Shown in pieces: positions 1 to 64,000 of a DNA stretch of 64,000 bases. Below the pieces are notes generated by a model. It had not been told where the DNA came from and did no database searches. It saw only the letters and a list, made by a program, of their open reading frames with translations. A program made the translations under genes and the position numbers. Numbering within the stretch: position 1 is the stretch's first letter; each line of letters opens with the position of its first letter. The stretch is from Flavobacterium xueshanense (GTDB taxonomy: Bacteria; Bacteroidota; Bacteroidia; Flavobacteriales; Flavobacteriaceae), in NCBI RefSeq assembly GCF_900112975.1, contig NZ_FONQ01000002.1, forward strand, positions 186,001 through 250,000. Reading direction: 5' to 3'.

Positions 1-1085
1 TCCAGCGCTCGCTTGACTATTGCCTTTCCTTCCTCAGGTTTTTTTAAATTAAATGCTGTGAAATGTGCCTGAATCAACTGCAAAGATAAGGTAAAAGGTC
101 GTATCTCAAATTGTTTCAACAAACCGTCTAATGCTGTGCTGATGGCTGCAAACTCGTTTTCGGATGCTTTTTCAATCTTCATGCTTATCAGATACGAATT
201 CGCTTGAATAAGCAATTCTAAATCTTGCGTATTTTCCAATACAAAACTCAAAATTTCTTTGGCTGCTTCTTGATTCTCGTCTTCAATTGCCAATTGCCCT
301 AAATTTACAATATTGGCAAGCGATTCCGCATTGCGTTTATAAATGGCTTTTTCCTGAATAAATGCTTTTTCGAACTCTTTTTGTTGGACGTAAAACCAAC
401 TCAAATAATGATTCCAAAACAGATCTTGATTTTTTTGGGTTCTTACAATAAGCGCCTTTCGTAATATTTCATTGAAATTAGCGTCACCTTCGTCCACCAT
501 AAAACGAACCAGCTGATTTTGTATTCTAATGGAATTTTGAGGATTGGCATACGCCTCATCCAAAAACGTAGAAATCATCATTTCCATATTGGATAATTGA
601 CCGTATAGCAATCCAATTTGATAATTAAAATTAAAATTTTTATCAAGTTCTGTAGCGGTTTGATACGATTTTAGCGCATATACGAGCAAAACTTTTCTCT
701 CAAAAGCGTTGGAAATTCCGTAAACATCATTTGGATTTTTTTTTATTCGGTTTAACGCCTGTTCGTAGTAAATTTTGGCTTTAGCTTCATTTTTTTGCAA
801 CTGAAAATTGTATCCTAATTCTACCAGAAGATTTCCTTGATTGTATTTTTCAAGTCGTTGTTGAATGGCTTTTTCGGCGCTTTCAAACTGCTGTAATTGC
901 TGAGAACAATCTATTATTCTTAAAAAATACTGTGAATTTTGTGGAATCTCCTGCAGCAACTCTTCATAACTGATCTTCGCTTTCTCAAAATCGCCTTTAT
1001 CATAATAATACTGCGCCAATTGTTCGTTTTGAGCAAACGCAAATAGCGATAAAAACAGGTGTATTAAGAGAACGATTTTTTTCAT
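1..1085 (-). CDS. TPR-repeat exported protein, 3' part cut by window edge
   Basis: The reading frame opens with ATG at 1083-1085 on the minus strand and runs off the window, leaving about 361 residues. It starts with a signal peptide (MKKIVLLIHLFLSLFAFAQ), so the product is exported. The rest is helical and built from TPR-like units, for example YYYDKGDFEKAKISYEELL and LVELGYNFQLQKNEAKAKIYYEQALN. TPR proteins are scaffolds for protein contacts. In Flavobacteria such proteins are often periplasmic partners of outer-membrane or regulatory systems, but nothing here fixes a partner. It lies 55 bp downstream of the LOG-family gene on the same strand. No stop codon is visible, so the length of the protein is unknown. 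Confidence 0.85.
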   Translation of the reverse strand, partial: MKKIVLLIHLFLSLFAFAQNEQLAQYYYDKGDFEKAKISYEELLQEIPQNSQYFLRIIDCSQQLQQFESAEKAIQQRLEKYNQGNLLVELGYNFQLQKNEAKAKIYYEQALNRIKKNPNDVYGISNAFERKVLLVYALKSYQTATELDKNFNFNYQIGLLYGQLSNMEMMISTFLDEAYANPQNSIRIQNQLVRFMVDEGDANFNEILRKALIVRTQKNQDLFWNHYLSWFYVQQKEFEKAFIQEKAIYKRNAESLANIVNLGQLAIEDENQEAAKEILSFVLENTQDLELLIQANSYLISMKIEKASENEFAAISTALDGLLKQFEIRPFTLSLQLIQAHFTAFNLKKPEEGKAIVKRAL

Positions 1086-1140
1086 TTTTTTATCTGTTTT
1101 TCTAATTCAGATTTAGGTTTTTGAATAAACATTCGTGTCT

Positions 1141-1722
1141 TTATTCATTTCCTTTTTTAATCCATTTTCCAACTTCCGGCGCTGTGTAATTTTCCATTTT
1201 GCTCAATAAGTCTTCCGCATTATCACTAACCAAAATCATCTTTTGATTGATTTCTTTTAAAAAACCGCTATCGACCATTTTTTGGATGAATTGCAATAAT
1301 AAATCATAAAATTTATCAACGTTTAAAATCCCAATGGGTTTCTTATGAAGTCCGAGTTGCCCCCACGTCAGCATTTCGAAAAACTCCTCTAAAGTTCCAA
1401 ATCCGCCAGGCAATGCAATTACGCCATCGCTTAATTCATTCATTCTGGTTTTTCTTTCGTGCATGCTTTCTACAATAATTAATTCTGTCAAATTATCGTG
1501 AGCCACTTCTTTAGACATCAAAAAACCGGGTAAAACACCAAATACTTTTCCGTTTTCACTCAAAACACCATCTGCAACCGCACCCATTAGACCAACTTTT
1601 GCGCCACCGTAAACCAAATCAATGTTCTTCTTGGCCATTACCTGTCCCAGCAAAATAGCTTGAACCTCATGATTTTTTTCATTCCCACAACTGGATCCAC
1701 AGAACACCGTAATTCTTTTCAT
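1141..1722 (-). CDS. LOG-family protein, TIGR00730 type (Rossmann-fold nucleotide phosphoribohydrolase)
   Basis: About 193 residues. It has the family signatures GGAKVGLMG near residue 40 and PGGFGTLEEFFE near residue 105; the second is the substrate and catalytic motif of lysine-decarboxylase-like (LOG) proteins. Characterised members cleave the N-glycosidic bond of nucleoside 5'-monophosphates, including cytokinin riboside monophosphates; older databases call them lysine decarboxylases. I chose the ATG at 1720-1722 (MKRITVFCGSS), which gives the usual N terminus. A TTG six bases upstream is possible. It follows serS on the same strand with about a 30-bp gap, so it may be co-transcribed. The physiological substrate in this organism is not evident. 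Confidence 0.85.
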   Translation of the reverse strand: MKRITVFCGSSCGNEKNHEVQAILLGQVMAKKNIDLVYGGAKVGLMGAVADGVLSENGKVFGVLPGFLMSKEVAHDNLTELIIVESMHERKTRMNELSDGVIALPGGFGTLEEFFEMLTWGQLGLHKKPIGILNVDKFYDLLLQFIQKMVDSGFLKEINQKMILVSDNAEDLLSKMENYTAPEVGKWIKKGNE

Positions 1723-1751
1723 CAACAAAATGTTTTTCAGTAGTATTTTGT

Positions 1752-3023
1752 TTAATTTATAATATCAAACCCGCAATACGGACGCAATACTTCTGGAATT
1801 ACAATTCCTTCCGGCGTTTGGTAGTTTTCTAAAATCCCAGCCAAAACTCGTGGCAAAGCTAATGCACTTCCGTTTAAGGTGTGTGCCAACTGGTTTTTTC
1901 CATCTTTGTCTTTGAAACGCAATTTCAAACGATTCGCTTGAAAAGTCTCAAAATTAGAAACCGAACTGATTTCTAACCAACGGTCTTGCGCGGTAGAAAA
2001 CACTTCGAAGTCATACGTCAAAGCTGCTGTGAAACCCATATCGCCGCCACAAAGGCGCAATATTCTGTATGGTAATTTCAATTCTTGAAGAATATTTTTA
2101 ACGTGTTCGACCATTCCGTCCAAAGCTTCGTACGATTTATCGGGATGTTCTACACGAACAATTTCCACTTTGTCAAATTGATGCAAACGGTTTAATCCAC
2201 GCACATGCGCGCCATAAGAACCTGCTTCTCTTCGGAAACATGGCGTGTAAGCCGTCGTTAAAACTGGCAATTCATTTTCGTTTAAAATTACATCCCGAAA
2301 CAAATTAGTTACCGGAACTTCAGCCGTTGGGATTAAGTATAAATCATCGGTTTTATCATGGTACATTTGTCCCTCTTTGTCTGGCAATTGTCCCGTTCCA
2401 TAAGCAGATGCTTCGTTTACCATGTGCGGAACCTGAACTTCGTTGTACCCTGCAGCGGTATTTTTATCCAAGAAATAATTGATTAGGGCACGTTGTAATC
2501 GTGCTCCTTTCCCTTTGTACACCGGAAATCCTGCACCCGCGATTTTTACTCCTAATTCAAAATCAATGATATCGAATTTTTTTACCAATTCCCAATGGGG
2601 TTGTGCGCCTTCGTGCAAAACTGGAATCTCCCCTTCTTCAAAAACGTTTAGGTTTTCCTCTGGTGTTATACCAACAGGAACGATATCAGCAGGAAGATTG
2701 GGTAATGTGTATAATTTTTCCAAAAGTTCTGCGGCAAGTACATCAGCAGTTTCGGATAATTTCTTACTTTTTTCTTTTAATAAAACTGTTTTTTCTTTTA
2801 AGATTGCGGCTTTCGACTTCTCTCCAGCTTTCATCAATTCACCAATATCTTTGGATAATTTATTAGATTCGGATAAAATTCCGTCTAACTCTACTTGCGT
2901 AGCGCGACGTTTTTCATCTAGTTGTACCACTTCTTCAACAACACTTGTGGCATCGATGTTTCTCTTTGCCAAAGCGGTGATTACTTTTTCTTGATTCTCT
3001 CTAATAAATGCGATTTGTAACAT
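1752..3023 (-). CDS. serS: Seryl-tRNA synthetase
   Basis: This class II synthetase charges tRNA-Ser, and also tRNA-Sec where present, with serine in the cytoplasm. The first 100 residues are the charged coiled-coil arm (Lys/Glu-rich heptads) that grips the long variable arm of the tRNA. The catalytic core has motif 2 (FRREAGSYGAHVRGLNRLHQ) and motif 3 near the C terminus (LNGSALALPRVLAGILENYQ). The length of 423 aa is normal for SerRS. The open frame continues 14 codons upstream, but MLQIAFIRENQEKV, starting at the ATG at 3021-3023, is the family N terminus, so I set the start there. Confidence 0.97.
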   Translation of the reverse strand: MLQIAFIRENQEKVITALAKRNIDATSVVEEVVQLDEKRRATQVELDGILSESNKLSKDIGELMKAGEKSKAAILKEKTVLLKEKSKKLSETADVLAAELLEKLYTLPNLPADIVPVGITPEENLNVFEEGEIPVLHEGAQPHWELVKKFDIIDFELGVKIAGAGFPVYKGKGARLQRALINYFLDKNTAAGYNEVQVPHMVNEASAYGTGQLPDKEGQMYHDKTDDLYLIPTAEVPVTNLFRDVILNENELPVLTTAYTPCFRREAGSYGAHVRGLNRLHQFDKVEIVRVEHPDKSYEALDGMVEHVKNILQELKLPYRILRLCGGDMGFTAALTYDFEVFSTAQDRWLEISSVSNFETFQANRLKLRFKDKDGKNQLAHTLNGSALALPRVLAGILENYQTPEGIVIPEVLRPYCGFDIIN

Positions 3024-3104
3024 AGTTGATTTTTTTAACGCTAACTTATATAATAATGGCAGCAAATTTAAGGAAATGTTTGGTAGAAATAAGGGAAAGT
3101 TTGT

Positions 3105-3248
3105 CCAAAAGTCGCAAGTCTTAATGTCTTAAAGTCAAATGCACCGATTAGCACCCGATTAGTATCGCAGCTTATTTGCCATCAATAGAATAAAGTCGGC
3201 AACCAACTAAACGCAATAATAATGAGACTTTAAGAATTGCGACTTTGG
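3105..3248. repeat. Imperfect long inverted repeat in intergenic DNA
   Basis: The left arm at about 3105-3136 and the right arm at 3226-3248 are complementary over roughly 20 nt. The shared core is AAAGTCGCAA followed by CTTAA and AGTC. The left arm also repeats GTCTTAA twice in tandem. The arms are about 90 nt apart, too far for a simple terminator. The block lies between serS and the DMP19-like gene. I cannot assign a function. Confidence 0.5.
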
Positions 3249-3256
3249 ACTTTAGA

Positions 3257-3796
3257 TTACTCTCTTTTAATCTCGTGCCCCACAAATTCTTCTAAAGTGG
3301 CAAACATGTCGTCTACAGAAAGGACTTCAAAATCTGGGTGGGTTTTCAAGAAGCTAGCGTTCAAAGTAACTAAGTTTTCTACTATTTCAAAAAAAGTGTC
3401 ATTGTTAAGCAAATCTCGGATAGGATTTACGCCTTCCAGTTTCCCTTTCAGGAATTTATTCAACTTAACACTGCTCATTAATTTTACTTTTTTGGATTGC
3501 TGTTGGAACAATTCCAAATGTTTTTCGGCGCCAATAAGTGCCAAACCTTCTTCTATCAATTCGTTTAGTTCTTTGTCCCAACCCGAATTGTATACAAATT
3601 GAGCAAAATTCCCTTCTGTATATTGTGACGTATAATAATCTAAATAATAACTCATTATGGCGTCTTCATGAATCAAATCATCACTAACCCCTTCCTCACG
3701 CATTAAGTTAATTACCGAAATATTAGAGTGAATTACATCTTGAAGATTTTCACTGTTCATTGCTGTTTCTGAAATAATTATTCTACCGAATTCCAT
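3257..3796 (-). CDS. DMP19-like (DUF4375-type) protein
   Basis: 179 residues, no signal peptide, probably cytosolic. The segment YTEGNFAQFVYNSGWD followed by a helix with GLALIGAEKHLELF matches the core of the DMP19/DUF4375 family as I remember it (xxGGFxQFxxNSGGD). Family members have been linked to DNA mimicry in Neisseria, but most are uncharacterised. The assignment rests on this one motif and the helical context. It stands alone between serS and a tiny basic protein gene. Confidence 0.5.
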   Translation of the reverse strand: MEFGRIIISETAMNSENLQDVIHSNISVINLMREEGVSDDLIHEDAIMSYYLDYYTSQYTEGNFAQFVYNSGWDKELNELIEEGLALIGAEKHLELFQQQSKKVKLMSSVKLNKFLKGKLEGVNPIRDLLNNDTFFEIVENLVTLNASFLKTHPDFEVLSVDDMFATLEEFVGHEIKRE

Positions 3797-3864
3797 AGGT
3801 TTTGTGTTTGAATATCTGCTGCAAATTTCGGGTAAATTAAAACAGAAAAGAAATACAATTTGAT

Positions 3865-4035
3865 TTATATGACATCAGATTGGTTGTTACTCTTTTTCTG
3901 ATTCATTTTTGTAACCAAAGCTTTTAAACGTAAGACTTTTTCTTTTTTTTTCTCCTGAATTTTAGTCTTTTTCCGATTGAGCAATTTGGTGTGTAAAGCC
4001 TTATTTTGGGTGTTTTTTTCGGGTCCTTTTGCCAT
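3865..4035 (-). CDS. Small highly basic protein (56 aa)
   Basis: The frame runs from the ATG at 4033-4035 to TAA at 3865-3867: MAKGPEKNTQNKALHTKLL, then a stretch made almost entirely of Lys, Arg, Leu, Thr and Gln with a KIQEKKKEK block. There is no signal peptide or membrane segment. The charge suggests nucleic-acid or ribosome association, but this is inference. The upstream hairpin at 4077-4097 closes the preceding transcription unit, so this ORF would need its own start site. It is a plausible real small gene because the frame is intact, basic and close to the next gene, but homologs would have to be checked. Confidence 0.45.
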   Translation of the reverse strand: MAKGPEKNTQNKALHTKLLNRKKTKIQEKKKEKVLRLKALVTKMNQKKSNNQSDVI

Positions 4036-4070
4036 GATTTACAGTCTTCATTAATTGCATTTGTAAAGAT

Positions 4071-4097
4071 AAAAAAAGCCACATTAAAAACGTGGCT
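4071..4097 (-). terminator. Rho-independent terminator of the DinB-domain gene
   Basis: Read on the minus strand, AGCCAC pairs with GTGGCT across a 9-nt loop and is followed by a run of seven T. It lies 38 bp downstream of the stop of the gene ending at 4135. Confidence 0.75.
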
Positions 4098-4134
4098 TTC
4101 CTACTTAATGTGCTATTGATGAAATTTTATTAAG

Positions 4135-5265
4135 TTAGTTTTTAATCCTTTGTTCTAAATCCACCGCCATCTGCGGCGGAATCCTTTTCTTTAAAAATAA
4201 AATTTGCCCTAAATGACTGGATTGGTGTTCCATAACATGAAACCAACAATATTGGTTTGTTACACCATATTTTTTATGTTCTATAGCAAACCAAGCATCA
4301 TCTTTCTTTTTTAGCTCGGTTATCGTTTTTGCTCTAACTTCATTATATAGATCTAAATAATACTGTATGTCATGCCCTTTTATCTCATTACGACCACCCT
4401 TATCTAAATCTAAAGCCAGACCCCACTTTTTCTTTTCTTCTGGATTAAATTCTCTATTTTCAAAAGTGACAACTTGATAATAAGCCTCGGCTGCCGCTAA
4501 ATGCATAACCAAAGCCCCAATCCTATTAGCTTCTTCATCATGTAAATAATCAATTTCGTATTTATCCATATTTTTGACTGTGTTTTCAACACGGTCTTTT
4601 AAATCTTCAAGCATCGAAATCATTGCGCCAATTTGAGGTGAAGCTCCTTCAACATTACCAATCTTTCCAGTCTCTTTTATTTTTATACCACTTCCCTCGA
4701 TCAATAACCCCAACTTTCCATCAACGCTACTTTTATCAGATATAATTTTATATTCTTTTACTTTAACTATTTTGTTTTTGGATATCCCTAAGTCCCATTT
4801 TGGAATATCACCATTTTTAACAGGAGTTTCAAAACTTGCATTTAAAACCGTAATTGGTTCAAAAATGCCTTTTTCATTTTCAATAAGCAATTCAAATTTA
4901 TCGAAATAGAATTTTCCATTATATAAACACAAGCCACCAAAACTTAATGATTTAGTATTAGCATCGATAATTCCTTCAACAGTATAGGATTGCCAAGCTT
5001 TTGCTTTAATTGGTCTATCATTCATGTTATCAAAAAAGCCATCTTCTTCATTTTTGGTATCTACTCTAGCCCAAACTCCAGCCCAAGCCATAGGTTCTTC
5101 GGACTCCATTTTTACAGAGGCAATTACTTTAAACTTTTTTGACACAGCAGTTTGAATGGTTATAGTTTGGTTAAAAGAAGTCCAATCGCTGGAAACTTCT
5201 TTTTGAGTTTGAGAATGAACAGAAAAAACACATAAAAACAGTAACAGTATCGTTATTTTTTTCAT
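4135..5265 (-). CDS. Exported protein with N-terminal beta-sandwich and C-terminal DinB/YfiT-like domain
   Basis: 376 residues with a signal peptide (MKKITILLLFLCVFSVHSQ). Residues about 20-180 look like a carbohydrate-binding-type beta sandwich (alternating aromatic strands such as AWAGVWARVD and YTVEGIIDA). Residues about 210-376 are a DinB-like four-helix bundle with the probable metal-binding histidines in MHLAAAEAYYQ and HVMEHQSSHLGQIL. DinB/YfiT proteins are metal-dependent thiol transferases or hydrolases, and most are cytoplasmic. An exported one fused to a beta domain is less common. The target is not evident. It is flanked by its own terminator and has a long upstream region containing a structured repeat. 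Confidence 0.7.
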   Translation of the reverse strand: MKKITILLLFLCVFSVHSQTQKEVSSDWTSFNQTITIQTAVSKKFKVIASVKMESEEPMAWAGVWARVDTKNEEDGFFDNMNDRPIKAKAWQSYTVEGIIDANTKSLSFGGLCLYNGKFYFDKFELLIENEKGIFEPITVLNASFETPVKNGDIPKWDLGISKNKIVKVKEYKIISDKSSVDGKLGLLIEGSGIKIKETGKIGNVEGASPQIGAMISMLEDLKDRVENTVKNMDKYEIDYLHDEEANRIGALVMHLAAAEAYYQVVTFENREFNPEEKKKWGLALDLDKGGRNEIKGHDIQYYLDLYNEVRAKTITELKKKDDAWFAIEHKKYGVTNQYCWFHVMEHQSSHLGQILFLKKRIPPQMAVDLEQRIKN

Positions 5266-5445
5266 TTTAATAAATAGTTGAATTTAATTGTAGTTGTTTA
5301 GATTTAAAATACTTTGGTAAAAAAATGTAAATATAATACTATTTTTTAGAGTTTTATATTGCTGATCTTAAGTTTTTGAATCTTTCAGTATTGATAGATA
5401 ACTAAATATGCTTAGCGTAAAAAGTTGTCGCCACACGAAATCCCT

Positions 5446-5525
5446 TAGCCCCGATGGCAGTGAAAATCCTTTCTATTTTTTCTTTAAAAATAGAAAGATT
5501 ACAACGGATAGCGGGAAATAGGTCC
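5446..5525 (+). ncRNA. Structured intergenic repeat, copy 1 (Flavo-1-like)
   Basis: The element begins TAGCCCCGAT and ends GGAAATAGGTCC. Its centre is a perfect 12-bp hairpin: CTTTCTATTTTT, a 5-nt loop, AAAAATAGAAAG. The outer CCCG pairs with CGGG. Four other copies (34924-35029 minus, 35933-36011 plus, 44341-44464 minus, 50397-50473 plus) keep both helices with different bases, which is the mark of a selected RNA fold. It lies 68 bp upstream of metG in the sense direction. From memory it resembles the Flavo-1 RNA of Flavobacteria; I cannot run the covariance model. Confidence 0.6.
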
Positions 5526-5593
5526 AAATAAAAATTCTATTGCTTATTTTTGCAGCTCGTTCTGAATTAATTTCAGAATCTAAAAATAATTTT

Positions 5594-7654
5594 ATGATAC
5601 AGAATCCAAAAAGATATACCATTACAGCGGCATTGCCTTATACGAACGGACCGATTCACATTGGCCATTTGGCGGGTGTTTACGTGCCTTCGGACATCTA
5701 TTCCAGATATTTAAGATTGCAGGGAAGAGACGTTTTGTTTGTTTGCGGAAGTGACGAGCACGGTGTGGCGATTTCGATGAAAGCTAAAAAAGAAGGCATT
5801 ACGCCACAGGAAGTAATCGATAAATATGATGGAATTATCCGCAAATCGTTCTCTGATTTTGGAATTTCGTTTGATAATTATTCCAGAACTTCGGCTAAAA
5901 TCCATCATGATACGGCTTCGGAATTTTTTAGAAAATTGTATGAACAAGGCGATTTTATTGAGGAAGTAACCGAGCAATTGTATGATGCGAAAGCAGACCA
6001 ATTCTTGGCAGACCGCTTTGTGGTGGGAACTTGCCCAAAATGCGGCAACGAAGAAGCCTACGGCGATCAATGCGAAAAATGCGGTTCAACCTTGAATGCT
6101 ACGGATTTGATTAATCCAAAATCGACCATTACGGGAGAAACTCCGATTATGAAATCAACGAAACACTGGTTTTTGCCTTTGGACCGTTATGAAGATTTCC
6201 TGAAAGAATGGATTCTTGTTGGACATAAAAACGACTGGAAACCGAATGTTTACGGACAAGTAAAATCCTGGATTGACGGCGGTTTAGAGCCTCGTGCAGT
6301 AACTCGTGACTTGGATTGGGGAATTGATGTTCCCGTTGAAGGTGCCGAAGGTAAAAAATTATACGTGTGGTTTGACGCGCCGATTGGCTATATTTCTTCC
6401 ACTAAAGAATGGGCTTTGCGCGAAGGAAAAGATTGGGAACCGTACTGGAAAGATCAGGATACAAAACTGGTTCACTTTATTGGGAAAGATAATATTGTTT
6501 TCCATTGTATCATTTTCCCGGCGATGTTGAAAGCCGAAGGAAGTTATATTTTGCCAGACAATGTGCCTGCGAATGAGTTTTTGAATTTGGAAGGGAATAA
6601 ATTGTCGACTTCTAAAAACTGGGCGGTTTGGTTGCACGAATATTTGGAAGAATTCCCAAATCAGCAAGATGTTTTGCGCTATGCGTTGACCTCAAATGCA
6701 CCGGAAACGAAGGATAATGATTTTACCTGGAAAGATTTTCAGGCGAGAAATAATAATGAATTAGTAGCGATTTACGGGAATTTCATTAATCGCGTGGTGG
6801 TTTTAACCAATAAATATTACTCCGGAATTGTTCCGCAACCAAATGTGTTGTCAGAAGTCGACGAAGCTACTTTAACCGAATTGAAAGCGTATCCAGCTGT
6901 GATTTCAAGTTCTTTAGAGCGTTACAGATTCCGTGAAGCCTTGGGTGAATTGATGAATGTGGCTCGTTTAGGAAATAAATATTTGGCCGATGAAGAGCCT
7001 TGGAAAGTCATCAAAGACAATCCGGAACGCGTGCAAACACAAATGTATGTAGCGTTGCAAATTGCTGCTGCTTTGAGTTCACTTTGCGAACCGTTCTTGC
7101 CTTTTACAGCTACAAAATTATCAAGAATTCTAAAAATAGAAAGTCCATTGAACTGGAATACTATTGCTCAAACTTCTTATTTAATTCTGGCGGGACACCA
7201 AATTGGTGAGGCGGAATTATTGTTTGCCAAAATTGAAGACGAGGAAATTCAAAAACAAATAGACAAATTAGAAGCGACTAAAACAGCTAACAAAGCAGAA
7301 AATAAAATATCCGAACCACAGAAAGAAGAAATCCAATTTGAGGATTTTGCTAAAATGGATATTCGTACAGGAACGATTCTGGAAGCAGAAAAAATGCCGA
7401 AAGCGAACAAACTTTTGATTTTGAAAATAGATACTGGAATTGACGTGCGCACCATCGTTTCTGGAATTGCCGAGAGTTTTAAACCGGAAGACATTGTCGG
7501 GAAGAGAGTTACTGTTCTAGTGAATTTGGCTCCAAGAAACCTTCGTGGTGTTGAAAGTCAAGGAATGATTTTGATGACCACAAATGCCGAAGGAAAATTG
7601 GTGTTTGTAAATCCAGATACGGATGGAGTTGCCAATGGAGAGACGATAAATTAA
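5594..7654 (+). CDS. metG: Methionyl-tRNA synthetase with C-terminal tRNA-binding domain
   Basis: This class I synthetase charges tRNA-Met and initiator tRNA. It has the HIGH motif at residues 22-25 (PIHIGHL), a zinc knuckle with Cys147, 150, 160 and 163 (CPKCG, QCEKCG), and the KMSKS-like loop KLSTSK near residue 336. Residues from about 582 form the EMAP/Trbp111 tRNA-binding domain ([20 protein letters not shown]). The 686-aa length fits the Bacteroidota form. I chose the ATG at 5594, giving [19 protein letters not shown]; the longer frame from 5540 has no family support. The structured repeat ends 68 bp upstream. Confidence 0.97.
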
Positions 7655-7677
7655 ACATTCATATATCCACGATTACG

Positions 7678-7704
7678 TAGAGACGTTGCAATGCAACGTC
7701 TCTA
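7678..7704. repeat. REP-like palindrome downstream of metG
   Basis: TAGAGACGTTGCA and its exact complement are separated by one base, making a perfect 13-bp hairpin. It lies 23 bp after the metG stop and 24 bp before the transposase start. A closely related palindrome lies inside the transposase gene at 8040-8070. RAYT transposases typically act on such REP palindromes, so this is probably a cognate site. It may also help end metG transcription. Confidence 0.8.
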
Positions 7705-7728
7705 TCTGATAAATCCGAACGAAATAAT

Positions 7729-8319
7729 ATGAATACCAAATTCCAAAATAAATACCGCATACCCTCTGCCCGATTGAAAAATTGGGATTATGGAAATAAC
7801 GGTGCCTATTTTATAACGATTTGTACTTCAGACCGGGAACATTTTTTTGGCGAAATCGTTTTGGTTAATGATGAAAATGAAATGCAGTTAAATGAAATCG
7901 GAAAATTGACGGATCAATTTTGGGCAGAAATCCCCCAACATTTCCCATTTGTTGAATTGGGAAATTATGTTATTATGCCGAATCACATTCATGGAATATT
8001 GATAATTGACAAAAAAAATGTTAATGAATCAAATACCGTTGTAAAGACGTTACATTGCAACGTCTCTACAAATAATACAGATATTGTAATAATAAATGAA
8101 ACAATGTCAAAAATTTCTCCTAAACGAGGAACGATTTCCACCATAATTCGTTCCTACAAATCGGTGGTAACCAAAAATGCGCATTTTATCCATGCTGATT
8201 TTGAATGGCAAGCACGTTTTCATGACCATATTATTCGTGATTCCGAATCATTTGAGAGAATACAAAATTATATAGAAACCAATCCTGAACTGTGGAAAGA
8301 AGACAAATTTTACAACTAA
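7729..8319 (+). CDS. REP-associated tyrosine transposase (RAYT, Y1/HuH family)
   Basis: 196 residues. RAYTs are IS200-like single-strand transposases tied to REP palindromes. Seen here: the N-terminal RLKNWDYGNNGAYFITICT, the HuH motif in VIMPNHIHGILII, and the C-terminal catalytic-tyrosine helix IQNYIETNPELW. A REP-like palindrome is embedded in frame at 8040-8070, translating to VVKTLHCNVST in the linker between the HuH motif and the SPKRGTISTIIRSYKS segment. The frame is intact. With a matching palindrome just upstream, the gene and its sites look like a resident REP system rather than an independent IS. Confidence 0.85.
   Translation: MNTKFQNKYRIPSARLKNWDYGNNGAYFITICTSDREHFFGEIVLVNDENEMQLNEIGKLTDQFWAEIPQHFPFVELGNYVIMPNHIHGILIIDKKNVNESNTVVKTLHCNVSTNNTDIVIINETMSKISPKRGTISTIIRSYKSVVTKNAHFIHADFEWQARFHDHIIRDSESFERIQNYIETNPELWKEDKFYN
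8040..8070. repeat. REP-like palindrome inside the RAYT coding sequence
   Basis: The left arm TGTAAAGACGTTA and the right arm TGCAACGTCTCTACA are nearly complementary and share the core of the intergenic palindrome at 7678-7704. The palindrome is in frame and adds about ten codons without a stop. Confidence 0.75.
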
Positions 8320-8383
8320 ACTAGTTGCAAAATTATAATTCAGAATTAGCTTTTGTAATTATCCCCAAAAAACATAACACACT

Positions 8384-9067
8384 ATGAACCTAAAAGTAAT
8401 TGCTTTCGACGCTGATGATACCTTATGGATCAACGAAACGTATTTTGATGAAACCGAGAAAAAATTCTGTGGTTTGATGGAAGATTATTTGTCGCATCAA
8501 GGAATTTCCAAAGAATTATTCAAAGTCGAAATTGATAATTTAAAATTGTACGGATACGGAATCAAAGGCTATATTCTCTCGATGATTGAAGCAGCCATGA
8601 ATATTTCAAATAATACCATTCCTATTGAAATCATTGAAAAAATCATTCAATATGGAAAAGAATTACTCGAAAAACCGATTGTTTTATTAGAAGGTGTCGA
8701 AGAAACTTTAGCAGCTTTACACGGAAATTACAAATTAGTGGTTGCCACCAAAGGCGATTTATTAGACCAACGAAGAAAATTACACAATTCGGGTTTGGGT
8801 CATTACTTTCACCACATCGAAGTGATGTCAGACAAGCAAGAAATTGATTATTCCGATTTAATCAAACGATTGGAAATACAACCTGAAGAATTTTTAATGA
8901 TTGGAAATTCCTTGAAATCTGATGTCTTGCCAGTTTTGGCCATCGGCGGACACGCCGTTCATATTCCGTTTCATACGACTTGGGAACACGAAAAAATCGA
9001 CCATAAAGTGGAGCATGAAAACTTCAGTGCTTTCGAAAAAATCACGGAGGTTTTAAAACAATTATAA
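8384..9067 (+). CDS. HAD-family hydrolase
   Basis: 227 residues, cytosolic. Motif I is DADDTLW, with the nucleophile Asp9 and the general acid Asp11. Motif II is VVATKGD, and motif IV is GNSLKSDVLPVLAIGG. A helical cap lies between motifs I and II, as in phosphoglycolate-phosphatase-like members. The likely reaction is hydrolysis of a small phosphate ester. The substrate cannot be read from sequence. Spacing suggests a monocistronic unit: 64 bp from the transposase, and 279 bp to the next gene. Confidence 0.85.
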   Translation: MNLKVIAFDADDTLWINETYFDETEKKFCGLMEDYLSHQGISKELFKVEIDNLKLYGYGIKGYILSMIEAAMNISNNTIPIEIIEKIIQYGKELLEKPIVLLEGVEETLAALHGNYKLVVATKGDLLDQRRKLHNSGLGHYFHHIEVMSDKQEIDYSDLIKRLEIQPEEFLMIGNSLKSDVLPVLAIGGHAVHIPFHTTWEHEKIDHKVEHENFSAFEKITEVLKQL

Positions 9068-9315
9068 AACACTAAATCTGCTATCAAAAACAAAAACTAA
9101 GTATCTATTAATCAAGTATCTGAAAACCTGCCGAACGCTTAAAAGCCAGCATTTAATTCCAATGCGCCATAAAAATTTTTTAGATTCTAAAATAATTTTC
9201 TCTTCTTATCTTACAAATAATTCAACAAAAGCACTTTTTGAACCCAATTTTTATAGAATTACAATAAATCCTTATATAATTTACTGTTTTTCGTATATCT
9301 ATCGATTTTGTGCTG

Positions 9316-9323
9316 TAATTTTG
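9316..9323 (+). promoter_or_regulatory. Bacteroidota -7 box of the OmpA-like gene
   Basis: TAATTTTG matches TAnnTTTG and lies 24 bp before the ATG at 9347. No clear -33 TTTG is present at the right distance. The 279-bp region before the ATG otherwise holds only a dubious 62-codon frame. Confidence 0.6.
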
Positions 9324-9346
9324 CAGGAAATTAAAATTTTCTCAAA

Positions 9347-10603
9347 ATGAAAAAAATCATACTTACGTTAGTTTTTGCTTCAGCTATTACTACAATGAGT
9401 GCTCAAACAGAAACTGTAAAAAGTACTGAAAACGACTATAACAAATGGTCTGTTGAAATTGCAGGTGGTGTCAATAAACCACAACGACCAATGACTGCTG
9501 GTTATTTTACTTCTACACCAAGTCCTTTCGTGGCTGATCTTGGAGTTAGATATATGTTTAACAACAAATTTGGTTTAAAAGCTGATTTTGGAATGAACAG
9601 TTTTGAAGGAAAAAACAATTCAATTGATTTTGATACTAAATATTACAGAGTAGACTTACAAGCTGTTGCTAACTTAGGAAGAATCATGAATTTTGAAAAT
9701 TGGACCAATACACTTGGTTTAATAGGTCATGCTGGTTTTGGTTTAGCGCAATTAGAAGATCAAAATTCTGCTTTGAAAGACAGAATGGGTAATTTCATTG
9801 CTGGTGTAACTGGGCAAATCAAACTATCAAACAGAATTGCTTTGACAGGAGATTTCACAACTATCCTTAATGCTGCTCAAGATGCTGCTTTTGATGGCGC
9901 AAGCACTCGTAATGCAAGAGGATTTTCAGGAATTCTTTTTAATGGTACTGTAGGTTTAACCGTTTACTTAGGTAAAAACGAAAAACATGCTGACTGGGTG
10001 ATTGACAATGAAGGTAGATTCGACGCAATTGACCAAAGATTTATGGCTATTGAAAATAAAATGTTAGACACAGATAAAGATGGTGTAGCTGATTATTTAG
10101 ATCAAGAAGCTAATACACCTGAAGGTGCAATGGTGGATACAAAAGGAAGATCAATTGACAAGAACAACAACAATGTTGCTGATGATACTGAAGCATACAT
10201 CTTGAAAAATTATGCAGGAAATACTGGTGACGGTTCTGTTATCTACAATAACGATTTGATCAAAAGTTTAATCAACGGTGGTTATGTTGCTGTTTATTTT
10301 GATTACAATAAATCTACTCCAACAAATGTTTCTACAGAAGGTACAGATTTTATCTTGACATATTTAAGAAACAATCCTACTGCTACAGTTGACATTATTG
10401 GTCACGCTGACGAATTAGGCAGATCAGAATATAATGATAAATTATCTGCTGCAAGAGCAAATAACGTAAAAAATACTTTGATAAAAGCTAATATTGATGC
10501 ATCAAGATTGAATGTCGTTGCTGCTGGTGAAGACACTTCAGTTGATAAAGATTCAGATGCTGCAAGAAAATTAGTTAGAAGAGTTACTTTCAGAGTAAAA
10601 TAA
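9347..10603 (+). CDS. OmpA-family outer-membrane protein
   Basis: 418 residues with a signal peptide (MKKIILTLVFASAITTMSAQ). Residues about 30-215 are an N-terminal beta barrel of amphipathic strands. Residues about 240-285 hold calcium-type Asp-rich repeats (DTDKDGVADYLD, DKNNNNVADD). Residues about 305-418 are the OmpA C-terminal peptidoglycan-binding domain (VDIIGHADELGRSEYNDKLS, AARANNVKNTLI). It probably anchors the outer membrane to the cell wall. The codon choice and strong terminator suggest high expression. It is a single-gene unit with its own promoter and terminator. Confidence 0.95.
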   Translation: MKKIILTLVFASAITTMSAQTETVKSTENDYNKWSVEIAGGVNKPQRPMTAGYFTSTPSPFVADLGVRYMFNNKFGLKADFGMNSFEGKNNSIDFDTKYYRVDLQAVANLGRIMNFENWTNTLGLIGHAGFGLAQLEDQNSALKDRMGNFIAGVTGQIKLSNRIALTGDFTTILNAAQDAAFDGASTRNARGFSGILFNGTVGLTVYLGKNEKHADWVIDNEGRFDAIDQRFMAIENKMLDTDKDGVADYLDQEANTPEGAMVDTKGRSIDKNNNNVADDTEAYILKNYAGNTGDGSVIYNNDLIKSLINGGYVAVYFDYNKSTPTNVSTEGTDFILTYLRNNPTATVDIIGHADELGRSEYNDKLSAARANNVKNTLIKANIDASRLNVVAAGEDTSVDKDSDAARKLVRRVTFRVK

Positions 10604-10622
10604 TTATTTCTCCGTATTCTAT

Positions 10623-10656
10623 AAAAACCCTAAAAGAAATTTCTTTTAGGGTTTTT
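10623..10656 (+). terminator. Strong terminator after the OmpA-like gene
   Basis: A perfect palindrome: AAAAACCCTAAAAGAAA pairs with its complement TTTCTTTTAGGGTTTTT, and T continues after it. It lies 19 bp past the stop. Confidence 0.9.
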
Positions 10657-10747
10657 TTATGTCTTTTTGTCCCATTTGAAAAACATTTGCTCAGTTCCTA
10701 AACAAAAATTCCAAAAAAAACGGATTTATGATTCAAAACATTAGCAG

Positions 10748-10755
10748 TACTTTTG
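10748..10755 (+). promoter_or_regulatory. -7 box of the CAT-like acetyltransferase gene
   Basis: TACTTTTG fits TAnnTTTG. It places transcription start around 10760, about 20 nt before the TTG start codon at 10780, which supports that start. Confidence 0.6.
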
Positions 10756-10779
10756 AAAAATAAATAAAATTATCCCATT

Positions 10780-11409
10780 TTGAGAACCCTTTTAGATATA
10801 GAAAATTGGTCAAGAAAAGAACACTTCCATTTTTTCAGACAGTTTGAAGAACCCTTTTTTGGCGCCACTGTCGAAATTGATTGTACCAAAGCCTACACAA
10901 CTGCAAAAGCATTGAAAGCTTCCTTTTTCAGTTACTATTTACATAAAACATTGATCGCAGTGAATACGATTGAATCGTTTCGCTATCGAATTTCAGACAA
11001 CAATATATATGTTTGTGACCAAGTTCATGCTTCAGCGACTATTGGTCGGGAAGACGGGACGTTTGGTTTTTCTTTGATTGAATACAATTCTGATTTTTCA
11101 GTTTTTGCAACAAACGCTTCTAACGAAATCGAACGTATTCAAACCACAACCGGACTCTTTACCCGATCATTTGACGATGATAATGTCATTCACTTTTCGG
11201 CGATTCCGTGGTTGGATTTCACTTCCCTATCCCATGCCAGAAGTTATGCTTTTCCGGATAGTTGCCCTAAAATTTCGTTTGGAAAAATGAAGATTACTGA
11301 CAACGGCAAAAGAACCATGGCAATGTCAGTTCATGTCCATCACGGATTAATGGATGGTTTTCATCTCGGACAATTTGCGGATTGTTTTCAGGAATTAATG
11401 AACCAATAA
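10780..11409 (+). CDS. Chloramphenicol acetyltransferase-like protein
   Basis: 209 residues, matching the length of trimeric CAT enzymes. The catalytic motif HHGLMDG (His187 to Gly193) is intact, and the N terminus MRTLLDIENWSRKEHFHFF is typical of the Bacteroidota family. The reaction is acetyl transfer from acetyl-CoA to a hydroxyl, classically of chloramphenicol. In chromosomal Flavobacterium copies the native substrate is not established, and resistance should not be assumed. Translation begins at TTG 10780; no ATG upstream fits. The gene is monocistronic and converges on ssb, sharing a terminator. Confidence 0.85.
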   Translation: MRTLLDIENWSRKEHFHFFRQFEEPFFGATVEIDCTKAYTTAKALKASFFSYYLHKTLIAVNTIESFRYRISDNNIYVCDQVHASATIGREDGTFGFSLIEYNSDFSVFATNASNEIERIQTTTGLFTRSFDDDNVIHFSAIPWLDFTSLSHARSYAFPDSCPKISFGKMKITDNGKRTMAMSVHVHHGLMDGFHLGQFADCFQELMNQ

Positions 11410-11424
11410 AAGCGTTCAATTTTT

Positions 11425-11476
11425 GTTAAAAAAAAAGTCCCGGTTTGCAGTAAAATTTAGCTGCAACCCGGGACTT
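11425..11476. terminator. Bidirectional terminator between the CAT-like gene and ssb
   Basis: AGTCCCGGTTTGCAG pairs, with one mismatch, with CTGCAACCCGGGACT across a 10-nt loop. A run of A on the left gives a T-run for ssb on the minus strand. It lies between two convergent stops. Confidence 0.8.
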
Positions 11477-11493
11477 CCTATTGGGAACTGATT

Positions 11494-11826
11494 TTATTTT
11501 CCTAAAAGCATTACCTCATTAACAACTACTTCGGTGACATATCTTTTTTCGCCATTTTTATCGTCGTAACTTCTGTGGGTTAATTTTCCTTCGATAGCAA
11601 TTTCTTTGCCTTTGGTAACATACTTTTCTATGATTTCAGCCGTTTTCCCCCAAGCCACTAATTTGTGCCATTGAGTTTCCTCTACTTTTTCTCCTTTGTC
11701 GTTTTTGTAGCTTTCGTTAGTTGCTAATGTAAAATTGGCCAACTTTTTTCCTCCGTCAAATGATTTGATTTCCGGATCATTCCCAACGTGTCCAATTAAC
11801 TGTACTTTGTTTCTTAATGTGCTCAT
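11494..11826 (-). CDS. ssb: Single-stranded DNA-binding protein
   Basis: 110 residues forming one OB fold: MSTLRNKVQLIGHVGNDPEIK, then LANFTLATNES and QWHKLVAWGKTAEIIEKYVTKG. The short form lacks the usual acidic C-terminal tail (it ends VVNEVMLLGK). It may therefore be a second, auxiliary SSB rather than the main replication SSB, which normally ends in DDDxPF for partner binding. It is monocistronic, with an AT-rich upstream region shared divergently with the GNAT-nitrilase gene. Confidence 0.92.
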   Translation of the reverse strand: MSTLRNKVQLIGHVGNDPEIKSFDGGKKLANFTLATNESYKNDKGEKVEETQWHKLVAWGKTAEIIEKYVTKGKEIAIEGKLTHRSYDDKNGEKRYVTEVVVNEVMLLGK

Positions 11827-11965
11827 GGCGTGTAAAATTTAAATGTTAGTGTATATAAGTTATTTGTTGAATTGTTCTTTCAAATCAACACTGCAAAGAT
11901 GCGCTGACTGTAAAAAAGTATTCGGTTGCTAACTATTTACTTTCGGTTGTAACTATTTGTAAGCG

Positions 11966-11995
11966 TTTGTAAATGGAAAAATTTATTTATATTTG
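11966..11995 (+). promoter_or_regulatory. Promoter of the GNAT-nitrilase gene
   Basis: TTTG at 11966-11969, an 18-nt spacer, then TATATTTG at 11988-11995: a textbook Flavobacterium promoter. Transcription would begin near 12002, ten bases before the ATG at 12012. Confidence 0.8.
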
Positions 11996-12011
11996 ATAAA
12001 ATAAAATTTTT

Positions 12012-13541
12012 ATGCAAACCAAAATAAACAAAGTAGAGTTACGAAATCTGAAATTTGATGATTATAAAGAGTTAAAAAACTCTATGGTAGAATCGTATAA
12101 GGAAATGGTAGGTTCCTACTGGAGAGAACATCATATTGAAAAATTATTAAGCCTTTTTCCCGAAGGTCAACTGGTAATTTTAGTAGATGGAAAAGTAGTT
12201 GGTTCTGCTTTGTCTCTAATTGTTGACGAAAGTTTAGTAGATAAAAATCATAATTATTCTGACATAACCGGAAAATACACCTTCTCTACCCATAACCCAA
12301 AAGGAGATGTTTTATACGGAATAGATGTTTTTATTCATCCAAATTACAGAGGTCTGCGCCTTGGAAGACGATTATACGACGCCCGAAAAGAATTGTGTGA
12401 ACAATTAAATTTGAAAGCGATTGTTTTTGCCGGTAGGATTCCAAACTACGGACAACATGCGGAATCACTCACTCCTAAAAATTATATTGAAAAAGTAAAA
12501 AGAAAAGAATTGCATGACCCTGTTCTTTCTTTTCAGTTAAGTAATGATTTTCACGTGATCCGAGTACTGAAAAACTACTTGGAAGGCGACTCAGACTCTA
12601 AAGAATTTGCCGTTTTACTGGAATGGAATAACATTTATTACGACGAAAGTCCAAAACTGATAAACCTCGCAAAAAGCGTAATCCGATTGGGACTCGTTCA
12701 ATGGCAAATGCGTCAATTGAATAATCTGGAAGCTTTATTCGAACAATGTGAATTTTTTGTTGACGTTGTTTCCGGCTACGGAAGTGATTTCGCCTTATTT
12801 CCGGAATTGTTCACCGCTCCATTGATGGCAGATTACAATCATTTATCGGAAGCCGAAGCCATACGCGAATTAGCCAAACATGCAGAACCTGTTCGCAAAC
12901 GCTTTCAGGAATTAGCAATTTCTTATAATATCAACATCATCACGGGAAGCATGCCTTTCCTAGAAAATGGCACGTTATACAATGTTGGTTTTCTTTGTAA
13001 AAGAGACGGAACTTCTGAAATGTATGCTAAAATTCACGTCACTCCAAACGAAGTACAGCACTGGGGAATGACAGGTGGATCACAAATTAAGACTTTTGAT
13101 ACCGATTGCGGAAAAATAGGCATCATGATTTGTTATGATGTTGAATTCCCTGAATTATCCCGATTAATGGCAGATGAGGGAATGAACATTTTATTCGTTC
13201 CGTTCTTGACTGATACTCAAAATGCCTACACCAGAGTCAAACATTGTGCGCAGGCCAGAGCGATTGAAAATGAATGTTATGTTGCTATAGCTGGCTGTGT
13301 GGGTAATCTTCCAAAGGTGAACAACATGGACATTCAATATGCGCAATCCGCAGTATTTACGCCTTCTGATTTTGCCTTTCCAAGTAACGGAATCAAGGCT
13401 GAAGCAACTCCAAATACGGAGATGACACTGATTGTCGACGTAGATTTAGATTTACTGAAAGAACTTCACGAACATGGAAGTGTTCGAATTCTAAAAGATC
13501 GTAGAACTGACTTATACGACATCAAAAAAATCAATCCATGA
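12012..13541 (+). CDS. GNAT acetyltransferase fused to a carbon-nitrogen hydrolase (YhcX-like)
   Basis: 509 residues. Residues 1-215 are a GNAT domain with an acetyl-CoA loop near IHPNYRGLRLGRRLYDARKE. Residues about 222-509 are a nitrilase-superfamily domain with its Glu-Lys-Cys triad (FPELFTAPL, KIHVTPNE, GIMICYDVEFPE). The architecture and length match B. subtilis YhcX. The hydrolase would cleave an amide and the GNAT part would acetylate an amine, but the physiological substrate is unknown. It has its own promoter and overlaps the next gene by 4 bp (ATGA), so the two are translationally coupled. Confidence 0.9.
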   Translation: MQTKINKVELRNLKFDDYKELKNSMVESYKEMVGSYWREHHIEKLLSLFPEGQLVILVDGKVVGSALSLIVDESLVDKNHNYSDITGKYTFSTHNPKGDVLYGIDVFIHPNYRGLRLGRRLYDARKELCEQLNLKAIVFAGRIPNYGQHAESLTPKNYIEKVKRKELHDPVLSFQLSNDFHVIRVLKNYLEGDSDSKEFAVLLEWNNIYYDESPKLINLAKSVIRLGLVQWQMRQLNNLEALFEQCEFFVDVVSGYGSDFALFPELFTAPLMADYNHLSEAEAIRELAKHAEPVRKRFQELAISYNINIITGSMPFLENGTLYNVGFLCKRDGTSEMYAKIHVTPNEVQHWGMTGGSQIKTFDTDCGKIGIMICYDVEFPELSRLMADEGMNILFVPFLTDTQNAYTRVKHCAQARAIENECYVAIAGCVGNLPKVNNMDIQYAQSAVFTPSDFAFPSNGIKAEATPNTEMTLIVDVDLDLLKELHEHGSVRILKDRRTDLYDIKKINP

Positions 13542-13888
13542 ACAAAACCTGCTTAGAATGTGAAGAAAAAATTGTGGGCCGTGAGGACAAAAAGTTTTGT
13601 AGCGACGGTTGTCGTAACGCTTTCAATAATAAAATAAACAAAGACAGTACTAATTTTATGCGCAACATCAACAATAAGTTGCGCAAAAACTATCGCATTT
13701 TATCTGAAATTAATACTGACGGAAAATCAAAAACCACACGGGCAAAACTCCTGAGTAAAGGTTTCGATTTTGAATTTTTTACAAATATTTTACAAACCAA
13801 AACTGGAAATACCTACTATTTCCTATATGACCAAGGTTATATGGTTTTGGACAATGATTTTTATATTTTAGTCAAAAAAGATATTTAA
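13538..13888 (+). CDS. Small zinc-ribbon protein coupled to the GNAT-nitrilase
   Basis: 116 residues. The N terminus has a four-Cys zinc ribbon: CLECEEKI and FCSDGCRNAFNN. This type is common in small Bacteroidota proteins of unknown function. The rest is a basic helix (NNKLRKNYRIL) and a beta-rich C terminus (GNTYYFLYDQGYMVLDNDFYILVKK). Its ATG overlaps the stop of the preceding gene, so it is made with that enzyme. A role in nucleic-acid binding is plausible but not shown. Confidence 0.75.
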   Translation: MNKTCLECEEKIVGREDKKFCSDGCRNAFNNKINKDSTNFMRNINNKLRKNYRILSEINTDGKSKTTRAKLLSKGFDFEFFTNILQTKTGNTYYFLYDQGYMVLDNDFYILVKKDI

Positions 13889-13919
13889 TACCACACCCCC
13901 CAAATCTACCTAACTAAAA

Positions 13920-16310
13920 ATGAAAAAAGATTATTCCTCCATTTTTGCCGGTTTATTTATTCTGGGAATCCTAGGATTGATTTACTTAACCATGATGCCA
14001 CATTGGACTTCTGATGAAGAAAGTTCCCTTGCTGAGTTTTCGACCAAAAGAGCTTTGACCCAAGTAGAAGCTATTGCAAAAAAACCGCATTATGTAGGTT
14101 CCAAAGAACATGAAGTAGTCGCTGATTATCTTGTGAAAGAGCTTAACAAGTTAGGACTGGAAACTTCCGTCCAGCAAGGATATACCTTGAGTGATTGGGG
14201 AAATCTGGTACAGTCAAAAAATATATTAGCCCGAATAAAAGGTTCCAATAGTTCAAAGGCTTTGCTACTCCTTTCTCATTATGACAGCGCGCCACATTCC
14301 TACTCGAAAGGGGCGAGCGATGCGGGTTCTGGTGTAGCGACAATTCTGGAGAGTATTCGTGCTTTTTTGTACAATAAAACTCCGCACAAAAATGACATTA
14401 TTATTCTCTTTTCAGATGCGGAAGAATTAGGATTAAACGGCGCTGCACTTTTTGTAACGCAACATCAATGGGCTAAAGAAATAGGTTTGGTCCTTAATTT
14501 TGAAGCACGTGGTTCTTCCGGACCCAGTTATATGTTGATGGAAACTAACAACGGAAATGCAGGATTAGTAAAAGAGTTCGCTGCCGCAAAAGTGACTTTT
14601 CCAGTTTCAAATTCCTTGATGTACAGCATTTATAAAATGTTGCCCAATGATACCGATTTGACTATTTTTAGGGAACAAGGCGATATTCGAGGCTATAATT
14701 TTGCTTTTATCGACGACCATTTTAACTATCATACTGCTCAGGACGATATCCATCATTTGAACAAAAATACACTGGCACATCAAGGTTCTTATTTGATACC
14801 GTTGTTAAATTATTTTTCAAATACCAATTTAAACACGACACAAGCCAGCGAAGATTATGTCTACTTTACCATTCCATATACTTTTATAAGTTATCCTTTT
14901 AGCTGGGTTTTACCAATGGTCATAATCGCACTGGCACTATTTATTTTCCTGTTATTTTTAGGAAAAGCCAAGCGTATTCTATCGTTCCGCGTAATTATAA
15001 AAGGATTTATTCCGTTTTTCGGTTCGATAATTAGTACTGGATTAATTACGTTCTTTGGCTGGAAAGCATTGCTAAAAGTGTATCCGCAATACGATGATTT
15101 ACTCAACGGATTTACGTATAACGGACACGCTTATATTGCCGCATTTGTACTTTTGGCTTTGGCGATAAGCATGCTGTTTTATCATTTATTTTCAGAACGA
15201 AAAGTAACCATCAATCATTACGTAGCGCCATTATTTATTTGGATTTTGATAAATGGAGCTCTTGCTTTTAGTTTACAAGGAGCCGGATTTTTGATTATCC
15301 CAGTGTACTTTGGTCTGATTATTTTTGGTATTTTCATTGTTACTCAAAAATCAAATAAAACATTAAATCTTTTTTTAAGCATTCCTGCTTTGATCATCAT
15401 AGCGCCTTTCATCCAAATGTTTCCTATTGGTTTGGGATTAAAAGTGCTTTTTGGAAGTGCTATTCTTACTGTTTTGACCTTTGCAATATTGTTACCCGTT
15501 TTTGGGGCTTTCGCCAAAAAAGGAATTTGGTCTTTAGTGTTTTTGGCTCTTACCATTGGCTTTTTTGCAAAAGCACACTCCGAATCAGGTTACGAATATG
15601 GAAAAGCCAAATCAAACAGCTTACTGTATTTGTACAATGCCGATACAAACCAAGCCAATTGGGCAACTTATGACACCAATCTTGACTCCTGGACCAAAGG
15701 CTATTTAGGTGAAAACCCGAAAAACGCAACCGCTCTGAACGAAATACCATTGTTCAGCAAATACAATTCTGGTTTTACGTATGCTTCCGAAGCGCCTAAA
15801 AAAGACATTCTGAAACCAAGTGTAGAATTTCTGGAAGATAGAATCGTAGGCAATCAAAGATTTTTTAAAATTAAAATTTCGCCGAATCGAAACGTAAATC
15901 GCTATGATATTTTTGCAAATGAAAAAATGGCTATTCATAATTTCAAAGCCAATGGCGTGACCACATTAGGCCAGAAAAATTCGCTTTACCAACGAAAAGG
16001 AAGGAAAATATTGAGTTATTATGTTGTTGGAAACGCACCTTTAGAAATGCAGTTCAGCATAAATGCCTCAACAGTTTTAGACATGGAACTGATGGAAAGC
16101 TCTTTTGATTTAATGACAAACCCTTTATTTCAAATAACAAAAAGAGAAAACTGGATGATGCCTACACCTTTTGTTTTGAATGATGCTGTGGTCATTAGAC
16201 AAAAAATAAAGTCGACACCAGTTGTTCCTGCAAATGATTTAAAAAGTGTTACTAATCCTGTAATAAAAGATAGTTTAACAGTTGTGAAAGACAGTTTAAA
16301 AGTCAAATAA
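13920..16310 (+). CDS. M28-family membrane metallopeptidase
   Basis: 796 residues. One N-terminal transmembrane segment (residues 10-27) precedes a periplasmic M28 aminopeptidase domain with the di-zinc ligands in LLLSHYDSAPHS, GASDAGSGVATILES, SDAEELGLNGAALF and DDHFNYHTAQDD. Residues about 315-560 hold several hydrophobic segments, and the C terminus is a soluble beta region. This layout matches the ER/bacterial M28 transporter-like peptidases (Fxna type). It probably trims peptides at the cell envelope. It lies 32 bp after the zinc-ribbon gene, so it may belong to the same operon. Confidence 0.88.
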   Translation: MKKDYSSIFAGLFILGILGLIYLTMMPHWTSDEESSLAEFSTKRALTQVEAIAKKPHYVGSKEHEVVADYLVKELNKLGLETSVQQGYTLSDWGNLVQSKNILARIKGSNSSKALLLLSHYDSAPHSYSKGASDAGSGVATILESIRAFLYNKTPHKNDIIILFSDAEELGLNGAALFVTQHQWAKEIGLVLNFEARGSSGPSYMLMETNNGNAGLVKEFAAAKVTFPVSNSLMYSIYKMLPNDTDLTIFREQGDIRGYNFAFIDDHFNYHTAQDDIHHLNKNTLAHQGSYLIPLLNYFSNTNLNTTQASEDYVYFTIPYTFISYPFSWVLPMVIIALALFIFLLFLGKAKRILSFRVIIKGFIPFFGSIISTGLITFFGWKALLKVYPQYDDLLNGFTYNGHAYIAAFVLLALAISMLFYHLFSERKVTINHYVAPLFIWILINGALAFSLQGAGFLIIPVYFGLIIFGIFIVTQKSNKTLNLFLSIPALIIIAPFIQMFPIGLGLKVLFGSAILTVLTFAILLPVFGAFAKKGIWSLVFLALTIGFFAKAHSESGYEYGKAKSNSLLYLYNADTNQANWATYDTNLDSWTKGYLGENPKNATALNEIPLFSKYNSGFTYASEAPKKDILKPSVEFLEDRIVGNQRFFKIKISPNRNVNRYDIFANEKMAIHNFKANGVTTLGQKNSLYQRKGRKILSYYVVGNAPLEMQFSINASTVLDMELMESSFDLMTNPLFQITKRENWMMPTPFVLNDAVVIRQKIKSTPVVPANDLKSVTNPVIKDSLTVVKDSLKVK

Positions 16311-16322
16311 TTTAAACATAAA

Positions 16323-17126
16323 ATGACAAAAATTAGTATTCTGGGTTGTGGTTGGTTGGGTTTTCCTTTGGCGAAAGCCTTATTAAAAAAGAACTATTTA
16401 GTAAATGGCTCTACGACATCTGCAGAAAAATTAGACGTATTGAAAAATGCAGGAATTGCCCCTTTTTTAATTGTGCTTTCAGAAAATAAAACAACTGAAA
16501 ACCTAACGAATTTTCTGGAAAATTCTGAAATTTTAATCATCGATGTTCCACCGAAACTTCGAGGTAGAGAGACCGAAAATTTTGTTTCCAAAATTAGAAA
16601 TGTAATTCCGTTTATAGAAAAATCTTCCGTTAAAAATGTGCTTTTTATCAGTTCAACATCTGTTTATAATGATGACGATCCGTTTGTTACTGAAAAAACA
16701 ATCCCAAAACCGGACACTGAAAGCGGCAAACAATTATTGGAGACCGAACAGCTTTTGCAAAACAGCAGTCATTTCGAAACGACAGTATTGCGTTTTGGAG
16801 GCTTAATTGGCGAGGACCGTCATCCAATACATTTTCTGGCTGGTCGTGAGAATTTAGATAATCCTAATGCACCTATTAATTTAATTCATAAGGAAGATTG
16901 CATTGGTATAATTCTAAAAATTATAGAAAATGATGCTTGGAATGAAGCTTTCAATGCGGTCGCTCCATCTCATCCTTCCCGAGAAATGTATTACAGTCAA
17001 AAAGCGCTGGATTTAGATTTGGCTTTGCCAAGATTTAATCCTGATAATAATTTTGGCGAAAAAATAATTTTGAGTGCTCGTTTAGAAAAGGTTTTAAATT
17101 ATACTTTTACGAAACCAAATTTATAA
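16323..17126 (+). CDS. NAD(P)-binding SDR-family protein (YeeZ-like)
   Basis: 267 residues. The Rossmann motif GCGWLGFPLA is at the N terminus, followed by FISSTSVYND and the GLIGEDRHPIHFLAGR segment. This matches extended/atypical SDRs of the YeeZ type (NAD-dependent epimerase/dehydratase-like), whose substrate is not known. It starts 13 bp after the M28 gene and ends one base before the EamA start, so the three form an operon. Confidence 0.8.
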   Translation: MTKISILGCGWLGFPLAKALLKKNYLVNGSTTSAEKLDVLKNAGIAPFLIVLSENKTTENLTNFLENSEILIIDVPPKLRGRETENFVSKIRNVIPFIEKSSVKNVLFISSTSVYNDDDPFVTEKTIPKPDTESGKQLLETEQLLQNSSHFETTVLRFGGLIGEDRHPIHFLAGRENLDNPNAPINLIHKEDCIGIILKIIENDAWNEAFNAVAPSHPSREMYYSQKALDLDLALPRFNPDNNFGEKIILSARLEKVLNYTFTKPNL

Positions 17127-17127
17127 C

Positions 17128-18069
17128 GTGAGAACTAAAATTAAGAATGCTGTTTCGTCTAAAATTAATGCCATAGGATTACCGATGTTAGCTTTATGCT
17201 GGGTCAGTTTTTTTTGGGGAACTACTTGGATTGCTTCAAAAGAAGGCGTAAAACACATGCCCGCATTACAATTGGTAGCCATTAGACAATTTCTTGGAGG
17301 ATTCCTTTACATTTCTTTTTTTCTATTTAAAAAAGCGCCTTGGCCTAAAGGAAAACAATGGAAAACGATCATTATTCTGAGTATTTTGAATTTTATGTTG
17401 AGCAATGCTCTGAGCACTTGGGGCGTGAAATACATCAGTAGTGGACTTGGGGCAATCATTGGAGCAATCGTTCCTTTGTGGATTGTTATCATTACTTTTT
17501 TTAGAGGAGAACGTTTATCCAGAATATCAGTTGTAGGCTTGATCGTTAGTTTTAGTGGCGTCTGTGTTATTTTTTACGACCACTTGCATGATTTCTTAAT
17601 CCCAAATTTTAGATTTGGAATTATAATTTCCATAATTTCTACTTTAACTTGGGCTTTTGGAACATTGTACACGAAGAAAAAAGCAGCAACTTTTAATCCC
17701 TATTTTAGTTTAGGGATACAAATGTTCTTGTCCAGTATCTTGCTTTTTGCTTACACAGGCGCAACCGCAACTTCCGTTAGTTTAAGCGCTATTCCCGCGT
17801 TATCGTGGTGGTCTATTGGTTATTTGGTTATTTTTGGTTCTGTACTGACTTTCATTGCATTTATCTATGCACTTCAAAACCTTCCTGCTGAAATAAGCAG
17901 TGTTTACGCGTATATCAATCCAATTATAGCCGTGATTTTAGGCGCTGTGATTTTTGGTGAAGTCCTTAATGCAGCCATCGCCATTGGTGGCGGAGTTACA
18001 CTGTTTGGATTGTATATGGTGAATTATTCGTTGCGGAAAGGAAGGAAAAATAGCAGCGAAATTATATAA
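17128..18069 (+). CDS. EamA/DMT-family transporter
   Basis: 313 residues with about ten transmembrane helices in two EamA repeats; the first starts FWGTTWIASKEGVKHMPAL. The C-terminal half keeps AEISSVYAYINPIIAVILGAV and GEVLN, both typical of this drug/metabolite exporter superfamily. The start is GTG at 17128, one base after the previous stop; no ATG is nearer. The transported compound cannot be inferred. It is the last gene of the 12.0-18.1 kb plus-strand run. Confidence 0.88.
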   Translation: MRTKIKNAVSSKINAIGLPMLALCWVSFFWGTTWIASKEGVKHMPALQLVAIRQFLGGFLYISFFLFKKAPWPKGKQWKTIIILSILNFMLSNALSTWGVKYISSGLGAIIGAIVPLWIVIITFFRGERLSRISVVGLIVSFSGVCVIFYDHLHDFLIPNFRFGIIISIISTLTWAFGTLYTKKKAATFNPYFSLGIQMFLSSILLFAYTGATATSVSLSAIPALSWWSIGYLVIFGSVLTFIAFIYALQNLPAEISSVYAYINPIIAVILGAVIFGEVLNAAIAIGGGVTLFGLYMVNYSLRKGRKNSSEII

Positions 18070-18074
18070 AACAA

Positions 18075-18104
18075 AAATCCCATTCGACTGAACGAATGGG
18101 ATTT
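18075..18104. terminator. Terminator hairpin between the EamA and lipoprotein genes
   Basis: AAATCCCATTCG pairs with CGAATGGGATTT across a 6-nt loop, six bases after the EamA stop. A short A-run on its left gives a weak T-tract for the minus strand, so it may stop both convergent units. Confidence 0.7.
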
Positions 18105-18112
18105 GTAAAATC

Positions 18113-18136
18113 TTATTTATTTTGAAAATTACCAGA
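18113..18136. repeat. 24-nt duplicate, copy 1
   Basis: These 24 bases (beginning TTATTTATTTTGAAAATTAC) are identical to 20292-20315. In both places they follow a hairpin whose stem contains CCCATTC/GAATGGG. The second copy includes the last codons of the M13 peptidase gene, so the first may be the relic of a lost or recombined copy. Confidence 0.75.
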
Positions 18137-18173
18137 GTTAACTTTTACATTTATGAGCTACGGTAAAAGCTTG

Positions 18174-18995
18174 TTACCAATAAACAATGTCGATCAACAC
18201 TGTATTAACCAAAACATTATTTTCAAATTTTTCTTGTTTAATTATGTTTCCAATCTTATCGAAGGAATATTTGTATTCTACAACAATATTCTTCGGTGTT
18301 TTAGGCAAAGAAAAAGTTTTTAATAAGTTATTTCGCTTGTCATATTCATTAATTGTAACTGAATAATATTTAGCCTTTTTAAATTCTAATTCTGATTTGA
18401 TTCTATTTCCGTTTTTATCAAAAATACATTTTAAATAACCGTCTTTAAGTTCTCCTTGTTTATTGTATGAATAGGTAATTAAAGATTTGTTTTTGTAGTC
18501 AATAGTTGTTTTTTCTGTAAATTTTAGTTCTCCATTTCCATCAAAATGTTCGACTACTATTCTATTTCCTCTTTTGTCATATTGTGTTACTCTCTTGTTA
18601 TTTAGCTTTTTGTCAAAGTAGGCTAAATACTCTATTTCGTTGCTCTTTTTATCATACTTGTGCTCCATCATTAATTCTGGGCTATTGGTATTTGATTTTG
18701 TAATTGATTTGATTACTAATCCATTTTGATAAAAAAATAAAGTTTCGTCAAAATAATCTTTTGCATAAAGGTCTTTTTGTGCAATTTTACGACCTTCTCT
18801 GTTCCAGTTTGAAATTAGTTCGAAAGGTATTGTCTCTGGGTCTATAACAGAAGATCCTTTTATGTTTTTGACTTTTATTTCCTTTACGTGACCTTTGATA
18901 TCTTGAATGTCACCATCGGGCATGGGGATTTTTTTTATTTTAATAGGAGCACAAGAGGCTAATAATGACAAAACTATAAACAAGAATATTCGCAT
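18174..18995 (-). CDS. Lipoprotein with YD-like beta repeats
   Basis: 273 residues from the ATG at 18993-18995. The lipobox in MRIFLFIVLSLLASC puts the lipidated Cys at residue 15. The mature part has repeated short units, such as YDKRGNRIVVEHFDGNGELKF, YNKQGELKDG, FDKNGNRIKSEL and YDKRNNLLKTF. They resemble RHS/YD-type beta repeats and predict a beta-rich surface or periplasmic protein. The open frame continues upstream to 19094, but without a lipobox. It follows the M23-like gene by about 100 bp and may be co-transcribed. Its function is unknown. Confidence 0.75.
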   Translation of the reverse strand: MRIFLFIVLSLLASCAPIKIKKIPMPDGDIQDIKGHVKEIKVKNIKGSSVIDPETIPFELISNWNREGRKIAQKDLYAKDYFDETLFFYQNGLVIKSITKSNTNSPELMMEHKYDKKSNEIEYLAYFDKKLNNKRVTQYDKRGNRIVVEHFDGNGELKFTEKTTIDYKNKSLITYSYNKQGELKDGYLKCIFDKNGNRIKSELEFKKAKYYSVTINEYDKRNNLLKTFSLPKTPKNIVVEYKYSFDKIGNIIKQEKFENNVLVNTVLIDIVYW

Positions 18996-19094
18996 AATTA
19001 GTAAATTTTGTAAAGTAGAAAAATGATAAAAAGTTGTTTTCTCAACTAGGATTGCATTGTTTAACTCTTTTAAATACGACAACATCGATTGCAT

Positions 19095-20021
19095 TTATCT
19101 CTTTAAAAAAGCTTTAATTTCTTTTTTGGACATCTCGGTTGAAATGAATTCTTCTTTAACTAATGCGGTATATTCCTCACCGTTAACCAATTGTACGTCA
19201 CCTTCGGTGGTGTGAAAATAAGGAGTTAAATAATTGTGTGACAGCATTGATTTATGATCATTGTTGTTTATTTCTTTGACAGGATAGTAGATGTCAAAAT
19301 TTAGAAGGTAGTACTCTTTGTTAAATTCATCAATGACTCCTAAAAAGCTTGATGGATAAACAGCATCACCCTCTTTAACACTAATTGAGCTAGATTTAAA
19401 ACCATTGTAGTTTGCATAGGTACCATCTTCATGTTCCACACGTATACTATTTCTATCTGTGGTAAAAACTAAGTCATCTTGGTAAGTTTTATTAGATTGC
19501 TTATTGGCAACCTCAATAACAATTCCTTTTCGCATGGCATAAATGCTATCAGGATTTTTGGCTCGAATAGCGTACGACTTGAACACGATGTCTTTTTTTT
19601 TGTTAAAATACACTTCATTAACATTCTTGCTCTCATAAACTACATAATTCTTACCATTTTTAAATGGCAGAAGATAGCAATAAGTACTGTCAACTTTAGC
19701 TTTGAAGTTTCCAGGAACATAAAAGACTGTATAACTGTATCCAATACCTTTATTTGGATCCCTTGGACGTAAAGTATACAATGTTCCAGATTTGTCTTTT
19801 ACAATTTTCTCAATATCACTTGATGATGTGTTTTCTAAATTTTTAAATTTTAGATAGACTGTATAAGTACCCGGTTTGAATTTTTCATAAGAAATCTCAA
19901 CTGAATTGTTTTGATTTTTTACCGCATTAACAATAATTACTCTTTCTTGTGCTTGTGCAACACTAAAGAAAATCAAAATCCAAAACAATGATATCGAGGG
20001 GACGATTTTTCTATTATACAT
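19095..20021 (-). CDS. Exported M23-like protein lacking catalytic histidines
   Basis: 308 residues with a signal peptide (MYNRKIVPSISLFWILIFFSVAQAQ). Residues about 165-275 have the LytM/M23 barrel pattern IRVEHEDGTYANYNGF and VKEGDAVYPSSFLGVID, ending YLLNFDIYY where active M23 enzymes have HLHFE. The HxH metal motif is absent, so it is probably a non-catalytic LytM-fold protein that binds or regulates rather than cuts peptidoglycan. A -7 box lies at 20064-20071. It heads a two-gene minus-strand unit. Confidence 0.65.
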   Translation of the reverse strand: MYNRKIVPSISLFWILIFFSVAQAQERVIIVNAVKNQNNSVEISYEKFKPGTYTVYLKFKNLENTSSSDIEKIVKDKSGTLYTLRPRDPNKGIGYSYTVFYVPGNFKAKVDSTYCYLLPFKNGKNYVVYESKNVNEVYFNKKKDIVFKSYAIRAKNPDSIYAMRKGIVIEVANKQSNKTYQDDLVFTTDRNSIRVEHEDGTYANYNGFKSSSISVKEGDAVYPSSFLGVIDEFNKEYYLLNFDIYYPVKEINNNDHKSMLSHNYLTPYFHTTEGDVQLVNGEEYTALVKEEFISTEMSKKEIKAFLKR

Positions 20022-20063
20022 ATGTTAATAATTATTTATTTTAACAGGTTTTGTCTTTCACAC

Positions 20064-20071
20064 CAAAGCTA
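20064..20071 (-). promoter_or_regulatory. -7 box of the M23-like gene
   Basis: On the minus strand the sequence reads TAGCTTTG, matching TAnnTTTG, 43 bp before the ATG at 20021. No -33 TTG is evident. Confidence 0.5.
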
Positions 20072-20251
20072 TAGATAAAAATATTAAATATAGATTGAAG
20101 TAGATGATTTTTTAATTTTTTTATTCTAAAGTGAATTTTAAGAAAATCGTTTAAAGCCAAATGGAATTCATCCATAATAGTATCTTTAACTAGTTAACCA
20201 CCTAACTCAAAAGATAAGAAGTATTTTAAACATATATATTTCACACCAACA

Positions 20252-20285
20252 AAAAAGCCCATTCACTATTGTGAATGGGCTTTTT
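20252..20285 (-). terminator. Terminator of the M13 peptidase gene
   Basis: AAAAAGCCCATTCAC pairs perfectly with GTGAATGGGCTTTTT across a 4-nt loop, 22 bp after the stop. Confidence 0.85.
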
Positions 20286-20291
20286 GAAATT

Positions 20292-20315
20292 TTATTTATT
20301 TTGAAAATTACCAGA
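20292..20315. repeat. 24-nt duplicate, copy 2
   Basis: Identical to 18113-18136; it spans the last codons and stop of the M13 peptidase gene. Confidence 0.75.
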
Positions 20316-22380
20316 TTCTTACACGCTTTTCAGGTGCAATGTACATTCCGTCATTAGCTTTTATATCAAAAGCTTGATAAAACGTGTCAATGTTTTGCAA
20401 GGGAACATAAGCACGGTACATTCCTGGAGAGTGCGGGTCTGTTTTTACTTGATTTTTTAAAGCTTCATCACGCATTTTTGAACGCCAGATAGTCGACCAA
20501 GAAATAAAGAAACGTTGTTCTGGAGTATATCCGTCGATTAATCCCGGATTTCCGTTTTCTTTCAAATACAATTGTAAACCATCATAAGCGGCATTTACTC
20601 CACCTAAATCCCCAATGTTTTCACCCAATGTAAATTTACCATCTACAAAAGTTCCAGGAATAGGTTGCAAAGCGCTGTATTGAGCGGCTAGTGCTCCTGT
20701 CAAAGCAGAGAATTGTTTCAAATCTTCAGCCGTCCACCAGTCTACTAAGTTTCCGTCAGCGTTGTAACGAGATCCTGAATCATCAAAACCATGTGAAATT
20801 TCGTGACCAATAACACCACCAATTCCACCATAATTTACCGCTTCATCTGCTTGGTAATTGTAAAAAGGCGGTTGCAAAATTGCTGCCGGGAATACAATTT
20901 CATTATTTGATGGATTGTAATACGCATTTACCGTTTGCGGTGACATTCCCCATTTTTCTTTATCAACTGGTTTATTCAACTCAGCAATATTCTCATTGAA
21001 ACGCCATTGAGACATATTTTTAGCGTTTTCAAAATACGTTCCGCCTTCTGCCGGACTTTTTATCGTCAAGGCCGAATAATCTTTCCATTTGTCAGGGTAA
21101 CCAATTTTTATTCTTGATTTATGCAATTTAGCAAGCGCGCTCACCTTTGTTTCTGCTGACATCCAAGACAAATTATTGATTCTGTTTTCGAAAGCTGAAA
21201 ATATATTTTTGATCATTTTCTCCGCTTTGGCTTTGGCTTCAGCCGGAAATTTTTTCTCTACATATAATTTTCCTAAAGCTTCTCCTACTGCTCCGTTGAT
21301 TGTTTGAAGCGCTCTTTCATCACGTGGTCTTTGGCTTACTGCACCAGTCAACGTTTTTCCGTAAAACTCAAAGTTTGCGTTTTCAATTTCAGTTGACAAC
21401 TGGCTGGAAGCTCTGTTCAACAAACTCCAACGCATGTATGCTTTCCAGTCTTCTACTTTATTTTCTTTAAAAATAATTTCTAGCGCCGTCATGTATTTCG
21501 GTTGCGATACAATAACGGTATCTACTTTTGCCAATCCAATTTTTGTGAAATAATTATTCCAGTTGATTGATGGAGTTAATTTACTCAATTCATTCAATGT
21601 CATTGGATTGTAAGACTTGCGACGGTCTCTGCGTTCTACTCTGTCCAATCTTGGTTTGGACATCGCAATTTCAAGAGCCAGGATTTTTTCAGCATTCGTC
21701 TTAGCCACTGCTGGTTTATCCCCAAGGTATTGCAACATTTTGGCAACGTGTAAAACATATTTCGCACGTTTCTCTTTAGAATCGGCATCCTCAGAAACAT
21801 AATAATCTCTGTCTGGCAAACCTACGCCTCCAGGACCTAAATTAATAACGTTTCTACTGCTGTTCTTCGCATCAGTTCCTACGCCAGCACCCATAAATCC
21901 AATGCCACCGATAGGTTCCATCTCAATCATTAATGCTTCTAAATCTTTGGCGTTTTTAACCGCGTCAATTTTTTTCAAATACGGTTTCAACGGAGCAATA
22001 CCTAACTTATTTCTTCCTACGGTATCAAGAATAGACTTGTATAAATTTACCGCTTTGCCTTGATCTGTATTAGATTTGTAGCTGGGATTTGTTGTAGCTT
22101 CTTTTAAAATCGCCAATGCATCAGCATCCGTTTTTTGACGCAATTCATCAAAACTACCCCAACGGGTTCTATCAGCTGGAATCTCCGTATTGTTCAACCA
22201 AGTTCCATTCACATAGCGAAAGAAATCATTACTTGGTTTTACATTTTTGTCCATGTAATTCACATTGATTCCCGGTTCTTTAGCTGCCGGAACACTCTGT
22301 GCTTGGCTCACCGCAAAACCCATGATTGCGGGAATCACAAAAAGCAATTGCTTATTGCTGGTTTTTTTCATTTTTTTCAT
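20308..22380 (-). CDS. M13-family metallopeptidase (neprilysin-like)
   Basis: 690 residues with a signal peptide near residues 8-28 (FVIPAIMGFAVSQAQS). The zinc motif is GGVIGHEISHGFDD, with the downstream ligand in GENIGDLGGVNAA and the family C terminus PEKRVRIW. M13 enzymes cleave small peptides with a preference before hydrophobic residues; in bacteria they are periplasmic or secreted. The length is that of a full M13 enzyme. The start at 22380 or the ATG nine bases downstream are both possible. It is monocistronic with its own terminator. Confidence 0.95.
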   Translation of the reverse strand: MKKMKKTSNKQLLFVIPAIMGFAVSQAQSVPAAKEPGINVNYMDKNVKPSNDFFRYVNGTWLNNTEIPADRTRWGSFDELRQKTDADALAILKEATTNPSYKSNTDQGKAVNLYKSILDTVGRNKLGIAPLKPYLKKIDAVKNAKDLEALMIEMEPIGGIGFMGAGVGTDAKNSSRNVINLGPGGVGLPDRDYYVSEDADSKEKRAKYVLHVAKMLQYLGDKPAVAKTNAEKILALEIAMSKPRLDRVERRDRRKSYNPMTLNELSKLTPSINWNNYFTKIGLAKVDTVIVSQPKYMTALEIIFKENKVEDWKAYMRWSLLNRASSQLSTEIENANFEFYGKTLTGAVSQRPRDERALQTINGAVGEALGKLYVEKKFPAEAKAKAEKMIKNIFSAFENRINNLSWMSAETKVSALAKLHKSRIKIGYPDKWKDYSALTIKSPAEGGTYFENAKNMSQWRFNENIAELNKPVDKEKWGMSPQTVNAYYNPSNNEIVFPAAILQPPFYNYQADEAVNYGGIGGVIGHEISHGFDDSGSRYNADGNLVDWWTAEDLKQFSALTGALAAQYSALQPIPGTFVDGKFTLGENIGDLGGVNAAYDGLQLYLKENGNPGLIDGYTPEQRFFISWSTIWRSKMRDEALKNQVKTDPHSPGMYRAYVPLQNIDTFYQAFDIKANDGMYIAPEKRVRIW

Positions 22381-22573
22381 TTTTTAGTTATGTTAACAAA
22401 GCTATTAATAAATTATTTGATTTTGTACTAAAACAAAATATATGCGGAAACTTTGACACCAAAATTTATAAAAGGTTTAATCAAAAAAAAAATTAATTTA
22501 CACTCTTTATTTGGAAAGAATCCGCTTAAAATAAGATTGTGTTAATTTGAATTAAAAACAAACCCCGTTTTTG

Positions 22574-22581
22574 TATTTTTG
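22574..22581 (+). promoter_or_regulatory. -7 box of the SCO-family gene
   Basis: TATTTTTG lies 15 bp before the ATG at 22597. A TTTG at 22546-22549 is 24 nt upstream, slightly beyond the usual spacing. Confidence 0.55.
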
Positions 22582-22596
22582 CATTAAAATAGCACC

Positions 22597-23262
22597 ATGT
22601 CAGATTTTATAAAAAAATACCGTCTCTTTTTTGGAGTTTTCATTGTTTTTTCGGCAATTATTTTATCCTTATTTTATTTGGCTTTAAAGCCAAAAAAAAC
22701 ACTTCCCATTTTCAATCCCGCAGATGTAAATCCAGAATTAGTAGACAGCACCGTTCAGTATAAAAGCAAATATCATACGATTGCCGATTTTTCATTCATT
22801 AATCAAAATGGGAAAACCATCACCCAAAAAGATTATGAAGGCAAAATATATGTCGCTGATTTCTTCTTTACCACTTGTGGCTCCATTTGTCCAAAGATGA
22901 CGACCAATTTATCTGATATTCAAAAAGCTTTCGCCAATAATCCAAAGGTAAAATTGCTTTCTTTTACCGTTTTTCCAGAGACTGACAGTGTTCCCGTTTT
23001 GAAGGCTTACGCCAAAAAACACGATGTTGATGACAACAAATGGAACTTAGTCACCGGAGATAAAAAAGAAATTTACACGATGGCCAGAAAATCCTATTTG
23101 GCTGTAAAACTTGGTAAACCAAGTGAACTCTACGATATGGTTCACACCGAAAATTTTGTTTTGGTGGATACTAAAAAAAGAGTGCGTGGTTTTTATGACG
23201 GGACCAATAAAGAGGACATGAAACGATTAATTGAGGACATCACTTTTTTGAGTAACAAATAA
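22597..23262 (+). CDS. SCO1/SenC-family copper chaperone / thioredoxin-fold protein
   Basis: 221 residues. One N-terminal transmembrane anchor (residues 10-30) is followed by a thioredoxin-fold domain with the copper ligands CGSICP (CxxxC) and the distal His in MVHTENFVLVD. SCO proteins deliver copper to the CuA site of cytochrome c oxidase or protect thiols. It probably acts in the periplasm for respiratory oxidase assembly. The neighbouring iron-uptake genes are separately promoted. Confidence 0.9.
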   Translation: MSDFIKKYRLFFGVFIVFSAIILSLFYLALKPKKTLPIFNPADVNPELVDSTVQYKSKYHTIADFSFINQNGKTITQKDYEGKIYVADFFFTTCGSICPKMTTNLSDIQKAFANNPKVKLLSFTVFPETDSVPVLKAYAKKHDVDDNKWNLVTGDKKEIYTMARKSYLAVKLGKPSELYDMVHTENFVLVDTKKRVRGFYDGTNKEDMKRLIEDITFLSNK

Positions 23263-23351
23263 TAAGCATAAAGACGGATTTCTACTTTACAAATAACTGT
23301 TTTTATAAAAGACAACCGCTGTCTCGATTTGTTTTAATTACCGTATAAATG

Positions 23352-23363
23352 TGATAATTATCA
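23352..23363 (+). promoter_or_regulatory. Fur-like palindrome in the feoA promoter
   Basis: TGATAATTATCA is a perfect 12-bp palindrome just before the -33 TTTG of feoA. It resembles the core of a Fur box (GATAAT/ATTATC). The same 12 bases recur upstream of the AraC-type gene at 57617-57628. Confidence 0.6.
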
Positions 23364-23393
23364 TTTGTATTTGTATTAAAATGTGTATTTTTG
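23364..23393 (+). promoter_or_regulatory. feoAB promoter
   Basis: TTTG at 23364-23367, 18 nt, then TATTTTTG at 23386-23393. Transcription would start near 23400. The half-site TCTAAATA begins at 23408, between that point and the TTG start codon. Confidence 0.75.
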
Positions 23394-23419
23394 CAATCTT
23401 AATTCAATCTAAATAAGTT

Positions 23420-23662
23420 TTGCAAACAACGATACATTCTCTCAAAAAAGGCGAACAAGCCATTATAAAAGATTTTGACATCGATACCGTTCCATTAAAA
23501 TTATTGGAGATGGGTTGCTTACCAGGCAATCTGGTAGAATTACTTCAAATTGCACCTTTTGGAGATCCTTTGTATTTGAATATTAATGGTTCATACGTAG
23601 CAATCAGGGTGGAAACCGCAAAAGAAATTGAGGTTGAGATTATAAAAACCAACTTATGGTAA
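23420..23662 (+). CDS. feoA: Ferrous iron transport protein A
   Basis: 80 residues forming one SH3-like FeoA domain: MQTTIHSLKKGEQAIIKDF, LLEMGCLPGNLVEL and YVAIRVETAKEIEVE. FeoA assists FeoB in ferrous iron uptake. The start is TTG at 23420, supported by the family N terminus; there is no upstream in-frame ATG before the promoter. It overlaps feoB by 7 bp. The Fur-like palindrome and a DtxR-type half-site at the promoter suggest repression when iron is plentiful. Confidence 0.92.
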   Translation: MQTTIHSLKKGEQAIIKDFDIDTVPLKLLEMGCLPGNLVELLQIAPFGDPLYLNINGSYVAIRVETAKEIEVEIIKTNLW

Positions 23663-25758
23663 GCAAGCAAAACATCAATGTCGCTTTAATTGGGAATCCG
23701 AATGTGGGCAAAACTTCCGTTTTTAATCAGCTGACGGGCTTGAATCAACAAGTGGGTAATTATCCCGGAATTACCGTTGAAAAAAAGATAGGTTTTTGCA
23801 AATTACCCAATAATATTAAAGCTAATATTCTGGATTTACCCGGAACCTACAGCTTGAATGCCAGTTCGATTGATGAGAATGTGGTCATTGAATTATTACT
23901 GAACAAAAACGACAAATTATATCCTGATGTAGCGCTTGTAGTTACCGATGTAGAAAATTTAAAACGAAACTTACTTCTTTTTACCCAAATTAAAGACCTA
24001 GAAATTCCTACTATTTTAGTCATCAACATGGCCGATAGAATGAAATTTAAAGGAATTACACTGGACATTCCATATCTGGAAGAACACTTAAAAACAAAGA
24101 TTGCATTAATCAGTTCCAGAAAAGGGTATGGAATTGATGAATTGAAAAAGTTGATTGTAAGCTACCGAACCATTTCGAGCGAACCTTGCCTGAATGCCTC
24201 CGTAATTGATCCCGATTATTTCAACAGTTTGCGTAAAGCCTTCCCAAATCAATTGCTGTATAAATTGTGGCTGGTTATTACACAAGACGTAAATTTCCTG
24301 AATTTAGAACGAAATGAAATCCGAAGCTCGTTTACGAAATCGCACTCTGATTTAAAACGTTTGCAACAAAAAGAAACTATAAAACGCTATCAATTCATTA
24401 ATGATGTTTTGAAAGTGGGACTAAAAATCGATTCTTCCGTTGCAAGAGATTACCGAAGCAGATTGGATCGCGTGCTGACACACAAAGTTTGGGGATACGT
24501 CATTTTCTTTCTTATTTTGTTTGTTATTTTCCAATCCATTTTCGAATGGTCTAAAATTCCAATGGATTTCATCGATACTTCTTTTGCTTCCTTGAGCACG
24601 CTTGCTGCCGAAGGATTGCCAGCCGGAGTTTTAACCAACTTAATTTCGCAGGGAATCATCCCGGGAATTGGAGGAATTTTGATCTTTATTCCACAAATCG
24701 CCTTTCTGTTTATGTTTATTTCAATACTCGAAGAAAGCGGTTACATGAGCCGTGTGGTTTTCTTGATGGACAAAATCATGCGAAAATTTGGTTTATCGGG
24801 CAAAAGTGTTGTACCGCTTATTTCCGGAACAGCCTGCGCCATTCCTGCGATTATGGCAACTCGAAACATCGAAAACTGGAAAGAAAGATTGATTACTATA
24901 CTCGTAACTCCATTCACCACCTGTTCTGCCAGATTGCCGGTTTACGCCATTATTATCGCTTTGGTAATTCCGGATAACCGCATTTTTGGTTTTCTGAACA
25001 TGCAAGGAATGACCTTGATGCTGTTGTATCTTTTGGGTTTTGGAATGGCTATTTTTTCAGCTTACATTTTGAATAAAATTCTGAAAATAAAAGGAAAGAC
25101 ATACTTCGTCGTCGAAATGCCCAATTATAAATTACCACTTTTCAAGAACGTAGGTATCAATGTAATTGAAAAAACAAAGGCTTTTATTTATGGAGCTGGA
25201 AAAATCATTTTGGCCATTTCCATCGTATTGTGGTTTTTAGCTTCTTACGGACCAGGTGAAAAATTTAATAACGCGGAAAAAATTGTTGTTGAAAACACGA
25301 AGCAAAATCCATTGCCGGAAGATGAATTTGAAAACGCTGTCGCTTCGCAAAAACTGGAAAATTCCTATATTGGAATTATGGGAAAAGCCATTGAACCCGC
25401 CATTTCGCCTTTGGGTTACGACTGGAAAATAGGTATTGCCATTATCAGTTCCTTTGCGGCCAGAGAAGTTTTTGTGGGAACATTAGCCACGATTTACAGC
25501 GTTGGCGGGAGCGATAATGAAGTTACCATCAAAAACAAAATGGCTGCCGAAATCAATCCGGTTACCGGTGAAAAGATTTTCAACTTCGCCTCAGGAATTT
25601 CATTGTTGTTGTTCTATGCTTTTGCGATGCAATGCGCCAGTACACTAGCGGTTACCAAAAAAGAAACCAATTCATGGAAATGGCCGGCCGGGCAATTAAT
25701 CTTTATGTCTGGATTTGCTTATGTTGTGGCGTTACTTGCGTACCAAATTCTGAAATAA
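23656..25758 (+). CDS. feoB: Ferrous iron transport protein B
   Basis: 700 residues. The N-terminal G domain has GNPNVGKTS (P loop), DLPGTYSL (G3) and INMAD (G4). A GDI-like helical region follows, then an inner-membrane Fe(II) permease of about 8-10 helices with two Gate repeats, including SGTACAIPAIMATRN and TPFTTCSARLPVY. The Cys in these gates is conserved in FeoB. The length and order are those of a complete FeoB. It is co-transcribed with feoA; the FeoB-associated Cys-rich peptide lies 2.4 kb downstream, after a TonB receptor. Confidence 0.97.
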   Translation: MVSKQNINVALIGNPNVGKTSVFNQLTGLNQQVGNYPGITVEKKIGFCKLPNNIKANILDLPGTYSLNASSIDENVVIELLLNKNDKLYPDVALVVTDVENLKRNLLLFTQIKDLEIPTILVINMADRMKFKGITLDIPYLEEHLKTKIALISSRKGYGIDELKKLIVSYRTISSEPCLNASVIDPDYFNSLRKAFPNQLLYKLWLVITQDVNFLNLERNEIRSSFTKSHSDLKRLQQKETIKRYQFINDVLKVGLKIDSSVARDYRSRLDRVLTHKVWGYVIFFLILFVIFQSIFEWSKIPMDFIDTSFASLSTLAAEGLPAGVLTNLISQGIIPGIGGILIFIPQIAFLFMFISILEESGYMSRVVFLMDKIMRKFGLSGKSVVPLISGTACAIPAIMATRNIENWKERLITILVTPFTTCSARLPVYAIIIALVIPDNRIFGFLNMQGMTLMLLYLLGFGMAIFSAYILNKILKIKGKTYFVVEMPNYKLPLFKNVGINVIEKTKAFIYGAGKIILAISIVLWFLASYGPGEKFNNAEKIVVENTKQNPLPEDEFENAVASQKLENSYIGIMGKAIEPAISPLGYDWKIGIAIISSFAAREVFVGTLATIYSVGGSDNEVTIKNKMAAEINPVTGEKIFNFASGISLLLFYAFAMQCASTLAVTKKETNSWKWPAGQLIFMSGFAYVVALLAYQILK

Positions 25759-25801
25759 ATATTGAACAAAAGTTAAATTTGACAATTTAATTATTTTTAT
25801 C

Positions 25802-25855
25802 TTGTCTAAATAAGAATTAGATTCTACCTTTGCCGCGTAGAATTAATCTAAATAA
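25802..25855 (+). promoter_or_regulatory. Promoter and repeated operator half-sites of the FecA-like gene
   Basis: TTG at 25802-25804, 20 nt, then TACCTTTG at 25825-25832. The spacer is filled by TCTAAATAAG-AATTAGA (25805-25821). A second site, TAGA-ATTAA-TCTAAATA, lies at 25838-25854, just after the expected start point. A repressor bound at either site would block RNA polymerase. The half-site TCTAAATA is shared with feoA and the AraC gene. Confidence 0.65.
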
Positions 25856-25857
25856 AA

Positions 25858-28086
25858 ATGAAAAATATTATAATTACCGGTTCACTCCTTGTTACATCAG
25901 TGTTATTTGCACAACAAAAAGAACTTTCAAAAACTCAAAAGGACAGTATTGAAAGTTTAAATGAAGTCATCATTACTACCGATGCTATTATCGGCAGTAA
26001 ATTCAAAGCTAAAAACAAAGCCGGTTCTACTTATTTTATTTCTCCAAAAGAATTAAAAACCTTCAATTACGACGACGTTTCCCGAATTCTAAGAACAGTG
26101 CCCGGAGTTACTATTCAGGAAGAAGATGGTTTTGGTTTACGTCCAAATATCGGAATGCGAGGAACTAGTCCCAACCGAAGTGAAAAAATTACTTTGATGG
26201 AAGATGGAATTCTTATTGCTCCGGCTCCTTACTCCGCTCCTGCGGCTTATTATTTTCCAACGGTAAACAGAATGCAATCTTTCGAGATACTGAAAGGCGG
26301 AAGCCAAATTCAATACGGACCCTACACCACTGGAGGAGCGATGAATATGGTTTCGACGCAAATTCCAAATCGTTTTTCAGGTCGCGTAATCGCCAGTATT
26401 GGAAGCTTTAATACCAAAAAAACCTATGTGAATATTGGTGACGAGCATAAAAATTTTGGTTATGTTTTAGAATACAACAACCGCAATTCTGATGGATTCA
26501 AAAAAATTGACAACAGCTCAAAAAACACCGGTTTTCAAGGAAATGATTATGTAGCAAAATTCAGAATTAATACGGATGCTGATGCAAAAATTTACCAATC
26601 GTTAACTGCAAAAATTCAGTACAGCGAGGATTTGGCAAACGAAACGTATCTTGGCTTGACCGATGCCGATTACGCTGAAAATCCTTACCGAAGATACATT
26701 GGCTCGAGTGAAGATTATATTGAAACGGAACATAAACAAATTATGCTGACGCACTTGATAAAACCTTTTCAAAACTTCAGTATCACGACCAAAGCTTATA
26801 AAAATGATTTTGCCAGAAACTGGTATAAATTGGATGCTTTGAAACTTGGCGCTTCAAAGGTTAGTATCAATAATATTTTGACAAATCCTACCATTTACAA
26901 TGCAGAATACCGCGCTGTAACTGCTGCCGATAACACAAGCGATAATGCCTTATTGGTAAAAGCTAATAACCGTGTTTATGAAGCTAAAGGAATTCAAACG
27001 GTGGCGAACTACACTTTTGAAACGGGAAAAGCAAAACACGATATTGATTTTGGTATCCGTTACCACGAAGACTTTAAAGATCGTTTCCAATGGGTTGACG
27101 GATATGCAATTCAAAACGGAGTGATGAACAGAACCAGCAACGGAACTCCCGGAACTGACGCCAATGCTATCGTAAAGGCAGAAGCCATTGCTGCTCATAT
27201 TCTTTACAATCTGAATATTGATAAATTTACTTTCACACCCGGAATTCGCTACGAAGACATCAAATTGAATTCATTGAATTATGGAACAAAGGATGTCACG
27301 AGAGCAGGTACAACTTTGGCGAAAGCCAATAATAAAACAAATGTTTGGATTCCAGGAATAGGGATTCTGTATAAAATAAATGACGATTACAATATTTTTA
27401 CAAGTGTGCACAAAGGTTTTTCGCCTCCAGGTGTAAAAGCGGGTGAAGACGCTGAAAGCAGTTTGAATACAGAAATGGGTTTCCGTTTTCACAAAAATGC
27501 ATTACAAGGGGAAATCATCGGTTATTACAACAACTTTTCTAATCTTCAAGGTTCAGATTCGATGTCAGGCGGAGGAGCTGGGACTGGTGATTTATTCAAT
27601 GCGGGAGAAGCTATCGTAAAAGGAATTGAAGTTTTGGCAACCTATGACGTTATCAACAACCAAGAAAAAGGGTTTAAAATACCGGTTACCGTTTCCTATA
27701 CTTTAACAGATACCGAATTGAAAAATAATTTCAAAAGCACCATTTGGGGAACTGTAGAAAGTGGAGACGAAATTCCATACATCGCGAAAAATCAGTTGGC
27801 TATCACAACCGCATTTGAAACTGAAAAATTCAATTTTGCCCTTAGCGGAAAATATGTCGATGCTTTCCGAACTGAAGCTGGTGTTGGAACTATTCCGGCA
27901 AACAACAGAGTGGCTTCAAATTTCATTATAGATTTTTCAGCTAAATACCACCTTACTAACAACATCAGTTTGATGGGAAATATCATAAATTTATTAGACA
28001 AAGAATACGCAGTTTCGAGAGTTCCTGCAGGTTTACGACCAGGACAGCCTTTTGGAATTAACTTTGGAATAATGGCACAGTTGTAA
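25858..28086 (+). CDS. TonB-dependent receptor, FecA-like (ferric citrate type)
   Basis: 742 residues with a signal peptide (MKNIIITGSLLVTSVLFAQ). The plug domain at about 35-180 has the FecA-like stretch RPNIGMRGTSPNRSEKITLM, followed by the 22-strand barrel and a C-terminal aromatic end. It lacks the N-terminal signalling extension of E. coli FecA, so it imports but probably does not signal. Ferric citrate or a related siderophore is the likely ligand by similarity. It has its own promoter with operator-like half-sites and lies directly after feoAB, consistent with iron-responsive control. Confidence 0.88.
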   Translation: MKNIIITGSLLVTSVLFAQQKELSKTQKDSIESLNEVIITTDAIIGSKFKAKNKAGSTYFISPKELKTFNYDDVSRILRTVPGVTIQEEDGFGLRPNIGMRGTSPNRSEKITLMEDGILIAPAPYSAPAAYYFPTVNRMQSFEILKGGSQIQYGPYTTGGAMNMVSTQIPNRFSGRVIASIGSFNTKKTYVNIGDEHKNFGYVLEYNNRNSDGFKKIDNSSKNTGFQGNDYVAKFRINTDADAKIYQSLTAKIQYSEDLANETYLGLTDADYAENPYRRYIGSSEDYIETEHKQIMLTHLIKPFQNFSITTKAYKNDFARNWYKLDALKLGASKVSINNILTNPTIYNAEYRAVTAADNTSDNALLVKANNRVYEAKGIQTVANYTFETGKAKHDIDFGIRYHEDFKDRFQWVDGYAIQNGVMNRTSNGTPGTDANAIVKAEAIAAHILYNLNIDKFTFTPGIRYEDIKLNSLNYGTKDVTRAGTTLAKANNKTNVWIPGIGILYKINDDYNIFTSVHKGFSPPGVKAGEDAESSLNTEMGFRFHKNALQGEIIGYYNNFSNLQGSDSMSGGGAGTGDLFNAGEAIVKGIEVLATYDVINNQEKGFKIPVTVSYTLTDTELKNNFKSTIWGTVESGDEIPYIAKNQLAITTAFETEKFNFALSGKYVDAFRTEAGVGTIPANNRVASNFIIDFSAKYHLTNNISLMGNIINLLDKEYAVSRVPAGLRPGQPFGINFGIMAQL

Positions 28087-28111
28087 AAACTTTGTCATTA
28101 GTTTAACTCAA

Positions 28112-28137
28112 AAAAGCAACCTTTTTCGGTTGCTTTT
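28112..28137 (+). terminator. Terminator after the FecA-like gene
   Basis: AAAAGCAACC pairs with GGTTGCTTTT across a 6-nt loop and is followed by T-rich sequence. It lies 25 bp after the stop. Confidence 0.8.
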
Positions 28138-28152
28138 TCTTATTTTTACAAT

Positions 28153-28281
28153 ATGGATATTCAAGAAATTTTAGCTTTTTTAGCGCTCGGAATAGCACTG
28201 GCTTTTTTGATTAAAAAATTCTTCTTCAAAAAGAAAAAATCGGATAAAGATTGCGGTAGCGGCGATTGTGGCTGCAACTAA
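28153..28281 (+). CDS. FeoB-associated Cys-rich membrane peptide (42 aa)
   Basis: 42 residues from the ATG at 28153: a transmembrane helix (QEILAFLALGIALAFLI), a Lys-rich stop-transfer stretch, then the Cys-rich tail DCGSGDCGCN. This is the classic form of the FeoB-associated Cys-rich protein (FeoC-like role unproven). It is too short for many gene callers. Its stop lies 2 bp from the convergent gene ending at 28284. The link to feoAB is positional and by family. Confidence 0.85.
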   Translation: MDIQEILAFLALGIALAFLIKKFFFKKKKSDKDCGSGDCGCN

Positions 28282-28283
28282 TC

Positions 28284-28700
28284 CTATCTCAAATAACCAA
28301 TTTTCAGGTGATACTCTTCTGGATTAATCTTGGTTCCTTCTTTTGGATAGGGCAATAAACGAATGCTTTTTATATTCTTTTGTTTCGCTGGTAAATAAGT
28401 TGCAAACCATTTCTTATTGTCTTCTTCATTTTTCATCGAAAACACCAAAGTCGTATCTTTAATCAATTTTGAATCTTTATACACTGAAACAACGGCTGTA
28501 ACTTCTCCTGCCCAAATACATGTCACGCCTTCCGGACATCGGGAATCAGTAGCAATCGCTTTTAAAACCAACTGAAATCCTTTTTGATTGGGACATACTT
28601 TTTGCTTTATGGATACGTATTTAACCTTTTGTGATTTTTGGCTTTGCGCCAAAACTATACTGCTGATAATCATAAAAAAGAATAGCACTAACTTTTTCAT
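28284..28700 (-). CDS. Exported small protein with a DSRCPxxxxCxWAGE motif
   Basis: 138 residues with a signal peptide (MKKLVLFFFMIISSIVLAQ). The motif DSRCPEGVTCIWAGEV, with two Cys probably disulphide-bonded in the periplasm, is one I recognise from many Bacteroidota lipoproteins and small exported proteins of unknown function. The rest is beta-rich (VVSVYKDSKLIKDTTLVF). It lies downstream of the ZIP gene on the same strand with a 48-bp gap, so it may be the last gene of the regulator-ZIP operon. Confidence 0.7.
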   Translation of the reverse strand: MKKLVLFFFMIISSIVLAQSQKSQKVKYVSIKQKVCPNQKGFQLVLKAIATDSRCPEGVTCIWAGEVTAVVSVYKDSKLIKDTTLVFSMKNEEDNKKWFATYLPAKQKNIKSIRLLPYPKEGTKINPEEYHLKIGYLR

Positions 28701-28748
28701 ATATTGTATTTGAAGATTTAAAAATTTTATTGAAAGACAACGAAATTT

Positions 28749-29567
28749 CTAACTTAAAGCTACGTCCAAAACCATCATCACAATAAATCCTCCGACGAAT
28801 CCCAGCGTGGCGATATCGGTATTTTTATCTTGTTGCGTTTCCGGAATTACTTCTTCCACTACTACAAAAATCATTGCGCCTGCGGCAAAAGCCAAAGCAT
28901 ACGGTAAAATCGGAGTGAAAAATGTGACTGCAAAAGCACCTAAAACAGCGGCAACCGGCTCCACTAAAGCTGAAGATTGTCCGTACATAAAACTTTTCCA
29001 TCTGCTCATTCCCATACGTCGCAAAGGCATAGCAACAGCGATTCCTTCCGGAAAGTTCTGAATTCCAATACCAATCGCTAACGTTACAGCACCGGCAATG
29101 GAAGCCTCCGGAATCCCGGCGGCCACGCCTCCAAAAAGAACTCCAACAGCCAATCCTTCCGGAATATTGTGCAATGTAATTGCCGAAACCAACAAAGTGG
29201 TGCGTTGCCAAGGCGACTTAATTCCTTCGGTGACTTTAAAATTGATGTGAAGATGAGGTAAGACTTTGTCGATTCCGAAAATAAAAAGCGCGCCTAGGAA
29301 AAAACCAAAAGCTGCGGGAATGACTTTTGCAAAGCCTTCACCACCGGTCATTTCTATAGCTGGTGCCAATAAACTCCAAAAACTGGCCGCAACCATTACG
29401 CCACCGGTAAATCCGAGCATTCCGTCAAGAACCGTCCGATTCATAGTTTTAAACATAAAAACGAAAGAAGCTCCCAAAGCCGTTAAGAACCAAGTGAACA
29501 AACTTGCATACAAAGCGGCTAAAATTGGATCGATGCTCGTGAAATAATCTATTACAGATTGAAACAT
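28749..29567 (-). CDS. ZIP-family metal transporter
   Basis: 272 residues with eight transmembrane helices. The metal-site motifs of helices IV and V are present: TLHNIPEGLAVGVLFGG and GIQNFPEGIAVAMPL. ZIP proteins import Zn, Fe or Mn into the cytosol. The gene starts 2 bp after the stop of the DtxR-type regulator, so both are in one operon. This context favours Mn or Fe, with Zn possible; the sequence alone does not decide. Confidence 0.9.
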   Translation of the reverse strand: MFQSVIDYFTSIDPILAALYASLFTWFLTALGASFVFMFKTMNRTVLDGMLGFTGGVMVAASFWSLLAPAIEMTGGEGFAKVIPAAFGFFLGALFIFGIDKVLPHLHINFKVTEGIKSPWQRTTLLVSAITLHNIPEGLAVGVLFGGVAAGIPEASIAGAVTLAIGIGIQNFPEGIAVAMPLRRMGMSRWKSFMYGQSSALVEPVAAVLGAFAVTFFTPILPYALAFAAGAMIFVVVEEVIPETQQDKNTDIATLGFVGGFIVMMVLDVALS

Positions 29568-29569
29568 AA

Positions 29570-30217
29570 TTATTTGATGTATATATTACTGGCTATTTTA
29601 TTTGAAACTGTTATTTCTTTGTTTCCAACCCGAATTCTGAAAGAGGAATCAAAACTTTCCTTTTCGATAATTTCAATTTGGGAACCCAAAGCGATTTCTT
29701 GTTTGTCTAAATATTTTAAAAAATCCGAAGAAGTATCTTTTACTCCCACACAAATCCCCATTTGGTTTTTCTCGAATTCAGAAAGCAATTGTTTTTCTAC
29801 TTTTATAATTCTTCCGTTAGCATCCGGAATCGGATCTCCATGTGGATCTTCAGTGGGATTTCCCAGAAAATCATCCAACTTATTGATGAGTTTTTCAGAT
29901 TTGATGTGTTCCAATTGTTCGGCAATCTCGTGTACCTCATCCCAAGAAAAATCCAACTTTTCCACTAAAAAACATTCCCAAAGACGGTGTTTTCTAACGA
30001 TCATCTTCGCCGCTAATTTCCCTTTTTCAGTAAGAGAAACGCCTTGGTATTTTACATAGTTCACCAAGTCTTTCTCGGAGAGTTTCTTTAGCATATCAGT
30101 AACGGATGATGCTTTAGTTTCCATTTTTTCAGCAATGGCATTGGTACTGATATCAGCATCCGAAACTGCCGTAAGATGGTAAATGGTCTTGAGATAATTT
30201 TCTTCTGAAAAGGTCAT
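29570..30217 (-). CDS. DtxR/MntR-family metal-dependent repressor
   Basis: 215 residues. The N-terminal winged helix has SEENYLKTIYHLT and DISTNAIAEKMETKASSVTDML, with a dimerisation and metal domain (KHRLWECFLVEKL, WDEVHEIAEQLEHIKSE). The C terminus is an SH3-like FeoA-type domain (GSQIEIIEKESFDSSFRIRVGNKEITVS). When loaded with Fe or Mn, such proteins bind palindromic operators and shut metal-uptake genes. Candidate operators in this window carry the half-site TCTAAATA. It is divergent from a TonB receptor and heads the ZIP operon. Confidence 0.92.
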   Translation of the reverse strand: MTFSEENYLKTIYHLTAVSDADISTNAIAEKMETKASSVTDMLKKLSEKDLVNYVKYQGVSLTEKGKLAAKMIVRKHRLWECFLVEKLDFSWDEVHEIAEQLEHIKSEKLINKLDDFLGNPTEDPHGDPIPDANGRIIKVEKQLLSEFEKNQMGICVGVKDTSSDFLKYLDKQEIALGSQIEIIEKESFDSSFRIRVGNKEITVSNKIASNIYIK

Positions 30218-30313
30218 GCTGTGCTTTTTGAATACTCTTTTTTAATTTTAATACAAACTGATTTATTAATTTCTTCTTGAAGACTTCTCACTAAACCAAT
30301 TAAGTTATTGATA

Positions 30314-30343
30314 CAAATGTAATTAAAAAATTGGATTTGCAAA
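30314..30343 (-). promoter_or_regulatory. Promoter of the DtxR-type regulator and ZIP operon
   Basis: On the minus strand, TTTG (30340-30343), 18 nt, then TACATTTG (30314-30321). The 5' leader is about 90 nt. It faces away from the TonB receptor promoter, so the two overlap back-to-back in the same 165-bp region. Confidence 0.7.
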
Positions 30344-30367
30344 ATATAATTTTTAGCTTTGTCTAAA
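30331..30367 (+). promoter_or_regulatory. Promoter and overlapping operator of the second TonB receptor
   Basis: TTG at 30331-30333, 20 nt, then TAGCTTTG at 30354-30361. TTTAG-CTTTGT-CTAAA (30352-30367) is a dyad with 5-bp arms that covers the -7 box. A DtxR-type repressor bound here would block initiation. The TTG used by the longest frame (30359) lies inside this box, so translation must start further downstream. Confidence 0.65.
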
Positions 30368-30382
30368 TTTAATTTAAGTATT

Positions 30383-32659
30383 GTGAAAAAAATATACGCA
30401 TTAGTGCTTTTTTTGATGTTTCACTTTGGCTATACCCAAGAAAAAACAAGTCTTTCGGGATTTGTTTCATCAGAAAAAAAAGGGATTTCGGAGGTCCGCG
30501 TTTTTTTAATTGGTACAAAATACGCCACTCAAACGGATAGTTTAGGCAAGTATATCATCGAGAATATTGATGTCGGAAGTTATAAAATTCAAGTTGTCGC
30601 TACCGGTTTTCAAACTTTGAAAAAGAACATCGCCGTCAAAATCAATGAAAACAACATTTTGGATTTTGAACTTTCAAATACCGAAAATCAACTTAACGAA
30701 GTCGTGGTTTCGGGAACATTAAAAGCGGTAAAAAGGTTAGAAAGCGCCGTTCCTGTCGAGGTTTATTCCCCAATATTTTTCAAGAAAAATCCAACGGCCA
30801 GTATTTATGAAGCATTACAGAATGTAAATGGTGTAAGACCACAGCTTAATTGTGGCGTTTGCAACACAGGCGACATCCATATTAATGGGCTTGAAGGTCC
30901 GTACACTTTGGTTCTAATTGACGGAATGCCCATCGTGAGCAGTTTATCGACGGTGTACGGATTATCTGGAATTCCGAATTCACTGGTGGAACGAATTGAA
31001 ATCGTAAAAGGTCCCGCTTCGTCTTTATACGGTAGTGAAGCTGTGGGCGGTTTGATCAATATCATTACCAAAAACCCAAAAAACACTCCCCTATTCTCCG
31101 CAGATGTGTTTTCTACTTCTTGGTTGGAAACCAATGTTGACTTAGGAGTAAAACTCAATGTAGGCAAGAAAGCGACAGCTCTTTTGGGTCTAAATTATTT
31201 CAGATACAATCAAAAAATAGATAACGACAACGACAATTTTACCGATGTGACGCTTTCTGACCGTATTTCCCTTTTTCAAAAATGGACTTTCAACAGAAAT
31301 GAAAATCGATTGTTCACCATTGCGGCGCGTGGCGTTTATGAAGAGCGTTTTGGTGGCGATGTACGTTGGGAGAAAAAACACCGTGGCGGAGACGAAATCT
31401 ATGGCGAAAGCATTTATACCAAACGAGCCGAATTGATTGGAAGTTACCAATTGCCTTTTCCGGAAAAACTGGTGCTGTCTTTTTCAGGGAATGTACATTT
31501 TCAAGACAGTCGCTACGGTACAACGAGCTATATTGCCAACCAAAAAATTGGCTTTTTACAGCTGACTTGGGATAAAAAAATAGGGAGAAATGATTTACTA
31601 ACCGGAATTGCTACCCGATACAATTATTACGATGACAATACAGCTGCAACTTCAAAACTTGGAAATAACAATCCAGAAAAAACGTGGTTGCCGGGAATTT
31701 TTGTTCAAAACGAAATTACATTCACTGAAAAACACAAGATACTTCTGGGACTACGTTACGATCACAACTCGTTTCACGGAAGTATCTTGACGCCACGAAT
31801 TGCCTATAAATGGAAATTGAATGACAATAATATTATTCGATTGAATGCTGGCACGGGTTTTAGAGTAGTGAATTTATTTACCGAAGATCACGCTGCTTTA
31901 ACCGGCGCTCGTGAAATTATAATCGCAAATAACCTGAAACCGGAACAATCGATAAATGCCAATTTAAATTATATCAAGAAAATAAATTTCGAAAACGGCA
32001 CCTTTATTGGCATTGAAACTTCACTTTTTCATACCAGATTTAGTAATAAAATTGTTTCGGATTATGTTACTGATCCCAACCAAATCATTTACGACAACAT
32101 CAATGGTTACGCGATAAGTCAAGGAATCAGTATGAATATCGATTTCAATTTCCCAAATGGATTAAAAATGATCACAGGCGCTTCTTTACTAGACAACAAA
32201 AACGTTCAAAATGGCCGAAAAGAAACGCCTTTTCTAACCGAAAAATTTACGGCAACGTGGAGCGTTTCGTATAAAATTCAAGATATCGATTTGAATATAG
32301 ATTACACTGGAAATGTGTACAGCCGCATGCAATTGCCTCTTTTAAGCGCTTTAGATCCTCGTGCTCCAGAGTCGCCTTGGTACAGTTTGCAAAACATTCA
32401 GTTTACCTATTCTGGTTTAAAAAACGTTGAATTTTATGCCGGAATTAAAAACCTGTTGAGCTTTTTGCCCAAACAAAATAACCCTTTTTTAATTGCAAGA
32501 ACAAATGATCCTTTTGATAAAAATGTAACGTACAACTCGAACGGACAAGTATTGGCAACGCCTGAAAACCCGTATGGGTTGACGTTTGACACGACGTATG
32601 TGTATGGACCAAATCAAGGAATCAGAAGTTTTTTTGGACTTCGATATACGTTACGATAA
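30383..32659 (+). CDS. TonB-dependent receptor with CxxC plug and N-terminal carboxypeptidase-like domain
   Basis: 758 residues from the GTG at 30383, whose signal peptide MKKIYALVLFLMFHFGYTQ is typical; the longer TTG start is inside the promoter. Residues about 22-100 are a carboxypeptidase-D regulatory-like domain (KGISEVRVFLIGTKYATQTD). The plug (about 115-235) has QLNCGVCNTGDIHING, with Cys157 and Cys160, and GPASSLYGSEAVGGLINI. A barrel follows. The ligand is not evident; the adjacent DtxR regulator and operator point to a metal complex. It overlaps the next gene, an exported thioredoxin, by one base. Confidence 0.85.
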   Translation: MKKIYALVLFLMFHFGYTQEKTSLSGFVSSEKKGISEVRVFLIGTKYATQTDSLGKYIIENIDVGSYKIQVVATGFQTLKKNIAVKINENNILDFELSNTENQLNEVVVSGTLKAVKRLESAVPVEVYSPIFFKKNPTASIYEALQNVNGVRPQLNCGVCNTGDIHINGLEGPYTLVLIDGMPIVSSLSTVYGLSGIPNSLVERIEIVKGPASSLYGSEAVGGLINIITKNPKNTPLFSADVFSTSWLETNVDLGVKLNVGKKATALLGLNYFRYNQKIDNDNDNFTDVTLSDRISLFQKWTFNRNENRLFTIAARGVYEERFGGDVRWEKKHRGGDEIYGESIYTKRAELIGSYQLPFPEKLVLSFSGNVHFQDSRYGTTSYIANQKIGFLQLTWDKKIGRNDLLTGIATRYNYYDDNTAATSKLGNNNPEKTWLPGIFVQNEITFTEKHKILLGLRYDHNSFHGSILTPRIAYKWKLNDNNIIRLNAGTGFRVVNLFTEDHAALTGAREIIIANNLKPEQSINANLNYIKKINFENGTFIGIETSLFHTRFSNKIVSDYVTDPNQIIYDNINGYAISQGISMNIDFNFPNGLKMITGASLLDNKNVQNGRKETPFLTEKFTATWSVSYKIQDIDLNIDYTGNVYSRMQLPLLSALDPRAPESPWYSLQNIQFTYSGLKNVEFYAGIKNLLSFLPKQNNPFLIARTNDPFDKNVTYNSNGQVLATPENPYGLTFDTTYVYGPNQGIRSFFGLRYTLR

Positions 32660-33126
32660 TGAAAAATAAACTTGCTATACTGTTGCTTTTATGCTGTGCG
32701 ATTCCTGCTGGATTTGCGCAGTTGCATTCGGCTTCATTCGAACAAATCGACAGTTTGCAAAAGATCGAAAAGAGAAATACGATTGTTTTTATTCAAACCG
32801 ATTGGTGCCAGTTTTGTCATGCCATGAAAAACACCACTTTTAAAAACGAGGAAATCATCAAGAAACTCAACAACACTTTTTATTTTGTTAATTTCAACGC
32901 CGAAGAAAAACGAAGCATTGTTTTCAACAAAACTACTTTTCAATTCAGGCCCACGGGAAACAACTCCGGAACCCATGAGCTGGCCATCGCATTAGCAACA
33001 GTCAATAAGCAACTAAACTTTCCTGTTTTGTGTGTTTTGAATAGTGAAAATGAGATTGTTTTTCAGCACAGCGGCTACTTAAAACCAACAGAATTTAAGC
33101 TGATTTTAGAGAAACTAAAAGAATAA
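32659..33126 (+). CDS. Exported thioredoxin-fold protein
   Basis: 155 residues with a signal peptide (KLAILLLLCCAIPAGFA). The active-site motif is DWCQFCHAM (CxxC), followed by the cis-Pro strand NFPVLCVLNSENEIVF. It probably exchanges thiols and disulphides in the periplasm. The ATG overlaps the TAA of the TonB receptor (TAATG), so both are made together. The receptor plug has its own CxxC, which makes it a possible partner; this is inference. Confidence 0.85.
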   Translation: MKNKLAILLLLCCAIPAGFAQLHSASFEQIDSLQKIEKRNTIVFIQTDWCQFCHAMKNTTFKNEEIIKKLNNTFYFVNFNAEEKRSIVFNKTTFQFRPTGNNSGTHELAIALATVNKQLNFPVLCVLNSENEIVFQHSGYLKPTEFKLILEKLKE

Positions 33127-33133
33127 AATTGTT

Positions 33134-33141
33134 TATTTTTG
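33134..33141 (+). promoter_or_regulatory. -7 box of the lycopene cyclase gene
   Basis: TATTTTTG lies 21 bp before the ATG at 33162 and overlaps the start of the longest open frame, which supports the downstream start. Confidence 0.5.
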
Positions 33142-33161
33142 GGGAAATGTTAAATTCCCAA

Positions 33162-34313
33162 ATGAAACACTACGATTATATTTTTACCGGTGCAGGATTA
33201 TCGGCTTTGATGACCGTGTATAAAATGGTGCAATCCGGAAAATTTAAAGATAAAAGTATTTTGTTGCTGGATGAAAATACCAAAAAAACCAACGACAGAA
33301 CGTGGTGTTTTTGGAAAACCAACGATTCACTTTGGGAACAATCAATTTCAAAAAAATGGGACTCGGCTTTGTTTGCCAATGAAGACTTCCGCAGGGATTT
33401 AGACTTAAAACCGTACCGCTACAATATGGTGAAAGGGTTGGATTTTTACACTCAGGTATTTGATTTGATTTCGAAACAAGAAAATATCACTTTCATCCAT
33501 GAAAAAGTATTGGAAATTGAAGAATCTGAAACTATAATTCTAATACAAACCGAAAGCGAATCCTTTTCGTGCTCGAAATTGTTTAATAGTATTTACAACA
33601 AACAAAAAGCAGCAAGCCAGACCTCATATCCTTTGTTGCAGCAGCATTTTATTGGTTGGTTTATCAAAAGTGAACAGCCTGTTTTCAATCCAGAACAAGC
33701 TACATTCATGGATTTTTCGGTGGAGCAAAAAGGAAATACCCGTTTTATGTATGTGTTGCCCACTTCCAAAACTGAAGCTTTACTGGAATATACGTTGTTT
33801 TCACACCACCATTTAAAAACTGAGGAATACGAAAACGAAATCCAGCATTACATCGCAAAACTTGGGATTACAAACTATGAAATCGTCGAAAAAGAGCAAG
33901 GCAGCATTCCCATGACGTGTTATCCTTTTTGGAAAGCGAATACGAAAAACGCAATCAACATAGGAACTTCCGGTGGTTGGACGAAAGCCAGTACGGGTTA
34001 CACTTTCAAAAATTCTGATAAAAAATCAACAGAATTGGTAGCTTTTTTGCAAAGGGAAACCGACTTTACTAAGTTTCACAAAAGAACCAAATTCTGGTTT
34101 TACGATTTGCTTTTATTAGACATTTTAGACCGAAAAAATGAATTGGGTTCTTCTATCTTTTCTTCAATGTTCAAAAAAGGAAATTCAACATTAATTTTTA
34201 AATTCTTGGACGAGGAAACTACATTTAAGGAAGACATTGAAGTAATTTTAAAATGCCCAAAAATGCTATTCATTAAAGCTATTTTTCATGTGGCTTTCAA
34301 ATCATTGAAATAG
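33162..34313 (+). CDS. crtY: Lycopene cyclase (CrtY-like)
   Basis: 383 residues from the ATG at 33162 (MKHYDYIFTGAGLSALMTVYKM). The FAD-binding start GAGLSAL and the family motif NDRTWCFWK are present, and the C-terminal half has the cyclase pattern GTSGGWTKASTGYTF. The enzyme closes the beta-ionone rings of lycopene to make beta-carotene, the precursor of the yellow zeaxanthin of Flavobacteria. Partners such as crtB, crtI and crtZ are not in this window. An ATG at 33147 is also possible; the -7 box favours 33162. Confidence 0.9.
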   Translation: MKHYDYIFTGAGLSALMTVYKMVQSGKFKDKSILLLDENTKKTNDRTWCFWKTNDSLWEQSISKKWDSALFANEDFRRDLDLKPYRYNMVKGLDFYTQVFDLISKQENITFIHEKVLEIEESETIILIQTESESFSCSKLFNSIYNKQKAASQTSYPLLQQHFIGWFIKSEQPVFNPEQATFMDFSVEQKGNTRFMYVLPTSKTEALLEYTLFSHHHLKTEEYENEIQHYIAKLGITNYEIVEKEQGSIPMTCYPFWKANTKNAINIGTSGGWTKASTGYTFKNSDKKSTELVAFLQRETDFTKFHKRTKFWFYDLLLLDILDRKNELGSSIFSSMFKKGNSTLIFKFLDEETTFKEDIEVILKCPKMLFIKAIFHVAFKSLK

Positions 34314-34370
34314 CAATAAAACTATAACAAAACTTTATAATTCAACTCCTGTTCTTGAATGTAAACTTTG

Positions 34371-34378
34371 TAACTTTG
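34371..34378 (+). promoter_or_regulatory. -7 box of the bacilliredoxin gene
   Basis: TAACTTTG matches TAnnTTTG, 37 bp before the ATG at 34415. Confidence 0.55.
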
Positions 34379-34414
34379 CAACTTAAAATTAGTATTGATT
34401 TAAAATATAAAAAT

Positions 34415-34825
34415 ATGTATCCAGAAGAAATGGTAAAACCAATGCAAGAGGAACTAACCGCTGCAGGTTTTCAAGATTTACATAGTGCTGAAGCAGTAGA
34501 GAACGCAATGAAATTAGAAGGAACAACACTAGTAGTTGTAAATTCGGTTTGTGGTTGTGCTGCCAGAAACGCACGTCCCGGAGCAAAAATGAGTTTAGAT
34601 GGCGCTAAGAAACCAGACCATTTAATCACTGTTTTTGCAGGAGTTGACAAAGAAGCAGTTGATGCTGCAAGACAACACATGTTCCCTTTTCCTCCATCAT
34701 CGCCGAGTATGGCTTTGTTCAAAAACGGAGAATTAGTGCACATGCTAGAGCGTCACCACATTGAAGGTCGCCCGGCTGAACTAATTGCTGAAAACTTGAA
34801 AGATGCTTTCAACGAATATTGCTAA
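34415..34825 (+). CDS. Bacilliredoxin-family protein (BrxA/YphP-like)
   Basis: 136 residues from the ATG at 34415 ([19 protein letters not shown]). The active motif is [14 protein letters not shown], the CxC disulphide pair of YphP/YqiW-like bacilliredoxins. In bacillithiol-using bacteria these remove bacillithiol from proteins. It lies in the cytoplasm. It has its own promoter and terminator. The longer frame from 34355 overlaps the promoter and is not the start. Confidence 0.9.
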
Positions 34826-34847
34826 AATTTACATTTTAGAATGTATC

Positions 34848-34884
34848 AACCCTTTCTGAGTTCTAAACTCTGAAAGGGTTTTTT
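34848..34884 (+). terminator. Terminator of the bacilliredoxin gene
   Basis: AACCCTTTC pairs with GAAAGGGTT across a 15-nt partly paired loop and is followed by T-rich sequence, 23 bp after the stop. Confidence 0.85.
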
Positions 34885-34923
34885 ATTTATAAACTAGGTG
34901 AACTTTGTATAATTTTTTTATTT

Positions 34924-35029
34924 GGAGCTATTTAGCTTCGCTGAATCTTCGATGTCCAGCTATTCGTTTCAATCTTTTTTCCCGCTGAAAAAAGCGGATA
35001 AAAAAGGATTTCCACTGCTCTCTGGGCTA
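34924..35029 (-). ncRNA. Structured repeat, copy 2 (with an insertion)
   Basis: Read on the minus strand it begins TAGCCCAGAGAG and ends AATAGCTCC, matching copy 1 at 5446-5525. The central stem is CTTTTTT/AAAAAAG plus CCGC/GCGG. About 22 extra bases containing GATTCAGCGAAGC lie before the 3' end. The outer pair CCAG/CTGG is kept. Confidence 0.55.
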
Positions 35030-35056
35030 GAAAAGGTTTTATGCTAAAAAGATGTG

Positions 35057-35064
35057 TATATTTG
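35057..35064 (+). promoter_or_regulatory. -7 box upstream of the broken lipoprotein gene
   Basis: TATATTTG, 42 bp before the ATG at 35107. Confidence 0.45.
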
Positions 35065-35106
35065 ATAATTGCTACCAATAAAAAGCAATTTATACATTTA
35101 ACACCT

Positions 35107-35586
35107 ATGAAACATTTTTTCACATTCATATCTTTGCTCTCACTAGCATCTTGTAATTCAATAGTTAAAGATACATATCAAAAAGTTAGTCTTAAGAATT
35201 ATGCAGAAGAAGCCATAAAGGATTAGTTACTTGGAGCCAGTCCAATAGTAGTCATCTCAAAAGAATCAGTCAAAATATATTCCAAAATGAAATTAAATCA
35301 TCCTGTATTATCTAATCTAAATAGAAAAGGTCTAGTCATTATTCCAAAAAATTCAGATGTGATTGAAGATATTTTCGATGTCGAAAGTAAATTAAATGGA
35401 GTAATCGTTTTCATGGAAGCACACGAACTAAAACCAGATTTTAAAAAGTTACGATATGTACTAAATGGAAAAGAAATTGGAAAATCTGTATCAGATTCAA
35501 TTGATATGAAAAATATAAAAAGTTTTGTAGTAATTCAAAAATGGAATACCAATCAATGTGTTGCTTTTTTAAATACTAAATACTAA
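35107..35586 (+). pseudogene. Lipoprotein gene interrupted by an in-frame TAG
   Basis: ATG at 35107 opens MKHFFTFISLLSLASC, a signal peptide with a lipobox Cys at residue 16, and the frame reaches NYAEEAIKD before TAG at 35224-35226. Reading on in the same frame without any shift gives LLGASPIVVISKESVK and then 99 more codons to TAA at 35584-35586. The two pieces are therefore one gene of about 159 codons with one nonsense change. The C-terminal half is not a separate gene, because it lacks a signal peptide and has no promoter. The family is unidentified. Confidence 0.65.
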
Positions 35587-35762
35587 AAATAGTATATTAA
35601 AATTTAGATAAAACAATATCTATCTTCGTTCTTACTTAAAATAAGTAATAATTTTAAAAAATGAAAATAAACTACTGATAATTAGCATACTGTTCATGTT
35701 CTTATAGTCTTGTAATAAAAAAAGACAACACTAATGGTGAAAATCATAATATTACAATTGCT

Positions 35763-35930
35763 CCCCGCTGCCGCACGAATCCTTTCGTGTGGCTCGAAGC
35801 GATAATTCCAATTTTGGAAAACTAACCATTTTATTTATCACTAATACCCCGCTCACGCACGAATCCTTTCATCCGGCTCGAAGCGGTAATTACGATTTTG
35901 GAAAACAAACATTCTATTTTTCACTAATGC
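35763..35930. repeat. 84-bp tandem repeat, two copies
   Basis: The units at 35763-35846 and 35847-35930 share CCCCGCT, CGCACGAATCCTTTC, GGCTCGAAGCG, ATTTTGGAAAAC and TCACTAAT. The first can fold (GCACGAA with TTCGTGT), but the second has lost part of that pairing. They lead straight into structured repeat copy 3. Confidence 0.75.
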
Positions 35931-35932
35931 CC

Positions 35933-36011
35933 TAGCCCAGATTGCAGCGGCATCCTCTTGTTGTAGCAATAGCGGAAACAAGAGATATAGCGAAAAGCTG
36001 GAAATAGCTCC
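35933..36011 (+). ncRNA. Structured repeat, copy 3
   Basis: It begins TAGCCCAGATTGCAG and ends GGAAATAGCTCC. The central helix is CTCTTGTT/AACAAGAG around a 14-nt loop, and the outer CCAG/CTGG pairing is kept. It ends about 80 bp before the trhO promoter. Confidence 0.55.
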
Positions 36012-36090
36012 CAAAAAATTAAACCATTAAGACATTACGGTAAATTAAGCATGTGTTGTTATTGTTTTTGAACCTTAGTTCCTTCAAAAC

Positions 36091-36122
36091 TTTGCTCCTC
36101 TGAACCTTTTTCCATACTTTTG
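36091..36122 (+). promoter_or_regulatory. trhO promoter
   Basis: TTTG at 36091-36094, 20 nt, then TACTTTTG at 36115-36122; the ATG follows 37 bp later. Confidence 0.75.
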
Positions 36123-36159
36123 CAAAAAATATATTTCTCAACTTAAAACTGTTTATAGC

Positions 36160-37515
36160 ATGCAACTGTATAACACATTAAGCGCAGAGGAAAGAGCCAT
36201 CATGATTGATGATGCCGGAAAACAACGTCTTACGCTGTCTTTCTATGCTTATGCGCAAATCTCAAATCCAACACAATTTCGTAACAAATTATTTCTAGCG
36301 TGGAACTCACTTGAAGTTCTGGGTAGAATTTATGTAGCCAGTGAGGGAATCAATGCCCAATTATCATTGCCTGCGGATAATTTTTATGCGTTCAAAGATA
36401 CTATTGAAGTCTATGATTTCATGAAAGGAATCCGATTAAATATTGCCGTAGAACAAGACGATCATTCGTTTTTGAAACTTACCGTAAAAGTCCGTGATAA
36501 GATTGTGGCTGACGGTTTAGCCGATGAAACTTTTGATGTAACAAATATCGGAATTCATTTAAAAGCTAAGGAATTCAACGAATTACTCGACGATCCAAAC
36601 ACGATTGTAGTTGATATGCGAAATCATTACGAAAGTGAAATTGGACATTTTACCAAAGCTATCAAACCAGATGTGGATACTTTTCGTGAAAGTTTACCCA
36701 TCATCGAAGAACAACTTGCGGAACACAAACAAGACAAAAAACTATTGATGTATTGCACCGGGGGAATCCGTTGCGAGAAAGCCAGCGCTTATTTCAAACA
36801 CAAAGGTTTTGAAAATGTGTACCAACTCGAAGGCGGAATTATTGAATACACACGTCAGGTAAAAGCCGAAGGATTAGAAAGTAAATTCATTGGAAAAAAC
36901 TTCGTATTTGATCATCGCTTGGGCGAAAGAATCACGGACGATATTGTTTCGCAATGCCATCAATGTGGCGCGCCGTGTGATGTGCATACGAATTGCGTGA
37001 ACGAAGGCTGTCATTTACTTTTCATCCAATGTGACTCTTGCAAAGAAAAAATGGAAGGTTGCTGTTCTGCAGAATGTGTGAGTGTCATTCGCTTGCCGGA
37101 AGAAGAACAAAAAGCCATTCGAAGAGGCATTAAAAACGGAAATAAGATTTTCAAAAAAGGAAAATCAGACGTCTTGACTTTCAAAAATAACGAAGAAACT
37201 CATGGAGTTTTTGTTGCAGAAAAACCAAAAACTGCCGTTAAAAAAGAACCTAAGATTAAGAAAATGTATATTGGAAAAGGAACTCACTTTTTTCCAAAAC
37301 CAAGTATTGGTCAGTTTTTAATTGAAGAAAACGAAATCAAAATTGGCGATACGATTCTAATAAAAGGCGCCACAACCGGCGAACAAAAAATAGTAATCAA
37401 AGAAATGCTTGTTAACGATTTAGAAAAAGAAAAAGCAGTTTCTGGAGATACTTGTACCTTCAAATTACCGTTCCGGATTCGATTATCTGATAAATTATAT
37501 AAAATTGTAGATTAG
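36160..37515 (+). CDS. trhO: TrhO-type tRNA uridine-34 hydroxylase fused to a U32 C-terminal domain
   Basis: 451 residues. The TrhO (YceA/UPF0176) N-terminal fold at about 1-120 is followed by a rhodanese domain with the active Cys199 in YCTGGIRCEKA, and by a Cys-rich zinc-type region (about 266-307: CHQCGAPC, CDSCKEKMEGCC). TrhO uses O2 to make 5-hydroxyuridine at position 34 of tRNAs. E. coli TrhO ends near residue 350. Here a linker and residues 369-451 match the C-terminal domain of the TrhP-type neighbour (GKGTHFFPK, KLPFRIRLSDKLYKIV; about 54 of 84 identical by hand). A Y1 transposase gene starts 22 bp downstream. Confidence 0.9.
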   Translation: MQLYNTLSAEERAIMIDDAGKQRLTLSFYAYAQISNPTQFRNKLFLAWNSLEVLGRIYVASEGINAQLSLPADNFYAFKDTIEVYDFMKGIRLNIAVEQDDHSFLKLTVKVRDKIVADGLADETFDVTNIGIHLKAKEFNELLDDPNTIVVDMRNHYESEIGHFTKAIKPDVDTFRESLPIIEEQLAEHKQDKKLLMYCTGGIRCEKASAYFKHKGFENVYQLEGGIIEYTRQVKAEGLESKFIGKNFVFDHRLGERITDDIVSQCHQCGAPCDVHTNCVNEGCHLLFIQCDSCKEKMEGCCSAECVSVIRLPEEEQKAIRRGIKNGNKIFKKGKSDVLTFKNNEETHGVFVAEKPKTAVKKEPKIKKMYIGKGTHFFPKPSIGQFLIEENEIKIGDTILIKGATTGEQKIVIKEMLVNDLEKEKAVSGDTCTFKLPFRIRLSDKLYKIVD

Positions 37516-37536
37516 TGGAAATTTAAAACTAATTAT

Positions 37537-37977
37537 ATGCCGCATTCTTTTAATAAAATATGGATTCATGCTATTTGGGCAACCAAAAATCGTCAGGAAT
37601 TAATAGATTTTTCAATAGAGAAACAAGTATATGAATACATCCGAGAGGAATTAATTGACTTTGGATGTCCCGTCAGAATCATTAATGGAATGCCGGATCA
37701 TGTTCACGCCTTATTTTTATTAAATCCACAAAAATCAATTGCAGATGTAATAAAACAAATTAAAGGCAGCTCCTCACATTCTATAAATGGAGAGAATTTA
37801 ATGCTTGAAAAATTTGCTTGGCAAACAGGTTATGCCGCTTATTCCGTTAGTGAATTTCAATTAGAAGCCGTTTATAATTATATAAAGAATCAAAAGCAAC
37901 ATCATTTAAAGAAAAATTCTCAAGATGAATATGACGAATTTATAAAATTACATGGATTAAACTCTTCCCACGATTGA
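37537..37977 (+). CDS. IS200/RAYT-type Y1 transposase
   Basis: 146 residues. The HuH motif is PDHVHALFLL, and the catalytic Tyr lies in VYNYIKNQKQHH. The gene starts 21 bp after trhO, leaving no room for a typical IS200 left end. Its last codons (SSHD and TGA) lie in the first, degenerate unit of the downstream REP-like array, so it is probably a resident RAYT-like protein rather than an independent IS. Such enzymes nick and join single-stranded DNA at REP hairpins. Confidence 0.85.
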   Translation: MPHSFNKIWIHAIWATKNRQELIDFSIEKQVYEYIREELIDFGCPVRIINGMPDHVHALFLLNPQKSIADVIKQIKGSSSHSINGENLMLEKFAWQTGYAAYSVSEFQLEAVYNYIKNQKQHHLKKNSQDEYDEFIKLHGLNSSHD

Positions 37978-38599
37978 AACGTAATCTATGCACAAAATGA
38001 GAACAAACATGAAACCATAGCCAACCGTTTCAACGGTTGGAGACAATCGTGGGGAAACAATTTTTGAAAAACAATGTGGTGATTCATGTATTGATTCATA
38101 CGATAACCACGGTTGAAACCGTCGGCTATGTGCAAAATGAGTCAAGCATTAAAACATAACCAACCATTTCAACGGTTGGAGACAATCGTGGAGAAACAAT
38201 TATAAAAAAAACAATCTGGTGATTCATTACGTCCATTACGTTCCCCACAGTTGAAACCGTGGGCTGTGTTTAAAACACACACAAACCATAGCCAACCGTT
38301 TCAACGGTTGGAGACAATCGTGGGGAAACAATTTTTGAAAAACGATGTGGTGATTCATGTATTGATTCATACGATAACCACGGTTGAAACCGTGGGCTAC
38401 GTGCAAAATGAGCCAAGCATTAAAACATAACCAACCGTTTTAACGGTTGGAGACAATCGTGGGGGAACAATTTTTGAAAAACAATGTGGTGATTCATGTA
38501 TTGATTCATACGTTACCCACGGTTGAAACCGTGGGCTATGTGCAAAATGAGTCAAGCATTAAAACATAACCAACCATTTCAACGGTTGGAGACAATCAT
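37966..38599. repeat. Tandem REP/BIME-like array, about 139-bp period
   Basis: Two hairpins alternate. H1 is CCAACCGTTTCAACGGTTGG at 38021, 38160, 38292, 38431 and 38570 (starts; some copies have one changed base). H2 is CCCACGGTTGAAACCGTGGG at about 38106, 38244, 38377 and 38516, with a degenerate copy at 37968. H1 resembles the reverse complement of H2, so they form inverted pairs. The spacers between them (GATTCATGTATTGATTCATA and others) are also repeated. There is no gene in this 636-bp stretch. Confidence 0.9.
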
Positions 38600-38613
38600 A
38601 AGAAAAAAATAAA

Positions 38614-39855
38614 ATGACATCGAATAACAAAATAGAACTTATGGCTCCCGCTGGGAACTTTGAGTCGCTTCAAGCCGGATTAGACAATGGTGCAGATTCT
38701 ATTTACTTTGGCGTAGAGCAATTGAACATGCGCGCCAGAGCCACCGTGAATTTCACCATGGACGATTTACCGGAAATTGCCAAACGTTGCGAAGCTAAAA
38801 ATGTTCGAAGTTACTTGACCTTGAACACTATAATTTACGATCACGATTTATCCGTCGTAAAAACCTTATTGAACAAAGCCAAAGATGCGAATATCACTGC
38901 GGTGATTGCTTCTGATCAAGCGGTCATCGCTATGGCGAGAGGCATCGGAATGGAGGTCCATATTTCAACTCAATTAAATGTGACCAACATTGAAACCATA
39001 AAATTCTACAGTTTATTTGCAGACACGATGGTTTTAAGTCGGGAATTGAGTTTACGACAAGTAAAAAGCATCACCGCTCAAATCGAAAAAGAACAAATTA
39101 AAGGCCCAAACGGAAACTTAGTGGAAATTGAAATTTTTGGTCATGGTGCTTTGTGTATGGCAGTTTCAGGAAAATGTTATTTGAGTTTACACTCCAATAA
39201 TTCCTCCGCCAATCGTGGTGCGTGTAAACAAAATTGCCGCAAGAAATACACTGTTATAGATCAGGAAACCGGTTTTGAAATCGAAGTCGACAACGAATAT
39301 TTAATGTCTCCAAAAGATTTATGCACTTTAGATTTTTTGGACCAAGTCATTGATTCCGGTATTAAGGTATTAAAAATTGAAGGCCGTGGCCGTGCTCCTG
39401 AATATGTTGCCACCGTTATCAAAACGTATTGCGAAGCCATTGAAAGTTATTATGAAGATTCATTTTCTAAAGAAAAAGTAGCAGATTGGATGGAAGCTTT
39501 AAACACGGTTTATAATCGTGGTTTTTGGTCCGGTTATTATCTCGGACAAGAATTGGGCGAATGGAGTGATGTTTCCGGATCTATGGCTACACAGAAAAAA
39601 GTCTATGTAGGAAAAGGAACCCATTATTTCCCGAAAGCCAACATTGGTCAATTCAAAATTGAAGCTTACGATATCAAAATTGGAGATAAAATTTTGGTAA
39701 CAGGCCCAAGCACCGGAGCGCAGGAAATGATTATCAACGAAATGTTTGTCAATGATATTACGGCTGACAAAGCCACCAAAGGCGATGATTGCACTTTAAA
39801 ATTACCTTTCAGAATCCGAATGTCGGACAAATTATATAAAATTGTGGAAGCCTAA
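38614..39855 (+). CDS. U32-family protein, TrhP-type tRNA hydroxylase
   Basis: 413 residues. It opens MAPAGNFESLQAGLDNGADS, the U32 TIM-barrel start, and continues with GALCMAVSGKCYLSLHSNN and RGACKQNCRKKY, whose four Cys probably hold an iron-sulphur cluster. The C-terminal domain (about 330-413) has GKGTHYFPK and KLPFRIRMSDKLYKIV. TrhP-type proteins make 5-hydroxyuridine-34 using prephenate. I cannot exclude the related RlhA role (23S rRNA C2501 hydroxylation). Its stop overlaps the ferredoxin start by one base. Confidence 0.85.
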   Translation: MTSNNKIELMAPAGNFESLQAGLDNGADSIYFGVEQLNMRARATVNFTMDDLPEIAKRCEAKNVRSYLTLNTIIYDHDLSVVKTLLNKAKDANITAVIASDQAVIAMARGIGMEVHISTQLNVTNIETIKFYSLFADTMVLSRELSLRQVKSITAQIEKEQIKGPNGNLVEIEIFGHGALCMAVSGKCYLSLHSNNSSANRGACKQNCRKKYTVIDQETGFEIEVDNEYLMSPKDLCTLDFLDQVIDSGIKVLKIEGRGRAPEYVATVIKTYCEAIESYYEDSFSKEKVADWMEALNTVYNRGFWSGYYLGQELGEWSDVSGSMATQKKVYVGKGTHYFPKANIGQFKIEAYDIKIGDKILVTGPSTGAQEMIINEMFVNDITADKATKGDDCTLKLPFRIRMSDKLYKIVEA

Positions 39856-40085
39856 TGGTTATTGTTACGTTACAAAGGGACAAATGCATTGGCTGTAATT
39901 ATTGTGTTGAAATGGCGCCGGTTCAATTTCAAATGTCCAAGAAAGACGGGAAATCAGTTTTGATCCATTCGCAAAACGCCAAAGGTTTTTTTACTTTAAA
40001 ATCAAATGACCACACGATTGTTGAAAGTTGCGAATTGGCTGCAAAAGCCTGTCCAGTTAAAATAATTTCGGTGAAAGAAACCTAA
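39855..40085 (+). CDS. Single-cluster [4Fe-4S]-type ferredoxin
   Basis: 76 residues with CIGCNYC (Cys11, 14, 17) and CP at Cys66, the pattern of one 4Fe-4S cluster, plus Cys59. It overlaps the stop of the U32 gene by one base (TAATGG), so it is translationally coupled and probably gives electrons to that enzyme. From memory, E. coli links a small ferredoxin (YfhL) to the TrhP route. A terminator follows. Confidence 0.88.
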   Translation: MVIVTLQRDKCIGCNYCVEMAPVQFQMSKKDGKSVLIHSQNAKGFFTLKSNDHTIVESCELAAKACPVKIISVKET

Positions 40086-40113
40086 ATTTTTTATTAAAAA
40101 TAGATTTAGAGTC

Positions 40114-40148
40114 AACCCATTACAAGCTGATTCGTAATGGGTTTTTTT
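40114..40148 (+). terminator. Terminator of the TrhP-ferredoxin unit
   Basis: AACCCATTAC pairs with GTAATGGGTT across a 10-nt loop and is followed by seven T. It lies 28 bp after the ferredoxin stop. Confidence 0.9.
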
Positions 40149-40272
40149 ATTAAAAATTTATGGTTTATTGGCGCAGATAGGCATTGTGCCGTAAAATTAA
40201 AAAATACTATCTTTACGCTTTAAACGTTTTAAGAACTTAAGTTGTGCTCGTCGCAACACTATATATAAAATT

Positions 40273-41547
40273 ATGGCATGTACAAGTTGTTCAACTTCTG
40301 ATGGTGGCGCACCTAAGGGTTGTAAAAATAATGGGACTTGCGGCACCGATAGCTGCAATAAATTAACGGTTTTCGATTGGCTTTCTAATATGAGTTTGCC
40401 TAATGGTGACGCCCCTTTTGACTGTGTTGAGGTACGTTTCAAAAACGGAAGAAAAGAATTTTACCGCAATACCGAAAAATTAACTTTAAGCATGGGCGAC
40501 ATCGTTGCTACTGTTGCTTCCCCGGGTCATGATATAGGAATTGTTACTTTGACAGGAGAATTAGTTAAAATTCAAATGAAGAAAAAAGGAGCCAATTACT
40601 TGGGTACTGAAATTCCAAAAATTTACAGAAAAGCATCCCAAAAAGATATTGACATTTGGTCTACAGCAAGGGACAAAGAAGAGCCGATGAAGGTTCGCGC
40701 ACGGGAACTGGCGATTGCTCAAAAACTGGAAATGAAAATTTCGGATATTGAATTTCAAGGGGATGGGTCAAAAGCTACGTTTTATTACACTGCAAATGAC
40801 CGTATTGACTTTCGTGCGTTGATTAAAGATTTCGCTAAAGAATTCAGTACCCGAATAGAAATGAAACAAGTAGGTTTCCGTCAGGAAGCAGCTCGTTTAG
40901 GCGGGATTGGTTCTTGCGGAAGAGAATTGTGCTGTTCTACTTGGTTGACGGATTTTAGAAGTGTAAACACCTCAGCGGCTCGTTACCAACAACTGTCTTT
41001 AAATCCACAAAAATTGGCTGGACAATGCGGAAAATTAAAATGCTGCTTGAATTATGAGTTGGATACTTACATGGATGCGTTGAAAGATTTTCCGGATTTC
41101 GAAACAAAACTGGTAACCGAAAAAGGAGATGCCATTTGCCAGAAACAAGATATTTTTAAAGGTTTAATGTGGTTTGCTTATACGAATAATTTCGCCAATT
41201 GGCATGTTCTAAAAATTGATCAGGTCAAAGAAATTGTTGCTGAAAACAAACTAAAAAACAAAGTTACATCGTTAGAAGATTATGCTATCGAGCTAATTGT
41301 TGAGCCAGAGAAAAACTTCAATAACGCGATGGGCCAGGAAAGTCTAACTCGTTTTGACCAACCTAAAGCAAAGAAAAAACCGAATAAAAAACGCAAACCG
41401 GCTAGTGAAAATGCAATTGTTGCCAACAATAACAAACCCGAAAACAACAATAGAACTACAAGTAATATCCGCCAAACTCCGGCAGAAAAAAAACCTGCAG
41501 AGCCAAGAAAACCAATAATTATTACTAAAAATGTGGATAAAAAATAG
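40273..41547 (+). CDS. PSP1-domain protein (RicT-like)
   Basis: 424 residues. The Cys-rich N terminus has CTSCSTSDGGAPKGCKNNGTCG. The PSP1 domain runs from about 50 to 330 with GIGSCGRELCCSTWL and QCGKLKCCLNYELD, the Cys patches that hold an iron-sulphur cluster in RicT of B. subtilis. The C-terminal tail (about 355-424) is Lys/Asn-rich and probably disordered. RicT acts in an RNase Y-linked complex in Firmicutes; the role in Flavobacteria is unknown. It overlaps gldH by 17 bp. Confidence 0.88.
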   Translation: MACTSCSTSDGGAPKGCKNNGTCGTDSCNKLTVFDWLSNMSLPNGDAPFDCVEVRFKNGRKEFYRNTEKLTLSMGDIVATVASPGHDIGIVTLTGELVKIQMKKKGANYLGTEIPKIYRKASQKDIDIWSTARDKEEPMKVRARELAIAQKLEMKISDIEFQGDGSKATFYYTANDRIDFRALIKDFAKEFSTRIEMKQVGFRQEAARLGGIGSCGRELCCSTWLTDFRSVNTSAARYQQLSLNPQKLAGQCGKLKCCLNYELDTYMDALKDFPDFETKLVTEKGDAICQKQDIFKGLMWFAYTNNFANWHVLKIDQVKEIVAENKLKNKVTSLEDYAIELIVEPEKNFNNAMGQESLTRFDQPKAKKKPNKKRKPASENAIVANNNKPENNNRTTSNIRQTPAEKKPAEPRKPIIITKNVDKK

Positions 41548-42010
41548 CGCTTTACTTCTTTTAACGGTGATTCTTTTTTCTTCTTGTGATAAAAAAAGAG
41601 TTTTTGATGAATATAAATCTGTTGGTAGTGCTTGGCACAAAGACAGCATTGTAAAGTTCAATTTACCGGAATTAGACTCAACAAAACGATATAATTTATT
41701 TGTAAATTTAAGAGCCAACAACGATTATTTATACAATAATTTGTTTTTGATTGTAGCGATGGAATTGCCAAATGGTTTTACAAAAGTGGATACACTTGAA
41801 TACCAAATGGCAGACCCGGATGGAACATTGTTAGGTAACGGTTTCTCAGATTTAAAAGAAAGCAAACTCTTTTACAAAGAAAATGTAAGGTTCAAATCAA
41901 AATACAAAGTGTATATCAAACAGGCAGTTAGAGAAAACGGCAAAGTTCCCGGTGTAACGGATTTGGATGGAATTACAGAGGTAGGTTTTAGAATAGAAAA
42001 AAAAGAATAA
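41531..42010 (+). CDS. gldH: Gliding motility lipoprotein GldH
   Basis: 159 residues with a lipobox (ALLLLTVILFSSCD; Cys at residue 19) and the GldH pattern AWHKDSIVKFNLPE, YNLFVNLRANNDYLYNNLFLIV and DLDGITEVGFRI. GldH is a lipoprotein needed for gliding and probably for the linked type 9 secretion in Flavobacteria. It starts inside the end of the PSP1 gene and is followed 9 bp later by PBP1A, so the three form one operon. Confidence 0.92.
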   Translation: MWIKNSALLLLTVILFSSCDKKRVFDEYKSVGSAWHKDSIVKFNLPELDSTKRYNLFVNLRANNDYLYNNLFLIVAMELPNGFTKVDTLEYQMADPDGTLLGNGFSDLKESKLFYKENVRFKSKYKVYIKQAVRENGKVPGVTDLDGITEVGFRIEKKE

Positions 42011-42019
42011 AATAGTATT

Positions 42020-44329
42020 ATGGCTATCAAAAAAAATAACAATCCAACAAGAGGTAATGTAAATGACATTGCACATTATCAAAGGAAATTTTGGAAAATA
42101 TTCTTCATAGGCTTGGGAAGTGTCGGTTTGTTTTTCTTATTTGCTTCATGGGGAATCTTCGGTTCAATGCCTTCCTTTGAAGATTTAGAAAATCCTGATT
42201 CTAATTTAGCAACAGAAATAATATCGGCTGACGGAGTGGTTCTGGGTAAATATTTTGAAAAAAACAGGTCGCAGTTAAAATACGCTGACTTACCAAAAAA
42301 CTTAATAGATGCATTGATTGCTACTGAAGATGCTCGTTTTTACGAACATTCCGGTATCGATGGAAGAGGAACTTTGAGAGCGATTTCTAGTTTTGGAACC
42401 AGCGGTGGAGCGAGTACATTGACACAGCAGTTAGCCAAACAATTATTCCACGGCGAAGGGTCCAAATTTCTGCCTTTTAGAATTGTACAAAAAATAAAAG
42501 AATGGATTATCGCTATTCGATTAGAAAGACAATACACTAAAAATGAAATCATTGCGATGTATTGTAACGTTTATGATTTTGGAAACAATTCTGTTGGAGT
42601 AAGTTCCGCGGCGAAAACCTATTTTTCAAAAGAACCAAAGGATTTAACCATCAGTGAATCGGCTATATTAGTCGGAATGTTTAAAAATTCTGGTTTATAC
42701 AATCCTATCAGAAACCCACAAGGAGTGAAAAACCGCAGAAATGTAGTTCTTTCGCAAATGGAAAAAGGAAAAATGATCACAGAAGCTGAAAAGGAAAAAT
42801 TACAAAGTTTACCTATTAAGTTGAATTTCAAATTAGAAACCCATAAAGAAGGAACGGCAACGTATTTCAGAGAATACCTGCGTGATTACATGAAAAAATG
42901 GGCTGAAGAAAATAAAAAACCGGACGGTTCTGATTACGATATTTACAAAGATGGTCTGAAAATTTATACGACAATTGATTCCAGAATGCAATTGCATGCC
43001 GAAGAAGCAGTTACGGCGCACATGGCAAACCTTCAGGAAGAGTTTTTCAATCAATCTAAAGGGAATAAAAATGCACCTTTTGTAAATATTTCGAGTGCAG
43101 AAACACAAAAAATATTAAATCAGGCGATGAAATCATCCAACCGATGGGCTGTGATGAAATCAATGGATAAAAGCGATGAAGAAATTATAAAATCGTTTAG
43201 CGAAAAAACAGAAATGACCGTCTTTTCCTGGAAAGGAGAAAAAGATACCATAATGACACCATTGGATTCTATTCGATATTATAAACATTTTCTACAATCC
43301 GGATTGATGGCTATGGAACCTCAAACCGGCAATGTAAAAGCTTGGGTTGGTGGCATCAACTACAAATATTTCCAATACGATCACGTAGGACAAGGTGCCA
43401 GACAAGTAGGTTCGACTTTCAAACCGTTTGTTTATGCCACTGCTATAGAACAATTGAATATGTCCCCTTGCGACTCCATTATTGACGGACCTTTTATGAT
43501 TCGAAAAGGGCGTCATAATGTTACTGAAGACTGGGAGCCAAAAAACTCAGACAACCGATACCGCGGAATGGTTACCTTAAAAAGAGGTTTGGCCAATTCG
43601 ATAAACACCATTTCAGCAAAATTAATGGACAAAGTTGGTCCGGAAGCAGTAGTTGATTTAGCCCATAAATTAGGAGTAAAATCTGAGATTCCTTTGCAGC
43701 CTTCCATAGCTTTAGGAGCAGTAGAAATAACCGTTGAAGACATGGTTGCCGCTTACAGTACCTTTGCCAATCAAGGTGTTTACATGAAACCACAATTTAT
43801 ATCTAAAATTGAAGATAAAAGTGGCGTGATCATCTACGAGCCAATTCCTGAGTCTCATGATGTATTAAATAAAGATATCGCTTATGCTGTTGTCAAACTA
43901 CTGGAAGGTGTTACTGAAGGTGGATCTGGAGATCGTTTGCGTACCACTGGTGGCGGAAGCGGAGACAACCGTTGGACCGGTTATCCGTATCAATTTAAAA
44001 ATCCAATTGCGGGAAAAACAGGAACCACGCAAAACCAATCTGATGGTTGGTTTATGGGAATGGTTCCGAATCTTGTAACGGGAATTTGGGTAGGTTGCGA
44101 GGACCGTTCGGCTCGTTTCAAAAGTATCACTTATGGTCAGGGAGCTACAGCGGCACTGCCGGTTTGGGGTTATTTTATGAAATTGTGTTATTCTGATCCG
44201 GCACTTAAAGTTTCTAAGGAACGCTTTGAAAGACCCGCAAATCTTTCTATAAAAGTAGACTGTTATGTACCCAGAAAAGTAGTAGACACGACAGCAGTAG
44301 AACAAGATACTGAAGAATTTGAATTGTAA
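42020..44329 (+). CDS. Penicillin-binding protein 1A (bifunctional)
   Basis: 769 residues. One N-terminal transmembrane helix lies at about 29-50. The glycosyltransferase domain has ATEDARFYEHSGIDGRGTLRA and GGASTLTQQLAKQLF. The transpeptidase domain has the catalytic Ser465 in GSTFKPFVYATA, the SINT motif and GKTGTTQNQSDGWF. It polymerises and crosslinks peptidoglycan at the outer face of the inner membrane. The length and motif order are those of class A PBPs. A structured repeat follows 12 bp after the stop. Confidence 0.96.
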   Translation: MAIKKNNNPTRGNVNDIAHYQRKFWKIFFIGLGSVGLFFLFASWGIFGSMPSFEDLENPDSNLATEIISADGVVLGKYFEKNRSQLKYADLPKNLIDALIATEDARFYEHSGIDGRGTLRAISSFGTSGGASTLTQQLAKQLFHGEGSKFLPFRIVQKIKEWIIAIRLERQYTKNEIIAMYCNVYDFGNNSVGVSSAAKTYFSKEPKDLTISESAILVGMFKNSGLYNPIRNPQGVKNRRNVVLSQMEKGKMITEAEKEKLQSLPIKLNFKLETHKEGTATYFREYLRDYMKKWAEENKKPDGSDYDIYKDGLKIYTTIDSRMQLHAEEAVTAHMANLQEEFFNQSKGNKNAPFVNISSAETQKILNQAMKSSNRWAVMKSMDKSDEEIIKSFSEKTEMTVFSWKGEKDTIMTPLDSIRYYKHFLQSGLMAMEPQTGNVKAWVGGINYKYFQYDHVGQGARQVGSTFKPFVYATAIEQLNMSPCDSIIDGPFMIRKGRHNVTEDWEPKNSDNRYRGMVTLKRGLANSINTISAKLMDKVGPEAVVDLAHKLGVKSEIPLQPSIALGAVEITVEDMVAAYSTFANQGVYMKPQFISKIEDKSGVIIYEPIPESHDVLNKDIAYAVVKLLEGVTEGGSGDRLRTTGGGSGDNRWTGYPYQFKNPIAGKTGTTQNQSDGWFMGMVPNLVTGIWVGCEDRSARFKSITYGQGATAALPVWGYFMKLCYSDPALKVSKERFERPANLSIKVDCYVPRKVVDTTAVEQDTEEFEL

Positions 44330-44340
44330 AATTTTAATTA

Positions 44341-44464
44341 GGAGCTAATCCAGCTATACGTTGCAAACAAAGTTCACTGAACTCCAATGAAAATAAAAGT
44401 ATAGTGAAGTAATCTTTTTTTCGGTAAAAACCTCAAAAAAGGATTTCCACTACTATCTGGGCTA
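44341..44464 (-). ncRNA. Structured repeat, copy 4 (with a long insertion)
   Basis: On the minus strand it begins TAGCCCAGATAGTAG and ends GGATTAGCTCC. The central stem CTTTTTT/AAAAAAG and GG/CC is kept, and CCAG/CTGG closes the outside. About 50 extra bases between the central stem and the 3' end form their own helix: CTATAC pairs with GTATAG, enclosing AGTTCA-G-TGAACT. Confidence 0.55.
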
Positions 44465-44559
44465 AGGCATTCGTCCTTCGAACTATATCTTGAGGTTCCT
44501 AGATTATTACAACTTAATTCATCGATAGATTAAAATTAGAAAAATAGCACCTCATTTAT

Positions 44560-45261
44560 ATGATTAACAAAAAAGTAAATAACGTTCAGGATGCCCTTCA
44601 AGGAATTGAAAACGGGATGACTATCATGCTTGGCGGTTTCGGATTATGTGGTATTCCAGAAAATTCGATTGCCGAAATAGTAAAAAAAGCAACTACGGAT
44701 TTAACCTGTATTTCAAACAATGCGGGTGTTGATGATTTTGGTCTGGGATTGCTTTTGAAAAAGCGCCAAATCAAAAAAATGATTTCGTCTTACGTAGGTG
44801 AAAATGCCGAATTTGAACGCCAAATGCTTTCTGGAGAACTAGAAGTAGATCTTATTCCTCAAGGAACTTTAGCAGAACGTTGTCGTTCGGCGCAAGCTGG
44901 AATTCCTGCTTTTTTCACACCAGCAGGTTATGGAACTGAAGTAGCCGAAGGGAAAGAAGTCCGTGAATTCAATGGAAAAATGCATGTTATGGAGCACGCT
45001 TTCAACGCTGATTTTGCCATCGTAAAAGCATGGAAAGGTGATGAAGCCGGAAACCTGATTTTCAAAGGAACCGCAAGAAATTTTAATCCTTGCATGGCCG
45101 GAGCAGCAAAAATAACCATCGCCGAAGTTGAAGAATTAGTACCTGCAGGAAGTTTAGATCCAAACGAAATTCATATTCCTGGAATACTTGTAAATAGAAT
45201 TTTTCAAGGCGAGAAATATGAAAAAAGAATTGAACAAAGAACCGTGAGACAAATTTTCTAA
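44560..45261 (+). CDS. scoA: 3-oxoacid CoA-transferase, subunit A
   Basis: 233 residues with the family signature [16 protein letters not shown] and a GxGxG-like coenzyme A region; it lacks the catalytic Glu, which lies in subunit B. The heterodimer moves CoA from succinyl-CoA to acetoacetate for ketone-body or polyester use. It is 2 bp upstream of subunit B. Confidence 0.92.
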
Positions 45262-45263
45262 TT

Positions 45264-45923
45264 ATGGCTTTAGATAAAAATCAAATTGCAAAACGCATTG
45301 CAAAAGAATTAAAACACAACTATTACGTGAATCTCGGAATCGGAATTCCAACATTAGTGGCAAATTATGTTCCAGAGGGAATTGACGTTGAATTTCAAAG
45401 CGAAAACGGAATTCTCGGTATGGGTCCATTCCCTTTTGAAGGAGATGAAGACGCTGATTTAATCAACGCCGGAAAACAAACCATCACCTCTTTGCCCGGA
45501 GCAAGTTTCTTCGACTCCGCATTTAGTTTTGGAATGATTCGTGGGCAACATGTTGACCTAACCATCCTTGGCGCCATGGAAGTTGCCGAAAACGGCGATA
45601 TTGCCAACTGGAAAATCCCTGGTAAAATGGTCAAAGGAATGGGAGGCGCAATGGATTTAGTGGCTTCTGCCGAGAATATTATTGTGGCCATGATGCACGT
45701 AAACAAAGCTGGAGAATCTAAAATACTTAAAAAATGTACGTTACCATTAACGGGTGTCGGTTGCGTTAAAAAAGTAGTCACTGAATTAGCCGTTTTAGAA
45801 GTAACGCCGCAAGGTTTCAAACTCTTGGAACGCGCACCGGGTGTAACTGTACAGCATATTATCGCTTCTACTGAAGCTGATTTAATAATTGAAGGAGAAG
45901 TTCCAGAAATGGAAATAGAGTAA
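45264..45923 (+). CDS. scoB: 3-oxoacid CoA-transferase, subunit B
   Basis: 219 residues. SENGILGMGP contains the catalytic Glu, preceded by VNLGIGIPTLVANYVPEG. It pairs with subunit A immediately upstream. A strong terminator follows. Substrate choice within the family is not settled from sequence. Confidence 0.92.
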   Translation: MALDKNQIAKRIAKELKHNYYVNLGIGIPTLVANYVPEGIDVEFQSENGILGMGPFPFEGDEDADLINAGKQTITSLPGASFFDSAFSFGMIRGQHVDLTILGAMEVAENGDIANWKIPGKMVKGMGGAMDLVASAENIIVAMMHVNKAGESKILKKCTLPLTGVGCVKKVVTELAVLEVTPQGFKLLERAPGVTVQHIIASTEADLIIEGEVPEMEIE

Positions 45924-45948
45924 CACCTGCGCTAAAAAACACAAAAAA

Positions 45949-45988
45949 ACCACGATCTCAATTAGTATTGAGATTGTGGTTTTTTTTT
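45949..45988 (+). terminator. Terminator of scoAB
   Basis: CCACGATCTCAAT pairs, with one G-T, with ATTGAGATTGTGG across a 4-nt loop and is followed by nine T. Confidence 0.9.
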
Positions 45989-46035
45989 AAACAGCGTGTC
46001 CCGTCCTGAAATAGCGATACACAAAAAGTATCCTA

Positions 46036-46437
46036 ATGGAAAAACATGAAGAAACTCGCTATGTTAAGCGCACCCAAAAAGACTACACAATGTCTTTTAA
46101 ATTACAAATTGTTCAAGAAATAGAACGAGGACAACTTACAAGTACAGAAGCTACAAAGAAGTATGGTATTCAATGTAGAAAGACAGTTGTACAATGGCTA
46201 AGAAAATTTGGTAACTTTGATTGGGAAAATCAAATACCTTTTAATATGACAAAGTCTCCAGAACAGAGGATAATGGAGCTTGAAGCCAAAGTAAAACTTC
46301 TAGAGAAACAGAAGTCATTTTTGGAACAACAAGCTTTTGTTGCCGATAAAAAAGCTATCATTTTTGATATGATGATCGATATCGCTGAAGAAGAATATAA
46401 AATTGATATACGAAAAAACTCTCCCCCCGGACAATAG
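46036..46437 (+). CDS. IS3 OrfA (helix-turn-helix protein)
   Basis: 133 residues. Residues about 18-70 hold the IS3-type HTH (FKLQIVQEIERGQLTSTEATKKYGI), followed by a leucine zipper-like coiled coil (ELEAKVKLLEKQKSFLE). OrfA alone regulates; after a -1 shift at AAAAAAC (46413-46419) it is fused to OrfB to make the transposase. The OrfA frame reads A-AAA-AAC there and ends at TAG shortly after. Confidence 0.92.
   Translation: MEKHEETRYVKRTQKDYTMSFKLQIVQEIERGQLTSTEATKKYGIQCRKTVVQWLRKFGNFDWENQIPFNMTKSPEQRIMELEAKVKLLEKQKSFLEQQAFVADKKAIIFDMMIDIAEEEYKIDIRKNSPPGQ
46413..46419 (+). promoter_or_regulatory. Programmed -1 frameshift site A_AAA_AAC
   Basis: The heptamer is in the exact frame needed: OrfA codons AAA (46414) and AAC (46417). 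A slip of one base puts ribosomes in the OrfB frame, which is open through KKLSPRTIDHFRQKEQ into the OrfB ORF with no stop. Confidence 0.85.
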
Positions 46438-46469
46438 ACCATTTTAGACAAAAAGAACAGCAAACAATA

Positions 46470-47336
46470 ATGTTCGCCTGTAATTTGTTCGGGATAGACA
46501 GACAGGTTTATTATCGAAGAATTAAAAGAAAAACCATCAAAGAAGCCAAAGCTATTGAAGTGGTTTCGATGGTTCTTGAAATCAGAAAGAGCATGCCAAG
46601 ATTAGGAACAAAAAAGTCTTATCATATTTTATTAGATAAGTTTCAATTAATTAATATTGGAAGGGATAAACTATTTGATATACTAAGAGCTAATCATTTA
46701 TTGATACAACCCAAACGCAGTTATCATATAACTACAAACTCTCATCATCGATTTAGAAAACACCAAAATTATATTCTTGATTTAGAAATTAACAGACCCG
46801 AACAAGTCTGGGTCTCCGACATAACCTACATTGGAAAAAGAGACAAGCCACGTTATTTAAGTATTGTTACAGATGCTTATTTTAAGAAGATAATGGGATA
46901 TTATGTGGCAGACAATATGAATACAGAGAGTAGTGTTATGGCTCTAAAAATGGCGATAAGACAAAGAAAAAACAAAGAAATGCCGTTGATTCATCACTCA
47001 GATAGAGGATTACAATATTGTGCTAATAATTACCAAAGTGTTTTAAGTAAAAATGGAATACTCCCAAGTATGACACAAAATTCTGATCCGTACGAAAATG
47101 CTGTAGCTGAAAGAATAAATGGTATATTAAAACAAGAATTTATGATTGATAAATACAATCTAGAATTAAGTGTTATCAAACGAATTGTCAAAGAATCAAT
47201 TAATATTTACAATACGCAACGACCACATTATTCAAATTATATGCTAACTCCAGATCAAATGCACTTACAAAATCAAATTAAAATGAGAACTTATAAAACA
47301 AAAAACAGCAGTAAACTTTTGCTTACTACTGTTTAA
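46470..47336 (+). CDS. IS3 OrfB (DDE integrase)
   Basis: 288 residues by the internal ATG; the functional form is the OrfAB fusion, and the frame is open back to the slip site at 46413. The DDE catalytic residues are in VWVSDITYIG, IHHSDRGLQYC and NAVAERINGILKQE, and RPHYSNYMLTPDQ closes the rve core. All three are present, so the element may still be active. Confidence 0.93.
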   Translation: MFACNLFGIDRQVYYRRIKRKTIKEAKAIEVVSMVLEIRKSMPRLGTKKSYHILLDKFQLINIGRDKLFDILRANHLLIQPKRSYHITTNSHHRFRKHQNYILDLEINRPEQVWVSDITYIGKRDKPRYLSIVTDAYFKKIMGYYVADNMNTESSVMALKMAIRQRKNKEMPLIHHSDRGLQYCANNYQSVLSKNGILPSMTQNSDPYENAVAERINGILKQEFMIDKYNLELSVIKRIVKESINIYNTQRPHYSNYMLTPDQMHLQNQIKMRTYKTKNSSKLLLTTV

Positions 47337-47436
47337 TAATTGTAATTTTATTTTTTATTAATCCTGTATCGTTTTTTTAGGACTAGACAGCGATTTGCGA
47401 TTCCATATAAAAATCAAATCACTTCAAAATTCTTAT

Positions 47437-48876
47437 TTAAAAGAACCAAGTCGCCACAAAAATTGCTGTAATAACACAAATCAAATCGACTAAAAGCATT
47501 GTTCCTAGGGCATAACGCGTATTTTTAATATTTACAGAACCGAAATAAACGGCTATCACATAAAAAGTACTTTCAGCACTACACTGAAAAATACTACTTA
47601 ATCGCGCTGTTAAAGAATCGGCACCAAATGTATTCATTGAGTCAATTAAAAATCCTCGTGATCCGGCAGAGCTAAAAGGACGAAGTAAAGCCACCGGTAA
47701 AGCATCCGTGATTTGCTTACTTACTCCCATATTAGAAAAAATGAAAGCAATCCAATTGCTTATAATTTCAAATAAACCACTGTTTCTAAATAAAGAAATG
47801 GCAACCAGCATTCCCAAAACATAAGGAAAAATAGTCACACCGGTTTTCACACCATTATTGGCTCCTATTACAAAAGTCTCAAAAACGGTAGTAGATGCTT
47901 CTGTAAATTTCTTTTCATTTATAAATGAAAAAATCAACGTAAAAGCAATAATTCCAATTAATATTAAAGCAGAAAGATTAGAAGTGAAATAGTTTTTTCC
48001 AATTAAATCCAAATGGTTCACATACATCAACAAACCCACAATTGCAGCTATTAATGTCATCAATACAATCACTAAAGAAGCACTTTTGAAATTGATTCTT
48101 TGTTTGATTCCAACAATTAAAAAGGCTGCGATGGTACCGATAAAAGAAGTGATTATGCAAGGCAACATCACATCCGCAGGATTGCTCGCATTAGCAGCTG
48201 CGCGATAACCAATAATAGACGTAGCGATTAAAGTAAGACCCGAAGCATGCAAACACATAAACATAATTTGCGCATCACTCGCTTTATCTTTCTCTGGATT
48301 TATTTCTTGTAAACTTTCCATAGCTTTTAGGCCAAAAGGAGTTGCAGCAGAATCTAACCCTAAGAAATTAGCAGCAAAATTTAAAGTCATGTAGGAAATG
48401 GAGGGATGGTTTTTGGGAATACTCGGAAATACTTTTACAAAAACAGGGCTCAATGCTTTCGCCAATTTTCCAGATGCACCAGAAATAATTAAAAGTTCCA
48501 TCAATCCACAGAAAAAGGCCAAATAAGCCATCAGCGGAAGGACTAAATCTAGCAAAGTACTTTTACAAGTTGGTAATAAACCATCTGATTTTTGAACACC
48601 GCTGTAAATTTTTACGGTTTTATTCTTAAAAACATAAGTCGTATCCGCATTTAGCGTGTCCCGATTGATAATCATGGTTTGTTCTGGGGCTGTCTTAATG
48701 CTGTCTTTTATAAAAGCAGGAAGTTCGTCGGCAAATTTCTCCGAAACCAGAATTGGATCATCTTTCTTTCCGTTCAAAACGTGGTCAATTGTATAACTGT
48801 CTCCAGAAAATAAACTAAACACTACAAATACAATTGCTGAAATAAAAATGACCAACCAAAATCTACTCAATACCAT
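47437..48876 (-). CDS. Nucleoside-recognition (Gate) domain protein, SpmA-SpmB fusion-like
   Basis: 479 residues with about ten transmembrane helices in two Gate domains. The first half has NFAANFLGLDSAATPFGLKA (SpmA-type), and the second has KTGVTIFPYVLGMLVAISLF and RPFSSAGSRGFL (SpmB-type). SpmA and SpmB act in Bacillus spore maturation; in non-sporing Bacteroidota the joined form is widespread and probably a transporter of unknown substrate. The soluble part near residues 30-100 is periplasmic-looking. It lies 50 bp from the IS3 right end. Confidence 0.8.
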   Translation of the reverse strand: MVLSRFWLVIFISAIVFVVFSLFSGDSYTIDHVLNGKKDDPILVSEKFADELPAFIKDSIKTAPEQTMIINRDTLNADTTYVFKNKTVKIYSGVQKSDGLLPTCKSTLLDLVLPLMAYLAFFCGLMELLIISGASGKLAKALSPVFVKVFPSIPKNHPSISYMTLNFAANFLGLDSAATPFGLKAMESLQEINPEKDKASDAQIMFMCLHASGLTLIATSIIGYRAAANASNPADVMLPCIITSFIGTIAAFLIVGIKQRINFKSASLVIVLMTLIAAIVGLLMYVNHLDLIGKNYFTSNLSALILIGIIAFTLIFSFINEKKFTEASTTVFETFVIGANNGVKTGVTIFPYVLGMLVAISLFRNSGLFEIISNWIAFIFSNMGVSKQITDALPVALLRPFSSAGSRGFLIDSMNTFGADSLTARLSSIFQCSAESTFYVIAVYFGSVNIKNTRYALGTMLLVDLICVITAIFVATWFF

Positions 48877-49007
48877 AATCTATAATTTTTGTAAATGTAA
48901 TAAATCAATTGCAATGACAATAGCAAAAAGACAAGGTCAATATCAAATTCAAATCTAAATGTTATGCATTAGTATTGATTTTTGAAATTGAAATTGCCAT
49001 TGATTTT

Positions 49008-49721
49008 TTATACATGAATAATCTCGTCATCAATCAATAATTCATCTCTACGCAATCGAAGGAAAATCTGTGCTACGGCAATCGTGTCTTTCTCACAATA
49101 GGTTACAATGCGATCAATATCTTTATCTACGTAAAAAACATGACCCACCTGACTGCCGTCGATATCGCCTTTTGGTGACGGAATCCCGAGTACTTTACAC
49201 ATTAACTTTAAGGAAGTATAGTGTTTATAATCTCCAAATTTCCATAATTCTAACGTGTCTAAATGTGGGATTTCCCATGGTTTTTTTCCAAATAAATTTA
49301 GCTTGTTAGGAATAGCGATTTGGTTAATAATCATGCGACGGGCGAGGAAAGGAATATCAAATTCCTTGGCATTGTGACCACACAAAACGTGTTGTGGCTG
49401 ATTAAAATGAGTGTTCAGCAAATTATTGAAATCCAATAATAGTTTCTTTTCTTCTCCAAAGAAAGAAGTTACTCTAAAATTTCGAATATCGCCTTTGATG
49501 GTAAAATAACCCACTGAGATACAAACGATTTTCCCAAATTCGGCCCAAATTCCCGCTCGATCGTAAAAATCCTCCGGCGTGTATTCGTCTTTGCGCTGGT
49601 ATTGGGTTTTGTGCTCCCAAAGGTCTTTCATTTCCGCATCCAGATCATTAAAATCTTCCGCTTCAGGAACGGTTTCTATATCAAGAAATAGGATATTATT
49701 GAGGTTTATTTTTTCTATCAT
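49008..49721 (-). CDS. 3'-5' exonuclease, PolB-like DEDDy type
   Basis: 237 residues, cytosolic. DEDDy motifs: FLDIETVPE (ExoI), LCGHNAKEFDIPFLARR (ExoII) and IVTYCEKDTIAVAQIFLR (ExoIII, with Tyr). It fits the DNA_pol_B_exo2 group that trims single strands. The partner and pathway are not evident. It is monocistronic on the minus strand, about 80 bp downstream of ogt. Confidence 0.88.
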   Translation of the reverse strand: MIEKINLNNILFLDIETVPEAEDFNDLDAEMKDLWEHKTQYQRKDEYTPEDFYDRAGIWAEFGKIVCISVGYFTIKGDIRNFRVTSFFGEEKKLLLDFNNLLNTHFNQPQHVLCGHNAKEFDIPFLARRMIINQIAIPNKLNLFGKKPWEIPHLDTLELWKFGDYKHYTSLKLMCKVLGIPSPKGDIDGSQVGHVFYVDKDIDRIVTYCEKDTIAVAQIFLRLRRDELLIDDEIIHV

Positions 49722-49802
49722 TTTATGGCACGCAGATGAAGCGGATTTTACAGATTGAAACTGATTTTCTTAAACGAATATAAGAAATTTATTCACAAAC
49801 AA

Positions 49803-50273
49803 CTAAAAAAGACTTTGTTGTGTTGTAGGATTTTCGTGTTCCAATAACCATTTTTTGCGCCACAAACCTCCTGCATATCCTGTTAATGAACCATCAGTTC
49901 CAATTACTCGATGACAGGGAACCACAATCCATAATGGATTTTTCCCATTTGCGGAAGCCACTGCTCGAATGGCTTTTACATCACCCAAAATTTTGGATTG
50001 TTCGAGATAGGTGCGGGTTTTCCCATAAGGAATGTCCAATAAAGACTTCCAGACTTTTTGTTGGAATTCAGTACCTTTTGGATTGAGTGTAAAGTCAAAA
50101 TCAATTCTCTTTCCCTCAAAATAATCTTGAAGTTGTGAAACCGCTTCCTGCAACACAGTTGAAATGCATTCTGAAATCACGCCTTCTTCAGCAACAGAAA
50201 TTACGGATATTCCATTTTTATCGCCAATGATTGTGGCAATTCCTAAAGGTGTTTCGATTAAAGCTGTTTCCAT
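49803..50273 (-). CDS. ogt: Methylated-DNA-protein-cysteine methyltransferase
   Basis: 156 residues. The acceptor Cys lies in WIVVPCHRVIGTDGSLTGYAGG, and the HTH is in FQQKVWKSLLDIPYGKTRTY. It removes methyl groups from O6-methylguanine by transfer to that Cys. Length and motifs are those of Ogt/MGMT. Confidence 0.95.
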   Translation of the reverse strand: METALIETPLGIATIIGDKNGISVISVAEEGVISECISTVLQEAVSQLQDYFEGKRIDFDFTLNPKGTEFQQKVWKSLLDIPYGKTRTYLEQSKILGDVKAIRAVASANGKNPLWIVVPCHRVIGTDGSLTGYAGGLWRKKWLLEHENPTTQQSLF

Positions 50274-50358
50274 GTTTTAAAGATAAAAAAATCAACCATA
50301 TAGTTCCTAAAGATCCAGCAAAGTTCAGAAAGAAATAAATTTGAAATGTTTTGAATAT

Positions 50359-50387
50359 AAAAAAACCATTCGCAGAGACGAATGGTT
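50359..50387 (-). terminator. Terminator of the cytochrome c unit
   Basis: AACCATTCG pairs with CGAATGGTT across a 6-nt loop, with five T to its left on the minus strand. It lies about 115 bp past the cytochrome c stop, beyond structured repeat copy 5. Confidence 0.7.
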
Positions 50388-50396
50388 CTTATGTTT

Positions 50397-50473
50397 TAGC
50401 CCTGATAGTAGCGGCATCCTTTATGTTTTTTCTTTAAAAACATAAAGATAAAGCGGATAGCAGGATTAGCTCC
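50397..50473 (+). ncRNA. Structured repeat, copy 5
   Basis: TAGCCCTGATAGTAGCGG to GGATTAGCTCC. The central 12-bp stem is CTTTATGTTTTT/AAAAACATAAAG, while copy 1 has CTTTCTATTTTT/AAAAATAGAAAG, so two pairs changed on both sides. The outer pair here is CCTG/CAGG, against CCCG/CGGG in copy 1 and CCAG/CTGG in copies 2-4. It is antisense to the cytochrome c transcript. Confidence 0.6.
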
Positions 50474-50502
50474 TTATTTCGACTACGCTCAGTATATTAA
50501 AT

Positions 50503-50889
50503 CTATTTTAAACTTGAATATACGTACGCTTCTAAGGTTTTTAACTCGTCATCAGACATAGCTTTAGTAATCACGAAGTTTGCTTTCATGACTTCGTATT
50601 GGCTTGGGTCAACAATAGGTTCGCCTTCACCTTTTAAAAATGTTACGATACTTGCGTTTTTATCTTTATAAATCTTAGCAATATCCTGCAGGCTTGGCCC
50701 AATCACTTTCTTGTCTACTTGATGACAGGCAACACAATTTCCTTTTCCTTTGAAAATTTCTTCCCCTAATTCCTCTGGCGTTTGTGCAACTACCTCTGTT
50801 GAGGTTGGGTATAAAGGTTCTTTTTTGACTTCTTCTTTTTTACAAGATGCAAAGGCTAAAACGGCAAATAAAAACAATGTCTTTCTCAT
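50503..50889 (-). CDS. Lipoprotein cytochrome c
   Basis: 128 residues. Lipobox FAVLAFASC, then a disordered Lys/Glu/Pro linker, then one c-type haem site CVACHQVDKKVIGPSL with the distal Met probably in MKANFVITKAMSDDEL. A single-haem periplasmic electron carrier attached to a membrane by its lipid. It lies 37 bp downstream of the DinB gene and may be cotranscribed with the haem operon, which would fit its need for haem. Confidence 0.9.
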   Translation of the reverse strand: MRKTLFLFAVLAFASCKKEEVKKEPLYPTSTEVVAQTPEELGEEIFKGKGNCVACHQVDKKVIGPSLQDIAKIYKDKNASIVTFLKGEGEPIVDPSQYEVMKANFVITKAMSDDELKTLEAYVYSSLK

Positions 50890-50926
50890 GTTAATTTCTT
50901 TAATTGTGAATAACTATGTTACTGCT

Positions 50927-51436
50927 TTACCACCCAACATATTTGGGTGGTTGAATTTGATTCAAGTTCAAATATACTAAAATTTGCGCTCTGTGATGGG
51001 TAACATGATCTTGCATCAAATTGAGTATCTGTAATTTTGATTTTGGACCAGCAAAAAAATCGACCTTATCGGATAATTCAGCCTCTTTGGTTTTTTGTAC
51101 AAATGTCTTTGCTGTATCAAACGAGGTTTTTATTTCTTGGATTATTTGTGTTTTTGAAAGGCCTTTTACCGCTTCTTTTTTTACATATTTCTGTCCCGAA
51201 AAATGCGTTGTGCTCAACCAATTCATGTTATCTTGTATGTGAAATAATTGTTCTCTAAATGACATTTCACGGGTTGAAGGCTTGTAATCATATTTGTCTT
51301 CGGGCATGGCTTGTGCAACGGCCACTAAATAATCTTTGGAATTATCCCATTTCTCGATGAAAGTAGCAATTACCTCCACTTGTGCAAAAATGCTATTGGA
51401 TAGCAAAAAAACCGCTATTATTAAACATTTTTTCAA
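50927..51436 (-). CDS. Exported DinB-family protein
   Basis: 169 residues with a signal peptide (CLIIAVFLLSNSIFAQ). The DinB bundle carries probable metal His in REQLFHIQDNMNWL and MQDHVTHHRAQILVYL. It starts 3 bp after hemB on the minus strand, so it probably belongs to the haem operon, but I know of no role in haem synthesis. Confidence 0.8.
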   Translation of the reverse strand: MKKCLIIAVFLLSNSIFAQVEVIATFIEKWDNSKDYLVAVAQAMPEDKYDYKPSTREMSFREQLFHIQDNMNWLSTTHFSGQKYVKKEAVKGLSKTQIIQEIKTSFDTAKTFVQKTKEAELSDKVDFFAGPKSKLQILNLMQDHVTHHRAQILVYLNLNQIQPPKYVGW

Positions 51437-51439
51437 TTT

Positions 51440-52432
51440 CTATTTATTTAAAAGTATAGCCGCTTCTTTGGCAAAATAAGTCGAAATCAAACTGGCTCCA
51501 GCACGTTTGATACACATTAATTGTTCCATCATAATTTTATCGTGATCTAACCAACCTCTTTCGGCTGCGGCTTTTATCATCGCGTATTCCCCAGAAACAT
51601 GATAAACGGTTACTGGAACATTTACCGCATTTTTAACCTCGCGAACGATGTCTAGGTAGGCAATTCCTGGTTTTACCATCACCATATCAGCGCCTTCTTC
51701 CACGTCCCACAACGCTTCTTTAATAGCTTCGATGCGATTGGCATAATCCATCTGGTATGTTTTCTTGTCTTTTGGAATTTCAGTAGCATCAACAGGAGCG
51801 CTGTCTAACGCATCACGAAACGGCCCGTAAAATGCCGAAGCGTATTTAGCCGAATAACTCATGATGCCTACGTTATGAAAACCGGCAGCATCAAGACCTT
51901 CGCGCAAACGCAACACGCGTCCGTCCATCATATCCGATGGCGCTACAAAATCGGCTCCAGCTTGCGCATGAGAAACGGCCATTTTTACTAAGGCTGCGTT
52001 CGTCGAATCGTTTTCTATATCGCCGTTTGCAATAATTCCGTCATGTCCGTAAATAGAATACGGGTCCAAAGCTACGTCTGGCATTACTATCATTTCCGGA
52101 CAAGCGGCTTTGATGGCACGAATGGCATTCTGCATCAATCCGTTTGGATTCCAAGCTTCCAATCCCGTATTGTCTTTTAAATTTTCACTGACTTTTACAT
52201 AAATATTGACAGCACGAATGCCTAAATCGAATAATTCATGAATTTCTTTTACCGTCAAATCGATGGAACGACGAAATATTCCTGGCATGGAAGCAATTTC
52301 CACTTTGTAATTTTCTCCTTCAGCAATAAACATGGGAAACATGAAATCTGATGGACTTAAACTGGTTTCACGAACTAAAGAACGAATGGATTCATTAACG
52401 CGTAATCTTCTGCCTCTTTGTAATGGGAACAT
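51440..52432 (-). CDS. hemB: Porphobilinogen synthase
   Basis: 330 residues. Active Lys residues 196 (MSYSAKYASAFYGPFR) and 254 (VMVKPGIAYLD). The metal-site region reads ALDPYSIYGHDG with no Cys, so it is the Mg-type enzyme, not the Zn-Cys type. It joins two 5-aminolevulinate into porphobilinogen. It is the last haem gene on the minus-strand run. Confidence 0.96.
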   Translation of the reverse strand: MFPLQRGRRLRVNESIRSLVRETSLSPSDFMFPMFIAEGENYKVEIASMPGIFRRSIDLTVKEIHELFDLGIRAVNIYVKVSENLKDNTGLEAWNPNGLMQNAIRAIKAACPEMIVMPDVALDPYSIYGHDGIIANGDIENDSTNAALVKMAVSHAQAGADFVAPSDMMDGRVLRLREGLDAAGFHNVGIMSYSAKYASAFYGPFRDALDSAPVDATEIPKDKKTYQMDYANRIEAIKEALWDVEEGADMVMVKPGIAYLDIVREVKNAVNVPVTVYHVSGEYAMIKAAAERGWLDHDKIMMEQLMCIKRAGASLISTYFAKEAAILLNK

Positions 52433-52541
52433 ATATTTTCGTTTAAAGTTTAACTTTAATTTATTTTTTTAATCATTAAAAAATTAAGGTTCATTAAGGT
52501 TTTACACTTAATTTTCCTTAATCTCTTTATGGTTCAACTAT

Positions 52542-53444
52542 TTAAATCCAATCTCTTGGATTTTCTAATACGTTGATTAATTTTTCTTCTGCACTTCCAA
52601 TTTCCGGATGATGGTCATAGATCCATTGTACATTGGGTGGCAAACTCATCAGAATACTTTCGATTCTTCCGTTGGTTTTTAGTCCAAATAACGTGCCTTT
52701 ATCATGAACCAAATTAAATTCGACATAACGGCCACGGCGTATTTCCTGCCACGTTCTTTGTTCTGGCGTATATGTTAAGTCTTTTCTTTTTTCTACAATT
52801 GGAACGTAAGCTTCAAGGAAACTATTCCCCACTTCTGAAACGTAATTGAACCAATCTTGCATGCTCATCTCTGGAGTTTCTTTGCAATAATCGAAAAACA
52901 ACCCACCGATTCCTCGTGATTCATTTCTGTGAGCGTTCCAAAAATAAGCATCACATTGTTTCTTATATTTTGGATAGAACTCTGGATTATGTTTGTCGCA
53001 GGCTGTTTTACAGGTTTGATGAAAATGAATTGCATCTTCTTCAAACAAATAATAAGGTGTTAAATCTTGTCCGCCACCAAACCATTGCTGAATCACGTTT
53101 CCGTTATCATCGTACATTTCGAAATAGCGCCAATTGGCATGAACCGTAGGAACCATTGGATTTTTTGGATGCAATACCAAACTCAATCCGCAGGCAAAAA
53201 AATCAGCTTCACCTACGTTGAACATTTTCTGCATGGCCTCGGGTAACTTCCCGTGAACTGCCGAAATATTCACGCCGCCTTTTTCGAAAACTTTACCGTT
53301 TTCTATTACTCGGGTTCTTCCGCCGCCGCCTTCCGGACGTTCCCAAAGGTCTTCACGGAATTTGGCTTGACCTTCAACTGCTTCCAATCCTTTACAGATT
53401 TGGTCTTGAAGGTTTTTTATGTAGGAATAAAATTGTTCTTTCAT
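52542..53444 (-). CDS. hemF: Coproporphyrinogen III oxidase, oxygen-dependent
   Basis: 300 residues. Family stretches: GGGGRTRVIENGKVFEKGGV, NPMVPTVHANWRYFE, GGGQDLTPYYLFEEDA and RRGRYVEFNLVHDKGTLFG. It decarboxylates coproporphyrinogen III using O2, which suits an aerobe. A separate gap of about 110 bp precedes hemB. Confidence 0.96.
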   Translation of the reverse strand: MKEQFYSYIKNLQDQICKGLEAVEGQAKFREDLWERPEGGGGRTRVIENGKVFEKGGVNISAVHGKLPEAMQKMFNVGEADFFACGLSLVLHPKNPMVPTVHANWRYFEMYDDNGNVIQQWFGGGQDLTPYYLFEEDAIHFHQTCKTACDKHNPEFYPKYKKQCDAYFWNAHRNESRGIGGLFFDYCKETPEMSMQDWFNYVSEVGNSFLEAYVPIVEKRKDLTYTPEQRTWQEIRRGRYVEFNLVHDKGTLFGLKTNGRIESILMSLPPNVQWIYDHHPEIGSAEEKLINVLENPRDWI

Positions 53445-53513
53445 TATAAATTAGTTTTCAGTGGCAGTTTTTTAATTCCAAGGATGGAAAATGAAAACTG
53501 TGACTGTGACTGA

Positions 53514-54539
53514 CTACTGATTGTACTCCTTCACTGCATCAATGAACGCTTTCGCGTGATCCACAGGAATATTTGGTAAAATTCCGTGTCCTAAATTCAC
53601 AATATATTTGTCTTTACCGAATTCATCGATCATTTCGTGTACCATTTTCTTGATAACAGGAATTGGTGACAACAATCTGGATGGATCAAAATTTCCTTGT
53701 AAAGTAATATTTCCTCCTGAAAGGTATCTTGCATTTCGTGGAGAACATGTCCAGTCAACACCTAATGCTGATGCTCTACTTTTTCCCATTTCGCCTAATG
53801 CAAACCAACATCCTTTTCCGAAAACAATTACAGGAGCATCATCGACTAGGGCTTCAATAATTTGGTTGATGTATTTCCAAGAGAATTCTTGATAATCCAC
53901 TGGAGATAACATTCCGCCCCAAGAGTCAAAAATTTGTACAGCGTTTACTCCTGCTTTCACTTTTTCTTTTAAATATAAAATAGTGGTATCGGTAATTTTT
54001 TGCAATAAAACATGCGCTGCTTCTGGATGTTGGAAACAAAATCCTTTGGCCATATCAAAACTTTTAGAACCTTTCCCTTCCACCGCATAACACATAATTG
54101 TCCAAGGCGAACCTGCAAAACCAATTAACGGCACCTCATCATTCAACATTTCTTTGGTTAATTTGATAGCGTCAAAAACGTACCCTAATGTTTCATTAAC
54201 ATCCGGTACGATTACTTTCTCCACATCCTGAATCGTGCGAATTGGATTTGGTAAAAAAGGACCAAAATTTTCTTTCATCAACACCTCTATTCCCATTGCT
54301 TGCGGAACTACCAAAATATCCGAAAACAAAATGGCAGCATCAGGAGCGATTCTACGTATTGGCTGAACCGTAATTTCGGCAGCTAATTCTGGGGTTTGAC
54401 AACGAGTGAAAAAATCATATTTATCGCGCAAAGCGATGAATTCCGGCAAATATCTTCCCGCTTGACGCATCATCCAAACTGGTGGGCGTTGTACTGTTTC
54501 TCCTTTTAGTGCTCTTAAAAATAGGTCGTTTTTGATCAT
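53514..54539 (-). CDS. hemE: Uroporphyrinogen decarboxylase
   Basis: 341 residues from the ATG at 54537-54539 ([14 protein letters not shown]). Signatures: [17 protein letters not shown] near the N terminus, and [19 protein letters not shown]. It removes four carboxyls from uroporphyrinogen III. The longer frame starting at 54590 would overlap hemD by 29 bp and has no family support. Confidence 0.96.
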
Positions 54540-54561
54540 GTATTTAAATTTTAGCAGATTG

Positions 54562-55245
54562 CTAGATGCTTTCCGGTGTATAATATTCAATAACTTCCAA
54601 AATCACCTCTTCGATAGTTGGTGTTTCAGCAATTACTATGTTTTTAATTTTCTTTGTTTCTAATGCTGATGCTGTAGTAGTGCCTACGCAAAAACAAACT
54701 TCTTTCTTGATTTTATTATTTGTCAAATAACTTTCAACGGCAGATGGGCTAAAAAATAGAATTCCGTCAAAATTTTCTTGGTCTGATATTTTAAAAGGCG
54801 CAAGTGTTGTTTGATAAACTTCGATTTCGTTAAAAATTATTCCGGCACTTTTTAATGCTCCAGGCAACGTTTCTTTACGCAAATTTCCGCTTAAAAAAGT
54901 ATAGCTTTCCTTGTTGTAAATTAAAGTGATTATTTCGGCTAATTCAGAGGCGTAATCTAAATAAACATCAACCGTAAAGCCATGCAATTCAAGTAATTCC
55001 TTGGTTTTAATTCCGACACAAAAAACAGGTTTGGTCTTTAAAACTTCCCAACCGCTTTGTTCTATCAAACTTAAAACAGCATTTTGGCTGCTAAAAATTA
55101 AATTATTGTTGATTGTATTGAGTTCAAAAAGGTTGTTTTTAATTGCGATGAAATCCTGTTCTAAAAGATCAAAATCAGCATCAAGAAATACTTGCCTTTG
55201 TTCTGCCGACAATGTTTTAGTGGATAATATGCTTGTTTGGCTCAT
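54562..55245 (-). CDS. hemD: Uroporphyrinogen-III synthase
   Basis: 227 residues. Weakly conserved family, but the fold pattern ([46 protein letters not shown]) and the position between hemC and hemE make the call firm. It cyclises hydroxymethylbilane. It overlaps hemC by one base. Confidence 0.9.
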
Positions 55246-56168
55246 TATTTCTTCAAATTATTTTTAATTTCTGACATCAGTTTTGTTCCGCCATTGTTCA
55301 GAATTTCCTGAGCAGAATAAAATCCTAATTTCTTCCATTCTTCGATAGGAACAATTTTATCAATTTCAATCTTTTCTTTTCCGTCTAGCGAAAACAAAAC
55401 ACCTTGAAAATGAATGCTATCATCCTCTTCATTATATTTAGCTAAAGCCCCAATAGGAGCTGTACAACCTCCTTCTAAGGTTTTTAAAAACTGTCGTTCA
55501 ATGTAAGTTACAATTTCGGTTTCAATATGATTTAACTGTGATAAAGCATCACGGGTAAATGCATCTTTTTGCATTGCAACAACCAACATTGCGCCTTGAG
55601 CCGGTGCCGGAATCATCCACTCCAAATCAATATAATTGGAAGGTTTCAAATTGATTCTTTCTAATCCTGCTGCTGCAAAAACGGCTCCGTTCCAATCACT
55701 TTGCTGCAATTTCTGCATTCTAGTATTTACGTTTCCGCGTAAATCAACTACTTTATGAGTCGGGTATTTACTCAGCCATTGTGCCTGACGACGCAAACTT
55801 CCGGTGGCAATTGTTCCTTGTTCATTGAGAAAATCAAGGTTTCCTTTATATACCAAAATATCCAACGTGCTAGCTCTTTCCAAAACTGCTGCCTGAACAA
55901 TTCCTATTGGTAGAGCTGTAGGAACATCTTTCATCGAATGCACTGCAATATCAACCTGACCGTTGATCATGGCGATATCGAGAGTTTTGGTAAAAATTCC
56001 TGTGATTCCTAATTCGTAAAGTGGTTTGTCAAGAATGATATCTCCTTGTGATTTTACCGCTATAATTTCGGTTTTATAGCCTAAATCGTTCAGTCTTTTT
56101 TCGACGTTATGGGCTTGCCAAAGCGCGAGTTCACTATCGCGGGTTCCTATGCGTATTGTTTTATTCAT
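55245..56168 (-). CDS. hemC: Hydroxymethylbilane synthase
   Basis: 307 residues. Cys235 in LEGGCTAPIGAL carries the dipyrromethane cofactor. Other signatures: RIGTRDSELALWQA, HSMKDVPTALP and GSLRRQAQWL. It joins four porphobilinogen. It overlaps hemA and hemD by one base each. Confidence 0.97.
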   Translation of the reverse strand: MNKTIRIGTRDSELALWQAHNVEKRLNDLGYKTEIIAVKSQGDIILDKPLYELGITGIFTKTLDIAMINGQVDIAVHSMKDVPTALPIGIVQAAVLERASTLDILVYKGNLDFLNEQGTIATGSLRRQAQWLSKYPTHKVVDLRGNVNTRMQKLQQSDWNGAVFAAAGLERINLKPSNYIDLEWMIPAPAQGAMLVVAMQKDAFTRDALSQLNHIETEIVTYIERQFLKTLEGGCTAPIGALAKYNEEDDSIHFQGVLFSLDGKEKIEIDKIVPIEEWKKLGFYSAQEILNNGGTKLMSEIKNNLKK

Positions 56169-57424
56169 TATCTTGCGGTAGCTCCAATTTTGAAAACTTT
56201 TTCAATCCATTCTATACTTTCGTCCACCATGGTATCGTCGTCTTTCAAATGATTAGCAAAGTGTGTTGTTATTTTTTGGATAATTCTGGCACTGATGATT
56301 TCGGCCTGTTCTTCATTAAAATTGGAAATTTTCCTACTTTGAAAATCCAATTCAGATGTTTTGATCGCATTCAGTTTTGCTTTTAAAGCATTAATTGTAG
56401 GCGCAAATTTTCTGCCTTTGGTCCAGGTAATAAATTCCTCCTTTATTTCTTCAATAATTGCCTCTGCTGCGGGAATGTGTTTTTTCCTGTTTTCTAAAGT
56501 CTCATCTGTTAGTTGTGACAGATAATCCATGTGAATCAGCGTAACGCCCTCGATCTCTTCTACATCCTCATTTACATTTTTCGGAATGGATAAATCCAGA
56601 ATCAACAATGGTTTTTTTAAATTCAGAATTGCTTTGTCAATCGTTGGATTTTGTGCGCCGGTTGCTACCACAACAACATCTGCTTTTTGCAATTCCAAAT
56701 GGAGTTCCGAATAATCTTTTACAATTAAATTCAATTTTCCGGCTAGTTTCTCCGCTTTTTCTTTGGTTCTGTTAATTAGCGTAATGTGTTCGTTTTTAGT
56801 ATGTTTCACTAAATTTTCACAGGTGTTTCTGCCAATTTTCCCAGTACCAAACAAGAGTATATTTTTGTTTCCAATATCTTCAACATTCTTGAAAATATAG
56901 TGAACCGCAGCAAAAGAAACCGAAGTAGCTCCTGAGCTAATCTGTGTATCAGTTTTTATCTTTTTACTTGCCTGAATAACGGCATTCACCAATCGTTCCA
57001 TAAATGTATTGGCTAAACCCAACGATTTTGACTGTGAAAACGAATTCCTTATTTGGGCAATAATTTCAAAATCACCAAGTATCTGACTATCTAAACCCGT
57101 TCCTACACGAAACATGTGACTTATGGCTTCTTGATTTTTATAGACAAAACCTACTTTTTGAAATTCTTCAACAGAGCCTTGACTGTTCTCGCAAATTAAT
57201 TTGATTAATTGAAATGGATGTTCCGCATAACCGTAAATTTCAGTACGGTTGCAGGTAGAAGTGACTATTAAACTCTCTATTCCTTCATTCTTGGCTTGTT
57301 CCAGTAAACGCGTTTTTGCAGCGGCGTCTAAACTAAACTTACCTCTAATCTCAGCATCTGCTTTTTTATAACTCAATCCAACGGAGTAAAAATAATGATG
57401 CTTTAATGTGTTATTGTTTTCCAT
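56168..57424 (-). CDS. hemA: Glutamyl-tRNA reductase
   Basis: 418 residues. Cys58 in VTSTCNRTEIYG is the catalytic thiol, NADPH is bound by LLFGTGKIGRNTCENL, and the C-terminal dimer helices are present. It reduces glutamyl-tRNA to glutamate semialdehyde, the first step of haem synthesis by the C5 route. HemL, which must follow, is not in this window. It heads the minus-strand haem operon. Confidence 0.97.
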   Translation of the reverse strand: MENNNTLKHHYFYSVGLSYKKADAEIRGKFSLDAAAKTRLLEQAKNEGIESLIVTSTCNRTEIYGYAEHPFQLIKLICENSQGSVEEFQKVGFVYKNQEAISHMFRVGTGLDSQILGDFEIIAQIRNSFSQSKSLGLANTFMERLVNAVIQASKKIKTDTQISSGATSVSFAAVHYIFKNVEDIGNKNILLFGTGKIGRNTCENLVKHTKNEHITLINRTKEKAEKLAGKLNLIVKDYSELHLELQKADVVVVATGAQNPTIDKAILNLKKPLLILDLSIPKNVNEDVEEIEGVTLIHMDYLSQLTDETLENRKKHIPAAEAIIEEIKEEFITWTKGRKFAPTINALKAKLNAIKTSELDFQSRKISNFNEEQAEIISARIIQKITTHFANHLKDDDTMVDESIEWIEKVFKIGATAR

Positions 57425-57449
57425 ATTTGCACTTTTCCAGAAAGTTGAA

Positions 57450-57457
57450 CAAAATTA
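57450..57457 (-). promoter_or_regulatory. -7 box of the hem operon
   Basis: On the minus strand TAATTTTG, 25 bp before the hemA ATG. No clear -33. Confidence 0.5.
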
Positions 57458-57551
57458 GAACTATAGTATTTATAAAAGTAACGCTAGAAGTACTTTTTGT
57501 ATCGCTGCATGATTTTTTAGATTTAAATCGTTATTTAATTATAAAAACCCT

Positions 57552-57559
57552 TATTTTTG
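57552..57559 (+). promoter_or_regulatory. -7 box of the AraC-type gene
   Basis: TATTTTTG lies 93 bp before the ATG at 57653. The leader then carries both operator palindromes. Confidence 0.5.
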
Positions 57560-57587
57560 TAACATAAACAGGTTCTTTTTAGCGCTC

Positions 57588-57628
57588 TATTTAGAGTGTT
57601 TCTAAATAAAACAATCTGATAATTATCA
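57588..57628 (+). promoter_or_regulatory. Double operator upstream of the AraC-type gene
   Basis: TATTTAGA-GTGTT-TCTAAATA (57588-57608) is a perfect dyad with 8-bp arms. Nine bases on, TGATAATTATCA (57617-57628) is a perfect 12-bp palindrome, identical to the one at the feoA promoter. The first matches a DtxR-type site, the second a Fur-like core. Confidence 0.7.
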
Positions 57629-57652
57629 TTTTTGTATTAAAAAAACATCGCT

Positions 57653-58525
57653 ATGAGTTCTCAAGAAATAATAAAAATTGAAGATGATTTTACCTTAATT
57701 CGCTTTCAGAATGACGGAACCGATGTCTTTCAAGCCCAACGTGAAGTAAGCAGCGGATTGATTCAGTTTCATTTTGGATTAAAAGGAAATGCAAAATTCA
57801 TTTTTAATCAAGGGAATTACGCGTTAGAGTTAAAGGAAGAAAAATCATTACTTTTATATAATCCACAAAAAGAATTGCCTTTAAATCTGGAATTAGCACC
57901 AAATTCGTGGGTGATATCAGTAATTATTTCCATCAAAAAATTTCATGCTTTATTTTCAACTGAAGCGGATTATATTACTTTTTTAAGTGCTGACAATAAG
58001 GACAAAAAATATTATGATGAAGGGAACATTAGCCCTTCGATGGCAATTGTTTTGTCCCAATTATTTCATTACAGCTTGCACCCGTCAATTAAAAACTTGT
58101 ATTACAAAGGAAAAGGATACGAATTACTGAGTTTGTATTTCAATCGAACCGAAGATCCAAATGCAGAACAATGTCCGTTTTTAATAGACGAAGACAATGT
58201 AATGAAGATTAAAAAAGCCAAAGAAATCATCATTGCCAATATGGCCGAACCGCCTGGATTACAAGAATTAGCCGATGAAATAGGTTTGAATTTAAAGAAA
58301 CTAAAAATGGGTTTCAAACAAATTTATGGCGATACAGTTTATGGTTTTCTATTTGACTACAAAATGGATTTTGCTCGAAAACTGCTCGACAGTGGTTCCT
58401 ATAACGTAAATGAAGTAGGACTGAAAATAGGATACAGCACCGGAAGTCATTTTATAGCGGCCTTCAAAAAGAAATTTGCCACTACGCCTAAAAAATATTT
58501 GATGTCAATCAACCCAAATATGTAA
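57653..58525 (+). CDS. AraC-family transcriptional regulator
   Basis: 290 residues. The N-terminal half is a beta-rich sensor region (VSSGLIQFHFGLKGNAKFIFN). The C-terminal 100 residues have two HTHs: LQELADEIGLNLKKLKMGFKQ and VNEVGLKIGYSTGSHFIAAF. This matches PchR-like regulators of iron and siderophore genes. It lies 102 bp upstream of hemH with its own operators, so it may control haem or iron genes. The ligand is unknown. Confidence 0.88.
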   Translation: MSSQEIIKIEDDFTLIRFQNDGTDVFQAQREVSSGLIQFHFGLKGNAKFIFNQGNYALELKEEKSLLLYNPQKELPLNLELAPNSWVISVIISIKKFHALFSTEADYITFLSADNKDKKYYDEGNISPSMAIVLSQLFHYSLHPSIKNLYYKGKGYELLSLYFNRTEDPNAEQCPFLIDEDNVMKIKKAKEIIIANMAEPPGLQELADEIGLNLKKLKMGFKQIYGDTVYGFLFDYKMDFARKLLDSGSYNVNEVGLKIGYSTGSHFIAAFKKKFATTPKKYLMSINPNM

Positions 58526-58599
58526 TTTGGCATTGATTTCTTATATTAAACAATAAATAAAAAATAGTTAATCGCAATTTATAAAAAAGTAAGTTTAAT

Positions 58600-58607
58600 T
58601 ACTTTTG
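58600..58607 (+). promoter_or_regulatory. -7 box of hemH
   Basis: TACTTTTG, 20 bp before the ATG at 58628. No matching -33 TTG at the usual spacing. Confidence 0.55.
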
Positions 58608-58627
58608 TACCAACAAAAAAAGACAAC

Positions 58628-59683
58628 ATGAAAGGTGTATTATTAGTTAATTTAGGTTCGCCGGAAAGTCCAACTGCTAAGGATGTAAAACCATATTTAG
58701 ATGAATTTTTAATGGACAAATACGTAATTGACGTTCCGTTTTTGTTGCGAGCATTATTAGTACGTGGAATAATTTTACAAACAAGACCTAAAAAATCCGC
58801 AGCCGCTTATGCAAAAATATGGTGGGACGAAGGTTCTCCGCTTGTAGTGATTTCCAAAAGAATGCACGCGAAAGTCCAAAAATTAGTTGATGTTCCTGTT
58901 TCCCTAGCGATGCGTTACGGAAATCCTTCGCTTTTATCAGGTTTACAAGAACTGCACGACAAAGGCGTAAATGAAGTACTGCTTTTTCCATTGTACCCAC
59001 AACATGCAATGGCGTCTACAACAACCATTTTAGAATTGGCTGAAGAACACCGTAAAAAATATTTCCCGGAAATGAAATTTACCATTGTTCCTGCGTTTTA
59101 TAACAAACCTGATTATTTACAAAACCTGGCCGATTCTATTAAAGGACATTTAGCTGGTTATGATTACGACCATTTATTATTCTCTTACCATGGAATCCCG
59201 GAGCGTCACATTCGCAAAACCGATATCACTAAATCGCATTGTAAAATTGATGGCTCTTGTTGCAACACGCCTTCACCGGCACATGAATTTTGTTACCGCC
59301 ACCAATGTTACGAAACGACCAAACAAGTCGTTAAATTACTGGGAATTCCAGAAGGAAAATACAGCCAAACCTTTCAATCGCGCTTAGCGGGAGATAAGTG
59401 GTTGACGCCTTACACGGACGTTGAAGTGAACAAAATGCCGGAAAAAGGAATTAAAAATCTTGCCGTTGTAACACCTGCTTTTGTATCGGATTGTTTAGAG
59501 ACTTTAGAAGAAATTGCCATGGAAGCCAATCATGAATTTAAGGTTCACGGAGGAGAAAATTTTAAAGCAATTCCATGTTTAAATGATGGTGACGACTGGT
59601 GTAAAACAGTAAGTAATTGGATTTCAAACTGGTCCAATACTTCATCATCCGTTAAAGCTGACTCCGAAAAAATAAACGCTTAA
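58628..59683 (+). CDS. hemH: Ferrochelatase
   Basis: 351 residues. VLLVNLGSPESPTAKDVKPYL starts it, LLFSYHGIPERHIRKTD holds the catalytic His, and a Cys-rich segment (CKIDGSCCNTPSPAHEFCYRHQC) may bind an iron-sulphur cluster or metal. It inserts Fe(II) into protoporphyrin IX. It is followed by a MATE gene with no gap. Confidence 0.96.
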   Translation: MKGVLLVNLGSPESPTAKDVKPYLDEFLMDKYVIDVPFLLRALLVRGIILQTRPKKSAAAYAKIWWDEGSPLVVISKRMHAKVQKLVDVPVSLAMRYGNPSLLSGLQELHDKGVNEVLLFPLYPQHAMASTTTILELAEEHRKKYFPEMKFTIVPAFYNKPDYLQNLADSIKGHLAGYDYDHLLFSYHGIPERHIRKTDITKSHCKIDGSCCNTPSPAHEFCYRHQCYETTKQVVKLLGIPEGKYSQTFQSRLAGDKWLTPYTDVEVNKMPEKGIKNLAVVTPAFVSDCLETLEEIAMEANHEFKVHGGENFKAIPCLNDGDDWCKTVSNWISNWSNTSSSVKADSEKINA

Positions 59684-61039
59684 ATGGCTGTTACCGCCGA
59701 TGAGTTAGGAACCCAAGACATCAAAAAACTCTTGATAAAGCAAGCGGTTCCATCCTCTATTGGTATTTTATTCATGTCGGTTAATATTTTAATCGACACC
59801 ATATTTGTGGGACAATGGATTGGTTCTCTTGCAATTGCGGCGGTAACCGTGGTTTTGCCCATTACCTTTTTGATTTCTTCTTTGGGAATGGCAATCGGTG
59901 TGGGCGGAGGCTCCGTACTTTCGCGAGCCTTGGGAGCTGATCACAAAGAAAAAGCATTGCATACCTTTGGTAATCAAATCATGATGACCTTTTTATTGGC
60001 ATCTGTTTTTGTGTTATTTGGTCTTTTTTTCAGCACCGAAATGCTGATGCTTTTTGGCGCGAAAGGAGCGATAATGGAACCCGCCAGAGCATTCTTCTTT
60101 CCCATAATCATTAGTGTCCCGTTTTTGGCGCTTTGCATGATGGGGAACAACGTTATTCGGGCCGAAGGCAAGGCTAAATTTGCAATGGTGGCCATGATTA
60201 TTCCCGCTTTTATAAATATTATATTAGATATTATTTTTATAAAATATTTAGATTTAGGAATGTTTGGCGCTGCGTTAGCTACGGCCATATCCTATTTTTC
60301 ATGTTTCTTATTTGTGTTTTGGTTCTTTTATTTTAAAAGTGAACTAAAACTAAAAATCAGACATTTCAAGTTTAATATTCCTCTTGTAAAAGAAATTACC
60401 GAATTGAGTTTTGTAACTTTTTCGAGACAAGGAGTCGTAAGTATTTTAGCGATAATCCTCAATCATACTTTATACACGTACGGAGGTGAACATTCCGTTG
60501 CCATTTACGGAATTATAAGCCGAATGTTGATGTTTGCTTTATTTCCAATTCTGGGAATTACGCAAGGATTTCTGCCAATTGCAGGTTTTAATTACGGTGC
60601 CGGAAATTATGAAAGAGTGAAAGAAAGTGTACAGCTTTCGATAAAATACGCCGCTTTTTTAGCAACGTTGATTTTTGTGGTTATTCTAATTTTTGCCAAA
60701 CCTATCGTTGCTGTTTTTACTACAGATCCACTCGTTATTGCCCAAACTCCGGAAGCGTTGCGCTGGGTTTTTGCGGCTTCGCCAATTATTGCTGTTCAAC
60801 TCATTGGAGCGGCTTATTTTCAAGCGGCGGGAAAGGCAAAAAAAGCATTGCTTTTGACCTTAAGTAAGCAAGGATTTTTCCTGATTCCGTTAGTGCTGAT
60901 TCTACCAAATTTTTTAGGTATTTTTGGTGTTTGGATTGCCTTCCCAATTGCGGATATCTTATCAACAATATTGACTGGCTATTTTTTAAAAAAAGAAATA
61001 AATACAAAACTGATTCAAACTAACGATGGAATACTATAA
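59684..61039 (+). CDS. MATE-family efflux transporter
   Basis: 451 residues with 12 predicted helices in two halves (for example INILIDTIFVGQWIGSLAIA and GIGVGGGS-like SLGMAIGVGGGSVLSRALG). MATE pumps export organic cations or drugs by Na+ or H+ exchange. It starts immediately after the hemH stop and its end overlaps hemJ by 14 bp, so it is inside the haem unit; whether it exports a porphyrin-related compound is unproven. Confidence 0.9.
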   Translation: MAVTADELGTQDIKKLLIKQAVPSSIGILFMSVNILIDTIFVGQWIGSLAIAAVTVVLPITFLISSLGMAIGVGGGSVLSRALGADHKEKALHTFGNQIMMTFLLASVFVLFGLFFSTEMLMLFGAKGAIMEPARAFFFPIIISVPFLALCMMGNNVIRAEGKAKFAMVAMIIPAFINIILDIIFIKYLDLGMFGAALATAISYFSCFLFVFWFFYFKSELKLKIRHFKFNIPLVKEITELSFVTFSRQGVVSILAIILNHTLYTYGGEHSVAIYGIISRMLMFALFPILGITQGFLPIAGFNYGAGNYERVKESVQLSIKYAAFLATLIFVVILIFAKPIVAVFTTDPLVIAQTPEALRWVFAASPIIAVQLIGAAYFQAAGKAKKALLLTLSKQGFFLIPLVLILPNFLGIFGVWIAFPIADILSTILTGYFLKKEINTKLIQTNDGIL

Positions 61040-61580
61040 TTACCTTAAATCCTTACACCTTATCTTTGTAATAACATGGTTTGCAGGATTATTTTATATC
61101 GTCCGCTTGTTCGTTTACCAAATTGAAGCGGCACAAAAACCTACGCCAGAGAAAGAAATTTTACAAAAACAATACAAAATAATGACCTACCGTTTATGGT
61201 ATATTATCACTTGGCCGTCAGCAGTTTTGGCTAGTATTTTTGCTTTTTGGATGCTGTTTTTTACGGATTTAGGCCAAGCGTGGTTAAAAATGCCTTGGAT
61301 GCACGTAAAACTTGGTTTCGTATTTGCGCTGTATTTATACCATGCAAAATGCCAACAAATATTCAATCAATTGCAAAATGACGAGGTAAAATATACCACA
61401 ACTTTCATGCGATTGTGGAATGAAGGCGCGACGATAATCCTTTTTGCAGTGGTTTTTTTAGTGGTTTTAAAAAATGCCGTCAACTGGATTTATGGCGTGA
61501 TTGGGATTTTCTTATTTTCCATTTTAATAATGCTAGGCTTTAAATTTTACAAAAAAATTAGAGAAAGAAATCAATCTTAA
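61026..61580 (+). CDS. hemJ: HemJ-type protoporphyrinogen oxidase
   Basis: 184 residues with about four transmembrane helices. The conserved His11 (LHLIFVITWFAGLFYIVR), Arg27 and the Lys of MHVKLGFVFALYLYHAK fit HemJ, the non-HemG/HemY oxidase of protoporphyrinogen. It has the six-electron step between hemF and hemH. Position beside hemH supports the call. It starts 14 bp inside the MATE gene. Confidence 0.88.
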   Translation: MEYYNYLKSLHLIFVITWFAGLFYIVRLFVYQIEAAQKPTPEKEILQKQYKIMTYRLWYIITWPSAVLASIFAFWMLFFTDLGQAWLKMPWMHVKLGFVFALYLYHAKCQQIFNQLQNDEVKYTTTFMRLWNEGATIILFAVVFLVVLKNAVNWIYGVIGIFLFSILIMLGFKFYKKIRERNQS

Positions 61581-61582
61581 TT

Positions 61583-63055
61583 ATGTTCAAAAGTTTCAAA
61601 ATAGCAATGCTTTCGTTACGAATCAGGATTTTCCTTTCGATGATTGTATTGATATTAATGGCTTCTGTGATATTGGCTTCCATATCTATTATCCAATTTA
61701 AAAACGAAGCCAAAGAATACCATCAAGAGCGACTGGAACGAAATGAAAACGCAGTAAAACAACACATTAACTTCATTCTTTCCACCACTACCTATCCGTT
61801 GACTTCTGGTAATCTGGATTTGATTTTTAAAGATAAAATTCACGAATTAGCCCACATTCACAACATCGAAATCAACATTTACAGTTTGGACGGAAAATTG
61901 CTGAAATCCTCCAAAGAATCATTTTCTGTTGATAAGGTGGCACCGCCAATTCCCAAATACATTTTAAAACTAGTTCGTTCTTCGATTGAAAAAAGATACG
62001 TGGACATTAAAACTATTGATGGCAAAAAAAATCGTTCAGCTTTCAGCCAGATTAAAGACGACAAATTCAAACCACTGGGAATCTTAAATTTACCTTATGT
62101 AGAAGATGACGGCTATTATGAAAATGAATTGAAAAGTTTTCTAATTCGTCTGGGGCAGGTTTATGCTTTCATGCTTATTATAGCTTTCGCCTTTGCATAT
62201 TTTCTATCGTCCTACATCACAAAATCATTAAAAACAATTTCGGATAAGTTAAGCGAAACGAGTTTGAATCAAAAAAACGAAAAAATTGTTCTGGAAGCCA
62301 ATAGCAAGGAAATTAACTTACTGATAAAAGCGTACAACGGAATGGTGGATGAACTGGAGAAAAGCGCCATAAAACTCGCGCAAAGCGAACGTGAAGAAGC
62401 GTGGCGCGAAATGGCGAAACAAGTGGCGCATGAAATCAAGAATCCGCTTACGCCAATGCGATTAACAGTGCAGAGTTTTCAGCGGAAATTTGACCCTACT
62501 GACCCCAATGTAAAGCAGAAAATGAACGACTATTCGGAAACTTTGATTCAACAAATTGATACCATGAGTGCGGTAGCTTCCGCTTTTTCGAATTTTGCAT
62601 CGATGCCGGCACAGCAAAATGAAACTCTAAACGTGGTGGAAGTAGTAGAGCTTGCGATGGATATTTTCAACGAAGAATATATTGAATTCCAAAGTTCTTC
62701 TCCCGAAATTATTTCGAAAATTGACCGAACGCAACTCATTCGAATTATCACGAATTTAGCGAAAAATGCCATTCAATCGATACCGGAACAACAGGAAATT
62801 AAATCGGTTGTGGTGCGCATCAGAAAAGAAGCAAATAACGTATTAATTACGGTTTCTGACAACGGAATTGGCATTCAACCCAAAGACATCAGCCGCATAT
62901 TTGAACCAAAATTCACCACCAAAAGCAGCGGTATGGGTCTTGGTCTTGGAATTATAAAAAACATTATTGAAAATTATAAAGGAACGATTACCTTTGAGAC
63001 TGAATTTGGAAAAGGAACTACTTTTATTGTATCACTTCCAATAATTAACACCTAA
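61583..63055 (+). CDS. NtrY-like sensor histidine kinase
   Basis: 490 residues. Two transmembrane helices (15-35 and about 190-215) enclose a periplasmic domain, then HAMP-like and HisKA (AKQVAHEIKNPLTPMRLTVQ), with HATPase N, G1 (DNGIGI) and G2 (GMGLGLGIIKNI) boxes. The HEIKNPLTP form is typical of NtrY-like kinases. No response regulator gene is next to it, so its partner is elsewhere. Confidence 0.9.
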   Translation: MFKSFKIAMLSLRIRIFLSMIVLILMASVILASISIIQFKNEAKEYHQERLERNENAVKQHINFILSTTTYPLTSGNLDLIFKDKIHELAHIHNIEINIYSLDGKLLKSSKESFSVDKVAPPIPKYILKLVRSSIEKRYVDIKTIDGKKNRSAFSQIKDDKFKPLGILNLPYVEDDGYYENELKSFLIRLGQVYAFMLIIAFAFAYFLSSYITKSLKTISDKLSETSLNQKNEKIVLEANSKEINLLIKAYNGMVDELEKSAIKLAQSEREEAWREMAKQVAHEIKNPLTPMRLTVQSFQRKFDPTDPNVKQKMNDYSETLIQQIDTMSAVASAFSNFASMPAQQNETLNVVEVVELAMDIFNEEYIEFQSSSPEIISKIDRTQLIRIITNLAKNAIQSIPEQQEIKSVVVRIRKEANNVLITVSDNGIGIQPKDISRIFEPKFTTKSSGMGLGLGIIKNIIENYKGTITFETEFGKGTTFIVSLPIINT

Positions 63056-63065
63056 AAATACAATT

Positions 63066-63848
63066 ATGAACTACGAAAATATTTTAATTGCAACCGAAAA
63101 TAACATTGCAACGATTACCATTAATCGTCCGACTAAACTCAACGCTTTAAATGTTGCAACTATTTCTGATTTGAACAAAGCGTTCAAAACATTAGGAAAA
63201 AATGATGAAATTCGTGTTATTATTTTAACGGGAAGTGGTGAAAAAGCATTTGTAGCCGGAGCTGATATCTCTGAATTTGCTCATTTTTCGATTGAAGAAG
63301 GGATGCAACTGGCGGCAGAAGGACAAGAAAAATTATTTGATTTTATAGAAAATCTAAAAAAACCCGTAATAGCAGCCGTTAATGGTTTTGCGTTAGGTGG
63401 TGGATTAGAATTAGCCATGGCGTGTCATTTCAGAGTAGCTTCTGAAAATGCAAAAATGGGATTACCTGAAGTTTCGCTGGGTGTAATTCCGGGTTATGGC
63501 GGAACACAACGTTTGCCACAATTGATAGGAAAAGGACGCGCAATGGAAATGATTTTGAGTGCAGGAATGGTAACAGCGCAAGATGCTTACAGAACTGGAC
63601 TTGTGAATCACGTAGTCCCTGAAGCTGAACTTTTAGACTACTGTGTGAGTGTGGCCAATAAAATAATAAAGAATTCTCCTTACGCTGTTGGTAAAGCTAT
63701 AAAAGCGGTCAATGCTAATTTCAAAGAAGGAAAAAATGGGTATGAAGTCGAAATAAAAGCTTTTGGAAAATGTTTTGGAACCGAAGATTTTAAAGAAGGA
63801 ACAACGGCATTTTTAGAGAAAAGAAAAGCAGTGTTTACTGGGAAATAA
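63066..63848 (+). CDS. Enoyl-CoA hydratase/crotonase-family protein
   Basis: 260 residues. The oxyanion hole is in FVAGADISEFAHF and NGFALGGGLELAMACHF, and the catalytic Glu is in GLPEVSLGVIPGYGGTQRLP. It hydrates the double bond of trans-2-enoyl-CoA in fatty acid or amino-acid breakdown. It follows the kinase by 10 bp, with a terminator after. Confidence 0.93.
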   Translation: MNYENILIATENNIATITINRPTKLNALNVATISDLNKAFKTLGKNDEIRVIILTGSGEKAFVAGADISEFAHFSIEEGMQLAAEGQEKLFDFIENLKKPVIAAVNGFALGGGLELAMACHFRVASENAKMGLPEVSLGVIPGYGGTQRLPQLIGKGRAMEMILSAGMVTAQDAYRTGLVNHVVPEAELLDYCVSVANKIIKNSPYAVGKAIKAVNANFKEGKNGYEVEIKAFGKCFGTEDFKEGTTAFLEKRKAVFTGK

Positions 63849-63852
63849 TAAC

Positions 63853-63880
63853 AAAAGAGAGAACCATTGGTTCTCTTTTC
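63853..63880 (+). terminator. Terminator after the enoyl-CoA hydratase
   Basis: AGAGAACC pairs with GGTTCTCT across a 3-nt loop and is followed by TTTT. Confidence 0.75.
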
Positions 63881-63946
63881 TGTTTATCAGTGAATATCAT
63901 TTAAAATAATTTTTCCTCAAAAACAGATTGTTTGCTTTACAACACT

Positions 63947-64000
63947 TAATTTTGCAGACCCGTTTCGGAATATAACGCACCATCTAAAATTAAACTTATG
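63947..64000 (+). promoter_or_regulatory. Promoter of a gene beginning at the window edge
   Basis: TAATTTTG at 63947-63954 fits the -7 box. The last three bases of the window are ATG, 43 bp downstream, so a gene probably starts there; its product is not visible. Confidence 0.5.

Follow-up and report, generated by a model that had tools for sequence, protein, structure and literature searches.

Flavo-1 in Flavobacterium xueshanense and other Bacteroidota: dispersed elements with a conserved single-strand fold and a possible role as DNA

The covarying repeat that occurs five times in a 64,000-nt stretch of the Flavobacterium xueshanense genome (NZ_FONQ01000002.1, positions 186,001-250,000, forward strand; in the following, the window) belongs to the family Flavo-1. 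One strand of the element folds into a long hairpin, in which a fixed lower part featuring an A.G mismatch, two GNA/GNA internal loops and a bulged C carries an exchangeable apical hairpin. In a second kind of copy, here called type B, this hairpin forms one of the arms of a three-way junction. Copies are situated between genes in all orientations, and some of them are found at orthologous sites with compensatory changes, sense as well as antisense. Selection for the folding of one strand at defined places, in either orientation to transcription, is in our best reading more compatible with a DNA fold read by a protein than with an RNA. Flavo-1 would then be an old dispersed DNA repeat of imperfect palindromes, the single-strand fold of which is now selected copy by copy, an explanation to which we assign a probability of about 0.45.

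An earlier note on this DNA had reported the five copies, and re-reading of the sequence reproduced all of their coordinates and strands (Table 1) as well as the central stems that had been quoted for them. The end motifs described there as shared are present in a looser form than claimed: TAGCCC-N-GAT is exact in four copies, with copy 2 reading TAGCCCAGAG, and GGA-N-TAGCTCC is exact in two of the five, as copy 1 ends with TAGGTCC, copy 3 reads GGAAATAGCTCC and copy 2 carries an insert of 20-odd bases ahead of TAGCTCC. The suspected identity with Flavo-1 was borne out by a covariance-model search with Rfam family RF01705, in which four of the five copies exceeded the gathering score of 42 bits and copy 4 remained narrowly below it. 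With E values of 9e-11 to 2e-15 in the window, these four copies are not chance matches.

Table 1. Flavo-1 copies and associated signals in the window
Feature	Position	Strand	Remarks
Flavo-1 copy 1, type A	5446..5525	+	RF01705 77.6 bits
Terminator-like hairpin with T-run	34848..34885	+	after disulphide isomerase-like gene, before copy 2; putative, from sequence reading
Flavo-1 copy 2, type A, insert before 3' end	34924..35029	-	RF01705 66.0 bits (34949-35032)
Flavo-1 copy 3, type A	35933..36011	+	RF01705 60.7 bits
Promoter-like TTTG-N20-TACTTTTG of trhO-like gene	36091..36122	+	downstream of copy 3; putative, from sequence reading
Flavo-1 copy 4, type A, 46-base insert in 3' arm	44341..44464	-	RF01705 40.3 bits, R1 46.7 bits
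Flavo-1 copy 5, type A	50397..50473	+	RF01705 77.0 bits

The surroundings of the copies differ. Copy 1 is located between a divergent gene (4135-5265, minus strand) and the methionyl-tRNA synthetase gene metG, and a TATTTTTG motif recognized by eye directly downstream of it suggests that the promoter follows the element. Copy 2 starts about 40 nt past the terminator-like hairpin, an order which is also seen in locus L189. Copy 3 is situated upstream of a UPF0176/rhodanese (trhO-like) gene, the product of which is 96% identical to proteins of F. yafengii and F. limicola. The TACTTTTG of its promoter-like motif is retained in element-less relatives, e.g., L164, L165, L167, L168, and L171. Directly upstream of copy 3, positions 35760-35930 comprise two tandem hairpin units (CCGC..GCACGAATCCTTTC..GAAGCGG), which by eye look like reduced relatives of Flavo-1. 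Copy 4 follows the stop codon of a penicillin-binding protein (transglycosylase/transpeptidase) gene (42020-44329) at a distance of 12 nt and is antisense to it.

The fold of type A was assessed in an alignment of 29 copies (A2), which are mostly of one subtype and without long inserts. They were drawn from the 58 rows of a preceding alignment (A1, chosen from 110 copies) because two subtypes were out of register there. In A2, 97.9% of the cells pair, both-side changes occur in 65 cells versus 14.1 in shuffles (0 of 500 as high) and 1-8 in slid structures, and the covariation score amounts to 0.385 versus 0.118 in shuffles (0 of 500) and at most 0.124 for structures slid by 1-3 columns. The covariation on which the earlier claim depended is thus present well above shuffles. 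The lower stem features the A.G mismatch in 28 of the 29 copies (G.A in the remaining one), the bulged C in all 29 and two 3x3 loops, mostly GNA/GNA, with their G.A and A.G sides in 25-29 copies. The apical hairpin varies between copies; it may be longer by several tens of bases or consist of a different repeat. Conserved letters reach from about four bases ahead of TAGCCC through TAGCTCC and a short A-rich tail, and no terminal inverted repeat was seen at the element ends (5' ends aligned for 80 of the 110 copies, 3' ends for 77). G.T cells outnumber A.C cells in A2 by 14 to 3, as expected of a folded strand, either RNA or DNA; the three type B alignments showed no clear excess (2 to 4, 0 to 0, and 2 to 0). 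Folding of single sequences, with RNA z-scores of -2.5 to -0.7 for the five window copies and -0.9 for one type B copy, weakly supports the predicted fold. Only some copies have the consensus as their lowest-energy fold: it is obtained for copy 1 with RNA and nearly so with DNA parameters, for copy 2 in part with RNA parameters, for copy 4 not with RNA parameters and for copies 3 and 5 with neither set, while the three-way junction of the type B copy L352 is the lowest-energy fold with DNA, not with RNA, parameters.

Among the 110 copies, 24 were seen by eye to have a different foot, GCGTGAGGGAT ... AGCCCGACC ... GGTCACGCCCAAA or near variants. Fifteen of these type B copies, drawn from 19 listed, align as a three-way junction, in which the Flavo-1 arm is joined by an outer helix and a variable third helix. 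In this alignment, 91.6% of the cells pair and the score is 0.330 versus 0.151 in shuffles (0 of 500), with poor support for the last outer pair (7 of 15) and no further pair types above shuffles (480 of 500 as high). Likewise, the best fetched match of each of 19 other genera, fitted to the model, resulted in 97.2% pairing and a score of 0.342 versus 0.113 in shuffles; pair types were not in excess here either (420 of 500 shuffles as high). A regular expression for type B detected 8 copies and missed most, and hence alignment A3 and the model R2 were used instead. With model R2, 85 places were detected in this genome, and 27 of them score higher than the best type A copy. In a search of seven stretches with Rfam 15, the type B copies contained in them matched RF01705 only.

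The genome harbors at least 110 RF01705 matches at E <= 1e-3, including at least 100 above the cutoff, with 150 of 1100 candidates scored. RF01705 is present in 100 of 149 genomes of the family and in none of 14 control genomes. Model R2 has matches in 76 of 100 family genomes and in 46 of 296 sampled Bacteroidota genomes, including all 18 listed genomes of the same genus. The type A model R1 has matches in 45 of 100 family genomes, partly via the type B arm; TAGCCC in 14 full-length R1 matches from other genera reveals that type A is not restricted to Flavobacterium. Clustering of copies along the genome was not evident by eye. Strands were listed for six complete genomes, and in the one inspected by eye (G055) they formed short runs and no two halves indicative of a replichore bias, with 22 of 40 listed copies on the plus strand.

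With genes called by hexamer score, 107 of the 110 copies have two flanking genes, which are divergent for 27 and convergent for 19 copies; 39 copies are antisense to both genes and 22 are sense. Of the remaining three, one is within a predicted gene (of 108 placed) and two are at an edge. Copies are not depleted between divergent genes, where 27 of 106 are found, divergent gaps making up 15% of the copy-free gap length in the same stretches. The earlier view that the element is not a simple leader is correct in the light of these orientations and of the distribution of TAnnTTTG, which we take to be a promoter-like consensus. The 21.0 kb between element and gene start contain this motif 66 times and the 19.2 kb on the far side 22 times; it is found solely after the element at 43 of 114 starts versus solely before it at 10. 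As promoters lie near starts anyway, this skew means only that copies tend to be located upstream of promoters; after the element, TAnnTTTG is lacking at more than half of the starts. At gene ends 40 nt or more from a copy (n = 64), a terminator-like hairpin precedes the element in 23 cases and follows it in 3, which argues that many copies are probably outside transcripts. At closer gene ends (n = 35), such a hairpin precedes the element in none and follows it in four cases. Copies adjoining stop codons may therefore be within transcripts, and many could be transcribed as parts of untranslated regions.

An independent small RNA gene would agree with the Rfam type label "Gene; sRNA" and with the place of Flavo-1 among the abundant sRNA families in the available part of PMC9029176. 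However, no conserved promoter was detected in the 70 nt upstream of the 80 of 110 copies alignable at their 5' end, and neither past the 3' end nor on the other strand was a T-run seen in the 77 copies aligned there, the sequence after the 3' end being A-rich. Moreover, matches in F. psychrophilum are, according to the accessible portion of PMC9723704, sense or antisense to transcribed regions and often outside any of them. Flavo-1 is probably not a stand-alone sRNA gene, and this reading of the family has to be considered highly improbable. A function as intrinsic terminator was rejected too, as the combination of a GC-rich hairpin and a T-run was not found.

The proteins encoded beside the copies were examined in two neighbor sets (65 and 34 proteins, chosen from 230 counted, 145 of which were listed), which matched 86 and 80 Pfam families, respectively. 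The 25 families listed for either set were diverse, with no transposase among them. Repeated neighbors that were followed up are a 3-hydroxyanthranilate dioxygenase and a short-chain dehydrogenase (see below). A search for precise empty sites, in which six of 42 candidate pairs were examined, revealed no clean target site or duplication, the spacers of these six pairs differing by more than the element.

Within the genus, elements recur in the same gaps of 80 syntenic loci. The gap between the disulphide isomerase-like and the trhO-like gene contains one in 31 of 53 loci, the gap after the penicillin-binding protein gene in 37 of 54 (36 of them in the orientation of the window) and a third gap, with a median of 403 bases, in 2 of 70; four gaps with medians of 70 bases or less contain none in the 80 loci. 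The 12 F. johnsoniae-like loci (L231-L242) have no element in the stretch, the single exception being located at the far end of L239. Same-strand copies occupy the trhO site in 23 loci and in the window. In the 209 most diverged pairs of these 24 copies (fourfold-site identity 0.35-0.55; the weak match of L183, 23.9 bits, excluded), the element is 0.81 identical and the flanks 0.38-0.47, whereas paralogues within the genome reach 0.67. Twenty of the 24 share the apical hairpin as well, the element identity among these being 0.85-0.86, and in the other four (L182, L187, L213, and L222) it has been exchanged. Orientation at this site is not fixed, since in 11 other loci an element is found on the opposite strand. 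For the copies after the penicillin-binding protein gene (the window and 24 loci, mostly from 33 listed), identity in diverged pairs is 0.63-0.64, as among paralogues, because the apical hairpin turns over. Several further peculiarities were observed in these loci. L163, L166, and L207 have a palindrome of the GTCATTGCGAGGAACGAAGCAATC type in place of half a Flavo-1 element after the penicillin-binding protein gene. The element of L170 (9773-9855) has its apical part inverted in comparison to the orthologues, perhaps the trace of a hairpin-mediated inversion. L179 and L201 are Flavobacterium-like regions in records titled as Klebsiella pneumoniae and Chitinophaga pinensis MAGs, respectively, titles which are probably wrong.

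Retention extends beyond the genus. Three type B loci of different genera have the same neighbors, a short-chain dehydrogenase gene before and a 3-hydroxyanthranilate dioxygenase gene (3-HAO, PF06052) after the copy. A 3-HAO match was obtained in 171 of 199 family genomes; among the best 30 of these 171, those nearest to the query, 14 loci, each of another genus, possess the element and 16 lack it. Thirteen of the elements were detected at E < 1e-6 and that of L381 at 0.038. All 14 are sense, within an apparent operon and directly ahead of the start codon, the ATG being 9-12 nt away. Covariation at this site alone scores 0.277 versus 0.094 in 16 rows (the 14 loci, L274, and L288). Over the 78 pairs of 13 loci (L381, L274, and L288 left out), the 50-column core is 0.79 identical, compared to 0.38 for fourfold sites, 0.60 for the 40-nt 5' flank and 0.89 for the protein. 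Type A copies are likewise found between the same genes of several genera, in each case antisense: between sufS-like and sufD genes in three, between a glyoxalase-family gene (perhaps 4-hydroxyphenylpyruvate dioxygenase) and hgmA in four, between znuA and an ABC ATPase gene in two and between another shared pair of neighbors (L303, L304) in two. In total, 13 of the first 14 of 29 R1 loci from other genera are antisense to both neighbors; being the best-scoring matches, these 14 loci favor conserved copies. In nine loci of sufDS, hgmA, and znuA, the identity of the variable pairs 10-76 and 14-72 depends on the site rather than on the genome: they are C-G with A-T at sufDS, T-A with T-A at hgmA and T-A with A-T at znuA, which argues against homogenization by gene conversion. 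The retention of single copies between the same genes across genera suggests that some of them do something there.

These comparisons also bear on a neutral repeat, the pairing of which is maintained by template switching (quasipalindrome correction) or gene conversion. Such processes would suit the replacement of whole apical hairpins at a fixed site, the inversion in L170 and the palindromes in place of half-elements mentioned above. Nevertheless, the fixed mismatches (A.G and GNA/GNA) and bulges persist amid diverged flanks, and the variable pairs of the nine loci are site-specific across genera. Neutrality is therefore disfavored at the sites tested and might hold for other copies; as a general explanation it is improbable.

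The main rival of the DNA reading is an RNA acting in untranslated regions, which would limit or control translation before start codons and shape the 3' end of the mRNA after stop codons. The 3-HAO copies are well in line with this, as they are situated 9-12 nt ahead of the ATG in 14 of 30 loci, with compensatory change at this site and in an orientation suited to an RNA role or a translational leader. In addition, many antisense copies directly follow stop codons, and several 5' transcribed regions of F. psychrophilum coincide with Flavo-1 matches in what is accessible of PMC9723704. On the other hand, at the sufDS, hgmA, znuA, and penicillin-binding protein sites the modelled strand runs antisense to the mRNA, the trhO and metG copies are upstream of promoter-like motifs, and the listed Pfam families of neighboring genes are diverse. 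A function in untranslated regions consequently appears possible, with less than even chances. The earlier statement that compensatory change is strong evidence of a selected RNA can be retained with regard to a selected single-strand fold; transcription does not follow from covariation, and in view of orthologous copies in sense and antisense orientation, terminator-like hairpins before the element and the lack of a conserved promoter in the upstream region aligned, the RNA part of it was too strong.

A role as DNA is preferred because both orientations are conserved, terminator-like hairpins precede the element, no upstream promoter was found and copies are not depleted between divergent genes; the F. 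psychrophilum matches in either orientation, with many in no transcribed region (available part of PMC9723704), point the same way. Under this explanation, copies would have spread long ago, and selection would now act on the folded DNA strand, bound by a hypothetical structure-specific protein. The apical hairpin would represent a free spacer, changed by hairpin replacement or template switching. The position of the 3-HAO copies, the 16 of 30 3-HAO loci without an element and the variable orientation at the trhO site speak against a DNA function, and neither a binding protein nor a transposase was found in the analysis. More tentatively, types A and B can be proposed to form one phylum-wide structured class, which would be retained at orthologous sites of different genera, act in both strand orientations and provide a single-stranded DNA fold for a dedicated protein instead of a small RNA.

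As a mover of the copies, a Y1 (RAYT/TnpA-REP) transposase acting on a REP-type element was considered. The habit of Flavo-1 is REP-like, TAGC is part of the type A foot, and the accessible part of PMC6006769 reports Bacteroidetes genes of subclass 2.6 flanked by atypical repeated structures. Moreover, NF047646 is present in 52 of 100 genomes with Flavo-1 versus 12 of 49 without (p 0.0015), and of three Y1 genes detected in this genome with PF01797, two are within about 1.6 kb of copies. Nevertheless, Flavo-1 was found within 1.5 kb of just 2 of 62 Y1 loci (E < 1e-6). The 62 include one gene of this genome twice, and copy 3, at a distance of about 1.5 kb to the Y1 gene at 37537, is just outside the searched stretch. 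The association disappears at 10 or more copies (15 of 35 versus 49 of 114, with at most 29 copies counted per genome), and three Y1 genes inspected in this genome have other palindromes alongside. For these three reasons, the transposase was dropped as mover, and mobilization of this kind is regarded as an improbable account of Flavo-1.

The Y1 genes and their palindromes were noted in their own right. Window positions 7729-8319 encode a RAYT-like protein of 196 aa (NF047646, E 9e-14, under the curated cutoff), with palindromes of the GTAGAGACGTTGC type upstream (7670-7710) and inside the gene, similar to subclass 2.4 as far as presented in PMC6006769. A Y1 transposase-like gene at 37537-38620 with the Y---Q--HH motif of TnpA subclass 1.2 precedes a palindrome array (CAACCGTTTCAACGGTTG and CACGGTTGAAACCGTGG) that has TAGCC at the foot; this subclass generally lacks terminal IS200 structures according to the same portion of PMC6006769. 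In locus L033 (1240-1980), a RAYT gene is broken by a stop codon and has palindromes of the GCGGATTTGCAATCCGTGC type on either side.

Flavo-1 has had the status of an orphan in Rfam since 2010, and if types A and B are indeed one such phylum-wide class, it would represent a previously unrecognised genomic landmark of Bacteroidota. Type B redefines its hairpin as one arm of a three-way junction, and the orthologous copies at 3-HAO, sufD/sufS, hgmA, znuA, and trhO allow their loss to be tested one by one. Due to the conserved copies in both orientations, a role at the DNA level is the first to test. Besides, the family serves as a warning that neither covariation nor an sRNA label in Rfam is proof of an RNA.

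Among known systems, the closest is RF01705 itself, described for Bacteroidetes by Weinberg et al. (2010; PMC2864571, available part), which features the same covarying hairpin and symmetric internal loops. The accessible text of the open-licence sources PMC9723704, PMC2864571, and PMC9029176 describes no function, three-way junction or orthologous retention of Flavo-1. RF01705 is a single hairpin of 76 positions, whereas type B has two more helices, the outer and the third one, and the clamp of the arm is GGG/CCC in type B in contrast to CCN/NGG in the RF01705 model. Six of the 27 best type B places are not among the RF01705 matches listed (150 of 1100 candidates scored). RF01705 covers type B in part, and Flavo-1 is there one arm of a larger fold. 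With ERIC/IRU elements of enterobacteria, intergenic imperfect palindromes of about 100 nt without a known transposase, Flavo-1 shares its intergenic imperfect-palindrome habit and the lack of a known transposase. REP/BIME elements with their RAYT transposases (PMC3733652, PMC6006769, and, for further REP, PMC12306157, each as far as available) are likewise intergenic imperfect palindromes with around a hundred copies on either strand, many of them by stop codons. Their tag GTAG/CGTC is absent from Flavo-1, which has the feet TAGCCC in type A and GCGTGA or similar in type B. Unlike REP, Flavo-1 is longer, has no regularly adjacent RAYT gene, forms a three-way junction in type B, is not rare between divergent genes and is found in some copies at orthologous sites across genera.
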